From a virus, in the IMG/VR virus record IMGVR_UViG_3300021438_000015, positions 1 to 63,666 of that record: a stretch of DNA of 63,666 bases; one strand, 5' to 3'. The notes below the pieces were generated by a model. The model did no database searches. It worked only from the letters and a program-made list of their open reading frames with translations, and was not told where the DNA came from. Position numbers and translations under genes: made by a program. Shown here piece by piece: positions 1 to 63,666 of this stretch; positions within the stretch are counted from its first letter, which is position 1; each line of letters opens with the position of its first letter.

Positions 1-628
1 AAGTGACAACGCCACGACCACGCCTAATCTCAGGGCAAACAACATACTTGGTATCGTCAATGATAACCAGTTTAGGCAGACTCTTACGCCAAGCATCGGC
101 CAGATTCTTACGCTTGGGGCGTTTCTTGGCAATCTTCTGGTCACTATCGCACCATGCGAACAGTTTGAAACCAGCCTCAACCGCAGCGGCCTTATCATTA
201 GCGTTATGGATGCTAGCATATACATTCATATACTTTTCCATAGCCACAAGGCGACCATCATAGATATGAGTATAAAACCACATATCTGGCAGTGTCGTAC
301 CTTCCGATACGATACTCTCACAAGCCCACATTACATTCTCAACATAGTTAGTATCCAACTCACCGTTGAGAAACCAATCGCCACGCTCATGCCAGCGAAT
401 AGACTTCTCTTTACGGATGGCTTCCAGAATCATAGCACGAATACGATTCTTTTCCGTAATGAGATTTTGCATACCGGCAGGACGCACGTTAGGATACATT
501 TTCTCGGTTTGCTCTGCATAGCAACCGTCACCAAGAAATGCACAAGTAGGTGGACAAGTGTCACCCACAGGGCGAGAAACCACCAAACAACCCTTGCCAA
601 GTTTATCGTTACCGTCTGCAACTTTCAT
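1..628 (-). CDS. Cysteine-motif phage protein, DUF7227-like (3' end outside window)
   Basis: An open frame begins at the ATG at 628 and runs off the left edge after 209 codons, so the C-terminus is missing. The start is preceded by GGGAGAAAGTT, a good ribosome binding site, and by a sigma70-like promoter at 652-679. Near the N-terminus is a cysteine cluster, SRPVGDTCPPTCAFLGDGCY (about residues 18-37), followed by RWHERGDWF and FYTHIY. From memory this pattern (short CP.TC....GCYA motif, then an R.H..GD segment) resembles phage proteins grouped as DUF7227; the function of that group is not known to me. The spaced cysteines could bind a metal or iron-sulfur cluster, but this is inference. It is the last gene of the minus-strand arm in this window. 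Confidence 0.75.
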   Translation of the reverse strand, partial: MKVADGNDKLGKGCLVVSRPVGDTCPPTCAFLGDGCYAEQTEKMYPNVRPAGMQNLITEKNRIRAMILEAIRKEKSIRWHERGDWFLNGELDTNYVENVMWACESIVSEGTTLPDMWFYTHIYDGRLVAMEKYMNVYASIHNANDKAAAVEAGFKLFAWCDSDQKIAKKRPKRKNLADAWRKSLPKLVIIDDTKYVVCPEIRRGRGVVT

Positions 629-651
629 AACTTTCTCCCTTGTATGCCATC

Positions 652-679
652 ATTCTACAGTCTATATCGGCATGGTCAA
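652..679 (-). promoter_or_regulatory. Sigma70-type promoter for the 1-628 gene
   Basis: On the minus strand TTGACC, a 16-base spacer and TAGAAT. The spacer begins ATGCCGATA, sharing the GCCGATA block seen in other minus-strand promoters here. The TAGAAT box lies 24 bases upstream of the ATG at 628. Confidence 0.7.
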
Positions 680-714
680 GGGGAAATATTTAAAAAATCT
701 TTGGCATGGTGTTC

Positions 715-761
715 GCGGCCCGCCCCGCTGTTTCTAAATCCTTATAGAGAAAGGACTTACG
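715..761 (-). repeat. GCGGCCCGCC hairpin element, copy 1
   Basis: A GC-rich block GCGGCCCGCC is followed by an imperfect inverted repeat (CTAAATCCTT / AAGGACTTAC). It lies between the 3' end of the minus-strand tRNA array and the next promoter. Related elements occur at 2772, 4059 and 6246-6331. Role unknown; transcript end formation is the simplest guess. Confidence 0.6.
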
Positions 762-775
762 AATAGAAAAGAAAA

Positions 776-849
776 CGAGAATGACGGGACTTGAACCCGC
801 AACCTCTAGCGTGACAGGCTAGCGATCTAACCAGTTGATCTACATTCCC
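776..849 (-). tRNA. tRNA-Asp (GUC)
   Basis: The reverse complement folds as a cloverleaf with acceptor GGGAATG/CATTCTC (one G-U), anticodon loop carrying GTC, and a TTCAAGTC T-loop. The discriminator base is G, as usual for Asp. The CCA end is not encoded. It is the promoter-distal member of the five-tRNA array. Confidence 0.93.
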
Positions 850-851
850 AA

Positions 852-923
852 TAGCCCCACGGAGGATCGAACTCCGATCTCCACCTTGAAAGGGTGGTGT
901 ACTAGCCATTATACAATGGGGCC
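852..923 (-). tRNA. tRNA-Glu (UUC)
   Basis: Acceptor GGCCCCA pairs with TGGGGCT, with G-U at the first pair. The anticodon stem CCACC/GGTGG encloses a loop with anticodon TTC. T-arm GGAGTTCGATCC is normal. CCA is not encoded. Confidence 0.92.
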
Positions 924-927
924 ATAA

Positions 928-999
928 CACACAGGGTAGGATTCGAACCTACACAGAGCAAATTAACAGTTTGCGGCACTACCATTATGCTACCTGTGT
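928..999 (-). tRNA. tRNA-Asn (GUU)
   Basis: Acceptor ACACAGG/CCTGTGT, anticodon loop CTGTTAA with anticodon GTT, T-arm GTAGGTTCGAATCCTAC, discriminator G. No encoded CCA. It sits 4 bases from tRNA-Glu and tRNA-Gln on each side, consistent with one processed transcript. Confidence 0.93.
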
Positions 1000-1003
1000 A
1001 AAA

Positions 1004-1075
1004 ATGCCCGACTAGGATTCGAACCTAGAAACGACGGAACCAAAATCCGTTGCAGTACCATTGTGCTATCGGGCA
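1004..1075 (-). tRNA. tRNA-Gln (UUG)
   Basis: Acceptor TGCCCGA/TCGGGCA with U1-A72 as is usual for Gln. Anticodon loop TTTTGGT carries TTG, and the T-arm is CTAGGTTCGAATCCTAG. CCA not encoded. Confidence 0.92.
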
Positions 1076-1080
1076 ATAAG

Positions 1081-1152
1081 GCCAGTGGCCGGGAACGATC
1101 CGGCGACATTTGGTTTACAAAACCAACGCTCTACCAACTGAGCTACACTGGC
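1081..1152 (-). tRNA. tRNA-Thr (UGU)
   Basis: Acceptor GCCAGTG/CACTGGC, D-arm AGCTCAGTTGGTAGAGC, anticodon loop TTTGTAA with anticodon TGT. The T-stem is GCCGG/CCGGC, but the T-loop is ATCGTTC rather than the usual TTCRANNC: position 54 is A and position 58 is T, the reverse of the conserved pair. It is the promoter-proximal tRNA. Confidence 0.88.
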
Positions 1153-1185
1153 GACCACGTAACTCAAACGTCAGCCTCCAAGATC

Positions 1186-1214
1186 ATTATACACTTTTTC
1201 TAGGGTTTTGTCAA
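1186..1214 (-). promoter_or_regulatory. Perfect-consensus sigma70 promoter of the tRNA array
   Basis: On the minus strand TTGACA, 17-base spacer, TATAAT: an exact match in both hexamers and spacing. It lies just upstream of tRNA-Thr and should drive the Thr-Gln-Asn-Glu-Asp array. It overlaps the start region of the opposing HNH gene. Confidence 0.85.
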
Positions 1215-1220
1215 GCAGAT

Positions 1221-1232
1221 TGTGTATAGTAT
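1221..1232 (+). promoter_or_regulatory. Possible plus-strand TGTGTATAGTAT motif
   Basis: TGTGTATAGTAT matches the motif found ahead of other plus-strand units (TTTTnGTGTATAnTA). It lies only a few bases before the ATG at 1236, so a transcript from it would be leaderless or nearly so. It could be fortuitous. Confidence 0.35.
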
Positions 1233-1235
1233 TAT

Positions 1236-1778
1236 ATGAAAAAGAAATGTCCACAATGCGAATTAGAACTACCATTAACGAATGAGTACTTTCATAAAGA
1301 CTCTCGTTCTATTAATGGTTTTCATTCTTCATGTAAAAAATGTCGTTTGCACAAGTCTAAACTATCAGCATCTAATTTAGAAGCTAAACAACGAAAAGCA
1401 GAATATAGAAAACAAACCAGAGATCACATTAGAGAATATAAAAGGATATGGGAGCAAAATAGAGCAAAAACACATCCAGAGTTTAGAATAAAAACATCTC
1501 TCAGGCGTCGTATACATTCAGTAGTTAAATTTGGTCATAAAGCAGACAAAACATTTACATTGTTGGGCTGTTCTTTAGAGTATTTCATTGCCTATTTAGA
1601 AAGTAAATTCCAAGATGGCATGACTTTAGATAACTATGGGCAATGGCATATAGATCATATACGCCCTTGCTCTAGTTTTGATTTAATGGATCCAGAACAA
1701 CAACGACAGTGTTTTCACTATACTAATCTTCAACCCTTATGGGCAAAAGATAATCTATTGAAAAGCGATAAGTTTTAA
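1236..1778 (+). CDS. HNH homing endonuclease
   Basis: A 180-residue protein with an N-terminal zinc-binding pair (C5-P-Q-C8 and C33-K-K-C36), a basic middle, and a C-terminal HNH core: WHIDHIRPCSSFDL with H138, D140 and H141, then N164 and LWAKDN. This layout is that of free-standing phage HNH endonucleases, which cut DNA and promote their own spread. It is the only plus-strand gene in the left arm and lies between the tRNA array and tRNA-Lys, a typical insertion place for such elements. No intron structure is visible. The A/T-rich codon use resembles the late genes more than its small minus-strand neighbours. Family assignment is strong; the cleavage site cannot be read from sequence. Confidence 0.9.
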   Translation: MKKKCPQCELELPLTNEYFHKDSRSINGFHSSCKKCRLHKSKLSASNLEAKQRKAEYRKQTRDHIREYKRIWEQNRAKTHPEFRIKTSLRRRIHSVVKFGHKADKTFTLLGCSLEYFIAYLESKFQDGMTLDNYGQWHIDHIRPCSSFDLMDPEQQRQCFHYTNLQPLWAKDNLLKSDKF

Positions 1779-1779
1779 A

Positions 1780-1941
1780 CTATTCCCCATCGCCATAAAT
1801 ATTATACCACTCCCCGCTATCATCATAATCTACAATGTCCGCATCACATTCAAGTTCTTCATATTCATCGTAATCGGGAATATATGACAGGTGTCTCATA
1901 ACATTCTCGTTGTATAGAACATGATCAATATCGCGGGACAT
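1780..1941 (-). CDS. Small acidic hypothetical protein
   Basis: A 53-residue frame starting at the ATG at 1941, preceded by AAGGAGATTATA (strong ribosome binding site) and by a TTGATA-N17-TATAAT promoter. The protein is very rich in Asp, Glu and Tyr (for example IPDYDEYEELECDADI) with no recognisable domain. It is one of several short acidic proteins in this arm, a type often made early to interfere with host nucleic-acid-binding proteins; that role is not shown here. Its stop codon lies two bases from the stop of the convergent HNH gene. Confidence 0.7.
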   Translation of the reverse strand: MSRDIDHVLYNENVMRHLSYIPDYDEYEELECDADIVDYDDSGEWYNIYGDGE

Positions 1942-1978
1942 TATAATCTCCTTATGATGATGGTAGGGGCATATCTCT

Positions 1979-2007
1979 ATTATACTCTATACACGGGAGG
2001 TTATCAA
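1979..2007 (-). promoter_or_regulatory. Sigma70-type promoter for the 1780-1941 gene
   Basis: TTGATA, 17-base spacer, TATAAT on the minus strand. The -35 box abuts the 3' end of tRNA-Lys (2008), so the tRNA and this unit are tightly packed. Confidence 0.7.
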
Positions 2008-2079
<72 letters not shown>

Positions 2080-2137
2080 AAAATGTACGGGTTATGCCAT
2101 ACTCGGCTTTGCATTTAACCGTGGTTTCTTTGATATC

Positions 2138-2166
2138 ATTCTACCAGCGGCCCGTACAGTTGTCAA
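2138..2166 (-). promoter_or_regulatory. Sigma70-type promoter for tRNA-Lys
   Basis: TTGACA, 17-base spacer, TAGAAT on the minus strand, ending immediately beside the stop codon of the upstream gene at 2167. It drives tRNA-Lys and possibly the small gene beyond. Confidence 0.75.
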
Positions 2167-2445
2167 CTATTCAAATAACCTCATTTGCCCATCATTCTTT
2201 ATAATAGGATTGAAATCCAGTAGTTCGTTGCCATCATCATCTTCATAGCCATAAGTCTCAGCCTCAACAATCTCGCGGATACGCTCACGATATTCCTCAT
2301 CGCTATGGTTTTCCAGCCAAGAGTCAAGCAGATCATTAGCCAGTAGATCATTCACGCATAGAATAAAGTTCTCGGGCCATGAGTTTGTATCATCACGCCA
2401 GATAGCCCTCATTTCAGACGCAGTAAAGATATCAAATATGCCCAT
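2167..2445 (-). CDS. Hypothetical acidic protein
   Basis: A 92-residue protein starting MGIFDIFTASEMRAIWRDD and ending QMRLFE. It is strongly acidic (a DEEYRERIREIVEAE segment, then YGYEDDDGNE), probably mostly helical, with no membrane segment or cysteine motif. I do not recognise a family. An AAGG lies shortly before the ATG at 2445 and a TTGACA-type promoter lies at 2473-2501, so it is likely expressed alone. Confidence 0.7.
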   Translation of the reverse strand: MGIFDIFTASEMRAIWRDDTNSWPENFILCVNDLLANDLLDSWLENHSDEEYRERIREIVEAETYGYEDDDGNELLDFNPIIKNDGQMRLFE

Positions 2446-2472
2446 AACCTTATCGTCCTTTCTTGTCTACAA

Positions 2473-2501
2473 AGTTTACTCTAAAATGGAAGGTCTGTCA
2501 A
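2473..2501 (-). promoter_or_regulatory. Sigma70-type promoter for the 2167-2445 gene
   Basis: TTGACA, 17-base spacer, TAAACT on the minus strand. The -35 is perfect and the -10 is weak. It overlaps the 3' end of the upstream coding region (stop at 2481). Confidence 0.6.
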
Positions 2502-2657
2502 GTCATTCTGTCGCTGACTATCTGCACAACATCGATCTTCATTATTTGGGAAAGACTCTCCCCCGCATTTTGCCTGCCTTTTGTATTCTTCCCATTCCTC
2601 CCAAACTACCAAGTCTGCCGTTTCCTCACAGTGTACGCACTCATCCCATTTTGACAT
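2481..2657 (-). CDS. Small cysteine-containing hypothetical protein
   Basis: A 58-residue protein from the ATG at 2657, chosen because AAGGAG lies 8 bases upstream; a longer in-frame reading to 2717 would start inside the promoter. It has a CVHC pair near the N-terminus (C7, C10) and further cysteines at C31 and in the CC pair C43-C44, with an acidic/aromatic stretch between. A small zinc-binding fold is possible. No family recognised. The stop overlaps the promoter of the next unit. Confidence 0.65.
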   Translation of the reverse strand: MSKWDECVHCEETADLVVWEEWEEYKRQAKCGGESFPNNEDRCCADSQRQNDLTDLPF

Positions 2658-2689
2658 GGTGTAACTCCTTATGCTGTAACGACTTCCGT

Positions 2690-2717
2690 ATGCTACCATA
2701 TTATCGGCTTTTGTCAA
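2690..2717 (-). promoter_or_regulatory. Sigma70-type promoter for the 2481-2657 gene
   Basis: TTGACA, 16-base spacer, TAGCAT on the minus strand. The spacer contains the AAGCCGATAA block shared with the promoters at 6731 and 7031. Confidence 0.65.
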
Positions 2718-2771
2718 GCCCCACTTTAAACTTTCTCTAAGTCTATATATACCAATACTTTACGACGAATC

Positions 2772-2816
2772 CGGCCCGCCCGCCTCGCCCTAAACCCTTA
2801 CAGTGTAAGGACTTAG
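2772..2816 (-). repeat. GGCCCGCC hairpin element, copy 2
   Basis: CGGCCCGCC, then TCGCCCTAAACCCTTAC, a 3-base loop and GTAAGGACTTA, which form an 11-base stem with two mismatches. It lies downstream of the 2841-3245 gene and upstream of the next promoter, the same position as the other copies. Confidence 0.65.
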
Positions 2817-2840
2817 AGCTAAAGGCTAGGCTAGTGTACA

Positions 2841-3245
2841 TTAAAACAGGTGAGCGACACCCATACTGTACAAAAGATTACCGGTTACTGTACGCCTGCA
2901 CATGTCACTACGCTCTGCATAAAACTGGCGATACTCACCGTTTGACATTTTGCAAGTAACAAGCGTAGGGCTACGCTGAAACTCTTTATCATATCGGCGG
3001 TAATCACTAGACCAGTTCAGACGGTCAATCTCATCCTTAGTCAACTTATAAACATTCACAACCTTGGCAAGATACCTTTGATAATCACCAGTTACAGGTT
3101 GGAAGTATCGAAAGTTATATACAGTACCAACAGTAGCATTAGCAAGACTATCATGCACACCTCTGTATACATTGAAAAAGAAAAAGCAAACCAAAGCAAC
3201 GCAAGAAAGGGCAAGCAAACCGCCAAACAAAACGAGATCATTCAT
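2841..3245 (-). CDS. Membrane-anchored hypothetical protein
   Basis: A 134-residue protein with one N-terminal hydrophobic segment (about residues 4-26, very Phe/Leu-rich) and a soluble remainder containing RYLAKVV, KLTKDEIDRLNWSSDYRR and YRQFYAERSDMCRR. From memory similar soluble segments occur in other phage hypothetical proteins, without a known role. AGGAGT lies 7 bases before the ATG at 3245, and an almost perfect promoter lies just upstream. Probable inner-membrane protein with a cytoplasmic domain. Confidence 0.75.
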   Translation of the reverse strand: MNDLVLFGGLLALSCVALVCFFFFNVYRGVHDSLANATVGTVYNFRYFQPVTGDYQRYLAKVVNVYKLTKDEIDRLNWSSDYRRYDKEFQRSPTLVTCKMSNGEYRQFYAERSDMCRRTVTGNLLYSMGVAHLF

Positions 3246-3271
3246 TTATCAACTCCTAGTGGGAAAAACTC

Positions 3272-3300
3272 ATTATACCTTGTCGATGAGGCTTTGTCAA
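3272..3300 (-). promoter_or_regulatory. Consensus sigma70 promoter for the 2841-3245 gene
   Basis: TTGACA, 17-base spacer, TATAAT on the minus strand, matching consensus at every hexamer position. The -35 overlaps the stop codon of the upstream gene. Confidence 0.8.
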
Positions 3301-3560
3301 GCACTCAGCACATCATCTTCTACAATATCATCGGCATCTTCCGCGAAGCAACTTGAGTTTACTTCGTCAACGTCGATACCGCTATCATTCCACGCCACAT
3401 TGTCGGGCGTTTCATATGCAATCGCTCCACCTTCATTGTAAAGGTATTCTTGAAACTCAGCATAGTTAGAGCAACTACGAGAGAGATTATAAAGCCCCTC
3501 GTCGTTACTAATCCAGAGGCACACGTTCCACGTTTCGTAGTTAGCATAACCGTTATACAT
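3297..3560 (-). CDS. NYETWNV-motif protein, DUF7249-like
   Basis: An 87-residue protein starting MYNGYANYETWNVCLWISND. The NYETWNV...W..NDEG motif is one I recall from a small family present on many plasmids and phages (DUF7249); its function is unknown. The C-terminal half is acidic. The start overlaps the stop of the upstream gene (TGATG) and the ribosome binding site GGAG lies inside that gene, so translation is probably coupled. It is last in the operon starting at the 3973-4000 promoter. Confidence 0.8.
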   Translation of the reverse strand: MYNGYANYETWNVCLWISNDEGLYNLSRSCSNYAEFQEYLYNEGGAIAYETPDNVAWNDSGIDVDEVNSSCFAEDADDIVEDDVLSA

Positions 3561-3763
3561 CAGAAATCATCTCCGTAGGTGTCACCAAAACAACCATAAC
3601 CCTCATCAACGTCCCAGCCGATAGAGTTCATCGCACTATCATGGTCGCCATCCATGCTATCATCATAGTAATCGTCCCGATAATCATTCGGGTCAACAGT
3701 ATCATCATGGTAGTCCATGTCATAGTCCTCGTAATCGTGGGTAGGATCGGGGCAACTCATCAT
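3560..3763 (-). CDS. Extremely acidic hypothetical protein
   Basis: A 67-residue protein dominated by Asp and Tyr (stretches such as DYEDYDMDYHDD and DYRDDYYDDSMDGD), with hardly any basic residue. It could act as a DNA mimic or bind a basic host protein; nothing in the sequence proves this. AAGGAG lies directly before the ATG ATG pair at 3763/3760, so either Met can be the start. It is the second gene of a three-gene operon, overlapping the next. Confidence 0.7.
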   Translation of the reverse strand: MMSCPDPTHDYEDYDMDYHDDTVDPNDYRDDYYDDSMDGDHDSAMNSIGWDVDEGYGCFGDTYGDDF

Positions 3764-3770
3764 TCACTCC

Positions 3771-3947
3771 TTAGAAAGTATACTCTTCGGGAATCCACTC
3801 GTCAACATCAACGCCAACGATTTCCGCCCAATCGTAGAAATCGCACAGCACAGCCGGATCATCAACAGGCTCGACCATCGGCTCAACCGCTTCCTTCGCG
3901 GCAAGGTCAGCAAGAATCGCGTTGACTTCTTCAAAATCGTAGAGCAT
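3771..3947 (-). CDS. Small acidic hypothetical protein
   Basis: A 58-residue protein from the ATG at 3947, which is spaced 7 bases from AGGAGGA; the upstream in-frame ATG is too close to that site. It begins MLYDFEEVNAILADLAAKEA (a helix) and is acidic throughout, ending DVDEWIPEEYTF. No family recognised. First gene of the 3947-3297 operon, behind a TTGACG-N16-TAGAAT promoter. Confidence 0.65.
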   Translation of the reverse strand: MLYDFEEVNAILADLAAKEAVEPMVEPVDDPAVLCDFYDWAEIVGVDVDEWIPEEYTF

Positions 3948-3972
3948 TTTCATTCCTCCTAGGTATGCCATC

Positions 3973-4000
3973 ATTCTACACTAGTTATCGGCAACGTCAA
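3973..4000 (-). promoter_or_regulatory. Sigma70-type promoter of the 3947-3297 operon
   Basis: TTGACG, 16-base spacer beginning TTGCCGATAA, TAGAAT on the minus strand. It drives the three overlapping or closely spaced acidic genes downstream. Confidence 0.7.
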
Positions 4001-4058
4001 GCCCCAATCTACAAATATTTTTCCTTAAAAAGATGAAAGGGTATTTGGCACAAAAATC

Positions 4059-4105
4059 GCGGCCCGCCCCATTCGCCCTAAACCCTTGTCAGATATAGAG
4101 TTACG
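4059..4105 (-). repeat. GCGGCCCGCC hairpin element, copy 3
   Basis: GCGGCCCGCC followed by TTCGCCCTAAACCCTTG and a degenerate right arm (GAGTTACG). TTGGCACA lies 7 bases to its left. It separates the 4831-4106 operon from the next promoter. Confidence 0.55.
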
Positions 4106-4183
4106 TCAACTATTCACAATCCAAGCCGCTATACATCCGATCACGAAAGAAAGTGAAAGCACAATCGCGTCACCTGTACGCAT
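4106..4183 (-). CDS. Tiny single-span membrane peptide
   Basis: A 25-residue frame, MRTGDAIVLSFSFVIGCIAA then WIVNS, from the ATG at 4183 with AAGGACTGAAT upstream as ribosome binding site. Almost the whole peptide is one hydrophobic helix. The stop of the preceding tiny gene lies within its ribosome binding region, so the two are translationally linked. No family recognised. Confidence 0.5.
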   Translation of the reverse strand: MRTGDAIVLSLSFVIGCIAAWIVNS

Positions 4184-4185
4184 AT

Positions 4186-4287
4186 TCAGTCCTTTTTTAT
4201 TGGAAAAACAAGATCAGAAACAAACCAACAACCAATAACGCCAACAACAAATCCCACACCGATTTGTACCCAGTTAATATCGACCAT
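4186..4287 (-). CDS. Tiny single-span membrane peptide
   Basis: A 33-residue frame from the ATG at 4287: short polar N-terminus MVDINWVQIG, a hydrophobic span (GVGFVVGVIGCWFV), and a basic tail ending IKKD. The C-terminus should be cytoplasmic if the positive-inside rule holds. It lies between the 4303-4602 gene and the 25-residue membrane peptide. Such peptides could alter the host membrane, but no lysis function can be assigned. Confidence 0.5.
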   Translation of the reverse strand: MVDINWVQIGVGFVVGVIGCWFVSDLVFPIKKD

Positions 4288-4302
4288 CCTTGGCCCCTTT
4301 CT

Positions 4303-4602
4303 TTATGAAACTAAAATGTTATCTTCAAACGGAGTACCATCCTGCAAAAACCATTCGTAGTTTTTCTGGTACACACAAACCGGACTATACTTGTTAATAC
4401 GATCCTTAGTGGTGCTAGTTCGCCATCCGTTGGTGTTCAACTTATAAAGCCCGTTAGGATAAATAACAACCACCTTCGTACCATGCAGTTCAATAGCAAC
4501 ACTACCATCGTGCTGAATGTAAGCGTAGGTATTGTTGCCAACCTTACGCTGGCTTCGGTTACGCTTGCCCAAAACCATCTTAGTCGCTTCGGCGTGAGTC
4601 AT
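4303..4602 (-). CDS. Conserved phage hypothetical protein (TTKDRIN motif)
   Basis: A 99-residue basic beta-rich protein with NNTYAYIQHDGSVAIELHGT, VVVIYPNGLYKL, GWRTSTTKDRINKYSP and YQKNYEW. I recall this GWRT.TTKDRIN arrangement from small hypothetical proteins of many phages and their hosts; no function is known to me. The alternating strands suggest a small beta barrel. AAGGAAAAAAG precedes the ATG. It is second in the operon beginning at 4831. Confidence 0.75.
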   Translation of the reverse strand: MTHAEATKMVLGKRNRSQRKVGNNTYAYIQHDGSVAIELHGTKVVVIYPNGLYKLNTNGWRTSTTKDRINKYSPVCVYQKNYEWFLQDGTPFEDNILVS

Positions 4603-4615
4603 CTTTTTTCCTTAG

Positions 4616-4831
4616 TTAGAGAGCCTTGATTTGATTCAGTATATCGGCCACACCAGCAAAGTCAAGCCATCCCACAACGTCACTAGTCACGGGAGTATCA
4701 TATACAATCTTGCCATCTTTCATAACGGCAACTTCAAAAAGCCCATCTTTTCCACCATAGGTCATAGCATTACTTACAACGCTAGCCTCGTAACCATTAT
4801 CAAACTTAAAAACTTTACGGTAATCGTTCAT
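4616..4831 (-). CDS. Conserved phage hypothetical protein
   Basis: A 71-residue protein from the ATG at 4831, chosen because GAGG lies 5 bases upstream; the longer frame to 4864 would start within the promoter. It contains FDNGYEASVVS, GGKDGLFEVAVMKDGK and GWLDFAGVADILNQI. I have seen this pattern in small hypothetical proteins of cyanophages and other aquatic phages, without a known role. First gene of the four-gene unit ending at 4106. Confidence 0.72.
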   Translation of the reverse strand: MNDYRKVFKFDNGYEASVVSNAMTYGGKDGLFEVAVMKDGKIVYDTPVTSDVVGWLDFAGVADILNQIKAL

Positions 4832-4854
4832 GATATCCTCTTTCTTATATCGAC

Positions 4855-4882
4855 ATTCTATCATCTAAACTTTAGTTGTCAA
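4855..4882 (-). promoter_or_regulatory. Sigma70-type promoter of the 4831-4106 operon
   Basis: TTGACA, 16-base spacer, TAGAAT on the minus strand. It lies 24 bases upstream of the ATG at 4831. Confidence 0.7.
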
Positions 4883-4996
4883 GCGTTTTTCGTGCTGACT
4901 ACGCTGGCTACCAAATGATCCGGCCAGTTTGGCCGAGACTTCCCAGTTTTCCCAGATCGCCCAAACCCCCCATTTTGCCTATCTTACCAAAACCCC

Positions 4997-5326
4997 CTAT
5001 TCGTCGTAAAACGCGGAGATTTCCTGTCCTGCCACAGCATACATTTCATACATACTACGCAAAGCCTCTACCCTCTCGCGGCTTCCCGGCTTACCTACCT
5101 TGTCAATCATGAGGTCGTTACCCCCCACAATGCGGGGATCGACGCTTTCCTTACGCACCTTACCAGCATTACGCAAAGCGGTACGGTTGAACTTGATTAC
5201 CTTTTCGCTTTTGATTGGCCCATATTGCCCATCCGCAAGGCTAGGTTGATGGGGAATAGCGATTCCCACAAAGCACATGCGAGCCTGTCGCTTGGCATCT
5301 TCGATGATTTGAAACTTTGTAGCCAT
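4997..5326 (-). CDS. Hypothetical protein
   Basis: A 109-residue, moderately basic protein beginning MATKFQIIEDAKRQARMCFV and containing KVIKFNRTALRNAGKVRKE and a helical C-terminus (RERVEALRSMYEMYAVAG). No membrane segment. I do not recognise a family. AAGGAAAAGAAA precedes the ATG. It is a single-gene unit with its own TTGACA promoter. The 125 bases between its stop and the next promoter hold pyrimidine-rich short repeats but no hairpin I can defend. Confidence 0.7.
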   Translation of the reverse strand: MATKFQIIEDAKRQARMCFVGIAIPHQPSLADGQYGPIKSEKVIKFNRTALRNAGKVRKESVDPRIVGGNDLMIDKVGKPGSRERVEALRSMYEMYAVAGQEISAFYDE

Positions 5327-5352
5327 TTTCTTTTCCTTAGTGGTGATGATGG

Positions 5353-5381
5353 ATTGTACGAAACTTTTTCTACGCTGTCAA
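5353..5381 (-). promoter_or_regulatory. Sigma70-type promoter for the 4997-5326 gene
   Basis: TTGACA, 17-base spacer, TACAAT on the minus strand; the -35 overlaps the stop codon of the next gene upstream (5378). Confidence 0.7.
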
Positions 5382-5575
5382 GAGAGGCTAAAACCTAGTT
5401 CAATCTCTAGAGACATCTTGCAAACTTTTTCGCGTAGAGCGTGAAGCCTAGCGGCCTCTTTCCTATACGCTTCCTTTTCTTCATCATTTATAATAGGAAG
5501 GATGGTATCCATAATCCGGTTTTCCCGGTGGATAATGGCAAGGTGGATATCTTTTAGTTCGTCAACGGTTAGCAT
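5378..5575 (-). CDS. Small helical hypothetical protein
   Basis: A 65-residue protein, MLTVDELKDIHLAIIHRENR onward, predicted all-helical with heptad-like spacing (KEAYRKEAARLHALREKV). It may form a coiled-coil dimer. No family recognised. AAGGAAAAGA precedes the ATG at 5575 and a TTGACT-N16-TAGAAT promoter lies at 5608-5635. Confidence 0.65.
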   Translation of the reverse strand: MLTVDELKDIHLAIIHRENRIMDTILPIINDEEKEAYRKEAARLHALREKVCKMSLEIELGFSLS

Positions 5576-5607
5576 TTCTTTTCCTTTTCTCTTTCTTACT
5601 TATCGGT

Positions 5608-5635
5608 ATTCTAGCGACTCAACTTTAGAAGTCAA
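5608..5635 (-). promoter_or_regulatory. Sigma70-type promoter for the 5378-5575 gene
   Basis: TTGACT, 16-base spacer, TAGAAT on the minus strand, followed by ACCGATAAGTAAG in the leader. The -35 overlaps the end of the 5632-5781 gene. Confidence 0.65.
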
Positions 5636-5781
5636 GCATTTTCTTTTTCGTTTTTCTCTTTTTCTTCTCTACGCTTTTGCTCATAGTAGGATTCCAGAGA
5701 CTTCAAAAACTCGTCAACGTATCCATCTTCATTATCACGACGGTAATCGTATCCATCGTCAGACTTATAAAACTTACCCAT
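5632..5781 (-). CDS. Small charged hypothetical protein
   Basis: A 49-residue protein from the ATG at 5781 (AAAGG 9 bases upstream). The N-terminal part is acidic and Tyr-rich (KSDDGYDYRRDNEDGY) and the C-terminus is a highly charged Lys/Glu helix (EQKRREEKEKNEKENA). No family recognised. It follows the 5802-5969 gene by 20 bases and probably shares its transcript. Confidence 0.6.
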   Translation of the reverse strand: MGKFYKSDDGYDYRRDNEDGYVDEFLKSLESYYEQKRREEKEKNEKENA

Positions 5782-5801
5782 TTTATTTACCTTTCCTATC
5801 C

Positions 5802-5969
5802 TCAAAAAGTTTCCAGAAGATCGAAATCTTCCCAACCACTAATCTCTACCGCATCGTATACGGTTCGACCAACCAGAAAAGCCGACCCAATCGGCACAAT
5901 CTCGAAAGTCTTTCCATTTTCACCATACAACCTAACCAACTCACTCTGGATATCTTCAATGTAAACCAT
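5802..5969 (-). CDS. Small hypothetical protein
   Basis: A 55-residue acidic protein from the ATG at 5969: MVYIEDIQSELVRLYGENGK, then IVPIGSAFLVGRTVYDAVE. AGAGAGTTGAA precedes this ATG; an upstream in-frame Met at 6023 lacks a good site. No sigma70-like promoter is visible upstream; instead a sigma54-like -24/-12 element lies at 6003-6019, about 34 bases before the start. Family unknown. Confidence 0.6.
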   Translation of the reverse strand: MVYIEDIQSELVRLYGENGKTFEIVPIGSAFLVGRTVYDAVEISGWEDFDLLETF

Positions 5970-6002
5970 TTTCAACTCTCTCTTTCTTATGTCTATATAT
6001 AG

Positions 6003-6019
6003 AGCAATCGGTGTGCCAA
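6003..6019 (-). promoter_or_regulatory. Sigma54-like -24/-12 element, site 1
   Basis: The minus strand reads TTGGCACACCGATTGCT, matching the sigma54 pattern TGGCAC-N5-TTGCW with exactly 10 bases between the GG and GC dinucleotides. It lies immediately upstream of the 5969-5632 gene pair, which has no sigma70-type promoter. The match is seen; use by sigma54 is inference. Confidence 0.45.
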
Positions 6020-6090
6020 ACATAGATTATTTTTTTGTGCGTTTCGACCGGGAAAAACGCTATGACATTTTTTGTGCTTAGTTTTTGAGC

Positions 6091-6169
6091 GTAGCATTTT
6101 GCAACACCCTGTAGCATTTTGCGTTAGTGATTTCGGCCATGAAACTGAGGTAGTGTAGCATTTTGCAAC
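6091..6169. repeat. Three GTAGCATTTTGC direct repeats
   Basis: GTAGCATTTTGCAAC at 6091-6105, GTAGCATTTTGCGTT at 6111-6125 and GTAGCATTTTGCAAC at 6155-6169. The 12-base core is identical in all three. Spacing is 20 and 44 bases (about two and four helical turns), as expected for binding sites of one protein on the same face. Confidence 0.8.
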
Positions 6170-6245
6170 GGTCTACCTATCTTACCATGCCTCTTTTGTA
6201 GGCGTGCGATTTTTTATTCCACGGCACGGATTTTGCGTTGATACT

Positions 6246-6331
6246 CGCTCTAAGTCCTTATGCCACAATGGTTTACGTCAAACGCGGCCCGCCGGATTCG
6301 CCCTAAGTCCTTATGTAGCAAGGGTTTAGGT
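6246..6331 (-). repeat. Paired hairpin elements around GCGGCCCGCC, copy 4
   Basis: Two imperfect inverted repeats (CTAAGTCCTTA...TGGTTTACG and CTAAGTCCTTA...AAGGGTTTAGG) flank GCGGCCCGCC at 6284-6293. They share sequence with the elements at 715, 2772 and 4059. Confidence 0.6.
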
Positions 6332-6341
6332 TAAATCCTAG

Positions 6342-6381
6342 GGCAAACGGTGTGCCATTCAGATTTGGCACGATATTTGCT
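6342..6381. promoter_or_regulatory. Divergent pair of sigma54-like elements, sites 2 and 3
   Basis: Site 2 (6342-6358, minus strand) reads ATGGCACACCGTTTGCC and site 3 (6365-6381, plus strand) reads TTGGCACGATATTTGCT. Both have GG-N10-GC spacing and they face away from each other across 6 bases, forming a large dyad. Site 3 points antisense into the 6381-6557 gene. They could be divergent promoters or one palindromic operator. Confidence 0.4.
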
Positions 6382-6557
6382 CACCCGAAATATTGCTCTT
6401 CCCAAAAGTCCTCATCATACCCCTCTTCCTCATCTTCCCAACCTTCCCCATCGTCAAGGCCAGCAATGTAATCTGCCTCGTCTTCCATTTCTTCCCAACC
6501 CCTATAGATTTCCTCTTCGTTGATTTCCGACATATCGTAGATGAAATCGTTGTTCAT
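6381..6557 (-). CDS. Extremely acidic hypothetical protein
   Basis: A 58-residue protein from the ATG at 6557, preferred because AAAGG lies 9 bases upstream (an in-frame ATG at 6584 overlaps the previous gene). More than a third of the residues are Asp or Glu (EEMEDEADYIAGLDDGEGWE), with several Trp and Tyr. Compatible with a DNA mimic or a small anti-host protein; not shown. Second gene after 6581-6706. Confidence 0.65.
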   Translation of the reverse strand: MNNDFIYDMSEINEEEIYRGWEEMEDEADYIAGLDDGEGWEDEEEGYDEDFWEEQYFG

Positions 6558-6580
6558 TTGTATACCTTTGGGTTTAGTGT

Positions 6581-6706
6581 TCAACCGTTCATGAACCGAA
6601 TAGCATCTTGGGAAGTCTTGAACGTTCCCATCAACCTACGCTTACCGTTTTCCATTTCGCGGTAAACCTTATACTTATTCCCGATCATGATCAGAACCAG
6701 ATTCAT
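6581..6706 (-). CDS. Small basic hypothetical protein
   Basis: A 41-residue frame from the ATG at 6706 preceded by GAGAGAAAGTT: MNLVLIMIGNKYKVYREMEN, GKRRLMGTFKTSQDAIRF, MNG. It looks like a small beta-beta-beta-alpha fold and resembles short phage proteins that modify or bind nucleic acid, but no family can be assigned. First gene behind a perfect promoter at 6731-6759. Confidence 0.6.
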   Translation of the reverse strand: MNLVLIMIGNKYKVYREMENGKRRLMGTFKTSQDAIRFMNG

Positions 6707-6730
6707 AACTTTCTCTCTTTCTTTCCCTGT

Positions 6731-6759
6731 ATTATACTTATCGGCTTTTATCGTGTCAA
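6731..6759 (-). promoter_or_regulatory. Perfect-consensus sigma70 promoter
   Basis: TTGACA, 17-base spacer, TATAAT on the minus strand. The spacer carries AAAGCCGATAAG. It drives the 6706-6381 gene pair. Confidence 0.82.
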
Positions 6760-6778
6760 GCCCCTAGGAAATATTTTT

Positions 6779-7000
6779 TCAACGAATCGTAATCAGTCCG
6801 TTGAAGTGTGAGAAGGTAAGGGTAAGAGTCTGAGAAGGATACTTCTCGTTGATATACTTCTGTGCAGTACTCTTACGGTTATCCGTAGCAGCGACACACT
6901 GTACAACTGTACCATTCTTATCCGTAACCTTCCACACCTTTTTCTGTACGATACGGGGAAGGCTACCAATGAAATCGTTGATATGAGTTGTCTTTTCCAT
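6779..7000 (-). CDS. Hypothetical protein
   Basis: A 73-residue basic protein: a short helical N-terminus (MEKTTHINDFIGSLPRIVQK) then a probable beta sheet and helix (KVWKVTDKNGTVVQCVAATD, NRKSTAQKYINEKYP). The layout resembles small phage proteins with a double-stranded-RNA-binding-like or ferredoxin-like shape, but I cannot name a family. GAGAGAAAGAAA precedes the ATG. Single-gene unit. Confidence 0.68.
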   Translation of the reverse strand: MEKTTHINDFIGSLPRIVQKKVWKVTDKNGTVVQCVAATDNRKSTAQKYINEKYPSQTLTLTFSHFNGLITIR

Positions 7001-7030
7001 TTTCTTTCTCTCTTTCTTTCTTATGCTCTT

Positions 7031-7058
7031 ATTATACCATACTTATCGGCTATGTCAA
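7031..7058 (-). promoter_or_regulatory. Consensus sigma70 promoter for the 6779-7000 gene
   Basis: TTGACA, 16-base spacer containing AGCCGATAAGTA, TATAAT on the minus strand. Confidence 0.78.
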
Positions 7059-7465
7059 GGGGCAATCTCAAATATTTTTAAATATAATCTTGTGCCAAAG
7101 CAAGAAATATTCTCTAGAGCAAATGCTGTGCCAAATATATTATTCTCTTAAACAGAAGATCGACACGATCATATCATTAGTCGTAAGTCTATACCCTATA
7201 AGGGTTTACGTCAAAAATTTCGGGGCGTATGCGTCGTAAACCTATACCCCACAAGCACTTACGTTGACTAGATGGTTGACACGATCTACTCTTTAGTAAG
7301 ATGGGGGATATAGGGGGGTTTTATCTTATAAGTATTTTAGGCAATATACGTCGAAAAAGTCGAGGGTGGTCCATCCACAATTTAGAATGTATAAACATAT
7401 GTATTACCCGATCCACCCGCATCGCCCCTGCTTGAATCATTGAATCTGTTAATTTATCAATATGG
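7059..7465. other. Gene-free divergent control region
   Basis: No supportable gene. It contains TGTGCCAAA at 7091-7099, a sigma54-like element at 7118-7134, a repeated GACACGATC (about 7162 and 7276), two imperfect hairpins related to the GCGGCCCGCC elements (7182-7212 and 7233-7266), and a T-rich G-tract segment at 7299-7325. Transcription changes from minus to plus strand here, so this is the divergent switch between the two arms. Confidence 0.6.
7118..7134 (-). promoter_or_regulatory. Sigma54-like -24/-12 element, site 4
   Basis: Minus strand TTGGCACAGCATTTGCT, GG-N10-GC spacing. It lies about 60 bases upstream of the sigma70-type promoter at 7031-7058, so it would be a second promoter for the 6779-7000 gene if active. 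Confidence 0.4.
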
Positions 7466-7476
7466 TGTGTATAATA
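7466..7476 (+). promoter_or_regulatory. Late-type promoter motif TGTGTATAATA
   Basis: TGTGTATAATA with no recognisable -35 box at 16-18 bases upstream. It precedes the first plus-strand gene (7495) and matches the motifs at 26782, 29821 and 39691. Confidence 0.6.
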
Positions 7477-7494
7477 CCATATAGGAGACATTTT

Positions 7495-7668
7495 ATGAAA
7501 AAGAAACAAACAATTGAAACGCAATTGGATTGTCGCGCTACGGCATCTTTGCAGGAACAAATAAACTCTGATTTACTTCATGAGGATAAATTACTAGCCT
7601 CGTTACTTAGCGACAAAGATACCGTTATAAACGAGGAACAGGATGACGAAACCAAGTCAAGCGATTGA
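7495..7668 (+). CDS. Small hypothetical protein, first gene of the plus-strand arm
   Basis: A 57-residue protein from the ATG at 7495, chosen because TAGGAGACATTTT is its ribosome binding site; the in-frame ATG at 7462 lies upstream of the promoter -10. It is MKKKQTIETQLDCRATASLQ followed by an acidic tail. No family recognised. It overlaps the next gene by 26 bases. Confidence 0.65.
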   Translation: MKKKQTIETQLDCRATASLQEQINSDLLHEDKLLASLLSDKDTVINEEQDDETKSSD

Positions 7669-8422
7669 ATTAGTAGCTAATGTAGATGATAGTAACGACC
7701 TACTATTATGCGGCATTGATGGTATACAACACGCTAACTACGATTATTCAGCGGCCCATTATTATGGAACTATAAGTTCTGATAATAGTGTTAGTAACGT
7801 ATTTGGTCTTGGTGAAAATAATAAATTCTTCTATATCTTGATGTCCTTTCGTGACAATCAAATAGTTAGATACGAAGCTGGTACTGGTTATGGGTATGAA
7901 AAAGATGGTAAGCACTACTTTAATAGATACTTACCAATGTATGAGGGCAAGAACCCCCAACATCAACAACTAGTTAAAAAAAATAAAGAAAAATATATTT
8001 GTCTTGATGATGCTGTTAATGTTTTAGTTTCATCTTTCCCCCCCGACTATTCATTAATGTTTTACGATAAGAATTGCGTCTTATCTTCTTTTGATAAATC
8101 GGTTCCCCATGCGATACAAGTACTTGAAAATTCTTTCTTAGCTCGCGTTGACGTTAACGATATTTCCAACGTGTCTTTCGATAGTAAGGTTTTTAGTGAT
8201 ATTATAGCTGAAGCTTTAACGAAGTACACTAAACAGCTATCGCTTAAAGCTTCAAAACTTAGCGTTGGCAAATTGTCTGCAAAGCATTTTCAATTAGAGC
8301 CATCTAGTGATCTTAACGTTAAAAAGGGTACTTTTATATACGATGAAACAACGGATACTGTTAAGTTTTATAACGGAGAAAAATGGAGAACGTTAAAGTG
8401 GGTAGACGAAGAATCGGAATGA
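7643..8422 (+). CDS. Hypothetical protein
   Basis: A 259-residue protein. The N-terminal half (about 1-150) is a mixed fold with GTGYGYEKDGKHYFNRYLP; the middle is helical; the C-terminus ends with IYDETTDTVKFYNGEKWRTL, a short beta motif common at the ends of phage virion proteins. GAGGAACAGG precedes the ATG. I do not recognise a family. It lies directly upstream of the sigma-like gene and overlaps it, so the two are probably co-translated. Confidence 0.75.
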   Translation: MTKPSQAIELVANVDDSNDLLLCGIDGIQHANYDYSAAHYYGTISSDNSVSNVFGLGENNKFFYILMSFRDNQIVRYEAGTGYGYEKDGKHYFNRYLPMYEGKNPQHQQLVKKNKEKYICLDDAVNVLVSSFPPDYSLMFYDKNCVLSSFDKSVPHAIQVLENSFLARVDVNDISNVSFDSKVFSDIIAEALTKYTKQLSLKASKLSVGKLSAKHFQLEPSSDLNVKKGTFIYDETTDTVKFYNGEKWRTLKWVDEESE

Positions 8423-8907
8423 AAATACCTAAAAATATGACGGAAGCACAAGTTGTGGATCAGATTAACATTGTCGTTAATAGGATATCGGCCCGTTATA
8501 CTTTTCATGGTTACGAAGTTGATGATATAAAACAAGAAGCTTTTATAATTTGTATGGATGCTATGGATCGCTATGATCCAAGTCGCCCCTTGGAGAATTT
8601 CCTGTCTGTTCACTTATCTAATCGCCTTAAAAACTTTGTTCGTGATAACTTTTATACTAAAGATGAAGAAGAAAAAAAGAAAGTTTTAAAACCTAGTAGT
8701 TTATCTTATGAAGACTTTACTCCCAGTACAGAATACAACAATGATAATAAGATAGATGCTAAAAATCTACAAGAGATTGTTGATCGCAAGTTACCTTCAG
8801 AGTTCCGCGCAGATTATCTAAAAATAATTAATAATGTATACGTACCGAAAAAAAGAAGAGAAGAAATCATTGCGATAATCAAGGAGTTACTAGATGAAGA
8901 AGGGTAG
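8383..8907 (+). CDS. Sigma-70 region 2-like protein, candidate late sigma factor (T4 gp55-like)
   Basis: A 174-residue protein. Residues 44-90 (YEVDDIKQEAFIICMDAMDR, then YDPSRPLENFLSVHLSNRLKN) match the region 2.1-2.2 pattern of sigma factors (D..QE......A...YD...P..FL......N....R), the part that contacts the RNA polymerase core. There is no clear region 4, as in T4 gp55, a minimal sigma that reads only a -10-like late promoter. The plus-strand units here carry a -10-like motif without -35, fitting this role. Start: GGAG lies 4 bases before the ATG at 8383; an ATGA overlap at 8419 is an alternative that keeps the domain. The family assignment is good; the late role is inference. Confidence 0.75.
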   Translation: MENVKVGRRRIGMKIPKNMTEAQVVDQINIVVNRISARYTFHGYEVDDIKQEAFIICMDAMDRYDPSRPLENFLSVHLSNRLKNFVRDNFYTKDEEEKKKVLKPSSLSYEDFTPSTEYNNDNKIDAKNLQEIVDRKLPSEFRADYLKIINNVYVPKKRREEIIAIIKELLDEEG

Positions 8908-9679
8908 AATTTCTAAAGAAGAAGAACGCATAATTGGCAGATTGATCGACCATGTTACGGTAGAAGATATCGCCAAGCAACTTGACCGCGATGTTGAGTC
9001 TGTTGATAACTTTGTTAAGCGTAAATTCAAGGTCGGACTATCAAACGAAGAAGCCGCCGCTTATTCACTAGAAGATCGCCCTTATTGGATTGAACTAGAG
9101 AACCAGTTTACTCCTTCAGAACTAGATCTATTTAAGTATCATTGGTCCCGTATTATTTCTCAGTTTAAAGATGACGTTTTTCCAACAGAAGAACTACAGG
9201 TGGTAGACGTTATTAAACTAGAAATACTCATGAACCGCTGCTTAAAGAGCAACAAGGACAATCTTAATGAAATGACCGTTTTGGAGAAACTCCTTAATGA
9301 CGAACGGGCCGTTGATAAGGATCAGCGTGATCATGATTATGTTTTAAATCTAGAGCGTCAGTTAGCATCCCTTCGGGCTTCTCAAGAAGCTCTTAACCGG
9401 GATTACCGCGAGCTTCAAAGTAAAAAGGCCAGCATGTTGCGTGAAATGAAGGGAACTAGAGAGCAAAGAATCAAGCGACTTGAGGATAGTAAGCAAAGCT
9501 TTACCTCTTGGGTTGCTAATCTTATGCAAGACCCAGAAACGCTAAAACGATATGGGATTGAAATGGAAAAGATGAGACTAGCTATGCTTAAGGAGAAGGA
9601 GCGATTAAGTGCTTTTCATCAATATGAGGACGGTCAGATTGATCAACCGTTCTTAACGCCAGATACGGTGCTAGACTAA
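8894..9679 (+). CDS. Helix-turn-helix coiled-coil protein, candidate small terminase subunit
   Basis: A 261-residue protein. Residues 1-45 look like a DNA-binding helix-turn-helix (ISKEEERIIGRLIDHVTVED, then IAKQLDRDVESVDNFVKRKF). The middle has RPYWIELENQFTPSELDLFK, and about 145-245 is a long charged coiled coil (LERQLASLRASQEALNRDYR). HTH plus oligomerising coiled coil is the usual build of small terminase subunits, and the large subunit is 5 kb downstream in the same direction; I find no better candidate. AAGGAG precedes the ATG at 8894. It overlaps the sigma-like gene and the next gene (TAATG). A transcription regulator is the alternative. Confidence 0.6.
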   Translation: MKKGRISKEEERIIGRLIDHVTVEDIAKQLDRDVESVDNFVKRKFKVGLSNEEAAAYSLEDRPYWIELENQFTPSELDLFKYHWSRIISQFKDDVFPTEELQVVDVIKLEILMNRCLKSNKDNLNEMTVLEKLLNDERAVDKDQRDHDYVLNLERQLASLRASQEALNRDYRELQSKKASMLREMKGTREQRIKRLEDSKQSFTSWVANLMQDPETLKRYGIEMEKMRLAMLKEKERLSAFHQYEDGQIDQPFLTPDTVLD

Positions 9680-10251
9680 TGAATAGATTAGATGTAATAC
9701 AGTCTTTAATTAATAAATGCAATGGAACCAAATATCTAGAAATAGGTATAAAAGACGGAGATGTTATAAATAACATACAGTGCCAATACAAAATAGGTGT
9801 TGATCCAGATCCTTCCACACCGGCCACCTTTCATCTTACTTCTGATGACTTTTTTGATTATTATAACAAAGAAAATTTTGATGTAATATTTATAGATGGC
9901 TTACATCATTATCGTCAAGTTTTGAGAGATATAAAAAACTCACTTAGTATACTAAACCCAAATGGTTACATAGTCTGTCACGATCTTAATCCTACAGATG
10001 AATATTTACAAATCGTGCCTAGACAGTATGAAGATTGGATGGGAGACTGCTGGAAAGCTTGGGTAATTTTAAGATCTAGTATGCCAAATCTTACTATGAA
10101 AGTTTTAGATGTTGATTGTGGTTGTGGAGTTATAAAATTTGGTTCTCAGGAGTTGATTCCCCTAGATGAAGATCTAAGTTGGGAAAATCTTGTAAAGTAC
10201 AGGAATTCTTGGCTCAATCTTTTTCCACCGGAGGAGATCAACTCATTATGA
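9679..10251 (+). CDS. SAM-dependent methyltransferase-like protein
   Basis: A 190-residue protein with a Rossmann-type methyltransferase signature: KYLEIGIKDGDVINNI (motif I region, about 19-35), IGVDPDP (acidic end of strand 2), DVIFIDGLHHYRQV (about 76-89, typical of the class I Methyltransf_24 type) and GYIVCHDLNP. Full length for a minimal class I domain. The substrate is unknown; neighbours that make or use sugars suggest a sugar or surface-glycan methylation. It starts in a TAATG overlap and ends overlapping the next gene by ATGA, so this is a tightly coupled operon. Confidence 0.8.
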   Translation: MNRLDVIQSLINKCNGTKYLEIGIKDGDVINNIQCQYKIGVDPDPSTPATFHLTSDDFFDYYNKENFDVIFIDGLHHYRQVLRDIKNSLSILNPNGYIVCHDLNPTDEYLQIVPRQYEDWMGDCWKAWVILRSSMPNLTMKVLDVDCGCGVIKFGSQELIPLDEDLSWENLVKYRNSWLNLFPPEEINSL

Positions 10252-11138
10252 AGATAGTTAAAGCAACATACGGCGGCATTGACGTATCTGAAAAATTAAT
10301 AAATCAAATAAAAAATGATAAGATACTTATACGTGTTGGTAATGATATATTTGGTGATACCAAAGTCGGCGTTTTAAAAGATTTAGAAGTTGAATTTTAT
10401 CACGATGGAGTTTTACATACTAAAACTGTTCAAGAAAATAAATATTTTATTTTTCCAGAAACATCTACCGACAAGCTAGGCATATTTTATTCAGATAATA
10501 TTGATAATAATATAAGACCTTGTATCTTGGCATCATTGAACTCTATAAATAAGTCTTCATCTGGCAAAGCCGATATAATAACAAACATGTGGAGAAAAGA
10601 ACCAGAAAATCCATTTTTAGAAATTATATCAACGGCACAGTCTAGATCTCATCTAAATCAAGTTCTTCAAATATTGCAATTATTATTTGTTTCTCAACAG
10701 ATAAAACCATATAAATATGTTAGTTTTCTAGAACATGATGTTCTGTATGCTGAAAATTATTTTGATTATGAAGATTTTGATGAAGACTATATAATAAATA
10801 CGAACTATATCGGAATGAAAGAACAGGGGTTTCAATCTATTAGACAGAACGACAAACCCACTAGTCAAATAACTATGAAGTTTGATTTTGCACTAAATCA
10901 TTTTTTAAAGATACTTCCAAATGCTTTGATGCACAATCACGGTTCTTTAGAGCCTCACTGGTCTAATAGTATTAAGTTTACTTTTAAATCATATGCGTCA
11001 AAAAATCCAAATATTCATGTGAATCACGGTAGACATTTTACTTCTCATTTTGATTGCTTTTATCACGATTATCAACAAACTAACCCATACTGGGGTAATA
11101 TTGAAAAGTACCAGTATTTATTTTTTAGGGGAAAATAA
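10248..11138 (+). CDS. Glycosyltransferase-like protein with N-terminal beta domain
   Basis: A 296-residue protein from the ATG at 10248, preceded by GGAGGAGATC; a longer frame to 10179 would overlap the previous gene deeply. Residues 1-75 (ATYGGIDVSEKL, RVGNDIFGDTKVGVLKDLEV) look like the small DUF3395-type beta domain. The rest contains YKYVSFLEHDVLYAENYFDY (156-175), which resembles the acidic metal/nucleotide-sugar site of glycosyltransferases, preceded by a helix-rich SRSHLNQVLQILQLLF. Specificity is unknown. It is next to a 2OG oxygenase and a GDP-mannose dehydratase, which supports a role in building a sugar structure. Moderate confidence. Confidence 0.6.
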   Translation: MKIVKATYGGIDVSEKLINQIKNDKILIRVGNDIFGDTKVGVLKDLEVEFYHDGVLHTKTVQENKYFIFPETSTDKLGIFYSDNIDNNIRPCILASLNSINKSSSGKADIITNMWRKEPENPFLEIISTAQSRSHLNQVLQILQLLFVSQQIKPYKYVSFLEHDVLYAENYFDYEDFDEDYIINTNYIGMKEQGFQSIRQNDKPTSQITMKFDFALNHFLKILPNALMHNHGSLEPHWSNSIKFTFKSYASKNPNIHVNHGRHFTSHFDCFYHDYQQTNPYWGNIEKYQYLFFRGK

Positions 11139-11791
11139 TGAAAAAGTATAAATATAATATTGATCAATTTAATTTAATTAATATAGTTAAAAATGCATTT
11201 AATGTAGAGTCATTGAGTAATATACATTCTATTCTAGAGACAGATCTAGGAATACCAACGGATCCTAGTCAAGATCAAACTACTATCTTTCATAAAATAT
11301 TTTATAGATTGTATGAGCAAGATAACTCAGAGTTCTTAAATATTTATGACAGCTTTGTAGAATATCTAGTAAAAGAGCATTTTGATGGTCAAAATATGGT
11401 CTATCAATCTAGACCAACATTTAGGGTACAGATTCCAAACAATATAGCTGTTGCTAAGTGGCATAAAGATAAGGCATATAATCATTCGTGCAAAGAAATC
11501 AATATATATCTTCCACTAACAAATGCTTTTGATTCTAATACTATCTGGGCAGAAAGCGAAGAAGACAAGGGCGACTATTCTCCGATGAATGCTGAAGCTG
11601 GAGAGTATTATATATGGGACGGGGCTAATTTGAATCATGGTAACAAAGAAAACAAAACCGGTGTTAGTCGAGTTAGTTTAGATTTTAGATTAATTCATAA
11701 AGAAGATTTTGATTATGCTGGAACTAGTGTAACAACTAAAGTTCCCATGAAATTAGGACACTATTGGAAAGAATATAAGGAAAAAGCATGA
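11138..11791 (+). CDS. 2-oxoglutarate/Fe(II)-dependent oxygenase-like protein
   Basis: A 217-residue protein with the double-stranded beta-helix dioxygenase signature: H109-K-D111 (AKWHKDKAYNHSCKEINIYL), H167 (DGANLNHGN) and R178 in TGVSRVSLDFRL for 2-oxoglutarate. The W.ES following YLPLTNAFDSNTIW resembles the StrG type found in sugar-antibiotic and phage surface clusters. Reaction: hydroxylation or oxidation of an unknown substrate, probably a sugar or protein side chain. Starts 1 base into the stop of the previous gene and overlaps the next by 4 bases. Confidence 0.78.
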   Translation: MKKYKYNIDQFNLINIVKNAFNVESLSNIHSILETDLGIPTDPSQDQTTIFHKIFYRLYEQDNSEFLNIYDSFVEYLVKEHFDGQNMVYQSRPTFRVQIPNNIAVAKWHKDKAYNHSCKEINIYLPLTNAFDSNTIWAESEEDKGDYSPMNAEAGEYYIWDGANLNHGNKENKTGVSRVSLDFRLIHKEDFDYAGTSVTTKVPMKLGHYWKEYKEKA

Positions 11792-12876
11792 AAGCTATTA
11801 TTTTTGGAATAACTGGGCAAGATGGTAGCCATTTAGCGGATCTTCTTTTGGAAAAAGGATATGAAGTAATCGGGGTGACTCGACGTTCTAGCGTAGACAA
11901 CACCAAAAGAATAAAGCATATATTGAACCATTCTAGGTTCCATCTAGTCGAGGGGGACATAACAGATTCTAGCAGCGTTCTGAATATTTTTAGAAATAAC
12001 GAACATGTAGATGAAGTCTACAACCTCGCCGCTCAGTCTCACGTTGGAACATCCTTCACTCAGCCTTCCCTGACTTGGGATATAACGGGCAAGGGGTGCC
12101 TTAATATATTGCAGACTATGGTAGATTTAGAGATGCTTGGGAGTAGATTTTACCAAGCCTCCTCTAGTGAAATGTTTGGTAGAGCTTACGATATTGACAG
12201 AGATGGTACAAAATATCAAGATGAAAATACTAGATTTTTACCTCAATCCCCATACGCCGTTGCCAAGTGCGCCTCACATTATGCTGTTGGTTTGTATCGT
12301 CAAGCGTATGGAATTCATGGTAGCTGTGGAATACTTTTCAATCATGAAGGCCCAAGGCGTGGAGATAACTTTGTTACTAAAAAAGTGATAAATTGGGTAG
12401 TATCTTTTGTAGAATGGTTACAAGATACTAATATTATAAGCTCTGAATACATTCAATCATCAGATAATCAAATTATATATAATGATGTGACTTTCCCAAA
12501 ACTGATGCTAGGCAATTTGGATGCTTATAGAGATTGGGGATATGCTGGTGATTATGTTGAGGCAATGTGGTTAATGTTACAGCAAGACGAACCAGATGAC
12601 TATGTTATATGTACAGAGAATACATACTCTATTCGTGATTTATTAGATGCTTCTTTTGGCTATTTCGGAATTTACGATTGGAGTAATTATGTTGGAATAG
12701 ATCCTCAGTTCTATAGACCAGCAGAAGTAGATTATTTAAGAGGCAGATCTACTAAAGCAAGAGCCAAATTGGGATGGACACCAAAATACGACTTAAATGG
12801 TCTTATTAAGCTCATGATAGAAGATAAAATAAATGAAAACTTACAGAATAATGCTAGACATATCAAATGTGTTTAG
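11788..12876 (+). CDS. gmd: GDP-mannose 4,6-dehydratase
   Basis: A 362-residue short-chain dehydrogenase-type enzyme that converts GDP-D-mannose to GDP-4-keto-6-deoxy-D-mannose, the precursor of GDP-fucose, rhamnose and related 6-deoxy sugars. Seen: the NAD(P)-binding GITGQDGSHL (7-16), the Gmd-type TRRSS (31-35), NLAAQSHVGTSF (79-90), catalytic S126/E128 in QASSSEMFG, Y156 and K160 in SPYAVAK, and FNHEGPRRG. Length is normal. No epimerase/reductase such as fcl follows, so the product must be used as the keto form, finished by a host enzyme, or finished by an unrecognised gene. Overlaps the oxygenase gene by 4 bases. Confidence 0.95.
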   Translation: MKAIIFGITGQDGSHLADLLLEKGYEVIGVTRRSSVDNTKRIKHILNHSRFHLVEGDITDSSSVLNIFRNNEHVDEVYNLAAQSHVGTSFTQPSLTWDITGKGCLNILQTMVDLEMLGSRFYQASSSEMFGRAYDIDRDGTKYQDENTRFLPQSPYAVAKCASHYAVGLYRQAYGIHGSCGILFNHEGPRRGDNFVTKKVINWVVSFVEWLQDTNIISSEYIQSSDNQIIYNDVTFPKLMLGNLDAYRDWGYAGDYVEAMWLMLQQDEPDDYVICTENTYSIRDLLDASFGYFGIYDWSNYVGIDPQFYRPAEVDYLRGRSTKARAKLGWTPKYDLNGLIKLMIEDKINENLQNNARHIKCV

Positions 12877-13081
12877 TAGAATAAAACATTTATTTCTTAA
12901 ATCATATAATAGTCCATTTCCCACTATATTTATTAATGCGGATGATCCAGATGACGCCTGTTTTGAGGTAGTCAATGATCTTATTAAGATTATTATGAGC
13001 CAAAACCCGTCAATAGAGATGAGAATAGTTTGTCGAGAAATCAGAAGAAAGTCTAGAATAGATAAAATTTATTTATTATGA
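12833..13081 (+). CDS. Hypothetical protein
   Basis: An 82-residue frame overlapping the end of gmd by 44 bases (an ATG at 12851 is an equally likely start). It contains FPTIFINADDPDDACFEVVN and a basic C-terminus (MRIVCREIRRKSRIDKIYLL). The continuous frame up to the ATGA overlap with the HNH gene argues that it is real. No family recognised. Confidence 0.5.
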   Translation: MKTYRIMLDISNVFSRIKHLFLKSYNSPFPTIFINADDPDDACFEVVNDLIKIIMSQNPSIEMRIVCREIRRKSRIDKIYLL

Positions 13082-13338
13082 AAAGAAATTATGATGATCC
13101 AGCATATTCAGATTTCAGAAAGGCTGTTCTTAAAAGGGATAAAAAAAGGTGTATGATGCCGGGGTGTGGTAAAAAGATCTCTTTACAAGTACACCACATT
13201 AAAAAATGGTCTAGAGCAAGTTCATTAAGATATGAAGTTTCAAATGGTATAACATTATGTAGGAAGTGTCATGATTCTATAAAGGGCTATGAACACCAAT
13301 ACGAAAACTTATTTAGGACTATAGTAGATGACATATAA
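13078..13338 (+). CDS. Small HNH endonuclease
   Basis: An 86-residue protein with the complete McrA-type HNH fold: C25-M-M-P-G-C30 zinc half-site, H39-H40 (LQVHHIKKW), N56, then C61-R-K-C64-H65 completing the zinc site and active site. Small HNH proteins next to the terminase are common in phages with cos-type or headful packaging and can help the large terminase cut; here it lies 1.1 kb upstream of the large terminase. A mobile endonuclease is the alternative. It overlaps both neighbours. Confidence 0.85.
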   Translation: MKRNYDDPAYSDFRKAVLKRDKKRCMMPGCGKKISLQVHHIKKWSRASSLRYEVSNGITLCRKCHDSIKGYEHQYENLFRTIVDDI

Positions 13339-13828
13339 AGTAGCACCGCCATTTACAGTGATAAAAGACACTAGAGAACAGGATGGTTATTTCTTTAGTG
13401 AGTTTAATACTTGCGCCGGAATGGTAGAAGAAAAGCTTGATACAGGAGATTATTCCATAAAAGGAATGGAAGACAAAATATGTATAGAGCGAAAAGGGTG
13501 CGTAGAAGAGTTGGCTGTTAATTTAGGACAAAAGAAACATGCTTTTCTAGCTGAAATAGAAAGAATGACTCCGTTTCCCCATAAATTTATTGTTTTAGAA
13601 TTCTCATTAGAAGATCTAATAAAATTTCCAGATGAAACAAGAATACCAGTTAAGAACAAAGCTTCTTTAAAAATTACTGGTAAATATATGTTAAAATGTC
13701 TATTTGAATTTCAACTTTATAATAATGTACAAATATTATTTTGTGGTAATAAATATAATGCTTTCCTTGCAGTTAGTAGTATCTTAAAAAGAGTAAATGA
13801 AATGTATACAATAGGGAGGAAAAAATGA
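13328..13828 (+). CDS. ERCC4-type nuclease
   Basis: A 166-residue protein matching the ERCC4/XPF/Mus81 nuclease domain: D14-T-R-E17, G40-D41 (LDTGDYSI) and E54-R-K56 (ICIERKG). The canonical catalytic pattern is GD.n.ERK.3.D; the last residue here is E60 rather than Asp, an acidic substitution. No helix-hairpin-helix follows, so it is a stand-alone domain. Such proteins cleave branched or flap DNA; in phages they may clear recombination or replication junctions before packaging. Overlaps the HNH gene by 11 bases and the protease gene by 4. Confidence 0.8.
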   Translation: MTYKVAPPFTVIKDTREQDGYFFSEFNTCAGMVEEKLDTGDYSIKGMEDKICIERKGCVEELAVNLGQKKHAFLAEIERMTPFPHKFIVLEFSLEDLIKFPDETRIPVKNKASLKITGKYMLKCLFEFQLYNNVQILFCGNKYNAFLAVSSILKRVNEMYTIGRKK

Positions 13829-14469
13829 TGGCTGAACCAGAACTATTGAAAGATTTTCATGACTACGGAGCTAATATTGCCACAAGGGAAATATTTCTTC
13901 ATAATCATTATCATGCTGAAGATAATCAGAATCCCGGTGTAGAGTATAGAATGTCTAATACCTTTATTAAAAACTTAAGGGCATTAGATATGAGGAGCAA
14001 TGCTAACATTACGATACATTGCCACAGCATAGGCGGTGAGTGGACAGATGGTATGGCTATTTATGATGCCATACAAATGTGTAGGTCATATGTTACAATC
14101 ATTATTTATGGTCAGGCTGAGTCAATGAGCAGTATTTTTATGCAAGCGGCTGATTATCGATATATGACACCAAATTCTCATTTTATGTCTCATTACGGCT
14201 CTAGTGATATAAATACTGATTATCTTAGTGCTATGAATCAAGCCGATTACGAAAGAAGAACTGCTGACACTATGTTTAATATTTATGCTGGAAGGTGTGT
14301 AGAAGGAAAATTCTTTTACGAAAAATTTGGTAAGAAACCAAGCGTTAAACAGGTTCGTCAATACCTAATTAGGAAACTAAAATCTGGAGATTGGTATCTT
14401 AGCGCAGAAGAAGCTGTGTATTATGGTTTTGCTGATTCTATACTACGAAACTGGCATTTCACAGAATGA
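13825..14469 (+). CDS. ClpP-like serine protease (S14), candidate head protease
   Basis: A 214-residue protein aligning over its length with ClpP: ITIHCHSIGGEWTDGMAIYD (62-81), nucleophile S100 in GQAESMSS, H123 in PNSHFMSHYG, and D189 in SGDWYLSAEEAVYYGFADSI. The full Ser-His-Asp triad is present. ClpP-like enzymes serve as prohead proteases in several phages, and this gene directly precedes terminase and portal, which fits. A second, unrelated prohead protease candidate (26822-28237) is adjacent to the capsid gene, so the roles of the two are open. GGAGG lies 5 bases before the ATG. Confidence 0.82.
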   Translation: MMAEPELLKDFHDYGANIATREIFLHNHYHAEDNQNPGVEYRMSNTFIKNLRALDMRSNANITIHCHSIGGEWTDGMAIYDAIQMCRSYVTIIIYGQAESMSSIFMQAADYRYMTPNSHFMSHYGSSDINTDYLSAMNQADYERRTADTMFNIYAGRCVEGKFFYEKFGKKPSVKQVRQYLIRKLKSGDWYLSAEEAVYYGFADSILRNWHFTE

Positions 14470-16454
14470 AAAAAGATAATCTTAAAGTAATAGATGAAGC
14501 TTGGTTAGGGTTAGATGTCGTAGAAACCGACATTTTTAATCCTATGTCTATTCTTAATCCATCAGACGATGACTTTCATCTCAAACTATCTTGGCTAATG
14601 AGCAGGCCAGATTATCTACCGTTTTTGTGTCATCAAATATTGAATATACAACTTCTTCCATCTCAGTCATTAATTATCAATGAGCTTTGGAATAGAAAGT
14701 TCCCAATGCTTGTTGGTAGTCGAGGTCTTGGTAAATCGTTTAAGTTAGCACTTTACTCTATACTTCGTGGTATGTTATTACCAAAAAGAAAAATTGTGAT
14801 TGTTGGTGCAGCATTTAGACAATCAAAAGTTTTATTTGAATATATGGAAACTATATGGCGTAATGCTCCGATGTTAAGAGATATGTGTGATAGTAATAGT
14901 GGGCCAACTAGAGATGTTGATAGATGTACTATGAGGATTAATGAAAGTGTTATTACATGCTTACCTCTTGGTGATGGTCAAAAGATTAGAGGTCAACGTG
15001 CTAATGATATTATTGCGGACGAATTTGCGTCCATACCTAGAGATATTTTTGAAAACGTAGTTGCTGGCTTCGCCGCTGTTAGTGCTGATCCAGTGCAAAA
15101 TGTTAAGAGAATGTCTGCACGAAAGAAGGCCGCAGAGCTTGGTATAGAGATTGAAACGGAAGAAGAAAATCCAGAAATAAAAGATAATCAAATTATCATT
15201 TCCGGTACAGCTTATTATGATTTTAACCATTTTGCAACATATTGGAAGAAGTGGAAAGCTATTATTAAAAGTCAAGGTAATATGGCAAAGCTCACTGAAG
15301 TATTTAATGGAGAAAGACCACCAGATACATTCGATTGGCGTCAATATTCTATAATTAGAATGCCTTATGAGCTTTTACCAGCTGGATTTATGGATGCCGA
15401 CCAAGTAGCACGATCAAAGGCGACCGTACACGCTGGTATATATCAGATGGAATATGGTGCCTGTTTCACAAGAGATAGTCAAGGATTCTTCAAAAGATCT
15501 TTAATAGAATCTTGCGTCGTTGGCAATAATGACAATCCTGTTTTAGATTCTAAAGGCGACATTATAAAGTTTGAAGCATGTCTTATTGGTGATACTAATA
15601 AAAGATATGTTTTTGGCGTTGACCCTGCATCTGAAGTAGACAATTTTAGTATTGCTATAATAGAGATTCATGGAGATCATAGAAGAATAGTACACTGCTG
15701 GACAACTACAAGGCAAGAACATAAAGAGAAAGTAAAAAAGGGGTATGCCAAAGAATCAGATTTTTATGCATATTGTGCAAGAAAAATTAGAGATTTAATG
15801 AGACTGTTTCCTTGCATTCATATTGCAATGGATGCCCAAGGTGGAGGCGTAGCGGTAATGGAATCGCTTCACGATAAAGACAAGCTCAAAGATGATGAAA
15901 TGCCTATATGGCCTATTATTGACGATGATAAACCCAAAGATACAGACGGAGAAAGAGGTTTGCATATATTAGAAATGTGTCAATTTGCAAGATATGATTG
16001 GTTGGCAGAAGCTAATCATGGAATGAGAAAAGATTTTGAAGATAAAGTTTTGTTATTTCCATTTTTTGACTCTATAACACTTGGATTGTCTAACTCTGAA
16101 GATGGTTTAAAAAATAGAATGTTTGATACTTTAGAAGAATGTGTTATGGACATAGAAGAATTAAAAGACGAATTATCTATGATTCAGATGACTCAAACAT
16201 CTAATGGTAGAGATAGATGGGATACCCCAGAGGTAATAGTAGGAACTGGGAAAAAGAGTAAAATGAGAAAAGATAGATACTCTGCTCTTTTGATGGCAAA
16301 CATGGCTGGAAGAATAATACAACGCACACCAACTCCAGAAACATATCAGTTTTATGGCGGATTTGCTACTGGTGGTCACATCCCAGCAAAAGAAGATGAG
16401 AAGCTATATATTGGCCCCAGCTGGTTCTCTGATAACATGAAAGATGTGTATTAA
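14466..16454 (+). CDS. terL: Terminase large subunit
   Basis: A 662-residue DNA-packaging motor. ATPase half: Walker A VGSRGLGKS (83-91) and Walker B DIIADE (181-186). Nuclease half: acidic residues D386 in YVFGVDPASEVDN and D456 in HIAMDAQGGG. It docks on the portal, pumps DNA into the prohead and cuts concatemers. Length is at the long end for the family. Starts in an ATGA overlap with the ClpP-like gene and is followed by the portal gene. Confidence 0.95.
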   Translation: MKKDNLKVIDEAWLGLDVVETDIFNPMSILNPSDDDFHLKLSWLMSRPDYLPFLCHQILNIQLLPSQSLIINELWNRKFPMLVGSRGLGKSFKLALYSILRGMLLPKRKIVIVGAAFRQSKVLFEYMETIWRNAPMLRDMCDSNSGPTRDVDRCTMRINESVITCLPLGDGQKIRGQRANDIIADEFASIPRDIFENVVAGFAAVSADPVQNVKRMSARKKAAELGIEIETEEENPEIKDNQIIISGTAYYDFNHFATYWKKWKAIIKSQGNMAKLTEVFNGERPPDTFDWRQYSIIRMPYELLPAGFMDADQVARSKATVHAGIYQMEYGACFTRDSQGFFKRSLIESCVVGNNDNPVLDSKGDIIKFEACLIGDTNKRYVFGVDPASEVDNFSIAIIEIHGDHRRIVHCWTTTRQEHKEKVKKGYAKESDFYAYCARKIRDLMRLFPCIHIAMDAQGGGVAVMESLHDKDKLKDDEMPIWPIIDDDKPKDTDGERGLHILEMCQFARYDWLAEANHGMRKDFEDKVLLFPFFDSITLGLSNSEDGLKNRMFDTLEECVMDIEELKDELSMIQMTQTSNGRDRWDTPEVIVGTGKKSKMRKDRYSALLMANMAGRIIQRTPTPETYQFYGGFATGGHIPAKEDEKLYIGPSWFSDNMKDVY

Positions 16455-16492
16455 AAAGTAGCATTCCAATTACATTCCAATTGAGGAAAATT

Positions 16493-18586
16493 ATGAGTGA
16501 AGAAGACATGATAACTTGGTCTGATGACAATTTTTCTAGTAAATCTAATGCTATGGAGAGATTGTCCGACAATATCAATTCTTATTCTGGTTTAAATAAA
16601 TCTACTGGGAGTGACGCTTATAGAACTTTTATAGATATTGAGCCAAATAGGTCAGTAAGGCCCGGTTTTAACAAACTAGATTATTATGCATTCAGACAAA
16701 CTGAATCTGTCCCCACTCAGCAACGTCGCATTATTAAAATGTGCATGGATGCTTATGATAAAGTTGGAATTATAAGAAATATTATTGACTTGATGGGCGA
16801 CTTTGGCAGTCAGGGGATCAACATTGTCCATCCTAATAAGACGGTTGAAAAATTCTATCAACAATGGTTCAAGAGTGTAAATGGCAAAGAGAGATCAGAA
16901 AGATTCTTAAATAACCTTTACAAAACTGGCAATGTGATCATGTATCGCAGCTATGCCAATGTAACTCCAGAGCTTGAGAAGTACATGAAATCTCTAGCCA
17001 AGGATATCAAAGTTGAAACTCCAAATATGAAACAAAATCAGATTCCTTGGAGATATAACTTTTTTAGCCCACTCACTGTAGAGTTAAAAGATGGCAAGCT
17101 TGCATTATTTATGGGTGTTTCAAATTATACTTTAAGTGCTGGAACATTCCTAGATACCTTTCAGTCAGGTTCACTTCCTAACGACGTTCTTGATAGTTTG
17201 CCAACTAACATTAAGAAAGCGTTACTGAACAAAGAAAAAAGAATTCCGCTTGACTCAGAAAGGCTTTGTGTTTTTCACTACAAGAAAGATGATTGGCAGA
17301 TGTGGGCAAATCCCATGATCTATGCTATTTTAGACGATATTATCATGTTAGAAAAAATGAGATTAGCAGATATGTCCGCTTTGGATGGTGCTATCTCTAA
17401 TATTCGTTTATGGACACTTGGCAATCTTGAGCATAAAATTTTACCAAATAAAACAGCCATTAATAAGTTACGAGATATCCTAGCCAGTAATGTTGGCGGT
17501 GGCACGATGGAATTAGTTTGGGGGCCAGAACTATCCTTTAAAGAATCTAGCAGTGAAGTATACAAATTCCTTGGTTCTGAAAAATATACTTCAGTACTAA
17601 ACAGTATATATGCTGGATTAGGTGTTCCCCCAACATTAACTGGTATGGCTAGCGGTGGCGGCGGTTTTACTAATAATTTTATCTCTCTCAAAACACTAGT
17701 AGAAAGACTTCAGTACGGTAGAGATCAACTAACTAGATTTTGGGAAAAAGAAATTGAGATGGTTAGACAGGCTATGGGTTTTAGATATAAGGCTTATATT
17801 CAGTTTGATCAAATGACCTTATCTGACGAAGCCGCAGAGAAGGCATTATTACTACAGCTTGTAGATAGAGATATAATTAGTCAAGAAACTGTTCTTGAAA
17901 GATTTAAGGAGATTCCTCAGATCGAAAAGATTAGATTACAAAGAGAATTTGAAGATAGACAAGGCGAAGATACTCCAGATAAAGCTGGTCCATTTCATAA
18001 TGCTAATCATAAAATGGATCTTGAAAAGATTGCATTACAAGGTGGAAAAGTTATTCCTCAAGATGTTGGACTAAAAACTAGCGTTCCAAAAGATATACTT
18101 ATTCCTAAACCAGCACCAACTGGTACGGGCTTGCCAAATGCCCCAAAGCCTAGTAATCCTAATGGGCGACCACAGTTTAAGCAAGATACCGGTCCAAGAA
18201 AACAAAGAATAGCAAATCCCAAAACTAAGCCCGGAGTTGCTGAATTTGTTTATTGGGCAGAAGAAAGCTGGAAAGAAATCTCTGATGTGCTTACGGATGC
18301 ATATCTGAATTCTAAATCTAAAAAGAATTTAAGGCAGCTAACCAAGTCAGAAGTAAAAGAATTAGAAAAATTAAAAGTAGATGTTCTTACGAATATAGAT
18401 ATTATGTCTGAGGTAAATGCTGCTTCTATAAGAGATATTTTAGTCGAGAATAGAAAAACGCCAAAGACATTTGCTAGCATGTTGTTGGAAGACAAGATTA
18501 GTCCAGAATCAATGAATATAGACAAGTATAGAATGCGTGTCATAAGTTTATATATCCAATCACAACTAGCAGAAATGGAAGAATAA
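16493..18586 (+). CDS. Portal protein
   Basis: A 697-residue protein immediately after the large terminase. The ATG at 16493 is preferred because TTGAGGAAAATT supplies its ribosome binding site; a TTG start at 16481 would include that site. It has the long mixed clip/stem/wing layout of portals: DKVGIIRNIIDLMGDFGSQG (N-terminal), SLPTNIKKAL, GVPPTLTGMASGGGGFTNNF (tunnel/crown region around 390-410) and a helical C-terminus. Twelve copies form the DNA channel at one head vertex. Family call rests on position, length and these motifs. Confidence 0.85.
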   Translation: MSEEDMITWSDDNFSSKSNAMERLSDNINSYSGLNKSTGSDAYRTFIDIEPNRSVRPGFNKLDYYAFRQTESVPTQQRRIIKMCMDAYDKVGIIRNIIDLMGDFGSQGINIVHPNKTVEKFYQQWFKSVNGKERSERFLNNLYKTGNVIMYRSYANVTPELEKYMKSLAKDIKVETPNMKQNQIPWRYNFFSPLTVELKDGKLALFMGVSNYTLSAGTFLDTFQSGSLPNDVLDSLPTNIKKALLNKEKRIPLDSERLCVFHYKKDDWQMWANPMIYAILDDIIMLEKMRLADMSALDGAISNIRLWTLGNLEHKILPNKTAINKLRDILASNVGGGTMELVWGPELSFKESSSEVYKFLGSEKYTSVLNSIYAGLGVPPTLTGMASGGGGFTNNFISLKTLVERLQYGRDQLTRFWEKEIEMVRQAMGFRYKAYIQFDQMTLSDEAAEKALLLQLVDRDIISQETVLERFKEIPQIEKIRLQREFEDRQGEDTPDKAGPFHNANHKMDLEKIALQGGKVIPQDVGLKTSVPKDILIPKPAPTGTGLPNAPKPSNPNGRPQFKQDTGPRKQRIANPKTKPGVAEFVYWAEESWKEISDVLTDAYLNSKSKKNLRQLTKSEVKELEKLKVDVLTNIDIMSEVNAASIRDILVENRKTPKTFASMLLEDKISPESMNIDKYRMRVISLYIQSQLAEMEE

Positions 18587-18587
18587 A

Positions 18588-18983
18588 ATGGCAGCGGCAA
18601 AGTATGATTTTAATGTAGAACAAGGATCTTCTTATAACTTAACATTTATTTATAAGAATAATGAAGGCACTCCAATTGATATCACTGATTGGTGCGCAAG
18701 AATGCTATTAACAACAAGCGACAATCAAACAATAATATATTCAACTGGTAATGAAAACGCTAATTATAAAATGACAATAGATGGTCCTAATGGAAAGATT
18801 GTATTAATGATACCAGCATTTGCAACAAATAACTTTAGTTTTAAAAGTGCTAAGTATGACTTTGAATTAGAATCTAATGATGTTTTTTATTCCCAAGGCG
18901 GAAATTATGTTACTAGAGTGCTTTTTGGTACTATATCTGTGATCAAGAGAAATAGTAAAAATTCTACCAATATGGAGTGCTAA
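18588..18983 (+). CDS. Small virion protein, BppU-type N-terminal-like beta domain
   Basis: A 131-residue all-beta protein: VEQGSSYNLTFIYKNNEGTP, DITDWCARMLLT, DGPNGKIVLMIPA, AKYDFELESND, TRVLFGTISVIKR. The QGS.Y.L.....G.PIDLT.......L repeated-strand pattern is one I recall from small phage baseplate/neck/fibre adaptor domains (BppU N-terminal type). It likely links a fibre to the particle; the adjacent gene encodes a fibre. The ATG lies two bases after the portal stop. Confidence 0.6.
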   Translation: MAAAKYDFNVEQGSSYNLTFIYKNNEGTPIDITDWCARMLLTTSDNQTIIYSTGNENANYKMTIDGPNGKIVLMIPAFATNNFSFKSAKYDFELESNDVFYSQGGNYVTRVLFGTISVIKRNSKNSTNMEC

Positions 18984-21900
18984 ATGAGTGACTATAGAAT
19001 AGAAGTTACTGAAAACATAGTTAATCTTGATGTCATACAAGATCATGATATCACAATAGAAATAACATCTTCAGATAACTTTATTACATTTAATACTCCT
19101 AGCGGTTATCCAATATTATCCACCAGCGGAATACTTCCTGTCGATAGGGTTGCCAGTGGATATCCTATAGAAAATCTTCTTTATGGTAATACCATAGTCA
19201 GAACTAGCGGCGATCAAGCTATATCTGGTATTAAAACATTCAACACCCCTATTTTTGTTGGTGATATTACATCCTCTGGTTTTTCAGCTATAAAGTCACA
19301 GTCAACAGCAATAACTCCATCACATTTTCCAGTTTTTATTTCTGATCCATCAACTTTTTCCAGAAATATATATACTAGAACCCCATCTCAAGTAAAATCA
19401 GATCTTGGCTTAAGTAATGTTCAAAATCTTGCATTATCTGGAATAGTTTTTTCAGCCGGAAGTGGTTTAGTGGGCGGCGGTAGTTTATCCTCTAATAGAA
19501 GCTTTGATATTGGTCAAGGCGATGGGTTGATTGTGAGTGCTGACAATATATCCGTGGACTCTACTGTTGTTAGAACAAATGGTGATCAAACTATAAACGG
19601 TCCAAAGACTTTTACAAATACACTAATTTTTAATAGTGGATCTTTCCAATCTTTAAAAGTTGGCTCTAGCGATGTCTCATTAAGCGGCCATACTCACAGC
19701 ATATCAAATATAAATGGACTTCAAGCTGTTTTAGATTTAAAACAACCTTCTGGAAGTTACGCATTATCTAATCACAGTCATTCTAGTTTTCCTAGCTTGT
19801 ATCTTGGATCACCAAATCTAGATACTTGTTTAAATATTATTGTTCCGTCTAGTTATGAGACTAATCAGTATCAAGATACTAGTGTTCTTCAAATTACTAA
19901 TGATGATCTTGCTAGTACTGTCTTTGCTATTGATGGATTGGGGCAAATAAGATATGGAACAATTAATTCTACTAATGTTAATGGTTTAAATAACGCCATT
20001 ACAGCACAAATTCCAACAACCATAGTACATACTACTGGTAATCAAAGTATTAGCGGCATCAAAACTTTTAATAACAATATTAATGTTAGTGGTTTAATAA
20101 CAGCTAATAGTGGTAATTTCATAAACTCATTGAAGATCAATGGAACTGATGTAAGTATTAGTGGTCATACTCACGCTATATCTAACATTACCGGATTACA
20201 AACAGCACTTGATAATAAACAACCTTCTGGTAGTTATGCGTCAAGTTCGCATACTCATACTAGTTCTGATATTACAAACTTCAACACAAGTGTAAGCGGA
20301 CTAGTAAATGGAATATATGCCCCACTAAACAGTCCATCATTTACTGGAACCCCACTAACTCCAACCGCTAGTGCTGGAACTAATAGTACTCAAATTGCTA
20401 GTACAGCATTTGTTCGCACAGAAATTAGCAATTTAGTAGCTTCTGCTCCAACCGCATTAGACACTCTTAATGAGCTAGCATCGGCCCTTGGTAATGATGC
20501 TAATTTTTCTACCACCGTCACAAATAACCTTGCTGGCAAAGCAAGTCTTACTGGAGCAACATTTACTGGAAGTATTAGTGGTCCAAGCGGAAACTTCACT
20601 TCATTAAAAGTCAACAGCGTAGATGTTAGTGCTAATGGTCATACTCATACTTCTTCTAATATCACAGATTTTAACTCTAGCGTTAGTGGCCTACTAACTG
20701 TAAAAAACGTTACAGCTGGTAATTATGTAAATCTTTCATCTACAAATGGTAATTATACTATAGCTGTTACTGGATTGCAACCTAGTGGTAACTATAGTTT
20801 AATTGGACATACGCACGTTATATCAGATATTACAAGCTTGCAAACTACGCTTGACGGTAAACAAGCACTTTTGACTAACCCTGTTACTGGCACTGGAACA
20901 AATAACTATCATACCAAATGGACTAGTAGTAGTAGTATAGGAAATAGTTTAATATATGATAATGGAACAAATATTGGTATAGGAACATCTTCACCTAATG
21001 CCGCTTTAGAAGTTAGCGGTATCATAAGAATTACTGACGGGGCTGGTAGATTACAACTATATCGTGGTGGAGGAACTGTTTATGATTACAGTATTGGAAA
21101 GGAAAGTAATCATTTAGCAATTTCTACTGCTTCTGATTCTACCACGAATAGATATACCCAATTTGGATATCATGCAAGTAATGGAACTTGGAATCCAAAA
21201 ACCGTTATTAATAACTATAATGGGGCAGTTGGGATTGGTACTACATCCCCAAGTGCTGATTTTCATGTCAATGGAAGCGGATTATTTGCTAGTGGCTTAA
21301 ATATAAGTAATCAAACAGCTAGCACTATAGCAAGTTTTGATTCTAATAAAAATATTATTTCATTAACTACTGGTACATATCCATCTCTAACTGAATTGAG
21401 CTATGTCAAAGGATTAACTAGTGCGGTTCAAACTCAAATTGATAGTAAAGCTGCGTCATCTCACACTCACACATCAAGTAATATAACTGATTTTAATTCT
21501 AGTGTCAGCGGTTTAGTCAATGTCAAAAATATTACAGCTGGCAATTATATAAATTTATCATCAACAACTGGTAACTATACTATATCAGTAACTGGATTAC
21601 AACCAAGTGGTAATTATAGCCTAGTTGGTCATACCCACATTATATCGGATGTTACCAATCTCCAAACTGTGCTTGATGGAAAGCAACCTTCTGGCAACTA
21701 TGCTGCAAGTTCACATACTCACACAGCATCTCAAATTACTGATTTTAATACCTCAGTTGATTCTAGAATAACAAGTGCAAATTTACAACCTAGTGGTAAT
21801 TACAGTCTTGTTGGACATACACATACATCCAGCAATATTACAGATTTCAATAGTAGCGTAAGTGGCTTATTGACTCCATATCAATTATCTCTTACAAACC

Positions 21901-22763
21901 CTGTTACTGGAATTGGAACTAGTGGATATTTAACTAAATGGGTTAGTAGCGGTGGACTTTCTAGCGGAATTATTTTTGATAATGGATCTAGTATTGGTAT
22001 AAATACAAATACCCCCAGTTCTTCAACTAAACTTGAAGTCAATGGTAATATAAATCAAACGTGGTCAGGATCTGATACTAGATTTGCTACGGTCTATGAT
22101 AATAATTATAGAATGGGTATTAATTTTGCTGCAAATCAAAGAATAATGAATATCTTTAGTACATCTTCTGAAAGTACTAATGGTCATATAATATTTTCAA
22201 CCCGATCATCTGGTGGGTCTTCTAGCACAGATTATGGCTCTGAAAGGATGAGAATAACTGGTGCTGGACTTGTTGGAATATCTACAACTACTCCTAGTGG
22301 TCAATTACATGTTGTTGGTACAGGATTATTTTCTTCAAAGGTTGGCATAGGAACAAATTCTCCATCATACACCCTAGATGTTAATGGGTCTGGTAATTTT
22401 ACATCATTAAATGTTAATGGGTCTGGCGTTGGTTTATATGATACATCTGTACTTTCTTTAGGAACAATCACTGGTAGCAATGCCATTAATTGTGGTCAGG
22501 ATCGTCAAATTCAAACACTTACCTTAAATGGAACAGCAACTACATTTACTAAGGGAACTGGTTGGCCCTCATCTAATAGTGTTAGCAGAGACATCACATT
22601 AAATATTACAGCTAGTTCTAACACTAGTGTAACATGGACTGTTGTTACTGATTGGTATCGACAGCCAGACAGCCCTTTACCAAGTGGTAGTCATATAGTT
22701 CTATTAAGAGCAATTGGTAGTGGAATAATTCAAGGACACTATATAGGTAGTAAGACTAACTAA
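18984..22763 (+). CDS. Long tail-fibre-type protein with GHTH repeats
   Basis: A 1259-residue Ser/Thr/Asn/Gly-rich fibre. It has many copies of a unit like LQPSGNYSLVGHTHTSSNIT and DFNSSVSGL (for example near residues 230-260, 390-430, 545-580, 820-1000), a classic fibre segment TPTASAGTNSTQIASTAFV followed by APTALDTLNELASALGND (460-505), and knob-like segments VGIGTTSPSADFHVNGSG seen before chaperone domains of other fibres. No S74 chaperone is present; the end (LRAIGSGIIQGHYIGSKTN) looks like a small receptor-binding tip. It should trimerise and bind the host surface. It lies among head genes rather than after the tail. Confidence 0.85.
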   Translation: MSDYRIEVTENIVNLDVIQDHDITIEITSSDNFITFNTPSGYPILSTSGILPVDRVASGYPIENLLYGNTIVRTSGDQAISGIKTFNTPIFVGDITSSGFSAIKSQSTAITPSHFPVFISDPSTFSRNIYTRTPSQVKSDLGLSNVQNLALSGIVFSAGSGLVGGGSLSSNRSFDIGQGDGLIVSADNISVDSTVVRTNGDQTINGPKTFTNTLIFNSGSFQSLKVGSSDVSLSGHTHSISNINGLQAVLDLKQPSGSYALSNHSHSSFPSLYLGSPNLDTCLNIIVPSSYETNQYQDTSVLQITNDDLASTVFAIDGLGQIRYGTINSTNVNGLNNAITAQIPTTIVHTTGNQSISGIKTFNNNINVSGLITANSGNFINSLKINGTDVSISGHTHAISNITGLQTALDNKQPSGSYASSSHTHTSSDITNFNTSVSGLVNGIYAPLNSPSFTGTPLTPTASAGTNSTQIASTAFVRTEISNLVASAPTALDTLNELASALGNDANFSTTVTNNLAGKASLTGATFTGSISGPSGNFTSLKVNSVDVSANGHTHTSSNITDFNSSVSGLLTVKNVTAGNYVNLSSTNGNYTIAVTGLQPSGNYSLIGHTHVISDITSLQTTLDGKQALLTNPVTGTGTNNYHTKWTSSSSIGNSLIYDNGTNIGIGTSSPNAALEVSGIIRITDGAGRLQLYRGGGTVYDYSIGKESNHLAISTASDSTTNRYTQFGYHASNGTWNPKTVINNYNGAVGIGTTSPSADFHVNGSGLFASGLNISNQTASTIASFDSNKNIISLTTGTYPSLTELSYVKGLTSAVQTQIDSKAASSHTHTSSNITDFNSSVSGLVNVKNITAGNYINLSSTTGNYTISVTGLQPSGNYSLVGHTHIISDVTNLQTVLDGKQPSGNYAASSHTHTASQITDFNTSVDSRITSANLQPSGNYSLVGHTHTSSNITDFNSSVSGLLTPYQLSLTNPVTGIGTSGYLTKWVSSGGLSSGIIFDNGSSIGINTNTPSSSTKLEVNGNINQTWSGSDTRFATVYDNNYRMGINFAANQRIMNIFSTSSESTNGHIIFSTRSSGGSSSTDYGSERMRITGAGLVGISTTTPSGQLHVVGTGLFSSKVGIGTNSPSYTLDVNGSGNFTSLNVNGSGVGLYDTSVLSLGTITGSNAINCGQDRQIQTLTLNGTATTFTKGTGWPSSNSVSRDITLNITASSNTSVTWTVVTDWYRQPDSPLPSGSHIVLLRAIGSGIIQGHYIGSKTN

Positions 22764-22764
22764 A

Positions 22765-25296
22765 ATGATTAATGATTTATTAGGATCAACACCAAAAACT
22801 TATCCAGCAAGTTTACTTTTAAACTTTGATGGATCAAATGGTGGTACAACGTTCACTGACTCATCTTCTTTTGCAAACACTGTTACTGTTTACAATGGAT
22901 CGGTAACGACTAGTACATCACAAAGCGTTTTCGGTGGTTCTAGCCTATTTGTTGATAACGGTTATTTACAAGTTGCATCAAATTCAGCATTAAATTTAAG
23001 TAGTGGAAATTTCACAATTGAGTTTTGGGTAAAGCCAGACACGCAAAATCAACCTTACCCAAGTATTTTAGGAGCAAGCACTTGGGGTGCAGAAAATGCG
23101 TTCTCAATTAGATATTCAAATGTTGGACTTCAGAATTGTTTTAGTGTAAATTCATGGCACATGTCTAATTACTTTGGAAATGAAACATACTTAACTAGTG
23201 GCCCATTTGCACCCGGTAATTGGCATCATGTCGCAGTGACCAGATCGGGTTTAACTGATCGACTATTTGTTGATGGAATATTAACTTCATCTTATACATT
23301 TGATACACCGCAACAATGGCCCGATTTAAACGCAGATGCAACATTAAAGATTGGTAGTTCATGGGACGGCGCGAGGGGTCAATTTAAAGGCTATATTGAT
23401 GATTTACGAATAACTAAAGGTGTGGCACTTTATACAGAATCATATTTTGCCCCTCCTTTATACGCATTATCAAAAAATTCAACAATTGCTCCAAAATTAT
23501 TCAATCATTTAGTAATGATAAGCACAAAGTCTAGCGGCAATATAACTGGAAATATATCCACATCAACCGGATTTTATGCTGTAAACTGGTATGATGGAAC
23601 TAAAACGATATATGCCAGTGACAATAATTTCAGTAAGTCTGCAATTGGTGGAAATCAGTATATAACAATTTATCCTTGCGCTGGAGTTCCTCTTCTTTTA
23701 CATTTTAATGGAGGAAATGGAAGTACGGCATTTGTTGACTCATCCAGCAATAATACTGTAATTACCCAAAATGGTAATGTTACAACTAGTACAACTCAAA
23801 GCAAGTTTGGTGGCAGTAGTGCTTATTTTAATGGAAATAGTTTTTTATCATTTCCCGTAGGAAATAATTTTATACTGTCTAATGATTTTACAGTAGAATT
23901 TTGGGTATATCCAACTATTAGTTTTCCAACTAGCGATTACGTTTTATGGTTTGGACTTAGCTCTGGTGCTGGAGATTATTTTGGAGTTAAAAATGGTAAT
24001 TATGTTGCTCAGTTTGGGGGAACTGGAGAAATGTTTTGGAGTGGCTCTCCATCAATAAATGCATGGACACATATAGCGTTAGTAAGGTCTGGATCTACTG
24101 TCACTTTATATGTCAATGGAACATCTCTAGGCAATTATACAAAATCGACACCTTGGCTCAATAGTCCTAGTTCTAATGTGCAAATAGGTGCATTTGCATC
24201 ACAATTTTTTACAACAGGATATATTGATGAATTCAGAATAACTAAAGGTCAAGCATTATATAAATCAAATTTTACTCCATCAACGGCAGAGTTAAGTTCT
24301 GATATAAATGCCAACTTATCTGGATATTTTTTAAATGTTGATATTTCAAATAATAATTTAACTTCAGTAAGACCGTTATACTCAAGATTTACTAGTAGTA
24401 TAGGATATAACATGCCGGGATATACTCGCACTTGGTATTTTTATAATTCATATTATAGCAGAGGTTATAACTCTTCTTATGCAGCAGGAGCATATGTTCC
24501 CGGTTCACCATATCATTTAGATGTTAGCTCTAATATTTTAGATGCATCAGCATTAAATCAAATTTATACTGATCTTTTAAATGGAACTGGAAGTATAGAT
24601 GTTAGTGATAACATTGGTGGTGATACTGATAATCCAAACATAGCAACATCCAAGGGCTATACTGTTTTTGGATCAGTTTCTCCATACACAACACTTCTAC
24701 TAAATTTGAATGGTAGTTATACCGATTCTTCCTCACAAAACATATCAATATCTGCTCTTGGTGGCAGTCCATCTTTTAGCACATCAATAAAAAAGTATGG
24801 AAGCTCATCATTATCGCTTAACGGTGGTAATATTGGCAATGATTCATTCGTAATTCCAGATTTATCACAAGTTGATTATACAATAGAATTTTGGATCTAT
24901 AGACCAACAGCAACTAATACTTATGAAGGAATTGTTAATCTATCTAATGGATCGTCACCGGCTGGCATAAATATTCATTTATATAATAGCAATGATATAA
25001 ATTTTAATGACGGACAAGCTGGTGCTGCTGCTGGTGGAACAATTGGAGCAAATCAATGGTATCATGTTGCTTGTGTTTCTAAAAATAATGTTAAAAAACT
25101 TTTTATAGATGGAACTCTCGTAAGTTCTGGTAATCAAGTCACACCAGCTGGCCCATACAAATTAAAGATAGGGGCTACCTATTCTCTAAGCCAGACATCC
25201 AATGCTTACATTGATGATTTTAGAATAATTAGAGGAAAAGCATTATATGCTACAAATTTTACACCTCCAACCTCACAATTAACTACCTATCCATAA
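22765..25296 (+). CDS. Triple LamG-like (concanavalin-fold) virion protein
   Basis: An 843-residue protein with three LamG-type jelly-roll modules at about 13-235, 309-511 and 640-843. Each has LLL.F(N/D)G, FTIEFWV or YTIEFWI, NWHHVAVTR-like, and a closing Y(I)DDLRITKG.ALY motif. Between modules 2 and 3 lies a Tyr-rich region. This fold binds carbohydrates, so it is probably an adhesin or a decoration that recognises host or environmental glycans. It follows the long fibre gene by one base and precedes the sulfotransferase gene, with which it overlaps (TAATG). Confidence 0.85.
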   Translation: MINDLLGSTPKTYPASLLLNFDGSNGGTTFTDSSSFANTVTVYNGSVTTSTSQSVFGGSSLFVDNGYLQVASNSALNLSSGNFTIEFWVKPDTQNQPYPSILGASTWGAENAFSIRYSNVGLQNCFSVNSWHMSNYFGNETYLTSGPFAPGNWHHVAVTRSGLTDRLFVDGILTSSYTFDTPQQWPDLNADATLKIGSSWDGARGQFKGYIDDLRITKGVALYTESYFAPPLYALSKNSTIAPKLFNHLVMISTKSSGNITGNISTSTGFYAVNWYDGTKTIYASDNNFSKSAIGGNQYITIYPCAGVPLLLHFNGGNGSTAFVDSSSNNTVITQNGNVTTSTTQSKFGGSSAYFNGNSFLSFPVGNNFILSNDFTVEFWVYPTISFPTSDYVLWFGLSSGAGDYFGVKNGNYVAQFGGTGEMFWSGSPSINAWTHIALVRSGSTVTLYVNGTSLGNYTKSTPWLNSPSSNVQIGAFASQFFTTGYIDEFRITKGQALYKSNFTPSTAELSSDINANLSGYFLNVDISNNNLTSVRPLYSRFTSSIGYNMPGYTRTWYFYNSYYSRGYNSSYAAGAYVPGSPYHLDVSSNILDASALNQIYTDLLNGTGSIDVSDNIGGDTDNPNIATSKGYTVFGSVSPYTTLLLNLNGSYTDSSSQNISISALGGSPSFSTSIKKYGSSSLSLNGGNIGNDSFVIPDLSQVDYTIEFWIYRPTATNTYEGIVNLSNGSSPAGINIHLYNSNDINFNDGQAGAAAGGTIGANQWYHVACVSKNNVKKLFIDGTLVSSGNQVTPAGPYKLKIGATYSLSQTSNAYIDDFRIIRGKALYATNFTPPTSQLTTYP

Positions 25297-26012
25297 TGTA
25301 TTATTATACTACTCCAAATTACAGCGTTGCTCTCAATGCCAAAGTTGGTTCATCAACTATGGCCCGATTAATTATTAAACAATTTTATCCAAAAGAGCAT
25401 AAAAAGATAGTATACGCAAGATTTCCTAATGGTATTGATGAAAGCCAAAAACAATGGCACTGGATGTGTCCCGGCTCACCCTCTCCAGATAAACCTATAG
25501 TGCTAATGGTAAGAAATCCAGTTGATCGATTTATTACTGCTTGTCAACAAGTAGCAGTTAAATTTGAAGACATAGATAAAGCAATAGATTCTTTATTGAA
25601 CGATAGTGCTTTTTTAAGAACAAGAGAAGACATTGAAGCGGTAAATCAACTAGCTAATATAAACACAAGAAACTCAAAAAAGTTAGAGATTAGACAAAAA
25701 AGATTAGATCAAGGTTTACCAGTAAGAGATTTTAAAAGATTCGGGTATTTAAGAGATGATGTTCATTTTTTACATCAGCACGAATATATTCAACATGAAA
25801 CCTATCTTTTTAAATTTCCAGATCATATACAAGATTGTTTAACTTTTATTGGCATAAATAGTGAACCAATAACAGCAAATAAAGCCAAAAGAGAAAAACC
25901 TAAACTATCAGACAATCAAAGATTACTAGTAGAATCTTACTATAGCAAAGATATTGAACTATTCAATAGTATAAATGTTCCCGGCCAGTTAGTATCATCA
26001 CAAGGAGAATAG
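25296..26012 (+). CDS. Sulfotransferase-like enzyme
   Basis: A 238-residue protein with the two PAPS-binding signatures of carbohydrate sulfotransferases: the 5'-phosphosulfate loop NAKVGSSTMARLI (14-26) and the 3'-phosphate motif VRNPVDRFITACQ (72-84). The C-terminal half (HQHEYIQHETYLFKF) fits the Sulfotransfer_2 layout. It would move sulfate from PAPS to a hydroxyl of a sugar or Tyr. Its position, wedged between a LamG protein and small virion genes, suggests a substrate on the virion or on the host surface. Starts in a TAATG overlap. Confidence 0.8.
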   Translation: MYYYTTPNYSVALNAKVGSSTMARLIIKQFYPKEHKKIVYARFPNGIDESQKQWHWMCPGSPSPDKPIVLMVRNPVDRFITACQQVAVKFEDIDKAIDSLLNDSAFLRTREDIEAVNQLANINTRNSKKLEIRQKRLDQGLPVRDFKRFGYLRDDVHFLHQHEYIQHETYLFKFPDHIQDCLTFIGINSEPITANKAKREKPKLSDNQRLLVESYYSKDIELFNSINVPGQLVSSQGE

Positions 26013-26014
26013 TC

Positions 26015-26353
26015 ATGACACTAGATTTTAATGTAAATAATAGATTACCACCAAAAACTCCAGATGAAATATCTGATGTTTTAAAACTGCAAGCTAAAAA
26101 TATATATAGCAATATGGTGGGGGTTTTCAACAGAGGTTCAAAAATGTTTTGGGATAATCCTAATGCGACTCCAGAACAAATAGCATCCTCATTAGGCACA
26201 GATGCTAAACAGTTGTTTGAACTTCATTATAAATTAGGACAATTAATTGCGAGCGTTGATCCTTTAGCAATAGCTCCCGGTTCATCAGTAATAGGTCAAT
26301 TTACCATGAACGAAGATGGAACAGTTACTATTAATCCACCATTAATACCATAA
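26015..26353 (+). CDS. Small conserved phage protein, tandem copy A
   Basis: A 112-residue protein with FNRGSKMFWDNPNATPEQIA, LFELHYKLGQLIASV and GQFTMNEDGTVTINP. It is clearly paralogous to the next gene (same FW.NP, H..LGQ.IAS and QFTMN.DGTV blocks). I recall similar short proteins beside fibre genes in cyanophages and other aquatic phages; role unknown. GGAG lies 8 bases before the ATG. Confidence 0.75.
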   Translation: MTLDFNVNNRLPPKTPDEISDVLKLQAKNIYSNMVGVFNRGSKMFWDNPNATPEQIASSLGTDAKQLFELHYKLGQLIASVDPLAIAPGSSVIGQFTMNEDGTVTINPPLIP

Positions 26354-26374
26354 TTTAAATAATGGAGAAATAAT

Positions 26375-26755
26375 ATGAGTATTTTAGATAGCAATGTTCA
26401 ACCAAACTTAGCAGAACAATCTGCCAAGCAAATAATCAATCAAGCTCGTCAGACATTTCATCAAATAACCGACTCTTTTAATGACGGTACTGTTTTATTT
26501 TGGAGCAATCCTTATGGATTAAAACCATCACAAATTGCTGAAGCATTAGGGCCAAATGCCGTGGAAGTATTTAAATTACACTATGCTTTGGGACAATTTA
26601 TCGCTAGTATAAAGCCAGAAGTTATATCTAATTCATTATCTTTAGTTGGTCAATTTACTATGAACCAAGATGGGACTGTGAAAGTTCATGAAGACGATAA
26701 CCTACCGCCGGTTGCTCCTCAAAATTTTAATGCCTCTCTAATTGATGATCGTTAA
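26375..26755 (+). CDS. Small conserved phage protein, tandem copy B
   Basis: A 126-residue paralogue of the preceding gene: FNDGTVLFWSNPYGLKPSQI, VFKLHYALGQFIASI, VGQFTMNQDGTVKVHED. The helical core (IAEALGPNAVEVFKLH) resembles a small helix-turn-helix or oligomerisation unit. The two copies probably form one complex or act at successive positions. It ends the unit; a late promoter motif follows at 26782. Confidence 0.75.
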   Translation: MSILDSNVQPNLAEQSAKQIINQARQTFHQITDSFNDGTVLFWSNPYGLKPSQIAEALGPNAVEVFKLHYALGQFIASIKPEVISNSLSLVGQFTMNQDGTVKVHEDDNLPPVAPQNFNASLIDDR

Positions 26756-26781
26756 GCAATCAATTTAATATGTTAATTCAA

Positions 26782-26797
26782 TTTTTGTGTATATTAT
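26782..26797 (+). promoter_or_regulatory. Late-type promoter motif upstream of protease/scaffold
   Basis: TTTTTGTGTATATTAT, matching the motif ahead of other late units; TATATT at 26790-26795, about 25 bases before the ATG at 26822. No -35 box. Confidence 0.6.
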
Positions 26798-26821
26798 CTT
26801 GAGAGACACCAAGGAAAAAAT

Positions 26822-28237
26822 ATGAAGATTTATGCACAAGAAATAGCTGACGGACTATCAGAACGTATCAAAAGTGATACGACTGTAGCTTATTGTTCGC
26901 AAGCAGTTTTAACAACCGAAAAAAATTCAATTAAGCGATTGATTGATAAAGTAAAGGCTTCTAGCAATCCTAATCAAATTGATCTTTACTATATCAAGTC
27001 AATTCTTGTTTCTACTGGATGGAATAAAAACGATGACGTTTTCGATCCGCAACAAACTTGGGCGGCTCGTAGTACTCCAGAAGACAAGCAATTCAATTTA
27101 ATGCATAATGAAAATGACATTATAGGACACATCACTGGAAGTTATGTTGTTGATCAAGATGGCAATAAAATCGGCGAAACTGAAAACGATGCCGCCCCAC
27201 CTCAGTTCGATATTGTAACCGAAGCTGTAATTTATAACAGTTGGACTAATCCAGAGAACAGAGAGAGGATGAGTAAGATTATATCAGAGATAGAGCAAGG
27301 TAAGTGGTTCGTTTCGATGGAATGTTTATTCGCTGGTTTTGACTACTCTGTTAAAGATAACTCTGGACAAACCAAGGTTATAGCACGTAGTGAAGATTCG
27401 GCTTTTTTAACAAAACATCTTAGAGCATACGGTGGAACCGGAGAATACGAAGGCTATCAAATTGGTAGATTACTAAGAGATATTTCTTTTTCTGGTAAGG
27501 GTTTAGTATCCAAACCAGCAAACCCTAGAAGTATTATTCTTGATTCTAGCAAAGCTTTCTCTGTTAATGAAGAACAAACTATTTCCAATGTTTCAGAAGG
27601 AGAAGTTAATATGTCAGAAAATAACGAAGAGAAGCAGCTAGAAACTGCCCCAGTGGCAGAAGAAGCTGTACAAGTTGTGGCTGAAGAAGTCAAAGTTGAA
27701 AACAATACTTCAGAATTAGAAGCCGCTTTAGCAGCTAAAGATACTGAAATTCAAGCTTATGCTTCAAAGGTTGCAACTCTAGAAGAGACTCTTGCTAATT
27801 TAGAAAAAGAATTAGCTGGACTCAATGAAGAGATGAAGAACATGAAGAAGAAAGAAAAGACTCGTAGTCGCGCAGAAAAACTAAGCACAGCTGGTTTTGA
27901 AAGCGATGAGATTGAAGAAGCTCTTTCTCTTTATGATGCTTTAGCTGATGAAGCTTTCGATGCCGTGGTTGCTATGCATGAAAAGCAACTAGCCAAGGTA
28001 AAGAAGGATTCAGAAAAGCCAGCCAAGAAGTTCCAAGAGAACATCACAAAGGACGAGCCTGTGGAAGAAGATAAGCCAAAGGCTGCGGTTGCTGAAGAAG
28101 TTCAAGAAGAACTTTTTGAAGAAGTAAAAACAACAGAAGCCACTCTTGTAGCTGCTTCTGATGAAGGCGAAGAAATAGAGGCCACAAGAGCTAGTGTGGC
28201 AGAGTGGCTAACAAACAACGTTTTACGTAATAAGTGA
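26822..28237 (+). CDS. Prohead protease fused to scaffold
   Basis: A 471-residue protein. Residues 1-240 resemble the S78/gp21-type prohead protease: GWNKNDDVFDPQQTWAARST, H95 in FNLMHNENDIIGHITG (likely catalytic His) and S165 in GKWFVSMECLFAGFDY (likely nucleophile). From about 264 the protein becomes acidic, Ala/Glu/Lys-rich and coiled-coil (ETLANLEKELAGLNEEMKNM), the usual look of an internal scaffold. It lies directly before decoration and capsid genes. An internal ribosome binding site and ATG at 27611 would release the scaffold part alone. AAGGAAAAAAT precedes the ATG. Confidence 0.8.
   Translation: MKIYAQEIADGLSERIKSDTTVAYCSQAVLTTEKNSIKRLIDKVKASSNPNQIDLYYIKSILVSTGWNKNDDVFDPQQTWAARSTPEDKQFNLMHNENDIIGHITGSYVVDQDGNKIGETENDAAPPQFDIVTEAVIYNSWTNPENRERMSKIISEIEQGKWFVSMECLFAGFDYSVKDNSGQTKVIARSEDSAFLTKHLRAYGGTGEYEGYQIGRLLRDISFSGKGLVSKPANPRSIILDSSKAFSVNEEQTISNVSEGEVNMSENNEEKQLETAPVAEEAVQVVAEEVKVENNTSELEAALAAKDTEIQAYASKVATLEETLANLEKELAGLNEEMKNMKKKEKTRSRAEKLSTAGFESDEIEEALSLYDALADEAFDAVVAMHEKQLAKVKKDSEKPAKKFQENITKDEPVEEDKPKAAVAEEVQEELFEEVKTTEATLVAASDEGEEIEATRASVAEWLTNNVLRNK
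27611..28237 (+). CDS. Nested in-frame scaffold protein
   Basis: An ATG at 27611 (Met264 of the larger frame) has a perfect AAGGAG at 27597-27602, 8 bases upstream, inside the protease gene. Initiation here gives a 208-residue acidic coiled-coil protein beginning MSENNEEKQLETAPVAEEAV without the protease domain. Overlapping protease/scaffold genes with a shared C-terminus are known from phage lambda (C/Nu3) and others. The site and frame are seen; use is inferred. Confidence 0.6.
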   Translation: MSENNEEKQLETAPVAEEAVQVVAEEVKVENNTSELEAALAAKDTEIQAYASKVATLEETLANLEKELAGLNEEMKNMKKKEKTRSRAEKLSTAGFESDEIEEALSLYDALADEAFDAVVAMHEKQLAKVKKDSEKPAKKFQENITKDEPVEEDKPKAAVAEEVQEELFEEVKTTEATLVAASDEGEEIEATRASVAEWLTNNVLRNK

Positions 28238-28252
28238 TAAAGGAGAAAAACT

Positions 28253-28723
28253 ATGGCCCTAAAAGCAGATAGATATGAAGTTCAAACTGATATCAGTTTC
28301 TTCTACAATGCCGGGATAGCAACTCGCGGCGGTGTAGTGGTTCATGATACTACAGCTGGTTCTGGTGCATCAATGGATCAAGGTGTTAACCTTGTGAAGT
28401 ATGCTGCTGCAACATCAGCAACTGTACCAGTTGGCGTGTTACTAAACGACGTAGTAAATAAGGATCTAACCCGCACTCATCTTAATCAATATAAGGATGA
28501 AGTTCAAAAGGGTGGTAAAGTTACAGTACTCCGCAAGGGTTATGTTGTAACAAACAGTATCACTGGCACACCTATTGCCGGTAGCGGTGCATATGCTTGC
28601 CATGTTAATGCTGGAAACATCCGCATGGATAGTCCAGCTAGTTCTGGTCAGCTATTGATCGGACGCTTCCTTACAAGTAAGGATGCTGACGGTTATGCAA
28701 AAGTCGAAGTGAACCTCCCCTGA
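28253..28723 (+). CDS. Head decoration protein
   Basis: A 156-residue beta-rich protein between scaffold and major capsid genes, the usual place for a capsid-stabilising protein of the lambda gpD class. Motifs: ATRGGVVVHDTTAGSGASMD, VPVGVLLNDVVNKDL, GKVTVLRKGYVVTNSI, GQLLIGRFLTSKDADGY. Trimers should sit on capsid threefold sites. Its codons are more GC-ending than in the fibre genes, suggesting high expression. AAGGAGAAAAACT precedes the ATG. Confidence 0.78.
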   Translation: MALKADRYEVQTDISFFYNAGIATRGGVVVHDTTAGSGASMDQGVNLVKYAAATSATVPVGVLLNDVVNKDLTRTHLNQYKDEVQKGGKVTVLRKGYVVTNSITGTPIAGSGAYACHVNAGNIRMDSPASSGQLLIGRFLTSKDADGYAKVEVNLP

Positions 28724-28751
28724 GAATAACAAAATAAAAGGAGAATTAAAC

Positions 28752-29759
28752 ATGCCAATAACAGAAAGACCCAGCGATGATTTTATCGCTCTCCTACGTA
28801 AGTCAGGGGATGCCGATATCAATGTAGCAATGGCCGCTCAACGTGAGTTTGCCAAAGCACTAGAACTCCCACTTCGTAAGGGCGTTTTAGTCGGTAATAT
28901 CCTTGGTAACATTTTCGAAACCATCAACGTGGAAGCCGGTTCAACAACCGAATTCCCTCTTGATCTTATCTCTCCCGGCCTTGAAGGTGAGCATGTTGCT
29001 TACACCAATCCCGGTCACGGTAGAATTCCAGAGCGTTCAGTCGAAGGCGACTACGTGATGATCCCAACCTACACAATCGCATCATCGGTTGACTATCTAC
29101 TTCGTTTTGCCCGCGAAGCCAGATGGGATATCGTTGGTCGTGCAATGCAGGTGATGGAAGCCGGTTTCACCAAGAAGATGAACGATGACGGCTGGCACAC
29201 ACTTCTCGCCGCTGGCGTTGATCGTAACATCCTAGTCTATGATGCTGATGCAACAGCCGGTCTATTCTCAAAGAGATTAGTATCACTAATGCAAACAGTT
29301 ATGCGTAGAAACTCTGGTGGTAACTCGGCATCAGTTGGTCGTGGTCGTTTAACTGATATGTACGTTTCACCAGAAGCGTTAGAAGATATCAGAAACTGGG
29401 GTCTAGATCAAGTTGACGATACAACTCGTCGTGAAATCTATTCAGCTGATCCAAGTTCACCTGTTATCACAAGAATCTTTGGTATTAACCTTCATGACCT
29501 AGATGAACTAGGCGAAGGTCAACAGTACCAAACATTCGTAACAAGTGATCTTGGTGGTGCAGTTCAAGCTAACGACGTTGAACTTGTCGTTGGTCTTGAT
29601 CAATCAATGAGTGACAGTTTCGTGATGCCTGTTAAGCAGCAACTACAGGTATTCGAAGATCCAGCACTACATCGCCAGCAACGCGCTGGCTACTATGGCT
29701 GGGCCGAACTTGGCTTTGGTGTTCTAGATAATCGTAGAGTCATTCTTGGCTCATTCTGA
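28752..29759 (+). CDS. Major capsid protein
   Basis: A 335-residue HK97-fold capsid protein by position and sequence character: an N-terminal helical part (SGDADINVAMAAQREFAKAL), VGNILGNIFETINVEAGSTT, the E-loop/P-domain region EHVAYTNPGHGRIPERSVEG, the spine-helix-like FAREARWDIVGRAMQVMEAG, and an A-domain ending RAGYYGWAELGFGVLDNRRV. AAAAGGAGAATTAAAC precedes the ATG. The coding DNA is richer in C-ending codons than its neighbours. A strong intrinsic terminator follows at 29790. It forms the icosahedral shell. Confidence 0.88.
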   Translation: MPITERPSDDFIALLRKSGDADINVAMAAQREFAKALELPLRKGVLVGNILGNIFETINVEAGSTTEFPLDLISPGLEGEHVAYTNPGHGRIPERSVEGDYVMIPTYTIASSVDYLLRFAREARWDIVGRAMQVMEAGFTKKMNDDGWHTLLAAGVDRNILVYDADATAGLFSKRLVSLMQTVMRRNSGGNSASVGRGRLTDMYVSPEALEDIRNWGLDQVDDTTRREIYSADPSSPVITRIFGINLHDLDELGEGQQYQTFVTSDLGGAVQANDVELVVGLDQSMSDSFVMPVKQQLQVFEDPALHRQQRAGYYGWAELGFGVLDNRRVILGSF

Positions 29760-29789
29760 TCTAGATATCTAAAGATACTGGTTACAATT

Positions 29790-29824
29790 AAAGCCATCCT
29801 CAAGCGATTGGGGGTGGCTTTTTT
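29790..29824 (+). terminator. Intrinsic terminator after the major capsid gene
   Basis: AAAGCCATCC pairs with GGGGTGGCTTT across an 11-base loop and is followed by a T run. It limits read-through from the highly expressed capsid gene. The T run merges directly into the next late promoter motif. Confidence 0.85.
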
Positions 29825-29834
29825 GTGTATAATA
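29821..29834 (+). promoter_or_regulatory. Late-type promoter motif after the capsid terminator
   Basis: TTTTGTGTATAATA with TATAAT at 29828-29833, fused to the T tract of the terminator. The usual -35 position would lie in the terminator stem and has no match. It restarts transcription for 29876 onward. Confidence 0.65.
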
Positions 29835-29875
29835 CATTAGATAACGTTATCCAAGGATATGAATAGGAGAAAAAT

Positions 29876-30592
29876 ATGGCCGCACTATCGGATTATCTTG
29901 AGTCTGGCTTATTGAGTCATATATTTAGAAATACCGCCTTACCCAGACCTTCTACAATAGCAATTGCTCTAACAAGCGGTGTTCCAAGTGATTCTGACAA
30001 TGGTTCTACAATTCCAGAATTAGCTTCTGGAGTAAGAAGTGGTTTAGATTTTGTGACTACGAACTACAAAAGAATTAATTTAGGTCCACCAGCTTCTAGC
30101 GGTGATAACACATGGAATTCTATAGGTGTCGATGCGAGTACAGCATATAGCGTATCCGGTACAAAAGCCGATGGCAACATGGGATATTTTTATCCAATAT
30201 TTATTAATGAGCAAGCCGCTAATAATTATAGTTCGCAAAATGGCGGCAATGGATCTTCTATAATTTATAGATTCAGCAAAGAATTTCCATCTGTAACGTT
30301 TTTTGCTCCATCCGGTGCGCCAGCCGGTAACACTATTTTTTATTCTGGAGTTAGCGTTAAGTCAAGTTATACAGATTATGATGGCAATGGTTTTATCAGA
30401 AATAAAAATCAACTTGTTTTCAATAGTGCATTTACAGATTGGGGATGGGTTTCTGGTATAGCTATTTTAGATCACGAAACCGTTGGTTCTGGTAACTTAT
30501 TAATGTATGCTAAGTTAACAAACCCTCGCTATGTTTACCTTGGAGATAATATAAGATTTGATGCTAATTCGTTAGAAATAAGTTTAAAATAG
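29876..30592 (+). CDS. Virion structural protein (fibre-adaptor type)
   Basis: A 238-residue beta-rich protein. The N-terminal LSDYLESGLLSHIFRNTALP and STIAIALTSGVPSDSDNG, and C-terminal WGWVSGIAILDHETVGSGNL and MYAKLTNPRYVYLGDNIRFD, fit a widespread phage family whose members start with a short helix, a LYVALFT-like strand, and end with a W..V....I.D...GGNLL...L....V..GD block. These are minor virion or fibre-base proteins. AGGAGAAAAAT precedes the ATG. Confidence 0.65.
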   Translation: MAALSDYLESGLLSHIFRNTALPRPSTIAIALTSGVPSDSDNGSTIPELASGVRSGLDFVTTNYKRINLGPPASSGDNTWNSIGVDASTAYSVSGTKADGNMGYFYPIFINEQAANNYSSQNGGNGSSIIYRFSKEFPSVTFFAPSGAPAGNTIFYSGVSVKSSYTDYDGNGFIRNKNQLVFNSAFTDWGWVSGIAILDHETVGSGNLLMYAKLTNPRYVYLGDNIRFDANSLEISLK

Positions 30593-30607
30593 TAACTGGA
30601 ACTTAAA

Positions 30608-33600
30608 ATGATATTAAGCAAGTCCCAGCTTGTAAATAATATTAATACTGAGATATCTGATCAATCTTATGGTCAAATATCTCCATATGATATTAGACAT
30701 AATTTGTTAGATATTCTAGATTCTGTCCATAATCTAACACTGTCTCAAGAATTGAAATCTCTTAATCTTGCTACGATTCCATCTGGAAATACTAAGGTTG
30801 GTCAATTAACTTTAGAAAGTATTGAACTACCGGGATATTTAAGCCAAGACAATACAGCGATTGGTTACTCCGCTTTAAAAGCTAATTATCAAAGTAGCAA
30901 AAATACAGCTGTTGGATCATATTCTTTATCTTGCAATATATATGGTCAAAATAATGTAGCTTTAGGTTATAATGCACTTGCCGGAAATACCGTTGGTCAT
31001 TTGAACATAGGCTTGGGAAATTACTCTCTTCATAATAATAAATCTGGAAATGGAAACATAGCTATAGGTCATGGTGCCGGATACTATGTTAATAAAGATA
31101 CAAATAATAAATTATTCATTGCATATCATCCAATTGATGACAACTATATATGTAGCAATCCAAATGGTTCTGGATTAACTCCATTAGTCTATGGAGATTT
31201 ATCAACAATACAATTAGGTATTGGTGTTAACAGCTTGCATTCGTATGGAAAATTACAAGTTGGTGGTGATATAACACCATCTGGAAATAATGTATTAAAT
31301 ATTGGCCATTCACTGTATAATTGGAAAAGTTTGTATCTATCAAGATCAATTGAATTTGCTAACTCTTCATCTATAAATGCAGATATTTCTTCTGTTATAT
31401 CAATAAAGGGAAGTGTTTCTCCGCTTATAAATAATTTATACAATATTGGAGAAGCGAGTAGAAAATGGTCTAGAGGATATTTTCAAAATTTGACAGTAGA
31501 TGGAATTGCAAATATTAACCAGCTTGTTTCAATTTCAACACAAAATTATACAAATAAAACATTGTATTTAGGAACTAATTCTACATTATTTCCATTATAT
31601 TCTGATTCTACACTCGTTGGTGGTGGATTATCTCTAAAATCTTCTAATAGTAGAGAATATTCTATAGCTTACTATCCACCAAATTCTGGTATGCCGTGTT
31701 TTGTTGGAGAATATGAGAAATCCACTTTTAGAACTAATACAAGTTTCCAAGTTCCAAGTACAGCATATATTAAGACGAATAGTATAGTATCCTACAATCC
31801 AGATGCTTTTGGTGAAGGCGATTGTTATGGATTATTTTTTAATAGTGGTATATCTTATATATCTAGAAAAAATGTTCTTGGTTCAAATCCCGGTTTATCA
31901 ACTGGGCCTTTAGCTGGTATTGGGAATATTAACTTTTTATCTAACTCTGGTGAATTAACAAATTATATTGTTTCGCTATCATCTATTGAATCTGGAGTTA
32001 ATGTTAGTCAAAGATTTTTAACTGGAACAAAAGTAAGGCAAAAAGACTCACTTAACAATAATAGAGATAAATTAAGTGGATTTGAAATCAAATATATTGA
32101 TGATTCAAACTTAGGAATAACCGGACCACTAACTGACCGTTTAGTTGTAGGATCATATGATCGTACTTCTAAATTTGTTAATGGTTTGGTTATTATGAAA
32201 AATGACATTGACGGCTCAGTACTTTCAGTAACTAATATCCCATCCGTTACTGAAAACGTTCTCCCAAAAACAATTTTTAATGTTAGGTCATCAAATCATT
32301 GTATTGGTAGATTTACATCTGAAAACAACGGTTATTATAAATCTGCTATTCAATTATTAACCAGAGAAAACTGTGAAGCAAGCGGGGTAGAGTTTGCATA
32401 TCTTAATAATAGTGGTATTGCTGATATAAGTATTTATAAAAATTCTGTATCTACCAATTTTATAAGGATGAAGGATATTAATCAGATTGGTATACTTTCT
32501 AGTGGAATTACAAACGCTACTGTAACTATTGGTCATAGCGGAATATCGAAACTTCCAACTATAAGCTTAAAAGATAATCTATGGATTAGTGATTCTACAG
32601 TCTCTTCATCGGTTGGATATGGAAAAATATATAATTTATATGATCCAAAAAATTATGCAAATCAATATAATTCATTGTATTTTATTGATGGATCTGGTAA
32701 TTCATTTAATTTAACTGTAAATAAACTTGATAATGTTGACGCCAGAGCAGTATATACAGACGCTAGTGGAAATACTTTTGCCGGATATATGTCTCCATCT
32801 GGAAGAAAAAATATAACCGCTGCAACTAAAAATAATATTTCTTATGGTTATCAAGCACTTTATAGTATTTTGTCTGGCTCTGGAAATTTTGGAATTGGAT
32901 ATAACTCAATTTATAATTTAGCGTCTGGAAATAATAATATTGTCATAGGTGAGTTTTCTGCTAGCGGAATAGGCGTCACATCTAATAATATAATTATTGG
33001 CAATAAATCATTTAATAAAACACCTCAATTATCTAATACTGTATGCAATACTATAATAGGACATGATATTGGTTCTAGCCATAGTGGGTCATATAATTTC
33101 TTAGTTGGAAATAATAATTTAATTTTATTAGATGGTAAACTTGGTCCAGCAAATTCTGATAAACGATTAACATTGCCTAGCGGCGGTAGACTATATATAA
33201 ATAATGCAAATGACACGGATAGCTTATGCTTGAAAGCTAACATAATTGAAGTTATTGATAGCGGAGGTAATAACTATCCAGACAATACTTTAACTTTAAA
33301 GTTTAGTGCAAATAATTCTTTTGATCTACTGTACTTTAATCACAATGCACCACCCTTATTAAACCAGCCCACGTATAAAACTATAAATAATAATCCTATT
33401 CTTGGTGGTATAATACCATCAATATTACCTAGACCATACGCAGAGTTAAATGGGGATCTAAAACTTAAAGGTATTTTATGCTTTAGTGATGGTACTGTTC
33501 TTGCAACTTCTAGTGGAATAGTTACTTCTATCGAATTAGCTAATAGTGGAATAGCTCTTGGCAATAGCGGAATATCATTAGCAAATAGTGGAATAGCTAG

Positions 33601-33856
33601 AGTAAATAGTTCTTTTGTGGAAGGATACATGCCTAATGGTTTACAGCCACCTATAGGAAATTCATCAAAGACTAGTGGGATATTAGTTTTGAAAGATTCA
33701 AACTGGGCTGATTCTGGAAATGTTTTTGTAATTAATAGAGATAGTACTTCCGTGATTCATTCTGGGGCTTATGTTATAGCTGCTAGAGTAAATAATGAAT
33801 ACAAACCAATATGGGTGAGTGCTAGCGATACTGCTTGCGTCTGCTGTAATCACTAA
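30608..33856 (+). CDS. Long fibre with YadA-head-like repeats
   Basis: A 1082-residue fibre. Residues 1-50 form an anchoring domain also found in the 40275 gene (SQLVNNINTEIS, GQISPYDIRHNLLDILDSVH). About 80-160 and 720-800 hold repeats of the left-handed trimeric adhesin-head type (NTAVGSYSLSCNIYGQNNVA, LGYNALAGNTVGHLNIGLGN). Near the C-terminus is a short 8-residue repeat (NSGIALGNSGISLANSGIAR). It ends ...ACVCCNH, a cysteine-rich tip. Likely a trimeric fibre projecting from the virion. Confidence 0.82.
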   Translation: MILSKSQLVNNINTEISDQSYGQISPYDIRHNLLDILDSVHNLTLSQELKSLNLATIPSGNTKVGQLTLESIELPGYLSQDNTAIGYSALKANYQSSKNTAVGSYSLSCNIYGQNNVALGYNALAGNTVGHLNIGLGNYSLHNNKSGNGNIAIGHGAGYYVNKDTNNKLFIAYHPIDDNYICSNPNGSGLTPLVYGDLSTIQLGIGVNSLHSYGKLQVGGDITPSGNNVLNIGHSLYNWKSLYLSRSIEFANSSSINADISSVISIKGSVSPLINNLYNIGEASRKWSRGYFQNLTVDGIANINQLVSISTQNYTNKTLYLGTNSTLFPLYSDSTLVGGGLSLKSSNSREYSIAYYPPNSGMPCFVGEYEKSTFRTNTSFQVPSTAYIKTNSIVSYNPDAFGEGDCYGLFFNSGISYISRKNVLGSNPGLSTGPLAGIGNINFLSNSGELTNYIVSLSSIESGVNVSQRFLTGTKVRQKDSLNNNRDKLSGFEIKYIDDSNLGITGPLTDRLVVGSYDRTSKFVNGLVIMKNDIDGSVLSVTNIPSVTENVLPKTIFNVRSSNHCIGRFTSENNGYYKSAIQLLTRENCEASGVEFAYLNNSGIADISIYKNSVSTNFIRMKDINQIGILSSGITNATVTIGHSGISKLPTISLKDNLWISDSTVSSSVGYGKIYNLYDPKNYANQYNSLYFIDGSGNSFNLTVNKLDNVDARAVYTDASGNTFAGYMSPSGRKNITAATKNNISYGYQALYSILSGSGNFGIGYNSIYNLASGNNNIVIGEFSASGIGVTSNNIIIGNKSFNKTPQLSNTVCNTIIGHDIGSSHSGSYNFLVGNNNLILLDGKLGPANSDKRLTLPSGGRLYINNANDTDSLCLKANIIEVIDSGGNNYPDNTLTLKFSANNSFDLLYFNHNAPPLLNQPTYKTINNNPILGGIIPSILPRPYAELNGDLKLKGILCFSDGTVLATSSGIVTSIELANSGIALGNSGISLANSGIARVNSSFVEGYMPNGLQPPIGNSSKTSGILVLKDSNWADSGNVFVINRDSTSVIHSGAYVIAARVNNEYKPIWVSASDTACVCCNH

Positions 33857-33867
33857 AGGATAAATCT

Positions 33868-35250
33868 ATGGGCAGACCAAATGATCCGTGCTTTAAAAGG
33901 CCCGTACCATCTTTATCTTATTCAGATACATTAACAACTCCACCTCCATCGTTGGATGATATAGATTTTTTTATATTACCACAAGTTAATGTTCCATGTC
34001 CAGAAAAAGATAGCATTTATCAATTTGTCGCCAATACTAAAAATCTTGATAGTTCTTTTATACAAGTATCTACTTTTAGCATAAATAACATTGGATGTGA
34101 GCCATATACTTTAAATTTAACCGGCAGCGACAAAGATTTTTTTGCACTAAGTAAAAATAATTTATATTTTAATTCTATTGATGCTACTGCCAGAAACTAC
34201 AGCGTTACCATTACTGCTAATAACTTGTTAGGTTATGTATTAAGTAGTTCAAATTTTTATTTAACAGTAAATGTTTTAGAATGCTCTACAACTACTAGTA
34301 CCTCTACAAGTACAAGCACTAGTACTAGCACTTCGACAACTATAAAACCGTCTACCACAACAAGCACTTCTACCAGTACTAGCACTTCGACTACTGGCAC
34401 TTCTACCAGTACTAGCACTTCGACTACTGGCACTTCTACCAGTACTAGCACTTCGACTACTGGCACTTCTACCAGTACTAGCACTACGACTACTGGCACT
34501 TCTACCAGTACTAGCACTTCGACTACTGGCACTTCTACCAGTACTAGCACTTCGACTACTGGCACTTCTACCAGTACTAGCACTTCGACTACTGGCACTT
34601 CTACAACCAGTACAAGTACATCGACAAGCACAAGTACTTCTACTAGTACTAGTACTAGCACCTCTACAACGGCGTCACCAAGTTGTTGCAATTGGGGAGG
34701 TAATGCTACTATAGACTTTGGAGAAAATTGTGGAACACAGATTCATGGTTTTAGTTGTATAAAAATCGCACCAAACACTTGGATTTGTGATGGAACAATG
34801 TCATGTGGAGATCTTATATCTGCTTCAATAATTTGTAATCCATCAGCAGACCTTCAGCCGTGTTCTAGTAAATGGTCTGCTAGTATTAGTATACCATGTG
34901 TAAAAAACTTTACTCTTAGCCTACCAGATGATTCATGCGGATGTGATACTCCTCCATTCTGGAGATTTAGTGGCGATGCATCTAGTTGTCAATGTTGTAA
35001 TAATTGTGGACCATGCGAAGTTTACAATTCAAAAACTAAGACTTGCGAAACTTCGTGTCATCCCGGCCAAAAATGCTGTGATGGAAATTGTGTTCAAGAA
35101 TTTTCGTGCAATGGAGAATGCACTTGGGATGTAAATGGTCTGAATGAAATGGATCTAATAATTCCTTGTAGTCCCTGTTGTATTTGCGATTCTCCACCTT
35201 ATGACGGTACTGGATTAAGAACTATGCCATGTAAGGATATTTATCTATGA
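33868..35250 (+). CDS. Mucin-like Ser/Thr-repeat and cysteine-rich protein
   Basis: A 460-residue protein in three parts: an N-terminal beta domain with a cadherin/Ig-like strand pattern (about 55-137: FSINNIGCEPYTLNLTGSDK), a Ser/Thr tract from about 140 to 270 containing seven identical-type 11-residue units TSTSTSTSTTG, and a C-terminal cysteine-rich region (271-460) with at least 30 Cys, many in CC or CxC pairs (CQCCNNCGPCEVYNSKTKTC). The tract looks like a mucin-type stalk, a common target for O-glycosylation; the Cys-rich end would be stabilised by disulfides outside the cell. Function unknown; no near relative recognised. Confidence 0.8.
   Translation: MGRPNDPCFKRPVPSLSYSDTLTTPPPSLDDIDFFILPQVNVPCPEKDSIYQFVANTKNLDSSFIQVSTFSINNIGCEPYTLNLTGSDKDFFALSKNNLYFNSIDATARNYSVTITANNLLGYVLSSSNFYLTVNVLECSTTTSTSTSTSTSTSTSTTIKPSTTTSTSTSTSTSTTGTSTSTSTSTTGTSTSTSTSTTGTSTSTSTTTTGTSTSTSTSTTGTSTSTSTSTTGTSTSTSTSTTGTSTTSTSTSTSTSTSTSTSTSTSTTASPSCCNWGGNATIDFGENCGTQIHGFSCIKIAPNTWICDGTMSCGDLISASIICNPSADLQPCSSKWSASISIPCVKNFTLSLPDDSCGCDTPPFWRFSGDASSCQCCNNCGPCEVYNSKTKTCETSCHPGQKCCDGNCVQEFSCNGECTWDVNGLNEMDLIIPCSPCCICDSPPYDGTGLRTMPCKDIYL
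34366..34596 (+). repeat. 33-base minisatellite, seven units
   Basis: Seven tandem 33-base units (ACTTCTACCAGTACTAGCAC plus TTCGACTACTGGC), identical except one base change in the fourth (ACGACT for TCGACT). They encode TSTSTSTSTTG. Near identity at DNA level, including synonymous positions, implies recent expansion or gene-conversion, so copy number probably varies. Confidence 0.92.
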
Positions 35251-38200
35251 GTTGTCCGTGTGGATCAATTTTAATTCCTAAAGGAACCAAGTATTCAGAG
35301 TATGGACTTGGATTGAGGATATTGCATACTCAGGGTGAGATAGTTCTTAAACTTGTACATGATCAAGATAGTATCTTAAATAATGGTCAAGAATTTATAA
35401 CAACTTCTGAAAAATGCTTAGTCAATAGCGATATTGTAATAAATGGTTTTGAACTATTTTGGGATAAAAAATTTCCATCTATTGTAAGCTTAAACGGTTC
35501 TGTGCAAGTATCTATAAAACAATATTTGTCTGAATTAATTCTTGGATTTGAAAATATAAATGTTTTAGATAGCGAAAAACTATCATTACAACAATGTTAT
35601 TCTCAATCAGTTAATCTATTCAATAAAAAACTTTTAGTATCAATTAAAAGTATTTGTTTCAATGATATAAGTTGTTGTGGTAAGTCGCCAAGTTTAAGTT
35701 TATCTCCATACTCTAAAACAATTAGTATACCATGTTTGCAGGATAGAAAGGTTGGTCCTGTTACTGGCATAATAATAAAACATATTGATATAAATGATAT
35801 TTTAGTTAGCTGGGATCCAATTGTTAATAATAGACAAGTATTTTATAAATTAGAAATATCAAATAACAATGGAATTACTTGGAGTCTTGTTAACAATACG
35901 ATAAGAAATGAATATCTCATCCAAGATCTTGCAGATGGAACTTATCAAATAAGAATAACTCCATTTATTAATATAGCCAATGGTGATTATATTATGAGTA
36001 TTTATGGTATAAGTTTGCTGAGTAATTATTTTACTATAAATACATCTACTATCGGGCCAGTAACAGGTGTCACAATCACTCCTGTAATTAAAACTTCCAC
36101 TACCACTAGTACTTCTACCACGCTTGGCGGTTCTACCACTAGTACTTCTACCACGCTTGGCGGTTCTACCACTAGTACTTCTACCACGCTTGGCGGTTCT
36201 ACCACTACTTTTAATCCTATTATAAATATATCTACTACATCATCACCTACAGGTGAAAATACAGATGTAATAGTTAGTTGGACATTACTGAATGGTGGGT
36301 CATCTGAAGTAATCTATTTAATAGAATTATCTAATAATGGTGGTATTACATGGACAACTATAGGAACTACGTCTAATACTTCATATTTAATACAAAATCT
36401 TGCAAATGGCGATTATATTATTAGAATAACCCCACTACAGTTTAGTAATGAGGGGTGGTTAGTAATAACACAAGATGCAAATGGCAATACATATTCAAAC
36501 ATTGTTGCTTCTAATTTGTTAAATAATTTTATATCTAATTTGCCTAGTGAAATATTTATAATAAATAAAATACCTATTTCATTAACCAGCGTTTCTACTG
36601 AAAAAATATTTACTATTCCATTTGTTGCATCTACTACTTCTAGCACCTCAAGTACATCTAGCACCTCAAGCACATCTAGTACATCTAGTACTTCTAGTAC
36701 ATCTAGTACTTCTAGTACATCTAGTACTTCTAGTACCTCCACGACTACTAGCACTACCGAAACTCCATGTCCACCAGCGTTTCCATGCCCACCATTTGAT
36801 CCAATATACGGCTCTCTTTATGAAGAATATACAGATGAATTTTGTGTACAACATTGTCTTTATGATAATGGTAATGTAGATACTACAAATCCACCTACAA
36901 CTACTGAAAATCCATCAGTAACTTCAACCTCAACTACTAATGGACCATCAACTACTCCTGTCATTGAGCCAACTGTTACAGAGCCACCAGTTAGAACTTC
37001 TACAAGTACAACTGTTACAGACTCTCCGTGTCCACCAGTTCCTAGTGATTTTAAAGCTGACATTGCATTAAGTAGTAGTGACAATACATCAACATCATTT
37101 GTTGGTACTGTATCTTTACCATCAGATAGTCCATATAATCTTTCTTCTTTTAGATTAAGAGCAAGAACTGTAGTTACAAACAACGACGGAAGTCAAGCTA
37201 AAGATTATTCAGCCGGTGTTTTTTATGGTATAGGTGGTAATAGTAAATATCAAGATATACTTATTGGATCTTACGCTGTTACAGATGAAGAAAAATGTAG
37301 AATTAAATTAATATTCACAGTAGCTTATGGAACTGATGATCCAAGTTGTGGAATTGATAATGAATTTATATTTGATAATTGCGGAACTAGTACAACTAGT
37401 AGCACTACTAGTACCACCAATACAACTAGTTCTACTTCAAGTACTGAACCACCAACAACTACTTCAACTACCACTAACACAACTGGAACTACTAGTACAA
37501 CAAGTTCTAGTTCTACTACTGACGAGCCAACTACTACTAGAGCTATCCTTACTCCTAGTACTATTGAACCACCACCGTCATCTACAACTACAACTACAAG
37601 TACAAGTACAAGTACTACTGGTTCTACTAGTACTACCACTACCCCGGAACCGCCCTCCACAACTCCTACTACTACCACTAGAGGTCCGTGTGATCCAAGT
37701 CAAGTGGCTGGAACATGCCCACCGTCTAATGATTGTATTAACTGGATAGACGGCGGTGTTAATCCACGTACTTGTTCAAAAGTATGTATTCCAGAAGAAA
37801 AAACTGGTCTTTGTTGCTATACAGAAGGAAATGCAAGTAGCTTTTTTATTGGCACATGTGAAGAATGTTATGCTAAACAGAATGTTACTTCTTTTAAGTC
37901 GGGGGTAGAGTGCCAAGGAAGTGAATGTGCAACTCTTTGCAATACTTTTGGATGTGACGCTTTGGTGGGATGTAAGCAAGACGCTGGGGATATGAGTCTT
38001 TCAGATTGTCGTGATAATTGCATGAAACCTTATTATTGTTATCAACCGGGTAAACCGTGCGCTGTATCTGCAACTTGGGTCGATATATCAACAGATCCAA
38101 ATGCATTTACATCTACATTTGAATGTCAACAAAAATGTACTACTACCGCAACTACTACTATTGAACCACCACCAACGACTACTGGTACTACTGACCAGCC

Positions 38201-39029
38201 AACCACTACTACAGAGACTCCACCTACAACAGATGAGCCTAAAGTAACTACTACTACCATTGGACCAACCGATACACCTACTACTGGTGAACCAACTACT
38301 GGTGGACCCACATTACCACCACCAACTACACCGACAACTAATAGCCCAACCACTAGCAATCCAACAACATCATCTCCTACAACTGCTGGTCCTCCCCCAT
38401 TTGATCCCGGCCTATGCCCAATAGGCTTTTCTCCAACTCCTATAGGATGTTGCCCAGAAGGGTGGGGTGCAGTAAATGGATTATGTTGTCCACCGGGAGA
38501 AGATTGTGGTGGCGGCGGGGGTGGAGGAAATGATCCAGTTCCTCCAGAAAATCCTCCCGGCGATCCAGCTGATTGTAGAACGTGTTATGACTGTCAAACC
38601 GGCCCCGGTGAAGATCCAGACGGACCATGCTCTGCACAAGAAGTGTGTGGTGGAGATACATGTAGATCTAGAGGTCTTTGGCCATATTTAAATATTTGTA
38701 ATAAAAATAAAAAAGATGCAAAATGGTATCATTCAGCATATTTTTATCATATGCGTGATGCTACACAATGTTTTTATACAGCAACAATAGGTGGTCAAGA
38801 AGTACCGGTAAGAATTTGGAAACAAGGCAAATTTGATTCTCTTGAAGAATGCCAAGGCTGTGAAATTCCAGCTATATGGCAAACTCAGATATGTGACGTA
38901 TATCCATTTTCAAATGCGTGCTATAAAGATTGTAGAAATACACCTGCCTCAGAAATATCTAAAATTCCATGTGATTGGGTTCCACCTCCAGAAGATCCCG
39001 ACGAACCCAATCAGGGCGGTGAACAATAG
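35247..39029 (+). CDS. Giant mucin-like, FN3-containing, cysteine-rich protein
   Basis: A 1260-residue mosaic. Order: N-terminal domain (1-165); FN3-like module (about 169-268, GPVTGIIIKHIDINDILVSW, LEISNNNGITWSLVNNT); three 11-residue Thr/Ser units (TTSTSTTLGGS, 285-318); second FN3-like module (333-455); SST repeat (460-505); Pro/Thr linker; a beta domain (about 594-710); Thr-rich stretch (713-811); Cys-rich module (812-960); Pro/Thr linker (964-1050); Cys-rich C-terminus (1051-1260) with a Gly run. It overlaps the preceding mucin-like gene by 4 bases, so both are made together and probably form one surface structure. No family match for the whole. Confidence 0.8.
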   Translation: MSCPCGSILIPKGTKYSEYGLGLRILHTQGEIVLKLVHDQDSILNNGQEFITTSEKCLVNSDIVINGFELFWDKKFPSIVSLNGSVQVSIKQYLSELILGFENINVLDSEKLSLQQCYSQSVNLFNKKLLVSIKSICFNDISCCGKSPSLSLSPYSKTISIPCLQDRKVGPVTGIIIKHIDINDILVSWDPIVNNRQVFYKLEISNNNGITWSLVNNTIRNEYLIQDLADGTYQIRITPFINIANGDYIMSIYGISLLSNYFTINTSTIGPVTGVTITPVIKTSTTTSTSTTLGGSTTSTSTTLGGSTTSTSTTLGGSTTTFNPIINISTTSSPTGENTDVIVSWTLLNGGSSEVIYLIELSNNGGITWTTIGTTSNTSYLIQNLANGDYIIRITPLQFSNEGWLVITQDANGNTYSNIVASNLLNNFISNLPSEIFIINKIPISLTSVSTEKIFTIPFVASTTSSTSSTSSTSSTSSTSSTSSTSSTSSTSSTSSTSTTTSTTETPCPPAFPCPPFDPIYGSLYEEYTDEFCVQHCLYDNGNVDTTNPPTTTENPSVTSTSTTNGPSTTPVIEPTVTEPPVRTSTSTTVTDSPCPPVPSDFKADIALSSSDNTSTSFVGTVSLPSDSPYNLSSFRLRARTVVTNNDGSQAKDYSAGVFYGIGGNSKYQDILIGSYAVTDEEKCRIKLIFTVAYGTDDPSCGIDNEFIFDNCGTSTTSSTTSTTNTTSSTSSTEPPTTTSTTTNTTGTTSTTSSSSTTDEPTTTRAILTPSTIEPPPSSTTTTTSTSTSTTGSTSTTTTPEPPSTTPTTTTRGPCDPSQVAGTCPPSNDCINWIDGGVNPRTCSKVCIPEEKTGLCCYTEGNASSFFIGTCEECYAKQNVTSFKSGVECQGSECATLCNTFGCDALVGCKQDAGDMSLSDCRDNCMKPYYCYQPGKPCAVSATWVDISTDPNAFTSTFECQQKCTTTATTTIEPPPTTTGTTDQPTTTTETPPTTDEPKVTTTTIGPTDTPTTGEPTTGGPTLPPPTTPTTNSPTTSNPTTSSPTTAGPPPFDPGLCPIGFSPTPIGCCPEGWGAVNGLCCPPGEDCGGGGGGGNDPVPPENPPGDPADCRTCYDCQTGPGEDPDGPCSAQEVCGGDTCRSRGLWPYLNICNKNKKDAKWYHSAYFYHMRDATQCFYTATIGGQEVPVRIWKQGKFDSLEECQGCEIPAIWQTQICDVYPFSNACYKDCRNTPASEISKIPCDWVPPPEDPDEPNQGGEQ
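36102..36200 (+). repeat. 33-base minisatellite, three units
   Basis: Three identical 33-base units encoding TTSTSTTLGGS. The same unit length (11 codons) as the array at 34366 but a different sequence. Confidence 0.9.
36642..36740 (+). repeat. 9-base SST repeat tract
   Basis: Tandem 9-base units encoding Ser-Ser-Thr (TCTAGTACA / TCTAGTACT), about eleven units, forming a low-complexity linker. Confidence 0.85.
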
Positions 39030-39041
39030 TTAGTTTTTGGC

Positions 39042-39047
39042 TATAAT
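39042..39047 (+). promoter_or_regulatory. Late-type promoter motif (variant)
   Basis: TTTTTGGCTATAATAG: TATAAT at 39042-39047, 40 bases before the ATG at 39087, with the usual T run but GGC replacing GTG. No clear -35 box. Confidence 0.45.
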
Positions 39048-39086
39048 AGAATAAATAAAGTATTTCAATAAAGGAAAGGAAATTTT

Positions 39087-39689
39087 ATGATTAAATTAAA
39101 AAATCAAATTACTATAAATCCACCCCCATATTCTGATAACAGTGGTAAAATTATAAACCCATCAGAGATGAAATTTGATCAATTAAATGTAGTATTTATA
39201 GATAATCCATTATCAAAGACTGTTTCTGCTCAAATAATATCTTTACCTATCAATATGACAATTTGGAGTGGTTCAGATTATGATTTAATTGGAGATTGGA
39301 CAAAATCTCAGGCTGAACAAAAAATAGAAAGTATGCTTGGTGATGACCCAGCATCTTATATACGATCACTTTATCCTAAAACACTAGAAGAACATCCAAA
39401 TCATCCCGGTACAGTTTTGTCTAAGATGATTAAAAGTGTTGGAATTCAAATGACAGATAGCTGCTCATGCAAACGCCACGCGCTAGAAATGAATGAAAAG
39501 GGAAATGATTGGTGCGACCAGAATATAGATACTATAGTTGGCTGGTTACGAGATGAAGCCAAGCGAAGAAATCTTCCTTTTATGGATGCTCTTGGGAAGA
39601 TATTGGTTGGTCGAGCCATCAAAAAATCCCGCAAATTATTGGCAAATGAGCCAGTTCCAGAAAATGATGAAGATTTAGATACTATCTAG
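39087..39689 (+). CDS. Conserved hypothetical protein with CxC and WLRDEA motifs
   Basis: A 200-residue protein. The C-terminal half carries GTVLSKMIKSVGIQMTDSCS, C-K-R-H, EMNEKGNDWCDQNIDTIVGW and LRDEAKRRNLPFMDALGKIL. I recall this helical block (PGT.L..LL...GI....C.C, GPDWC..N...IV.WL..EA..R.LPF) from hypothetical proteins in planctomycetes and other environmental bacteria and their phages; no function is known to me. The spaced cysteines may bind a metal. AAGGAAAGGAAATTTT precedes the ATG. Own promoter motif upstream. Confidence 0.72.
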   Translation: MIKLKNQITINPPPYSDNSGKIINPSEMKFDQLNVVFIDNPLSKTVSAQIISLPINMTIWSGSDYDLIGDWTKSQAEQKIESMLGDDPASYIRSLYPKTLEEHPNHPGTVLSKMIKSVGIQMTDSCSCKRHALEMNEKGNDWCDQNIDTIVGWLRDEAKRRNLPFMDALGKILVGRAIKKSRKLLANEPVPENDEDLDTI

Positions 39690-39690
39690 T

Positions 39691-39704
39691 TTTGGTGTAT
39701 ATTA
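39691..39704 (+). promoter_or_regulatory. Late-type promoter motif
   Basis: TTTGGTGTATATTA with TATATT at 39698-39703, two bases after the stop of the previous gene. It precedes the connector gene at 39741. Confidence 0.6.
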
Positions 39705-39740
39705 CATAGAGAAGCCAAAAAACAAAAACGGGGACTTTTT

Positions 39741-40262
39741 ATGTCTTGGAGAAGCCAGATACCGTTGATGGTCAGACATTTAATTAATGATCTGGAACCA
39801 TCTAAATATAAGTACTCTGATGATAGAATAGAAACCTCTATTCTCGTTAGTGCGCAAATGTTGACTATAGAAACAGATTTTACTAATTCTTATTCTATAG
39901 ACATAGCTAATGGCGAACTATCTCCAGATCCTACCGATAATAGTATAAAAGACAATGCATTCATAAATTTAACTGCTTTAAAAACTGCTTGTATTATAGT
40001 CGGTAGTGAATTAAAAACCGAAGCTTCTAATGCAATCTCTATCAAAGATGGACCCTCTGCTATAGACTTAAGGGGAGTAGCCTCTACCCTGTCGGTTCTA
40101 TACAAAGACCTCTCTGATAAATATGCCAAACTACTACTGGATTACCGTGCTGGTGGTAGCATAGTTGGACACGCTATTCTTGGTCCATATAGTCCAGCTA
40201 GTGACTACGTTGTTAGAACCCACGGTGATTACGATTCAAGAGGCGGCTATTTTAGATATTAA
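39741..40262 (+). CDS. Probable head-tail connector protein
   Basis: A 173-residue, mainly helical protein: MSWRSQIPLMVRHLINDLEP, SDDRIETSILVSAQMLTIET, then IVGSELKTEASNAISIKDGP and YKDLSDKYAKLLLDYRAGGS. Short helix-rich proteins that begin with an R..I.D......Y.D..L......A pattern are typical of the gp6-type connectors that dock under the portal. Its place among neck genes agrees. Role is inferred. Confidence 0.6.
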   Translation: MSWRSQIPLMVRHLINDLEPSKYKYSDDRIETSILVSAQMLTIETDFTNSYSIDIANGELSPDPTDNSIKDNAFINLTALKTACIIVGSELKTEASNAISIKDGPSAIDLRGVASTLSVLYKDLSDKYAKLLLDYRAGGSIVGHAILGPYSPASDYVVRTHGDYDSRGGYFRY

Positions 40263-40274
40263 TGGAGGATTAAG

Positions 40275-41228
40275 ATGACTGTTAGATCAAAAAGTGATTT
40301 GATTGCATATATAACTGGAGTTATACCAGACAATAATGCTGGTTTGATTTCTGCTGCTGATGTAAGAAATAGTATAGTTGATACTGTTGATTCTATCAAT
40401 CAAATTGTAGCTAGCGGAAATTTTAATTCATCCACCCCGTTTGTAAATCATGTTAGATTACAGCATGAAAACGGTGTCGGCGGAATGTTATATGTTGGAT
40501 CTGGTATTACATTTACCAATGGTGGCGGAACTCAATATGTCCCATATCCCGGCCCAAACGGTTTAGCTCACAACAGCCTTGCTGGATTAGATGTTGGAGA
40601 TCCTCATACTCAATACGTTACTGTTAGCGGAAGTCGCCCATTTACAAACAATGTTGCATTCCACAACAATTGGCTTAATTCTAGTGGATCTGCTACTATT
40701 TTGACAACTACTGGAAGAGGATTACAATTTCAATATGCTGGCACTGGAAACCGAGAAAATATAAATGTTGGGAGTGGTACAACTTTTGTATTCCTAAAAG
40801 ATGGATCACAGGTTAATTCGTCTAGAGGTATAGCAAAAGCTTGGATAAGATTTGAGGGCAGCGGCGTTGGTGGAAATGGAAATCCAGTTGTTAGAGATGC
40901 ATATAATGTATCTGGCATTAGAAAAGATGGAATCGGTAAATTCACTATTATATTTAATTCTGGGATCTTTAAAGATAATTATTATGTTGCTATCGGAAGC
41001 AGTAATGCCAGAAGTACAGCTTCTAACGGTGAAGATTTTAGTCAAAACACAGTATCTACTAGCTATAGAGTAGGTAATGATGCTTCTTCATTGAGATCTG
41101 TAAGCTTTAGAGTACAGGATGATGGAGGAACCTATTGCGATGGATTGATAAATGATTTAGTTGTATTTGGTACAGAACCAACTGGTAGTGGTTACGCTTC
41201 ATCGGTCACTGTTACAAATGTTAGCTAA
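40275..41228 (+). CDS. Fibre-type protein with shared N-terminal anchor
   Basis: A 317-residue fibre. Its N-terminus (SKSDLIAYITGVIPDNNAGL, ISAADVRNSIVDTVDSI) is homologous to that of the 30608 gene, pointing to a common docking domain. Then a Gly/Ser/Asn-rich beta shaft with LAGLDVGDPHTQYVTVSGSR, a motif frequent in phage fibres, and a C-terminal globular part (AKAWIRFEGSG, GKFTIIFNSGIFKDNYYVAI) similar to fibre tips. GGAGGATTAAG precedes the ATG. Confidence 0.75.
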   Translation: MTVRSKSDLIAYITGVIPDNNAGLISAADVRNSIVDTVDSINQIVASGNFNSSTPFVNHVRLQHENGVGGMLYVGSGITFTNGGGTQYVPYPGPNGLAHNSLAGLDVGDPHTQYVTVSGSRPFTNNVAFHNNWLNSSGSATILTTTGRGLQFQYAGTGNRENINVGSGTTFVFLKDGSQVNSSRGIAKAWIRFEGSGVGGNGNPVVRDAYNVSGIRKDGIGKFTIIFNSGIFKDNYYVAIGSSNARSTASNGEDFSQNTVSTSYRVGNDASSLRSVSFRVQDDGGTYCDGLINDLVVFGTEPTGSGYASSVTVTNVS

Positions 41229-41230
41229 TC

Positions 41231-43198
41231 ATGATAAATCTATACGATAGAATAAAAGAAATAACTTATACAATAGGAACCAGCAACATTGCTCTTAGCG
41301 GTGTTGTTAGGGGATTTTCTTCATTCTCATCTGTATATTCCAATAGTGGTGAATTATTTTATGCCGTAACAGATGGAACTAATTACGAAATTGGTTCTGG
41401 TTTATATTTATCACCTAGTAATCAAATCAAAAGATTTCCAATAAAAAGCACCAATAGTAATAATTTAGTAAATTTTCCAGAAGGTCTTAAAGAAGTTTAT
41501 GTAACATATCCAGCATCTAATGCCGTATTTAATACATCTGGCGTAAGCCCTTTTCCTAAAAATAGTGGTATCCCATTTTGGACTTCAGCAAATTCATTAT
41601 CTTATAGTGATAAATTTATTTTTAATTCTGGTTCATACAAAATTGGACTCAATACAAACAACCCATCTGTTGCTATTGATATTGGTGGAAATCTTGCTTA
41701 TTCTCAAATAAAAGTTTCTGGAATAACAATAAGTAAGTCTGGTATTTATTTTCCATCTGGAAATAATGAAATATCTTCTTATTCTGGAGGTAGACAGTTA
41801 GTACATTTTGAACCAAATTCTTTGGTATTTCCACTGTCAAGCTTATTAGAATTAAGTGGTATAGTAAATCAAAATATTTTACTAAAAAAACAAAGCGCAA
41901 ACATGGTTTTTGCTGGACCATCTGGGGCGTGTACACCACCATGTTCACCAGATTATCCAACTTTTAGATATTTAGTTAAAGGAGATATACCAGAAGAAAT
42001 TTCTAATTTAGATATTGGTGATGAAAATTCATCTAGTTACTTAAGAATATTTTTGCCAACAAGTTTTCCAGAGAATGTTTATAGAGATATTAATGTCATA
42101 GATGTCAACAACGGTGACTCAGTTTTTACTGTTAATGGTTTGGGAAATATAAAAACTGGAACTATAGGATATTCCCAAGTTACCGGTTTAGATTCAATAA
42201 TATCCACAGTTTCTGGCATTAGTTATTCAATATCTGGAATTTTAGATAACAAAATTAATAATATAAATATTAATTCAAAAAATCATATTTGTAATGGTCG
42301 ATTGTCTATAAATTCTGATAATCCATTAGCAGAAGGATCATCAGATAGCTTATATTTTGTTCCATATAATGGTAATCTTATATCATTATATAATGGCAGT
42401 TCGTGGGAAATAGTATCTTTTGATACTACATTGGTAAAAACTGTTTTCACATTATATCCACCTCAAGCACCTGTAGATCCCGCAAATACAGTTTTTGATA
42501 TTTTTGCCTATCTAAACAATGGTAGTGTAAGTTTTGAATCTGTCAATTGGAGTACTAACACTAGTAGAATAAACCCATTAAATAAAAAAGATGGAGTTTA
42601 TGTAAAATCTGGAGATAATACTAGAAGGTATATAGGATCAGTTATGCCAATAAGTTATGGTGGGTATCCACCAACTGGCGGAAATAAGTTCAATAATACT
42701 ATTAATCATAGATATATTTATAATTATTATAATAGAATTCCATTTTTATCTAAATACTCACTATCAAGAACTTGGACTTGCAATTCAAATGCTTGGAGAC
42801 AGCTGCTGAATACATATATTGGATTTTTATCTAGCATAACTATAAATATATTATGTGGAATTCAAGACGACATAATATCTCCAAAAGTTTCTGTTAAATG
42901 TTCCTCTCAGGGTTTGTCTAATACAAACTACATGTTAAGCATTAACAGTAGTAACTTTGATATAAATTCTATAGGATCTCAATTTTACGTTTCACCAACA
43001 CCCACCAAGCACCTAGTAGATATTTTTTCGGCAGATTCAACAGATTATATAGATAAACAATTATATGGATCTATGACACAAATTGTTCCAATTGGAATAA
43101 ATAATTACTATGTTGTCGAGAAAGTGTTGTCTGGTAAAAATTCTCCCAATCTTACTTTTGATTATGAGAATGGTATTTTTGCAGAATGGAGATGTTAA
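41231..43198 (+). CDS. Fibre-type structural protein
   Basis: A 655-residue protein. Its first 105 residues (DRIKEITYTIGTSNIALSGV, GFSSFSSVYSNSGELFYAV, then YEIGSGLYL and EVYVTYPASNAVF) are a well-known phage domain that caps fibres or minor tail proteins. The remainder is a Ser/Asn/Gly-rich beta shaft and C-terminal globular region. It follows the 40275 fibre by two bases. Likely one chain of a multi-part fibre. Confidence 0.72.
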   Translation: MINLYDRIKEITYTIGTSNIALSGVVRGFSSFSSVYSNSGELFYAVTDGTNYEIGSGLYLSPSNQIKRFPIKSTNSNNLVNFPEGLKEVYVTYPASNAVFNTSGVSPFPKNSGIPFWTSANSLSYSDKFIFNSGSYKIGLNTNNPSVAIDIGGNLAYSQIKVSGITISKSGIYFPSGNNEISSYSGGRQLVHFEPNSLVFPLSSLLELSGIVNQNILLKKQSANMVFAGPSGACTPPCSPDYPTFRYLVKGDIPEEISNLDIGDENSSSYLRIFLPTSFPENVYRDINVIDVNNGDSVFTVNGLGNIKTGTIGYSQVTGLDSIISTVSGISYSISGILDNKINNININSKNHICNGRLSINSDNPLAEGSSDSLYFVPYNGNLISLYNGSSWEIVSFDTTLVKTVFTLYPPQAPVDPANTVFDIFAYLNNGSVSFESVNWSTNTSRINPLNKKDGVYVKSGDNTRRYIGSVMPISYGGYPPTGGNKFNNTINHRYIYNYYNRIPFLSKYSLSRTWTCNSNAWRQLLNTYIGFLSSITINILCGIQDDIISPKVSVKCSSQGLSNTNYMLSINSSNFDINSIGSQFYVSPTPTKHLVDIFSADSTDYIDKQLYGSMTQIVPIGINNYYVVEKVLSGKNSPNLTFDYENGIFAEWRC

Positions 43199-43711
43199 AT
43201 GTTATATCATCTATTAAATCAAATAGCTTCTGTTATTCCAATACAAATGTTATCAGAAACAGAAAATGGCATAGAAGTTTCTTATTACGAAGATAATCTA
43301 CCATCTCAAGAACAACTAACACAGATTAATAATTTATTACAAAATTGGCCTTTACATCAAATAAAATTAATAAAACTAGAAGAACTAAATGCTATATGGA
43401 ATAATGTGATTAAAAATGGATGGTTGTCGCCAGATGGATATAGACTAGGAATAGATATACAAGATGTTGCCCTCTTAAATGGTGCATTTACACTGGCAAA
43501 AGAAGCTGATTCTATGGGAATAGAAACTCCATTTTCAATAATAGATTTAGATGGAATCTCTCATACATTATCTTTGCAAGACTTAACTGTTTTGATGCTA
43601 CAATACGGTCAAGCCAGAGCATCTTTAAGTAACTCATATGCCACAATAAAACAGTCCATTAATAACTCTACAACAATAGAAGAACTAAACGCTATCAATT
43701 TAACAATATAA
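43199..43711 (+). CDS. DUF4376-like protein
   Basis: A 170-residue protein; the N-terminal third is helical, and from about 65 it fits the DUF4376 pattern found at the ends of phage fibre modules: IWNNVIKNGWLSPDGYRLGI, LLNGAFTLAKEADSMG, IIDLDGISHTLSLQDLTVLM, LQYGQARASL. In many phages such proteins accompany a fibre as assembly or tip proteins. It starts in a TAAATG junction with the fibre gene. Confidence 0.7.
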   Translation: MLYHLLNQIASVIPIQMLSETENGIEVSYYEDNLPSQEQLTQINNLLQNWPLHQIKLIKLEELNAIWNNVIKNGWLSPDGYRLGIDIQDVALLNGAFTLAKEADSMGIETPFSIIDLDGISHTLSLQDLTVLMLQYGQARASLSNSYATIKQSINNSTTIEELNAINLTI

Positions 43712-43719
43712 GGTGATTT

Positions 43720-44202
43720 ATGCCAGTAAATGTTCCAGAGAGCGTTTTTGAAAAATATTACGATGTTATAGATTCTACATTTGATATTTTTGGTGTAACA
43801 TGCCAACTGGTTTCTATTGATAAAATGGAAGAAATAGTTTATACTCCCACCAATAATATTCCAGAAAAAAATTCTATAAATGTACATAGACTCAGAGATG
43901 GGGACTATGAACGAAGCAATAAGATAATTAAAGAAGTAGAAGTTTTAACAGACATCAAGCTTAAAGTATATTGGAATCCAAAGGAGTGGATTAATGTCAC
44001 TGGTGCTATTCAAGTGCCAGACAATGTAATTCAGACTATTGGATTTATGAAAGATTTACCGCAAATTTTAAAAGCAAAGGCTCTTATAGTTCATAAAGAT
44101 ATAGCAGAATACAAAGAGATGAGATTTCAGAGAATGGGAGAACATATCCCAATGGGCTTAAGACAAAATAGATATTTTTCTTGTCTTTGGAGTAGAGTAT
44201 GA
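43720..44202 (+). CDS. Probable neck protein (head-tail joining)
   Basis: A 160-residue mixed alpha/beta protein. It contains DVIDSTFDIFGVTCQLVSID, KLKVYWNPKEWINVTGAIQ and MKDLPQILKAKALIVHKDI. Location after the fibre set and before two further neck-type genes and the tail tube supports a head-completion role. The identity is inferred from position. AAGGTGATTT precedes the ATG. Confidence 0.5.
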   Translation: MPVNVPESVFEKYYDVIDSTFDIFGVTCQLVSIDKMEEIVYTPTNNIPEKNSINVHRLRDGDYERSNKIIKEVEVLTDIKLKVYWNPKEWINVTGAIQVPDNVIQTIGFMKDLPQILKAKALIVHKDIAEYKEMRFQRMGEHIPMGLRQNRYFSCLWSRV

Positions 44203-44840
44203 GCATTAGTCTCAAGTTAGTCCAATCGGTTGATGAAATAGAAAATAGCATATTATCTGCTATTGCTAGTGAATTTAATGCCTTAATGAAGTCTAATAAG
44301 TCTAAGATATTAAGTGAAATTAAACTTTTAATACCATCGTGGTTGTTTAGTCAGCCAGAAATTCAATCTTTATCATCTAATGACTCTACGTCTTTAGTTG
44401 GTCAATTTGGTATAACTACTGATTCATCATCTATAATAAATGCCATAATATCGTCAGTTGTAAATTCATGTAGTATATCAATAATTCCATATGATAAAAA
44501 ATTAAAAAGCGGCGGCGTCGAAATTAATATTCAACCCGACGATTTTTCTAATTTACTTAGTCTACCAGAAGGGCATTCTGTTTATTTAGGTGGTGATCTA
44601 CACTGGTTAGATTGGTTATTGAACAGGGGCGATGAAGTTATAGTTGTTGGTTATCAGTATAATCCACAAACTGGTTTAGGAAGATCTAACCTTGGGAATA
44701 TGAAATCTGGAGGATCTTTTAGAGTACCACCAGAATTTTCTGGAACTAAGGAAAATAATTTTATCACTCGCGCAATGACGGGGCTTGAACAAGAAAAACA
44801 AGTAAGCAAAATTTTTGAGAAAATCTTAGGTGTACGATGA
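44199..44840 (+). CDS. Probable neck or tail-completion protein
   Basis: A 213-residue protein with a helical N-terminus (SISLKLVQSVDEIENSILSA) and a C-terminal part GVEINIQPDDFSNLLSLPEG, GDLHWLDWLLNRGDEVIVVG, YQYNPQTGLGRSNLGNM that resembles tail-completion proteins lying between connector and tail tube. Overlaps both neighbours by ATGA, so it is co-translated with them. Specific role not proven. Confidence 0.55.
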   Translation: MSISLKLVQSVDEIENSILSAIASEFNALMKSNKSKILSEIKLLIPSWLFSQPEIQSLSSNDSTSLVGQFGITTDSSSIINAIISSVVNSCSISIIPYDKKLKSGGVEINIQPDDFSNLLSLPEGHSVYLGGDLHWLDWLLNRGDEVIVVGYQYNPQTGLGRSNLGNMKSGGSFRVPPEFSGTKENNFITRAMTGLEQEKQVSKIFEKILGVR

Positions 44841-45808
44841 ACTACCTTAATTTAAAAGGATTTGATAGCGTATTTGACACCACTCTTAATAATGAGTTGC
44901 AAGATAATATAGTTGAATTTTTAGAATGGTCATTGCTTGAAAAGGGAAACTATATGAATGTTTCTCTTGGAGAGTTATCTCCAGATGGGTTAGATTATAG
45001 CAAATTAAGAATATCTTCTAACTCATCTTTTCCAAGTGGCAAAGCTTGGGAAGGATTTCGTCAGAATTGGGTTTGGCAAAGTGGTGTTTCTTATAATCCC
45101 CCACCAATTGTTGGGAGTAATAGTGCTATTCCCGGTATTTCTGGAGTTTATGTGAATAATGTATTTTATCCATCAAATACCTCGGGAACATATAGTCATA
45201 AAGTAGACTACTTCAATGGTAGAATTATATTTAATAATTCAATTCCAACAAACAGCATAGTCAGAGCAGAATATAGTTATAGATATATTAATGTAGTATA
45301 TGCTAATAGTTTGCCTTGGTTAGCAGAAATCCAATATTCATCCCTAAACTTGGGCGAAGACTTTAATACTGTTAATAAAGGTAAATATGATATTCCAACA
45401 GAGGCTAGAGTTCAATTACCAGCAATAGCAGTCGAGATTGTTCCACGAAGAACTCTTAGAGGGTATCAACTTGGTGGTGGCCAATGGGTAGACACTGATA
45501 TTCTATTTCATTGCTTGGCAGAAGATGAATATACTCGTAATAAATTGGTAGATATTATATCTCTACAAAATGATAAAACTATATATATGTTTAATAGTAA
45601 TGATATCGCTAGAAGCGGGGCATTTCCATTAGATTATCATGGTTTTCCCGTTTCTGGTGCTTTAAGATATCCAGATTTAGTAGAAAATTACTATCGTGGA
45701 AGCTTGAGGCTTAAAAATTCTAATGTTCAAAATATGAAGTTAGTAAATAGTAACTTTTATGCTGGTATTGTAAGGATGACCCTAGAGACAATCGAAACAT
45801 CAATATAA
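44837..45808 (+). CDS. Probable tail terminator or neck-type structural protein
   Basis: A 323-residue protein with a helical start (NELQDNIVEFLEWSLLEKGN) and beta-rich remainder: GAPROX strands SGTYSHKVDYFNGRIIFNNS, IVRAEYSYRYINVVYAN, EIVPRRTLRGYQLGGGQ, DILFHCLAEDEYTRNKLVDI. The LFH..AEDEYTR...DI block suggests a domain that describes a fixed-length attachment to the tail tube. Directly precedes the tail tube unit. Role inferred from position. Confidence 0.5.
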   Translation: MNYLNLKGFDSVFDTTLNNELQDNIVEFLEWSLLEKGNYMNVSLGELSPDGLDYSKLRISSNSSFPSGKAWEGFRQNWVWQSGVSYNPPPIVGSNSAIPGISGVYVNNVFYPSNTSGTYSHKVDYFNGRIIFNNSIPTNSIVRAEYSYRYINVVYANSLPWLAEIQYSSLNLGEDFNTVNKGKYDIPTEARVQLPAIAVEIVPRRTLRGYQLGGGQWVDTDILFHCLAEDEYTRNKLVDIISLQNDKTIYMFNSNDIARSGAFPLDYHGFPVSGALRYPDLVENYYRGSLRLKNSNVQNMKLVNSNFYAGIVRMTLETIETSI

Positions 45809-45810
45809 TT

Positions 45811-45822
45811 TTAGTGTATAAC
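45811..45822 (+). promoter_or_regulatory. Late-type promoter motif before the tail tube gene
   Basis: TTAGTGTATAAC (and an overlapping TATAAT at 45804-45809), 37 to 50 bases upstream of the tail tube ATG. Fits the plus-strand motif with one change. Confidence 0.5.
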
Positions 45823-45858
45823 TAACTAGAGCTTACCATCTTAAAATAGGAGAGAATT

Positions 45859-47112
45859 ATGCCAGTTTCCAACAATTCCAGAATTTTCTATGCTTGCCAA
45901 GCTGTTGCTATGGAGTCTCTAAATGCCACAACTAATAATGGCATTATTACATATAGTGTGTCTTCCCCAAGCAATGCTGCCGCAAAGAATAACGGTGGAG
46001 TACAATTACTACACGGTGTTCAAAGTGTTGGTATTAACACAACATTTAATCTAGAACAAGTTTTCGAACTAGGTCAAATCCATATTTATGAAAACATTGA
46101 AGGTGTACCAGACGTTGAAGTTACATTAGAAAAAGTTTTAGATGGTTATCCTTTGATGTATCACGTTGCTTCAACGGCTGTTAAAGATGACAATGCTGTT
46201 ACTGGTGACGCAAAAGCTGCGTTAGTCGCTAGAGTAAAACCCAGATGCAATGTTTATCTTGGTATTTTCCCAGATACTATATCTAATATTGGTGATACTT
46301 CTGACGCCGCTATTGAAGTTCAAATGAGTGGAATGTACATAAGTAGTATTGGTTATACAATCCCTGTAGATGGCAATGCTACAGAATCTCTCACTTTAGT
46401 TGGAAATCATAAACAATGGTCCACATCGCCATCCAAAATGAATTCTACTTTAGCTAAACAGCTTGGAAGTGGTATTGGTACTTTATATTATGATTCTCCA
46501 TTAAATAATCAAAGTCAAGCCGGTGTATTTAGAGGCGGTGTTCAAAGAAGAGAAAATGTGGCATTAAATAAATCCATTCTTCCACAATCTATAGCTGGTA
46601 CAAAAGCTAATTCTAGCCCCGGTAATGCATGGTCTGGAACAACTAATAGTACAGGAGTTCCATTAGTTCACGTACAGAACATCGCTATTAAATGTGATTT
46701 AAATAGAGAGGCTGTTCAAGAACTTGGAAGAAAAGGCCCATATACTCGCTATGCTAATTTCCCAGTAGAAGTAACATGTGAAATTGAAGCTATAGCATCT
46801 TCTGGGGACTTTGTTCAAGCTCTTGAAGAAGGGATTAAGTCAGGAACAGGATTCAATGTTGGTCAAGAAAATTATGGTAATAATACCAAAAATGAAGCTA
46901 TTAGAATTGCTCTTCATGATGGTACTATTTTAGATCTTGGTGCTAACAATAGATTATCTTCGGTTAATTACACTGGAGGTGATGCTGGCGGCGGAAACGC
47001 TACTGTTACTTATAGTTATAGTACATACAATGCTTTGAATGTACTGCATCCAGCTGATCCCGCAAGTGTTGGTGCTGGATCGTTTGGTAATTTTAATTAT
47101 AACGGTCAGTAA
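45859..47112 (+). CDS. Major tail (tube) protein
   Basis: A 417-residue beta-rich protein just before the chaperone and tape measure genes. NTTFNLEQVFELGQIHIYEN, VPDVEVTLEKVLDGYPLMYH, NIAIKCDLNREAVQELGRKG and FPVEVTCEIEA fit tail tube proteins. Many copies stack as hexameric rings around the tape measure. The absence of any sheath-like gene nearby points to a non-contractile tail. AGGAGAGAATT precedes the ATG; it has its own late promoter motif, as expected for an abundant protein. Confidence 0.8.
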   Translation: MPVSNNSRIFYACQAVAMESLNATTNNGIITYSVSSPSNAAAKNNGGVQLLHGVQSVGINTTFNLEQVFELGQIHIYENIEGVPDVEVTLEKVLDGYPLMYHVASTAVKDDNAVTGDAKAALVARVKPRCNVYLGIFPDTISNIGDTSDAAIEVQMSGMYISSIGYTIPVDGNATESLTLVGNHKQWSTSPSKMNSTLAKQLGSGIGTLYYDSPLNNQSQAGVFRGGVQRRENVALNKSILPQSIAGTKANSSPGNAWSGTTNSTGVPLVHVQNIAIKCDLNREAVQELGRKGPYTRYANFPVEVTCEIEAIASSGDFVQALEEGIKSGTGFNVGQENYGNNTKNEAIRIALHDGTILDLGANNRLSSVNYTGGDAGGGNATVTYSYSTYNALNVLHPADPASVGAGSFGNFNYNGQ

Positions 47113-47159
47113 TAGATAATCATAGTTAAAAATTTATTAGGATTTTTAAGGAAACAAAA

Positions 47160-47201
47160 ATGAGACTCCCGCTTGTGAGAAAGCTTTATGAAGCATCATG
47201 A
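47160..47201 (+). CDS. Possible 13-residue leader peptide
   Basis: AAGGAAACAAAA precedes an ATG at 47160 that opens a 13-codon frame, MRLPLVRKLYEAS, ending at TGA 47199-47201. This frame spans the left arm and loop of the hairpin at 47165-47209 and its stop abuts the right arm, so a translating ribosome would open the hairpin. Suggestive of translational coupling or attenuation. Confidence 0.4.
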   Translation: MRLPLVRKLYEAS

Positions 47202-47213
47202 GCGGGAGTTTTT
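47165..47213 (+). terminator. Terminator-like hairpin or attenuator ahead of tail chaperone gene
   Basis: ACTCCCGCT (47165-47173) pairs perfectly with AGCGGGAGT (47201-47209), followed by TTTTT. The 27-base loop holds a smaller stem GCTT/AAGC with the ATG at 47188 in its loop. The right arm contains GGGAG, which could be the ribosome binding site for an ATG at 47221. Confidence 0.65.
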
Positions 47214-48213
47214 AGTTTCTATGATAAGATCTGGGAAGGTATTTGTTACTCATAACAACATAGAATTAGAAATATGCCCACTAACACTTGATCAATCTTT
47301 TAAATCTTGTCAAATATATCAAAAGGCTTATGACAAAGCATATTCAGAAGACATAATGACAGAAGAGGATATGGATCGGTGGATGCTAGAAAATGAACTT
47401 TGGACATTACATGACGATAAAAGGCAAGAGGGTCTTAAAAAGGACATTGAAAAATTAAAAATAGAAATTTACAATGCTAGAGATAATACTATGCTAGCAA
47501 ACAATTTAAGAAAATATATACGGACCGGTGAGTCGCAACTAACATCTCACTTAAATAAAAAATATATATATCATCAAAATACTTGTGAAGGAATCGCAGC
47601 CACTGAAAGATTAACTTGGATTATAAAAAATACGACATACTTCAATGGTAAGCTCTATAATTTTGAAGAAGTGTCGTTACAATATGTTATCGATGAGTGG
47701 CAATCACATTTTATTTCAGAAAGCAAATCTAGAGAATTAGCTAGGAATGATCCTTGGAAATCACTATGGATAACAAGAGAAAATTCTGGTTCTCAATTAT
47801 TTGCTAATCCGCCAAATACTGAATTAACATATAATCAAAAAAATATTTTAATTTGGTCCCAAATGTATGATAATATTCAAGAGTCTATGGAGTGTCCAAA
47901 TAAAGAAGTAATAGAAGATGATGATATGCTTGATGGCTGGTTTATAATTCAACATCAGAAACGAGAAAAAGAAAGATCTGAAAAAGAATTTGAGAACAAT
48001 ACCAACAATGAAAAAATTAAAAATGCATCAGAAGTTTTTGTAGTTTCAACGAAAGAAAGAGCAGAAAAAATAAATAATATGAATGATATTGGAGCAAAGA
48101 TTGTTAAACAACAAAGAAAAGTTGCTCTTGATCATTATGGATCTTTAGAAGAACAAAATCTACCAGATCAAAGAAGAAATATACAGATGATGGCTAGTCA
48201 AACAAAAAGATAA
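47188..48213 (+). CDS. Tail assembly chaperone-like protein 1
   Basis: A 341-residue helical, charged protein between tail tube and tape measure, the usual place for tail assembly chaperones. It is paralogous to the 48574 gene: IMTEEDMDRWMLENELWTLH aligns with IMTKKELEKFMKEQGIWDED, and both continue with I..LE..IY, R.EL..L...K and a NG...YN motif. Start is uncertain: the ATG at 47188 lies in a hairpin loop, and the ATG at 47221 has GGGAG 12 bases upstream. The C-terminal third (KREKERSEKEFENNTNNEKI) is a charged coiled coil. Confidence 0.6.
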   Translation: MKHHEREFLVSMIRSGKVFVTHNNIELEICPLTLDQSFKSCQIYQKAYDKAYSEDIMTEEDMDRWMLENELWTLHDDKRQEGLKKDIEKLKIEIYNARDNTMLANNLRKYIRTGESQLTSHLNKKYIYHQNTCEGIAATERLTWIIKNTTYFNGKLYNFEEVSLQYVIDEWQSHFISESKSRELARNDPWKSLWITRENSGSQLFANPPNTELTYNQKNILIWSQMYDNIQESMECPNKEVIEDDDMLDGWFIIQHQKREKERSEKEFENNTNNEKIKNASEVFVVSTKERAEKINNMNDIGAKIVKQQRKVALDHYGSLEEQNLPDQRRNIQMMASQTKR

Positions 48214-48225
48214 TAGGAGGACAAA

Positions 48226-48561
48226 ATGGAACCGGATTATAAGAAAGTAAGAGAATCTAAGTATAAAGCTGAATCCAAAGACAGATTATCTAAGATTCTA
48301 AAAAAGAAAATACAAACTACTATGATAGGCGCACTGAGTACCTTAGAAGAAAATTTTAGTTTTTTATGGACTAATGAATCTGGGGGACCGCTTACCAAAG
48401 ATCAAGAAATAATGAAAAACTTATACAATAAAGTTAGATCAGAAATACTTGATCGTGGAAACAATCAAGCAAGAAATATTGACGCCGAGTTAGCTCAATA
48501 TGAAATAGAGTGGACAAGATATCAAATTAAAATACCCGTAATTAACCCTAACAATCAATAA
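48226..48561 (+). CDS. Hypothetical tail-region protein
   Basis: A 111-residue basic, mostly helical protein (MEPDYKKVRESKYKAESKDR, then TMIGALSTLEENFSFLWTNE). It lies between the two paralogous chaperone-like genes. GGAGGACAAA precedes the ATG. No family recognised; a subunit or cofactor of the tail assembly complex is a reasonable guess. Confidence 0.6.
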   Translation: MEPDYKKVRESKYKAESKDRLSKILKKKIQTTMIGALSTLEENFSFLWTNESGGPLTKDQEIMKNLYNKVRSEILDRGNNQARNIDAELAQYEIEWTRYQIKIPVINPNNQ

Positions 48562-48573
48562 TTGGAGGAAGAT

Positions 48574-49455
48574 ATGTCACAGGAAAAGGAAAAAACATTA
48601 GACGTAACCGTAAACAATAACGGAAAAGATGAAGTTGTAAAAATCGTTGTTAAACGCCCCAGTAGTTCATTGATTTCTCAGGCGCAAAGAGTCGGAGCAA
48701 AAGCTTGGACAGATTGCGTCAGAGATGGAATTATGACTAAGAAAGAACTTGAAAAGTTCATGAAAGAGCAGGGTATTTGGGACGAAGACAAAGATGAAGA
48801 GCAAAAGAAAGTAGTCCAAGAAATCTCTGACTTAGAAAAAAGATTATATGTTAGTGGCAACGGTGGTAAAAAGCTAAAAGCGTCTGAAGGCAAAGATATT
48901 GCTATTAAGATGAGAATTAAGCGAAACGAGCTTAGAGACTTAATTGCAGAAAAGATGAGTCTTGAGCAAAATACCGCCGAATCTATCTCTGACAATGTTA
49001 GATTTGACTATTTAGTTGCTAATTGTGCCTTTTATGAAAATGGTCAGAAAGTGTATAACAGTTTAGATGATTATAAAGAGAGATCGGACGATCAGATAGC
49101 TTTTAGTGCCGCATCAGCACTAGCGGGAATGATGTATGCTATAGATAAGGATTTTGAGGCAAAACTGCCAGAAAATAAATTCCTTAAAATGTTCCATTTC
49201 GTTAATGACGATTTAAGTCTAGTAAATGATAAAGGTGAAACTGTAGATACCCAAGGTCGTAGAATAGATAAAAATGGATATTGGCTTAATGAAGAAGGTA
49301 AGAGAGTAGATAAAGACGGTAACATTCTTGACGAGAATGGAAATTATATTCCTAGTGTTGTTTATGTAGATGATCAAGACAAGGAAATTAAACCAGAAGA
49401 AGCAGAAAAACCAGCACCAAAGAAAAAGAAGTCAACAGCAACGGAAAGCGAATGA
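48574..49455 (+). CDS. Tail assembly chaperone-like protein 2
   Basis: A 293-residue protein from the ATG at 48574, chosen because TTGGAGGAAGAT is its ribosome binding site (a TTG start at 48562 would swallow it). Paralogue of the 47188 gene. It ends with a repeated DKNG/DEDG-rich stretch (RIDKNGYWLNEEGKRVDKDG, NILDENGNYIP) and an acidic then Lys-rich tail (PAPKKKKSTATESE). Immediately upstream of the tape measure gene, as expected for a chaperone that coats it. Confidence 0.6.
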   Translation: MSQEKEKTLDVTVNNNGKDEVVKIVVKRPSSSLISQAQRVGAKAWTDCVRDGIMTKKELEKFMKEQGIWDEDKDEEQKKVVQEISDLEKRLYVSGNGGKKLKASEGKDIAIKMRIKRNELRDLIAEKMSLEQNTAESISDNVRFDYLVANCAFYENGQKVYNSLDDYKERSDDQIAFSAASALAGMMYAIDKDFEAKLPENKFLKMFHFVNDDLSLVNDKGETVDTQGRRIDKNGYWLNEEGKRVDKDGNILDENGNYIPSVVYVDDQDKEIKPEEAEKPAPKKKKSTATESE

Positions 49456-49488
49456 GATAGAGTTGTGTGGCATCAGTAAAGGAGAATT

Positions 49489-52400
49489 ATGTCCAAATTC
49501 GTACTGACCGCACAATTACAGTTACAAGCTCCTAATAATGTTAAACAGGTTGTACAGCAAATCCAGAACCAGTTGCAAGGCGTTAACGTCAATATACAGG
49601 TTCAAGGTAGTCCACAAGCCCAAAAACAATTACAGCAAGTAACTCAACAGGCTAATCAAGCAACGTCAGCGGCGGAACGCATGGGCAAGGCTTTTGCTTT
49701 GTCCATTAGGCGTTTCGCTGCTTTTTCTATTGCTACAAGGGCGGTTGGTCTATTTACTAGCACATTAAATGATGCTGTACAGACTTCTATTGATTTTGAA
49801 AGACAATTAATTAAAGTTGCTCAAGTTACTGGTAAAAGTATTAGTCAACTTCGCGGACTAACTAAACAAATTACCAATTTATCTACCGGCTTTGGTGTAG
49901 CGTCTTCTGACTTATTAGAAGTTTCTACAGTGTTAGCACAAGCCGGTTTAAGTGCTGAAGATACTTCAGTTGCTTTAAAAACATTAGCAAAAGCCGCACT
50001 TGCTCCTAACTTTGATAGTATTAGTGAAACAGCAGAAGGTGCTATTGCTATTTTAGCACAATTCCAAGAGGGTGTTGGAGCTTTAGAAAAACAACTTGGT
50101 TCTATTAATGCCGTTGCTGGTGCATTTGCTGTTGAAGCTAGCGATTTAATCGATGTTGTTCGTAGAACAGGTGGTGTGTTCAAATCATCTGGTGGTAATT
50201 TAAATGAATTGCTTGCGTTATTTACCTCAGTAAGAGCAACAACGCGAGAAAGTGCTGAGAGTATTGGTACTGGTTTACGTACTATTTTCACTCGTATTCA
50301 GCGTCCTAAAACTATTGAATTCTTAAAACAATTTGGTGTTGAATTAGTTGATTTAAATGGTAAGTTCGTAGGTCCATATGAAGCTATTAAAAAGTTAAGT
50401 GAAGCCCTAAGTGGACTAGGTGAAGGCGATCTTACTTTTATTAGTATAGCTGAAGAACTTGGTGGATTCCGACAGATTGGTAAAGTTCTTCCGCTTTTAC
50501 AACAATTTTCTACCGCTCAATCCGCACTAAATGTTGCGATGAAAGCCGGTGACTCCTTAACTCAAGATGCTGCATCAGCACAGGCGGCACTTGCTATTAG
50601 AATAATGAAAGTTAAGGAAGAATTCTTAGCTTTAATTCGTAGTGTTACAGAAACATCTACTTTTCAAGTGATGGCCAATACTGCTCTTTCATTAGCATCA
50701 GCACTTATTAAGATTGGCGATGCTATTAAACCATTACTTCCAATGTTAGCCGCTTTAGCAGCTTTTAAATTAGTAAAGGGTATGGGAGGTTTTTTTGGTG
50801 GGATGATGAGCGGTGCTACTTCTGGTAGAACCTACAATAAAGGTGGTAAAGTTCTTGGTTTTGCTAGGGGCGGCTTAGTTCCCGGTACTGGTAATAGTGA
50901 CACTGTTCCAGCAATGCTATCCCCCGGCGAGTTTGTTATACGAAAGAGTAGTGTTAATAAGATGGGTGCTGATACTCTCGCGGCGATGAATAGTAATCGA
51001 TATGCATATGGCGGTAAGGCCAGAACATTTGGTATAGCAGCACTAGATGGAACACAAGATAGTAAATCTGCTAATATTCCCATTTCAGCTATACGCGAAA
51101 AACTTGGAATTAATACTGACAAAGCTGGTAACAAAAATCTTGATATGGTCATACGTGGGGTTTTGGGATCCAAGGGGTCTGACTTAAATGTTACAGCGAA
51201 ATCAGATACTGTAACATTAAATGATCCCGGCATCAAAGATGCTATATACAATAATATTAAAAGTCAAATGTATGGATTAATAACTAGTTCAGCTACAGCT
51301 TTAAGTAATGGGACTGGAATCCCTATGAGAAAGCGATCAATTAATCCTAATAAAGTTCTTGCTAAAGTTGGAACGGATTCTACTATTGGTAGCGTTTTTG
51401 AGGGGGCATTAGGATTATTGGGAGGACCATTCTCTGCTGGAAAATCTACTGCTGCTATTGATTATCCAAGAGGTCTTGGGAAAATGGCTTCCGCATTTTC
51501 ATCATTAGCTAATATGCCGGTAGATGCTAAAAAAACAGCAGACTCTAAAAAAATTAGTGAGATGTTAAATAAAAAAATTCCTAACTTTTTTGCAGAATTT
51601 ATTAAACGTTCTCCACAATATGCAAGTTTTAAAAGTCAACTAAACCAAGGTAAATTAGATAAGCTCAAGGGTAGAGAATTTGATTTAACGGAATATCAAA
51701 GAGTCACCGGAAACTCAAAAGCTACATTGTCTGATCTTAGCGGGATTGCTAGTCTTTCTCGCAAGTCTGGACAAAGACAACTTTTTAGACTTGCTGAAAA
51801 GTTTGCAGACGGCGGTGAAGTAGTACAGCAAGGAACTCAAAAATATTTAGCTTCTGATGTTGTTAAAGCAATGAGAGAATTGCAAAACAATCCATCTTTA
51901 AGCGAAAAGGATGCTATTGATTTATTTACTTCCCGAGGCGCAAATGGAGACTTTATATATACTAACTGGGGTGGAAAAGGTAGCATTAAACCACCTAAGT
52001 GGCTTGCACCATATAAACCTCCAGCATCTGCGGCTTATAGTGCTTGGGAACAGGCTCAAGCTGATCGCCAAAATCGTATAGCTGATGCTATGCAGAAACA
52101 AGGTAGGGCGATGCGTGATTATGAAGGTCAAACTTCTGATCAAAAAGAATTTTTAGCATCTAGAGGGCTTGGTTATAGACGTAAAAGGTATGCTACTGGA
52201 GGTGGAGTTGGTACAGATACCGTCCCCGCCCTTTTGACTCCCGGCGAGTTTGTCATTAATCGCGCATCTGCACAAAGAATTGGTTATAACAATCTTCATA
52301 GAATGAATAAAGTTGGTAAATATGCTACAGGTGGAGTTGTTCAGCGTTTTGCTTCTGGTGGAACACCTACCGCATCTTCCTTTCAATCTAACATAAGGTC

Positions 52401-55400
52401 TGCTGCTAATACTGGTGCTATAGAAAAAGATATTGCAGATCTTTCTAAAAGTATAAAAATAACTAAAACAAGAATAGATGCTTATAACCCAGCTATTCAA
52501 CACCATACTGACACAGTTGATAAATTATATAAAGATTCTGCTAAATTAGATATTCAATTAAGTAAATATAATACAGAACTAATTAGATTAGCTAATCAGC
52601 AAGGCAAAGCTACCGCAACTGGCACGGCAGCAAATAGAATTCTAGACCTAAAGATGAAGGCTGAGACAGAAGCTATTAGAGTAGAACAGCTAGCTTTACA
52701 AGAAGAACAAAAATTAACAAATATTAAAAAACAGCAAGAGCAACTTATACAACAACAAAATCAACAGTTAGCACAAAAAAGTCAATTAGCCGCCCAAGCA
52801 AAACAGCAAAAACAAGCTGCTACTAATGCTATAGGTTCTACCTTACAGGGCGGTACTCAGTCTAGCTTAGTTGATGTAAATGCTAAAGGTAAAGCAATAG
52901 TAAGACAAAATAGAAAAGATGCTGCCAGAAGTGCATCTTCGTTTGGGGGAGGCGGAAATCCCATTAAAGATATAGGTGGTGCTGCAATTGCAGTGTCAAT
53001 GGTTACAGCGTCTTTACAAGCTATGTTACCACCTCTTGATGAAAATTCATCTACGCTTACACAGTTATCACACTCTTTTCTTGGATTAATAACAACATTA
53101 TCTGGAGTAGCATTTGCTTTACAATCTTTTGGAGTCACGCTAAAAGCCCAATCAGCCATAAAATTTTTGAGTGGAGGCGGGTTAAGTGCTGACGGTATAC
53201 AGTCTGTGTTTAATGCAGTAAAAGGTATGGGTGGCAGCACAAACTTGGCTGGAAATATTGCTGGCGTTGCAAATAGTTTTGCTAAAATGCTTGGACCTAC
53301 AATTGCTATTGTCGGTGGTTTAACTATTTTAAAAATGGCTGTTGATAATGTATCAGAATATTTTAATAGATTTGAAGAAAAAAAACAAGCAGCAATTCAA
53401 AAGGGTGACATCGAAACAGCAGGAAAAGTGGCTGGATCCCAAGCAAGAAATGCCACATCTATAAGTGGAACATTTGCTGGTGGGGCTATTGGAACAATAA
53501 TTGGTGGAATTGCTGGCATGTTTGCTGGACCCGGTGGAGCAATCATAGGTGCAAAAATAGGCGCAAGCGTTGGATCACTTGTCGGAGCAATAACAGAAGA
53601 CTTTTTTGCTGGTGGATTAGTAGAAGAAGCATCAAACACAGCAATGGCTTTTGCTGCTAATAGTAAGGCTTCTAAAGATTTAGCAAAAGCTCAAAGCGAT
53701 GCAGCTTTAGCAGCAGAGAAATTTAAGAATGGAACTATTTCAGCGGATGAATATTTAAATACATTTTCACAATCTGCAAAATCTATTTCTGAGAGCAAAC
53801 AATATGCAGATAAAGTTACTAAGCAATCTACTGAAAACAGATCTACAGGATTTGGAGCTTTGGGTCGAGACATAGTAACTGGACTTGGTGGCGGACTTAT
53901 GGGAATGGAATGGTCTTCTACAAGAAATAAGCGTTTATCTCAAGAGGGAATCGATGTTGTAAAAACACAAAGGGAGAATGAAAGTAAGTTATTTGATTCA
54001 AGCACTGAAGCTAGAAATGCTGTTATTAGAAGCACTATAGCTAGAGGCGGATCAATTGAAGACGCTCAGAAAAAAGTAAAAGAAAAAACTGGATTCGATG
54101 CCGAAGATATGAGAAGGCGAGCTTCTACTCTTGGCTTCCAAGCAGAAAGAGCCAGACAGTCTGGTGATGCTAAATTAGCTGGTGAATTAGATACTCAATC
54201 TCAAGGATTATTTGCTCAAGCAAATCAATTAGAAGATTCATTTGAAAATTTAGAAAAAGAAGTAAGACGCGCTAAAGAATCATATGATGCTATGAATCTC
54301 GGCCTCCGTTCAGCTTCTGCTACCGCATCTGCATTATCGGCAAGTATGGATCATTTCTCTTCTGGTCTTGAGGTCGGCGGATCTCAATTTGTGAACGATG
54401 TTGAGTTCTTACAACAAGCTATGAGTAGTTCTGCTCAAGCTATGGATCCAGCAGAAATCAAGAGTGCAGTAAAGGGTGTATCTGATAATCTTAGACAGTT
54501 TGGATCTTCTGAAGAATACATAAAGAAATTTGAGGGAAATGTTGCTGCTTTTACTCAGGCTCAAGGTAATTATAACAAGGCTTTTGACAATATTAAAAAA
54601 TCAATGGCGGATAAGGACTTTAAGAATTTAAGTCCAGATGATCTTAAAAAGAAATTTGCTGAAGAATTGACTAATGGTATGGGTAAAGACGTTTCTGAAG
54701 AAGCCAAGAAAAATTTGAAAGCTGTTATTAATGGTATGGAATTAGACAGTGGCGATGTAGACAAGATCATGGCCGGTGATCTTAGTGTTTTTGGAGACAA
54801 ATTATCAGAAGCTCAAAAGAAAATGCTTGAAGATGTTCAGAAAATTGCTCAAGAACGAGCAAAAGCTGAACAAGTACTAATTGACTTTACTAAGAAAAGA
54901 ATTGATGCAGAAAGAAATTTAGTTCAAGCACAGCAAGAAGCTCTTGATCTTGTGATGGAAGGTCGAGAAATTCAAGGTAAATATGGTGGCGCAGCAGTAA
55001 CTAATGAAGAAAGAAAACAAAATCTTCTAGCTAAGTCTAACGTTGAAAGCAATAGGCTTGGTTTGACCGCTATGAGAACTGGCGATGTTGGAGACTTAAG
55101 AAGAAGAAATGCTGAATTGAAGGGAAATTTTGCGGCAATAGAAGCTAGAAGAAGTCAACAGGGTGGTATGCAAGGGCAAGCTGGAGTTATGGCAGATGAA
55201 GAATCTAAGGATTTACAGAAAGCCTACAAAACTCAAATTGAAACAATAAGGGGATTAATCAAGCTAGAAGAAGAACAATTAAAGATTACTCAAGAAAAGA
55301 ATAAACTTGAGAAAGAATCTATGGAATCTCTTATCAAGGGAGATGTAGAAGAATTCTTTAAGAAACAATCTGCCGCTGGTGCCACAGCCGCTATCGCTAG

Positions 55401-56343
55401 TGGTGATCAAAGATTAATGAATTTATATGGTGGAGAAGCTCTTGGTACAGCTTATCAAGATATTCAACGACAACAAGATGCTGGAGTTCAAACTTTATAT
55501 GGTCAACAGCTTGCTGGCCCCGGCGGTTTGACTGAAGCCGCTGCAAATGCAGCACTTTCTTCTAGAGGTATCAATGACATGAGAGCCGCACAAGTGATGG
55601 CCGGAACTACTCCAGAGGAAGAAGCTAGCAAGGCTAGACTAAGAGAACTTGGTGGGGTATTAGGAGATACTGGTCAACTTGGGGCAGAAATGGCAGAAAT
55701 GCAAGTGCAAACTGCTACTATAAATGTAAATAGCGCACAATTAAAATTTAGCGAAGTTATGAATAGAGGAAATGAAAAAGCCAAGGAAGCACAAAATATA
55801 GAAAATCAAAAAGCAAATGGTATGTCTAGGGGAGGTCCGGTATATGCAAGTCGTGGTATTTTTGTGCCTCGCGGAACTGATACTATTCCAGCCATGTTAA
55901 CCCCCGGTGAATTTGTAGTAAATAGGGCGGCTGTTCAAAGGGATAATAATTTAAGTATATTACAAGCGATGAATAATGGCTCTGGAAGTGTATCTAATGA
56001 TAGCGGCGCAGTATTAATGGCCCGTGGAGGCATGGTGAGATATAGAAGTGCTGGCAGTTCAAATCCAGAATCACCAGCATCTGGCGGTATGTTTGAAAAT
56101 ATGTCTAAGTTTGTTACAGCAATTTCTAATTTTAATTCAGATTTATCTTCTAATATTGACAAACTTGGAAATACTAAAATCAGTATTAAATTAGATTCAA
56201 CAAGTGTAAGCATCAACCTAAATGATGGCGGATTATTAAAGGCTCTTACATCTCAAGTTAAACAAGAAATATTTAATTTAGTAAAGACTAGATTAGTTGC
56301 TGGAGAAGGTGGAAGACTAAGGGAAAACGCTGGTGTAATATGA
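49489..56343 (+). CDS. Tail tape measure protein
   Basis: A 2284-residue protein. N-terminal Gln-rich helical part, then a TP901-type core (about 95-220: TSIDFERQLIKVAQVTGKSI, TGFGVASSDLLEVSTVLAQA), hydrophobic membrane-like segments around 1165-1370 (AGGAIGTIIGGIAGMFAGPG), long coiled coils, and three copies of a G(T/N)DT(V/I)PA(M/L)L(T/S)PGEFV motif (451-508, 901-949, 2113-2167). It sets tail length: at about 0.15 nm per residue, roughly 340 nm. GGAGAATT precedes the ATG. The C-terminus overlaps the next gene by 4 bases. Confidence 0.95.
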   Translation: MSKFVLTAQLQLQAPNNVKQVVQQIQNQLQGVNVNIQVQGSPQAQKQLQQVTQQANQATSAAERMGKAFALSIRRFAAFSIATRAVGLFTSTLNDAVQTSIDFERQLIKVAQVTGKSISQLRGLTKQITNLSTGFGVASSDLLEVSTVLAQAGLSAEDTSVALKTLAKAALAPNFDSISETAEGAIAILAQFQEGVGALEKQLGSINAVAGAFAVEASDLIDVVRRTGGVFKSSGGNLNELLALFTSVRATTRESAESIGTGLRTIFTRIQRPKTIEFLKQFGVELVDLNGKFVGPYEAIKKLSEALSGLGEGDLTFISIAEELGGFRQIGKVLPLLQQFSTAQSALNVAMKAGDSLTQDAASAQAALAIRIMKVKEEFLALIRSVTETSTFQVMANTALSLASALIKIGDAIKPLLPMLAALAAFKLVKGMGGFFGGMMSGATSGRTYNKGGKVLGFARGGLVPGTGNSDTVPAMLSPGEFVIRKSSVNKMGADTLAAMNSNRYAYGGKARTFGIAALDGTQDSKSANIPISAIREKLGINTDKAGNKNLDMVIRGVLGSKGSDLNVTAKSDTVTLNDPGIKDAIYNNIKSQMYGLITSSATALSNGTGIPMRKRSINPNKVLAKVGTDSTIGSVFEGALGLLGGPFSAGKSTAAIDYPRGLGKMASAFSSLANMPVDAKKTADSKKISEMLNKKIPNFFAEFIKRSPQYASFKSQLNQGKLDKLKGREFDLTEYQRVTGNSKATLSDLSGIASLSRKSGQRQLFRLAEKFADGGEVVQQGTQKYLASDVVKAMRELQNNPSLSEKDAIDLFTSRGANGDFIYTNWGGKGSIKPPKWLAPYKPPASAAYSAWEQAQADRQNRIADAMQKQGRAMRDYEGQTSDQKEFLASRGLGYRRKRYATGGGVGTDTVPALLTPGEFVINRASAQRIGYNNLHRMNKVGKYATGGVVQRFASGGTPTASSFQSNIRSAANTGAIEKDIADLSKSIKITKTRIDAYNPAIQHHTDTVDKLYKDSAKLDIQLSKYNTELIRLANQQGKATATGTAANRILDLKMKAETEAIRVEQLALQEEQKLTNIKKQQEQLIQQQNQQLAQKSQLAAQAKQQKQAATNAIGSTLQGGTQSSLVDVNAKGKAIVRQNRKDAARSASSFGGGGNPIKDIGGAAIAVSMVTASLQAMLPPLDENSSTLTQLSHSFLGLITTLSGVAFALQSFGVTLKAQSAIKFLSGGGLSADGIQSVFNAVKGMGGSTNLAGNIAGVANSFAKMLGPTIAIVGGLTILKMAVDNVSEYFNRFEEKKQAAIQKGDIETAGKVAGSQARNATSISGTFAGGAIGTIIGGIAGMFAGPGGAIIGAKIGASVGSLVGAITEDFFAGGLVEEASNTAMAFAANSKASKDLAKAQSDAALAAEKFKNGTISADEYLNTFSQSAKSISESKQYADKVTKQSTENRSTGFGALGRDIVTGLGGGLMGMEWSSTRNKRLSQEGIDVVKTQRENESKLFDSSTEARNAVIRSTIARGGSIEDAQKKVKEKTGFDAEDMRRRASTLGFQAERARQSGDAKLAGELDTQSQGLFAQANQLEDSFENLEKEVRRAKESYDAMNLGLRSASATASALSASMDHFSSGLEVGGSQFVNDVEFLQQAMSSSAQAMDPAEIKSAVKGVSDNLRQFGSSEEYIKKFEGNVAAFTQAQGNYNKAFDNIKKSMADKDFKNLSPDDLKKKFAEELTNGMGKDVSEEAKKNLKAVINGMELDSGDVDKIMAGDLSVFGDKLSEAQKKMLEDVQKIAQERAKAEQVLIDFTKKRIDAERNLVQAQQEALDLVMEGREIQGKYGGAAVTNEERKQNLLAKSNVESNRLGLTAMRTGDVGDLRRRNAELKGNFAAIEARRSQQGGMQGQAGVMADEESKDLQKAYKTQIETIRGLIKLEEEQLKITQEKNKLEKESMESLIKGDVEEFFKKQSAAGATAAIASGDQRLMNLYGGEALGTAYQDIQRQQDAGVQTLYGQQLAGPGGLTEAAANAALSSRGINDMRAAQVMAGTTPEEEASKARLRELGGVLGDTGQLGAEMAEMQVQTATINVNSAQLKFSEVMNRGNEKAKEAQNIENQKANGMSRGGPVYASRGIFVPRGTDTIPAMLTPGEFVVNRAAVQRDNNLSILQAMNNGSGSVSNDSGAVLMARGGMVRYRSAGSSNPESPASGGMFENMSKFVTAISNFNSDLSSNIDKLGNTKISIKLDSTSVSINLNDGGLLKALTSQVKQEIFNLVKTRLVAGEGGRLRENAGVI

Positions 56344-59300
56344 GCTTGACATTATGTAGTTCTAATGAAAAAGTTAGACTAAGTGGTGATAGTCGCCTAG
56401 TAGGAAAACTATCATTTACTAGTAATAATTTTTCAGTTCGACTATCTTCAATAGGAAGTATCAAGCCAAAAGCAACTATTTATAGAGATTTAAAAGTATC
56501 ATTACCATCGAATCCCACCTTTATTGCTAATGAAAGTGTTGATTTTTCTCTCAAGAGAGAACTTTTAGAAATTGGTGCTGGCAATATCCGTGGATATAAT
56601 TCTTGTAGTCTAGGATCAAGTGTAAGAACATCAGCCATATCTAATTTTAAAAGCTCTTTTACTGATAAATTTTCTGGCTATAGACCAAACTTTATTGCTT
56701 ATGAAAAGTTATATCCACTTCAAGACATATCATTCAAGAGCAAGTTTACCAATAGGAACATAAATGTTTATAAAATAGAGAATAATCTATTTAGTCCTAC
56801 TAATATATATAGTAGTATTGATGAAGGCGTTTTTACTGGAAACTATACCGACAATGGCAAACTTGGCTCTGTAGTATCAGATGATTCAAAATCATTTGCA
56901 CTTACCTTTAGAGTTTTTGCGTCTGGAGATATTCAATATAAATTTCGGGTTGCAAAACCAACATCTGTGGCTAAATTAAGTTATTTAGCTATTAGAGCAT
57001 CTGCCCCCTTTGACAATTATGCTCAAAAGAAACCGCAGCAATATAAAATATATGATATCAAATTTGAAGATCCAAGCGGTAATTTAATTATTCAATATGA
57101 AGATATATCAATACGCGGCGATAGTTATTATACTACATATTTATCTAAACCATTAGTCAATAATTTGCTGTTACCAACTTGGGATAGTAAATATCCCTTG
57201 ATGGATACAAATGGTTTTTATACTTTGACACTTAACATGTCATTTGATTGTAATGCTTATCCATTTACTAGTAATTTTGATACTGGATATGAGCAAACAT
57301 GTATAATTAATTCAAACATTTTAAGTCCAAATCCATTTATTAGTTTAAATATATCTGCACTTGAAATCGGCAGTAGTGGAGGAGTTGGGATTTTAAGAGA
57401 TAATTATCTTGCTCTATCTTTGAAGGCTCAAGAAAAATCTCAAAGAGAAAAAAGAACTTTATTGCCAACGCAGTTATTTACATATGATTTTGACAATGGT
57501 ATATATCCACAAGCTAGCAGCATATGGCAATCGACCGCGAATGAAATAATCTATAATAACACTATTTCATCTGATACTAGCGTTCTTTTAGGTAAAATCA
57601 GAAATGATGATCTCAGTCAATACATCAGCCTATTAGACTCTTTACCAGTTCAAAATAGTGGTAGATTAATTTTAAAATTTAATACTAAACCAGACCGTGA
57701 AGCATATGATGATTATGTTGGTGGCGCATTTAGGTTTGGAGGTTCTTCACAGTTTAATGATGCAAACTTAGTCAATTATCTACACAATGACAATTTTTTT
57801 GATATAGATACCTTGGAATTAAAAGTAATAGCGCGTAAGAAATCTGGAAGTCCAGATTATCCAATAGATGTCGTTGGTTACAGTGATGATAAATTGCTAA
57901 ATATAACACCAGCCATTGGTGGATTTTTGCAAAATAGTGGTGCTTTTGATTTTGATAGTAATCAAATGCCAGATTCATCTGGCTTTTTATCAAATACCTT
58001 TGGCATATCAGATAGTTCTTTATCTGATCAGTCTCAATATTTTCAAAGAGATATTGGCGATCACTATGCTTTTAATAACAGTCCAATTGTAGATAGTACT
58101 ACTTTTAAAGAGTATACAATACCATTACAGATATATCAAAATCCAAATAAGCTTGGATATACAAGATATTCTATCAGTTCATTTTTTGAAAATCTATATT
58201 TAGATATTTCTCCAATTTCTAGCGGTGCAGATATATGTAATGTTAAATTAAATGTATATTATAAACCAGCAAATGCTATTATGATGCATGTCTTGGGAAG
58301 CCCTCAAAATAAAAATGCTACTAGAAAAAATATTACTTTATTGCCAGCTTCAAATTATAATGAGAATCAAGTAAATACAAGTATAAAATTAAGTGGTATA
58401 CTAACTGGTTTATCTACTCCAAATTATATAAAATCTAATTACTCAAGGAGGTGGAGGGGTAATGATGGTAGAATCTTCTCAGGTGGAGACTTTAGCACAG
58501 AATCCTTTGATTTTTCTTTCAACCATAAACAAGCTATAAATCCATTTAAAACTTCGTACATAGACTTTAAAAACGTTGTTGAGGATAATGTATTTTCTTC
58601 AAATGGTGCTTTGGCTGGACAGTCTGACAATGACTTCAATATTCTTTCTAACTTTGGTTGGAGATATTCATCTAGCCAATTATTTCTTGGCACCACCACT
58701 CCATATAAATCTATAGCTTGGAGAAATAACATATTTGATGCCTTCGACCGAGCCGCTAGAATATCATCAGAAGACAAATTTGAAGTATATAATTTTAATA
58801 ATGATTCATTCACAAATTATGGAGATTCATCTAAAAATTTTGGTTTTGCTTTGTTTATTAGATTTACTCCAGATCAAGTTTCTGATTTATTGATAAATAA
58901 TCATTTGATTCTTTGCTATGAAAATTTTAGCACTTGGTCATTAGTTCTTATTTGTGAAAATGGCGAATTAAAATTAAAAGTTAAAGACTCTAACGACAAC
59001 ATAGTTACTATAAGCGATAGTAGGGGAATACTAGACTATCAATTCCCATTACCAATACTTATAACATATAATGATGATAATACATATAAATTTAAGCTAT
59101 ATACAGACAACGAATTATTTACTTTATTTAATAATTTAAGAGCAACATCACCATCAATAAATTCGACAAAAGTAATAACTGGCGCAACTTTGAAAGTTGG
59201 CCACTCTAGCACTTATACATCTCTACAACCATTGCCTATGTTTGTGCATGAGATAGGAATATCAAATGGTTCATGTAATATAGCAGAGTTTATAAACCCC

Positions 59301-62300
59301 TATGTATTGTCTAATAAAACGTCAATATCTAATTTCTTTTCTTCAAGTAGAATGTCTTTCAATGATATTTCATCTACTAACTTTAGATCAAATCAGTATT
59401 CTTATATTGATGATGATATATCGCTATGGAAATTAGGAGACTTCAAAGTATGTCAATTTTCACCAGACTTTGATTTTTTCACCAAGAGAAATGGTATAGA
59501 CTTCTTAAGTTTTGATTTGAAACATCATGGATCTGGATATAGTCAAATAACTAATTTATCTTTACCAGAAAAGATTATTACTTCTGGAGTTTCATACCAT
59601 ACTCAAATAGAAAATGACTTTTTAAGATTTAATTTGTCTAATATTCCTACTATTGATAAAGACAGATTTTATGCTATATCGCCTAGAATATCTAAGACTT
59701 TGCCAAGAGGATACAAATTTAATCAAGATGCTATTTGCGTTGATACAATTGTTGAACATGAAACCAACGACGATATTGTATGGCCCAATGGAAAAACTGG
59801 ACCAAAATTAATTGTAAGCTTGTACGCTAAAACCCAAGACAGTGATCAAAGGCCAAGCAAAATATTTGGTTTAATAAACAGATCAACTCATTATTTAGAG
59901 CCTTCTGGATGTATACGAAAATTAACTAGTAAATTTTCTTTTGATGACTTATTAGACAATTCAGAACCTTGGGCTTCATTTGATGTAGAATCATACACAA
60001 AGGAGTTTAAAGAAAAATATTTTTCTCAAGATATTGATAATATGTTTTTGCAATATGATCTAGTTTATCCCTCTGGTCGCCCTTTTTCATCTTTGATAAA
60101 GATTCACAGCGCAAATGTAAGAATAGAGGACGCCATATTTATAAGTGATAATAAAGATTCGCAGCTTAATTTATATGCTAGTGGTCAAAAGTATCAAGTT
60201 GGTCATTTAAATCTTTTTGTTCCAGAAAATGGACCAATAATATATTCTGGTATAGATTTATTTGTTAATGGTAATGGACCCATTAATTCCAATATGAATC
60301 TATTTATTGATAGCAGTGGATATCCATGTGAAAGTCCATATCTAACATTGTACACTGTATCTATTGGATCTTCTGATAGCGAAGAAGAAGTTTTTGGATC
60401 AATGTTTGGAGCATCTCCACGAAAAGGATTAAACTTATCTATAAGCGGTCAGTTCATGGTAGAAACAGATCTTTCATTATGTATAGAAGGATCTGGATAT
60501 TATGCTCAATCATATATTAATCTTAATACAGCAGTTGCTGAAGATATATATAAATTTGATAGTATTAATTTAAATGCACTGGGTAGATTAAAAGATGAAG
60601 ATTATTTCCCATACTCTACAGCATCATTGTTTGTTAATGGTCAAGAATTCCCAACAGAAATAAACAATTATTGTTACTTATATACCGTATCTGATGACAA
60701 AAATATAATTAAAAATTCTGGTGGAATGAATTTATTCACTATAAATTATCCAATTTCTTCATCGTTAGCAAATAATAGTGCATCCATAAGGTGGGATCAA
60801 AACAATGTTGGAAAAAATATTACAGTTCAAGATAATAGTTATGCCTATATTGATTCAGATGACAACATTCGTGGTGTTGACTTAGTTTGCTATGGTGTAT
60901 GTTCAAATAACATTCATAGATGCTACGAATCTACTGTAAATATACATGGTATTGAGTGGTACAATCCAGAAGTATGTGTAAATGGTGGAATATTTAGAGC
61001 AAAAAATACATATACTAATTTGAATTATCCAAGCGGTTCTTTTAGACATACTTTAGTATCTAATTTGTTCACTAGTATTACTACTGAGGATTTGATACCA
61101 TTATCTACTGAAAACAATTATGATATTATTGATGAAACAATTTCAAGTAATGTAATTTATGATCCTATGCCCTATAGTGGTCATTTTTATGGTATCAGAA
61201 AGTATAGCGGTTTAGCTCCAGACCTTCCATACTATGTAAACATTACTGGTAAAACTGGATCTACGCAACCTATAGATATACCTACAGAAATCATAGATGT
61301 AGAATACAACAAGCTTGAAGACGATAAAATAGATATTGACTATAAAGGGGTCAGACTATTAGCTAATTCAAATTACAGGCACTCTGGTGATAAGTTTGGC
61401 AAAGCCATTGCCTCTAAAGAAAACTTATTAGCCATTGGTTCGCCAATGAGATCAATAGTTTATAATAGTGGAATTGGATCAAATATAACTCTTCAAGAAG
61501 CTGGTTCAGTATTTTTGTATAAGAGACAAGACAGACCGGTTGGTAGTAGTTGGCCTTTAGAAAATTACAAATCTCCTTGGATGCTAGATGATGTAATAAC
61601 GTTGCCATCTGGCCTTATGAAAGATTATTTCTATAAAGAGAATATAACAATATCCAATTTACCATTTCAAGCTGTTAGAACAACTTGGTTTGTTGGTCAA
61701 GAGGGTAGACAATTCGGACATTCGGTTGATTTGTCTGTTAACAAAAATGAAAAATCGCTTGGGGAAAATTCTCGTCAGATACTAGTAGTTGGTGGACCAA
61801 GTGCTAAGTGGACCCCAAGACAGTTTGATTACAGTGAACCATCGGGCGTAAATGTTGGATTAATCATATTTACAGATGAATTTAAACCAAGAATACCAGC
61901 ACCGACATTAGGTGCGCCTTACAGAACTATAGGATATGAAGATGTATTATATGCTATCCAAGACAAAGATTTAGTATTTCATTATTTTTCTAATCCAAAA
62001 GTTAAATTTAATGTAAAACTTATTATATGTCAACCAATTGCTGATAGTCCAGAAATAACAGTATCAGAATTTCCAGATAAACCTTCGTTTATGACGCTAA
62101 AACCCATTAGTCGTAATATAGGATATCCAGTTACTACTGAACGCACATCTAAAATATTAAATGATATTAAATCTGCATTCTTTGAAGCATTTCCAGATAA
62201 CAACAATTTACCTCCGTTATTAGGATTATATGTTGATAATAGTAATTCATTAGGAAGAGAAGCTTTAGAACCAGCTATTGACCAATTTATAAATTTCTAT

Positions 62301-63666
62301 AAAAAATATACCTTTGATAACGGACTTGTTGATTTCAACCAGATAAGATCTTCTGGAGAAGTGATAGAATATATTCCAGATGATTATGACGCTGAAAACT
62401 GGGTAGACATGTCCAGACTTATACTTTCAGAAGTTTTAGACACTGGCAATCTTGTCAAAAACAATCAAGTTAGATTTTTTGCTCAAGAGGTTGGCAACTT
62501 TAATGAATCTGATGCGGGCTTTAACGTTCCACCAGAAAGTGGTGGAAAAGTATATATCTTCGAAAAAGAAAGCGGCTCTTGGAATTTAATACAAGAAATT
62601 AAATCGCCAAATGTAACATATGAACACCCAGATAGATTTGGACATTCAGTCAGCATAAGTGATGATGGAGAAGTTATAGCAATAGGATCACCTTATATAA
62701 ATCAAGCTGTAACTATTTACGAAAGAAAATCAGAACAAAGAGATCAATTCTATAATTCATTAATTGATTGGGTAGAGAACAATCGTTCAGAAAAATATTC
62801 AAAACAAATATCAGATTACTATGAATCAAGTAATCTAAAAAATAGGAAATATGATCTATACTTGAGCTTAGACAAAGAAGATAAATTCAAGTCCAGAGTA
62901 GATTTAAATATTGAAGAATATCAAAATATTTACACGTTTAATTATAGCAACATGCAACCGATTGGAAGTTGGTCGTTTATACCAGAAGCTGTAGCACCAA
63001 CATCAAGACTTGGATATGCAGTTGATGTAAATGAAGATGGTAGTATAGTAGTCGCAAGCGCACCAACAGACAGTTTGAATTTATACAACGACGGTGATGT
63101 TTATTATGCTCATAATGCCAACTTTAGAGATAAAGGTTTCTTTGGTGTTTCTTATTCTGATAATCCTTTTGGTCAAATAAAATCATCTTGGTCATCAAGT
63201 GTCAATGCTGGATCTATTCATGTATTTGAATCTCGTAAATATTATCCACATAATAAAGTTATTGAATATGGAAGATTTGGTAATTTGCATGAAATTACTA
63301 GTGATGATACCCCAGACTCTGGACACTTTCACTATCTAACAGATATTTTTAGTGATAAAAATTTCACAAAGACAGAATTTACAGATAGCAGCATACCAAA
63401 AGAAGCTGGATTAGTATTTATAATAACTCCAAAAGAAGATGCTCTTACTGTTAGCGATGAAGTATTTAATAATATCTATAACTGGTTGGCTCTAGGAGAT
63501 AGAAATTTAGTTTTGGTTGCCAATGATCCAATATGGGAAGGTAATGGTAAATATAAAAACTCAAACGATATACTAAACAAGCTATTAGAGAGATTGAATT
63601 CTAGGATGCGTATAGTACCAGCCAGAAGTAAATATGAATCTTTACCAGAAGGTTATGCATCATTTA
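56340..63666 (+). CDS. Giant distal tail or tail-tip protein with FG-GAP-like repeats (3' end outside window)
   Basis: An open frame of at least 2442 codons from the ATG at 56340 (ATGA overlap with the tape measure stop) to the window end. The position fits a distal tail or tip protein. It is Ser/Asn-rich with many beta segments. About residues 830-980 hold a LamG-like module (FGFALFIRFTPDQVSDLL, later TLKVGHS, FVHEIGIS). From about residue 1680 onward there are FG-GAP/integrin-like repeats (SGDKFGKAIASKENLLAIGS, GRQFGHSVDLS, DRFGHSVSISDDGEVIAIGS, RLGYAVDVNEDGSIVVASA), which in integrins form a beta-propeller binding surface. No protease, hydrolase or chaperone domain is visible in the part present. 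Confidence 0.8.
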   Translation, partial: MSLTLCSSNEKVRLSGDSRLVGKLSFTSNNFSVRLSSIGSIKPKATIYRDLKVSLPSNPTFIANESVDFSLKRELLEIGAGNIRGYNSCSLGSSVRTSAISNFKSSFTDKFSGYRPNFIAYEKLYPLQDISFKSKFTNRNINVYKIENNLFSPTNIYSSIDEGVFTGNYTDNGKLGSVVSDDSKSFALTFRVFASGDIQYKFRVAKPTSVAKLSYLAIRASAPFDNYAQKKPQQYKIYDIKFEDPSGNLIIQYEDISIRGDSYYTTYLSKPLVNNLLLPTWDSKYPLMDTNGFYTLTLNMSFDCNAYPFTSNFDTGYEQTCIINSNILSPNPFISLNISALEIGSSGGVGILRDNYLALSLKAQEKSQREKRTLLPTQLFTYDFDNGIYPQASSIWQSTANEIIYNNTISSDTSVLLGKIRNDDLSQYISLLDSLPVQNSGRLILKFNTKPDREAYDDYVGGAFRFGGSSQFNDANLVNYLHNDNFFDIDTLELKVIARKKSGSPDYPIDVVGYSDDKLLNITPAIGGFLQNSGAFDFDSNQMPDSSGFLSNTFGISDSSLSDQSQYFQRDIGDHYAFNNSPIVDSTTFKEYTIPLQIYQNPNKLGYTRYSISSFFENLYLDISPISSGADICNVKLNVYYKPANAIMMHVLGSPQNKNATRKNITLLPASNYNENQVNTSIKLSGILTGLSTPNYIKSNYSRRWRGNDGRIFSGGDFSTESFDFSFNHKQAINPFKTSYIDFKNVVEDNVFSSNGALAGQSDNDFNILSNFGWRYSSSQLFLGTTTPYKSIAWRNNIFDAFDRAARISSEDKFEVYNFNNDSFTNYGDSSKNFGFALFIRFTPDQVSDLLINNHLILCYENFSTWSLVLICENGELKLKVKDSNDNIVTISDSRGILDYQFPLPILITYNDDNTYKFKLYTDNELFTLFNNLRATSPSINSTKVITGATLKVGHSSTYTSLQPLPMFVHEIGISNGSCNIAEFINPYVLSNKTSISNFFSSSRMSFNDISSTNFRSNQYSYIDDDISLWKLGDFKVCQFSPDFDFFTKRNGIDFLSFDLKHHGSGYSQITNLSLPEKIITSGVSYHTQIENDFLRFNLSNIPTIDKDRFYAISPRISKTLPRGYKFNQDAICVDTIVEHETNDDIVWPNGKTGPKLIVSLYAKTQDSDQRPSKIFGLINRSTHYLEPSGCIRKLTSKFSFDDLLDNSEPWASFDVESYTKEFKEKYFSQDIDNMFLQYDLVYPSGRPFSSLIKIHSANVRIEDAIFISDNKDSQLNLYASGQKYQVGHLNLFVPENGPIIYSGIDLFVNGNGPINSNMNLFIDSSGYPCESPYLTLYTVSIGSSDSEEEVFGSMFGASPRKGLNLSISGQFMVETDLSLCIEGSGYYAQSYINLNTAVAEDIYKFDSINLNALGRLKDEDYFPYSTASLFVNGQEFPTEINNYCYLYTVSDDKNIIKNSGGMNLFTINYPISSSLANNSASIRWDQNNVGKNITVQDNSYAYIDSDDNIRGVDLVCYGVCSNNIHRCYESTVNIHGIEWYNPEVCVNGGIFRAKNTYTNLNYPSGSFRHTLVSNLFTSITTEDLIPLSTENNYDIIDETISSNVIYDPMPYSGHFYGIRKYSGLAPDLPYYVNITGKTGSTQPIDIPTEIIDVEYNKLEDDKIDIDYKGVRLLANSNYRHSGDKFGKAIASKENLLAIGSPMRSIVYNSGIGSNITLQEAGSVFLYKRQDRPVGSSWPLENYKSPWMLDDVITLPSGLMKDYFYKENITISNLPFQAVRTTWFVGQEGRQFGHSVDLSVNKNEKSLGENSRQILVVGGPSAKWTPRQFDYSEPSGVNVGLIIFTDEFKPRIPAPTLGAPYRTIGYEDVLYAIQDKDLVFHYFSNPKVKFNVKLIICQPIADSPEITVSEFPDKPSFMTLKPISRNIGYPVTTERTSKILNDIKSAFFEAFPDNNNLPPLLGLYVDNSNSLGREALEPAIDQFINFYKKYTFDNGLVDFNQIRSSGEVIEYIPDDYDAENWVDMSRLILSEVLDTGNLVKNNQVRFFAQEVGNFNESDAGFNVPPESGGKVYIFEKESGSWNLIQEIKSPNVTYEHPDRFGHSVSISDDGEVIAIGSPYINQAVTIYERKSEQRDQFYNSLIDWVENNRSEKYSKQISDYYESSNLKNRKYDLYLSLDKEDKFKSRVDLNIEEYQNIYTFNYSNMQPIGSWSFIPEAVAPTSRLGYAVDVNEDGSIVVASAPTDSLNLYNDGDVYYAHNANFRDKGFFGVSYSDNPFGQIKSSWSSSVNAGSIHVFESRKYYPHNKVIEYGRFGNLHEITSDDTPDSGHFHYLTDIFSDKNFTKTEFTDSSIPKEAGLVFIITPKEDALTVSDEVFNNIYNWLALGDRNLVLVANDPIWEGNGKYKNSNDILNKLLERLNSRMRIVPARSKYESLPEGYASF

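Follow-up and report, generated by a model that had tools for sequence, protein, structure and literature searches.

A probable late sigma factor reduced to region 2 and a one-piece late promoter in a group of large uncultivated phages

The IMG/VR record IMGVR_UViG_3300021438_000015 (63,666 bases, 35.7% GC), analysed here over its whole length and referred to as the window, has in its ORF list a plus-strand reading frame at 8383-8907 that raises the question of whether a sigma factor devoid of region 4 could direct transcription of phage structural genes from promoters devoid of a -35 box. An earlier note had suggested that this protein acts as a late sigma specific to the phage and recognizes a motif made of a -10 alone. 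Our analysis supports this proposal as the best explanation of the sequences, with the protein as the presumed reader of the motif. The phage group carries a small sigma-factor-like protein and, ahead of its virus-building genes, a matching one-piece promoter, TTTTnGTGTATAAT, by means of which host RNA polymerase is probably redirected to late genes, in the manner of T4 or phiEco32 but with new components.

The sigma protein and the phage group that carries it

The 8383-8907 reading frame matches the Pfam family Sigma70_r2 (PF04542) over residues 34-89 (E 4.2e-7) with a score of 30.1 bits against a gathering cutoff of 24, which places its product in the sigma-70 family by its region 2. The same family was matched in 54 of 54 relatives (E 3.7e-7 for the sigma protein in the relatives' search). 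Because the match covers positions 11-68 of the 71 in the profile, it spans regions 2.1 to 2.4; region 2 is therefore complete and not limited to regions 2.1-2.2, the part recognized at first. Translation is more likely to start at 8419 than at 8383, since the proteins of the relatives begin with MKIPKNMT, which corresponds to 8419 in the window, since this start overlaps the preceding gene by ATGA, and since a stop codon lies upstream of the MKIPKNMT start in three relatives. The product of 8419..8907 (+), predicted at 162 aa from the Pfam match, the start used by the relatives and an AlphaFold2 model, comprises region 2 followed by a small helical C-terminal domain and is probably the late sigma.

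Residues D36, Q39-F42, I44-M46, A48, R51, Y52, P57-L62, V64, L66-N72, R75 and D76 are invariant in 54 relatives, and regions 2.2-2.4 are near-invariant (DDIKQEAFIICMDAL..RYD..RPLENFLSVHLSNRLKNFVRDN). Few parts of the protein are as well conserved as region 2.3-2.4, the reader of the -10 element. The AlphaFold2 model has confident region-2 helices (9-27, 34-51 and 58-77), then a disordered linker and three C-terminal helices (108-124, 127-137 and 144-161), with a low full-length pTM of 0.45. In a Foldseek comparison, the region-2 model resembled sigma domain 2 (SigE N-terminal domain, 8b3z; TM 0.76 by target, 2.1 A, 73 columns). The statement that the protein has no clear region 4 was borne out, as no region 4 family was matched at E<=10 in the C-terminal segments of 43 members and the C-terminal domain modelled alone had no PDB fold match. 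ECF sigma factors (CnrH, SigE, SigW) have the region 2 nearest to that of the window's sigma. However, they have retained region 4 and recognize a -35 element, whereas the window's family has neither a detectable region 4, which membership of the ECF group (group IV) entails, nor a late -35.

Relatives of the sigma protein were found in 85 candidate IMG/VR stretches, 80 of which were kept (47-90% identity). None of 50,697 named phage records contained a match to the protein. Named phages matched terL and the head protein weakly only, and nothing close was present in the annotated phage collection searched; therefore, no host can be named. Two MAG contigs (SAR202 and Acidiferrobacteraceae) were rejected as too weak a clue to the host because phage contigs are often misbinned. 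Relatives of terL occur in at least 589 IMG/VR stretches. Six large relatives measure 136-174 kb, and two of them are probably complete, given their terminal repeats. The clade is a large uncultivated phage group with genomes of ~150-175 kb, and a search of the open-access literature found neither the group nor the motif described. Conservation was assessed in a set of seven genomes (~1 Mb), in which sigma identity to the window's protein goes down to 47%.

In each of the six large relatives, a single region-2 match exceeds the cut-off, and it is the orthologous sigma gene; a second, sub-threshold match was observed in G026. Wherever the flank is sufficient, the distance from the sigma gene to terL, downstream of it in the same orientation, is 3.9-6.7 kb, and the seven terL loci without a sigma match end 3.3-6.2 kb upstream, where the gene is partly or wholly cut off. 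All phages found carry the sigma gene and the motif together, leaving no sigma-less relative for a comparison of co-loss. Furthermore, the RNA polymerase beta subunit was absent from the six large relatives in a search whose positive control worked in 14 of 14 test genomes, and a phage-encoded multisubunit polymerase was rejected on this ground. Therefore, the host core polymerase is the likely partner of the sigma protein, whose predicted function would be to bind this core and support initiation.

Placement and conservation of the late motif

The sequence TTTTNGTGTATAWTA occurs exactly three times in the window (26782, 29820 and 39690), each time on the plus strand, in an intergenic position and 40-56 nt before a gene of the structural region; it was found 0 times in 100 shuffles of the window. 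Counts of the GTGTATA core in the window are at chance level (9 found, 10.4 expected), and the motif with 1-3 mismatches, counted in the window alone, is not above chance either. Therefore, placement and conservation were taken as evidence.

Genes of the relatives were called with a simple ORF caller, so that upstream and coding classes are approximate in the following rates. Across the seven genomes, GTGTATA reached 2.77/kb upstream of plus-strand genes versus 0.046/kb in plus-strand coding sequence, a 60-fold difference, and 1.03/kb upstream of minus-strand genes, with 0.046-0.065/kb in coding sequence. Across the clade loci, whose records partly overlap, the core was found at 2.34/kb upstream of plus-strand genes, 0.26/kb upstream of minus-strand genes and 0.035-0.039/kb in coding sequence. 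Sites of at least 14 bits under a position weight matrix occurred at 2.24/kb upstream versus 0.008/kb in coding sequence; the matrix was trained on upstream sites, unlike the core-only GTGTATA test. These rates refute an equal frequency of the motif inside genes, one of the outcomes that the earlier note had named as speaking against its proposal. In 30 records, every exact copy of the full motif had the same orientation as the sigma gene. The late motif is not confined to the plus strand, however: 22 of the 64 upstream GTGTATA core sites are on the minus strand, where some precede genes for HNH proteins and endonucleases.

Non-redundant late sites (n = 31 and n = 74; the two larger site sets overlap in some records) are T-rich just upstream of GTG and continue with TATAwT, and neither set contains information at the -35 position. 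A purine is found 7 nt after TATAAT, the expected +1 position, in 63 of 74 late sites. The late element thus includes the T-tract; it can be written TTTTnGTGTATAwT and would end about 7 nt before the purine start, with no -35 contact.

Three of the predicted late promoters are conserved in 7 of 7 genomes: TTTTTGTGTATATTA (26782..26796, +), 40 nt upstream of 26822 with a predicted start near 26802; TTTTTGTGTATAATA (29820..29834, +), 56 nt upstream of the head protein gene 29876 with a predicted start near 29840; and TTTTAGTGTATAACT (45809..45823, +), 50 nt upstream of 45859 with a predicted start near 45829. The first two agree with the -10-only motif initially reported before 26822 and 29876, and the third, initially called weak, is one of the best sites, being as widely conserved. 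The candidate TTTTGGTGTATATTA (39690..39704, +), upstream of 39741, held in part: it is present in the 4 closest genomes but absent in the 3 distant ones. Conversely, the weak site claimed before 39087, TTTTTGGCTATAATA (39034..39048, +), is probably no late promoter. It has no counterpart upstream of the orthologs, as the motif occurs in the window only, and it sits in a host-like TGAACA-N16-TATAAT at 39020-39047, so that the sequence is better read as chance or as a host-like -10.

Host-type early promoters and the promoter of the sigma operon

Of the upstream regions with the strict host-type arrangement TTGACA-N16-18-TATAAT, 61 belong to minus-strand genes and 2 to plus-strand genes, in agreement with the claim that minus-strand genes use TTGACA-N16/17-TATAAT. 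Examples, predicted from the class statistics, are an N16 promoter at 7031..7058 (-) and an N17 promoter at 3272..3300 (-). Minus-strand genes include those for DNA polymerase III alpha (DnaE), DnaB, RecA and ribonucleotide reductase (RNR), and plus-strand genes those for protease, terminase, head and tail. In the relative G002, the plus-strand genes form a single block that begins with the sigma operon and reaches about 107 kb. A G directly precedes TATAAT in 45 of the 61 host-type promoters. As this G is common to both classes, part of the late motif could reflect polymerase or host preferences, and its origin is treated with caution for that reason.

In the window, the operon whose last gene is sigma begins with a small ORF at 7495..7668 (+; in the ORF list, with ATG, RBS and protein start conserved in the alignment of relatives), followed by a second gene at 7643..8422 (+), identified from the ORF list and the relatives, whose end forms the ATGA overlap with sigma. 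Orthologs of this second gene are present in 5 of the 6 large relatives (22-64% identity); its product matched no Pfam family and had a single, sub-significant PHROG match (E 0.024). A predicted -10 element of the GGTGTATAAT type lies upstream of the operon at 7466..7476 (+). The site before 7495 had been listed together with the structural ones. Its GTGTATAAT is indeed conserved, and the sigma operon promoter retains it, but without the T-tract, which sets it apart as a separate, hybrid class. Upstream of the sigma gene, at 300-1300 nt, GTGTATA was found in 79 of the 89 loci with enough sequence, with about 5% expected at the coding-sequence rate.

The other half of the hybrid is a -35-like element. 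TTG, TGG or GTG at -20 to -18, that is, with an exact 17-nt spacer to TATAAT, was observed in 21 of 44 non-redundant sigma-operon sites, as against at most 7 of 44 at other offsets from -30 to -3; 2000 shuffles peaked at 10-11 and none reached 21. Stricter redundancy removal left the 17-nt TTG-like element in 16 of 36 sigma-operon sites. In structural late sites, this position holds such an element in 6 of 74 cases. The -35 half is degenerate in the window itself. A hybrid promoter of this kind may be startable by host polymerase and perhaps sustained by the phage sigma.

A conserved non-coding leader at about 7300-7440, before the sigma operon, contains GGGGATATAGGGGGGTTTTATCTTATAAGTA and a C-rich block of the CCCATCGCCCC type and has no Rfam match; the Rfam search returned tRNAs only. 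The tRNA cluster (775-1152) is preceded on the minus strand by TTGACA-N17-TATAAT at 1185-1213, which also contains GTGTATAAT and may be another hybrid promoter.

Several other genes were noted on the two strands. The early region contains, on its plus strand, a gene for an endonuclease VII-like product (1236-1778; phrog_1035, E 1e-20), with GTGTATAGTA directly upstream at 1222-1236; its T4 counterpart, gene 49, is expressed late. A lone gene on the plus strand, about 119 aa long and without a PHROG match, lies in the minus-strand early region of G002 (L082:787-1143:+) and in orthologous places in G003 and G009, with its own late-type motif in the three genomes. On the minus strand of G002, DNA polymerase III alpha is encoded by two ORFs (PHP + NTPase; finger) at 120218-124266 (L088), a split DnaE, and two genes with an Mtd N-terminal domain (major tropism determinant) lie on the same, early strand at 143187-147039 (L089). 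At the end of the window (56339-63666, +), a very large reading frame runs off the record and is coding despite an empty ORF list; a G002 gene of 3,739 aa occupies the corresponding place.

A proposed early-to-late switch and its alternatives

We consider it likely, with good confidence, that the 162-aa protein is a phage late sigma made of region 2 and a clade-specific helical tail, which reads -10-only promoters on the host core. This reading is favoured because there is a single sigma gene and no RNA polymerase beta, and because the phages have two promoter classes, with no -35 in the late one and conserved late sites. In the proposed mechanism, a host sigma-70-type holoenzyme would transcribe the minus strand, with its early and replication genes, from TTGACA-N16/17-TATAAT and would also start the sigma operon from the hybrid promoter (TTG-like -35, 17-nt spacer, GTGTATAAT). 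The phage sigma would bind the host RNA polymerase core via region 2 and, lacking region 4, would depend on a strong -10 consisting of GTGTATAwT and the upstream T-tract. The phage holoenzyme so formed would transcribe the structural operons and may sustain the hybrid sigma promoter, resulting in an early-to-late relay.

A more specific version, which we advance tentatively and hold to be somewhat short of an even chance, is that an undescribed family of region-2-only sigma factors runs the clade by a three-tier code. Early genes would be read by the host from TTGACA/TATAAT; the hybrid TTG-17-GTGTATAAT would be read by both holoenzymes as a self-sustaining switch; and structural genes would be read from T-tract-GTGTATAAT, the T-tract replacing the -35 and once doubling as a terminator U-tract, with no dedicated clamp or region 4 partner. 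Such a sequence-level early/late switch would make late genes predictable in a large uncultivated phage group with hundreds of terL relatives in IMG/VR, and the hybrid promoter would provide a concrete, testable design for a phage that starts its own switch. Furthermore, the many natural promoter variants found beside many sigma variants could be informative about -10 recognition by region 2.

Among known systems, gp36 of phiEco32 comes nearest in the way it works: it has no region 4 and uses single-element promoters (tAATGTAtA) with starts 6-8 nt downstream for middle and late genes (PMC8948821; PMC4331800). As in gp36 (Kuravirus), the absence of region 4 goes together here with single-element late promoters that have a TGTATA core, no -35 and a position before structural genes; phiEco32 also relies on host RNA polymerase, and its early genes, which lie on the opposite strand, have promoters of the host sigma-70 type (PMC8948821, PMC4331800). 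An hhalign comparison with one gp36 sequence gave a Prob of 1%, which does not indicate kinship. Unlike phiEco32, the window's clade has the T-tract and GTG, a genome ~2x as large, a hybrid sigma-operon promoter and no cultivated member. The late sigma gp47 of phage 7-11 likewise works with host polymerase (PMC8948821); unlike the window's sigma, it has a region 4 and uses bipartite promoters.

In T4, gp55 is a small sigma with region 2 only that reads a -10-only late promoter (TATAAATA) before structural genes and needs gp33 and gp45 for activation (PMC7892883; PMC2988020; PMC2984593). The same pairing of region 2 only with -10-only promoters before structural genes was found here, and the two proteins have a local F-x-GY...KQE resemblance in common. 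These likenesses, together with the PolIII alpha of these phages, which could allow the host beta clamp to serve, are what speaks for a strictly gp55-like protein that depends on a sliding clamp together with a gp33-like coactivator and is coupled to replication. We nevertheless judge this unlikely. Aligning the 54-member family with a 20-member gp55 family in hhalign gave a Prob of only 6% over 40 columns, and phrog_234 (gp55) was matched weakly by 8 of 54 members (best 5.5e-4). At the genome level, a phrog_234 search of the six relatives gave no match, and its control was empty too. No beta-clamp gene (PF02767) was found in a search whose control worked, the gp45-type search (PF02916), like one for a T7-type RNA polymerase, lacked a working control and carries no weight, and the C-terminus showed no recognisable clamp-binding tail. 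The promoter sequence, the C-terminal domain and the PolIII-type replication also differ from those of T4. Thus, the comparison "like T4 gp55" made at the outset holds for function, but kinship with the gp55 family is not significant. The sigma protein would work like gp55 and gp36 and is filed in neither family. It adds to the known sigma factors that have only region 2 and serve late promoters with a -10 alone, and it appears unrelated to them.

A somewhat poorer prospect is that the host primary sigma reads the late motif as an extended -10 with the help of another phage activator, the region-2 protein being employed otherwise, for example in blocking the host sigma or in coactivating. TATAAT is intact in the late motif, the G at -13 is common to early promoters, and the promoter of the sigma operon combines a -35-like part with GTGTATAAT, all of which such a reading would accommodate. 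However, the invariant late bases are G-T-G at -15 to -13 and not the TGn of an extended -10, with TG at -15/-14, and the T-tract and the missing -35 distinguish the late motif from all host-type promoters that these genomes contain. The strong conservation of region 2.3-2.4 also argues for a protein that itself reads a -10.

That the motif belongs to terminators or mRNA leaders and is no promoter is very improbable, for although the 29876 site comes immediately after a terminator hairpin, with which it has the T-tract in common, stable hairpins precede no more than 12 of the 74 late sites and none of the 44 sigma-operon sites, and the motif is kept in the rest. The predicted terminator hairpin follows the major-head-protein-like gene 28752, at 29790..29821 (+), with a 14-bp stem and a fold of about -18 to -22 kcal/mol in 7 of 7 genomes, and it is kept in all of them though the stem sequences differ. 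Between 28752 and 29876 (window 29790-29834), the terminator and the 29820 late promoter use one T-tract, so that the terminator would end one transcript and its T-tract would serve the next late promoter.
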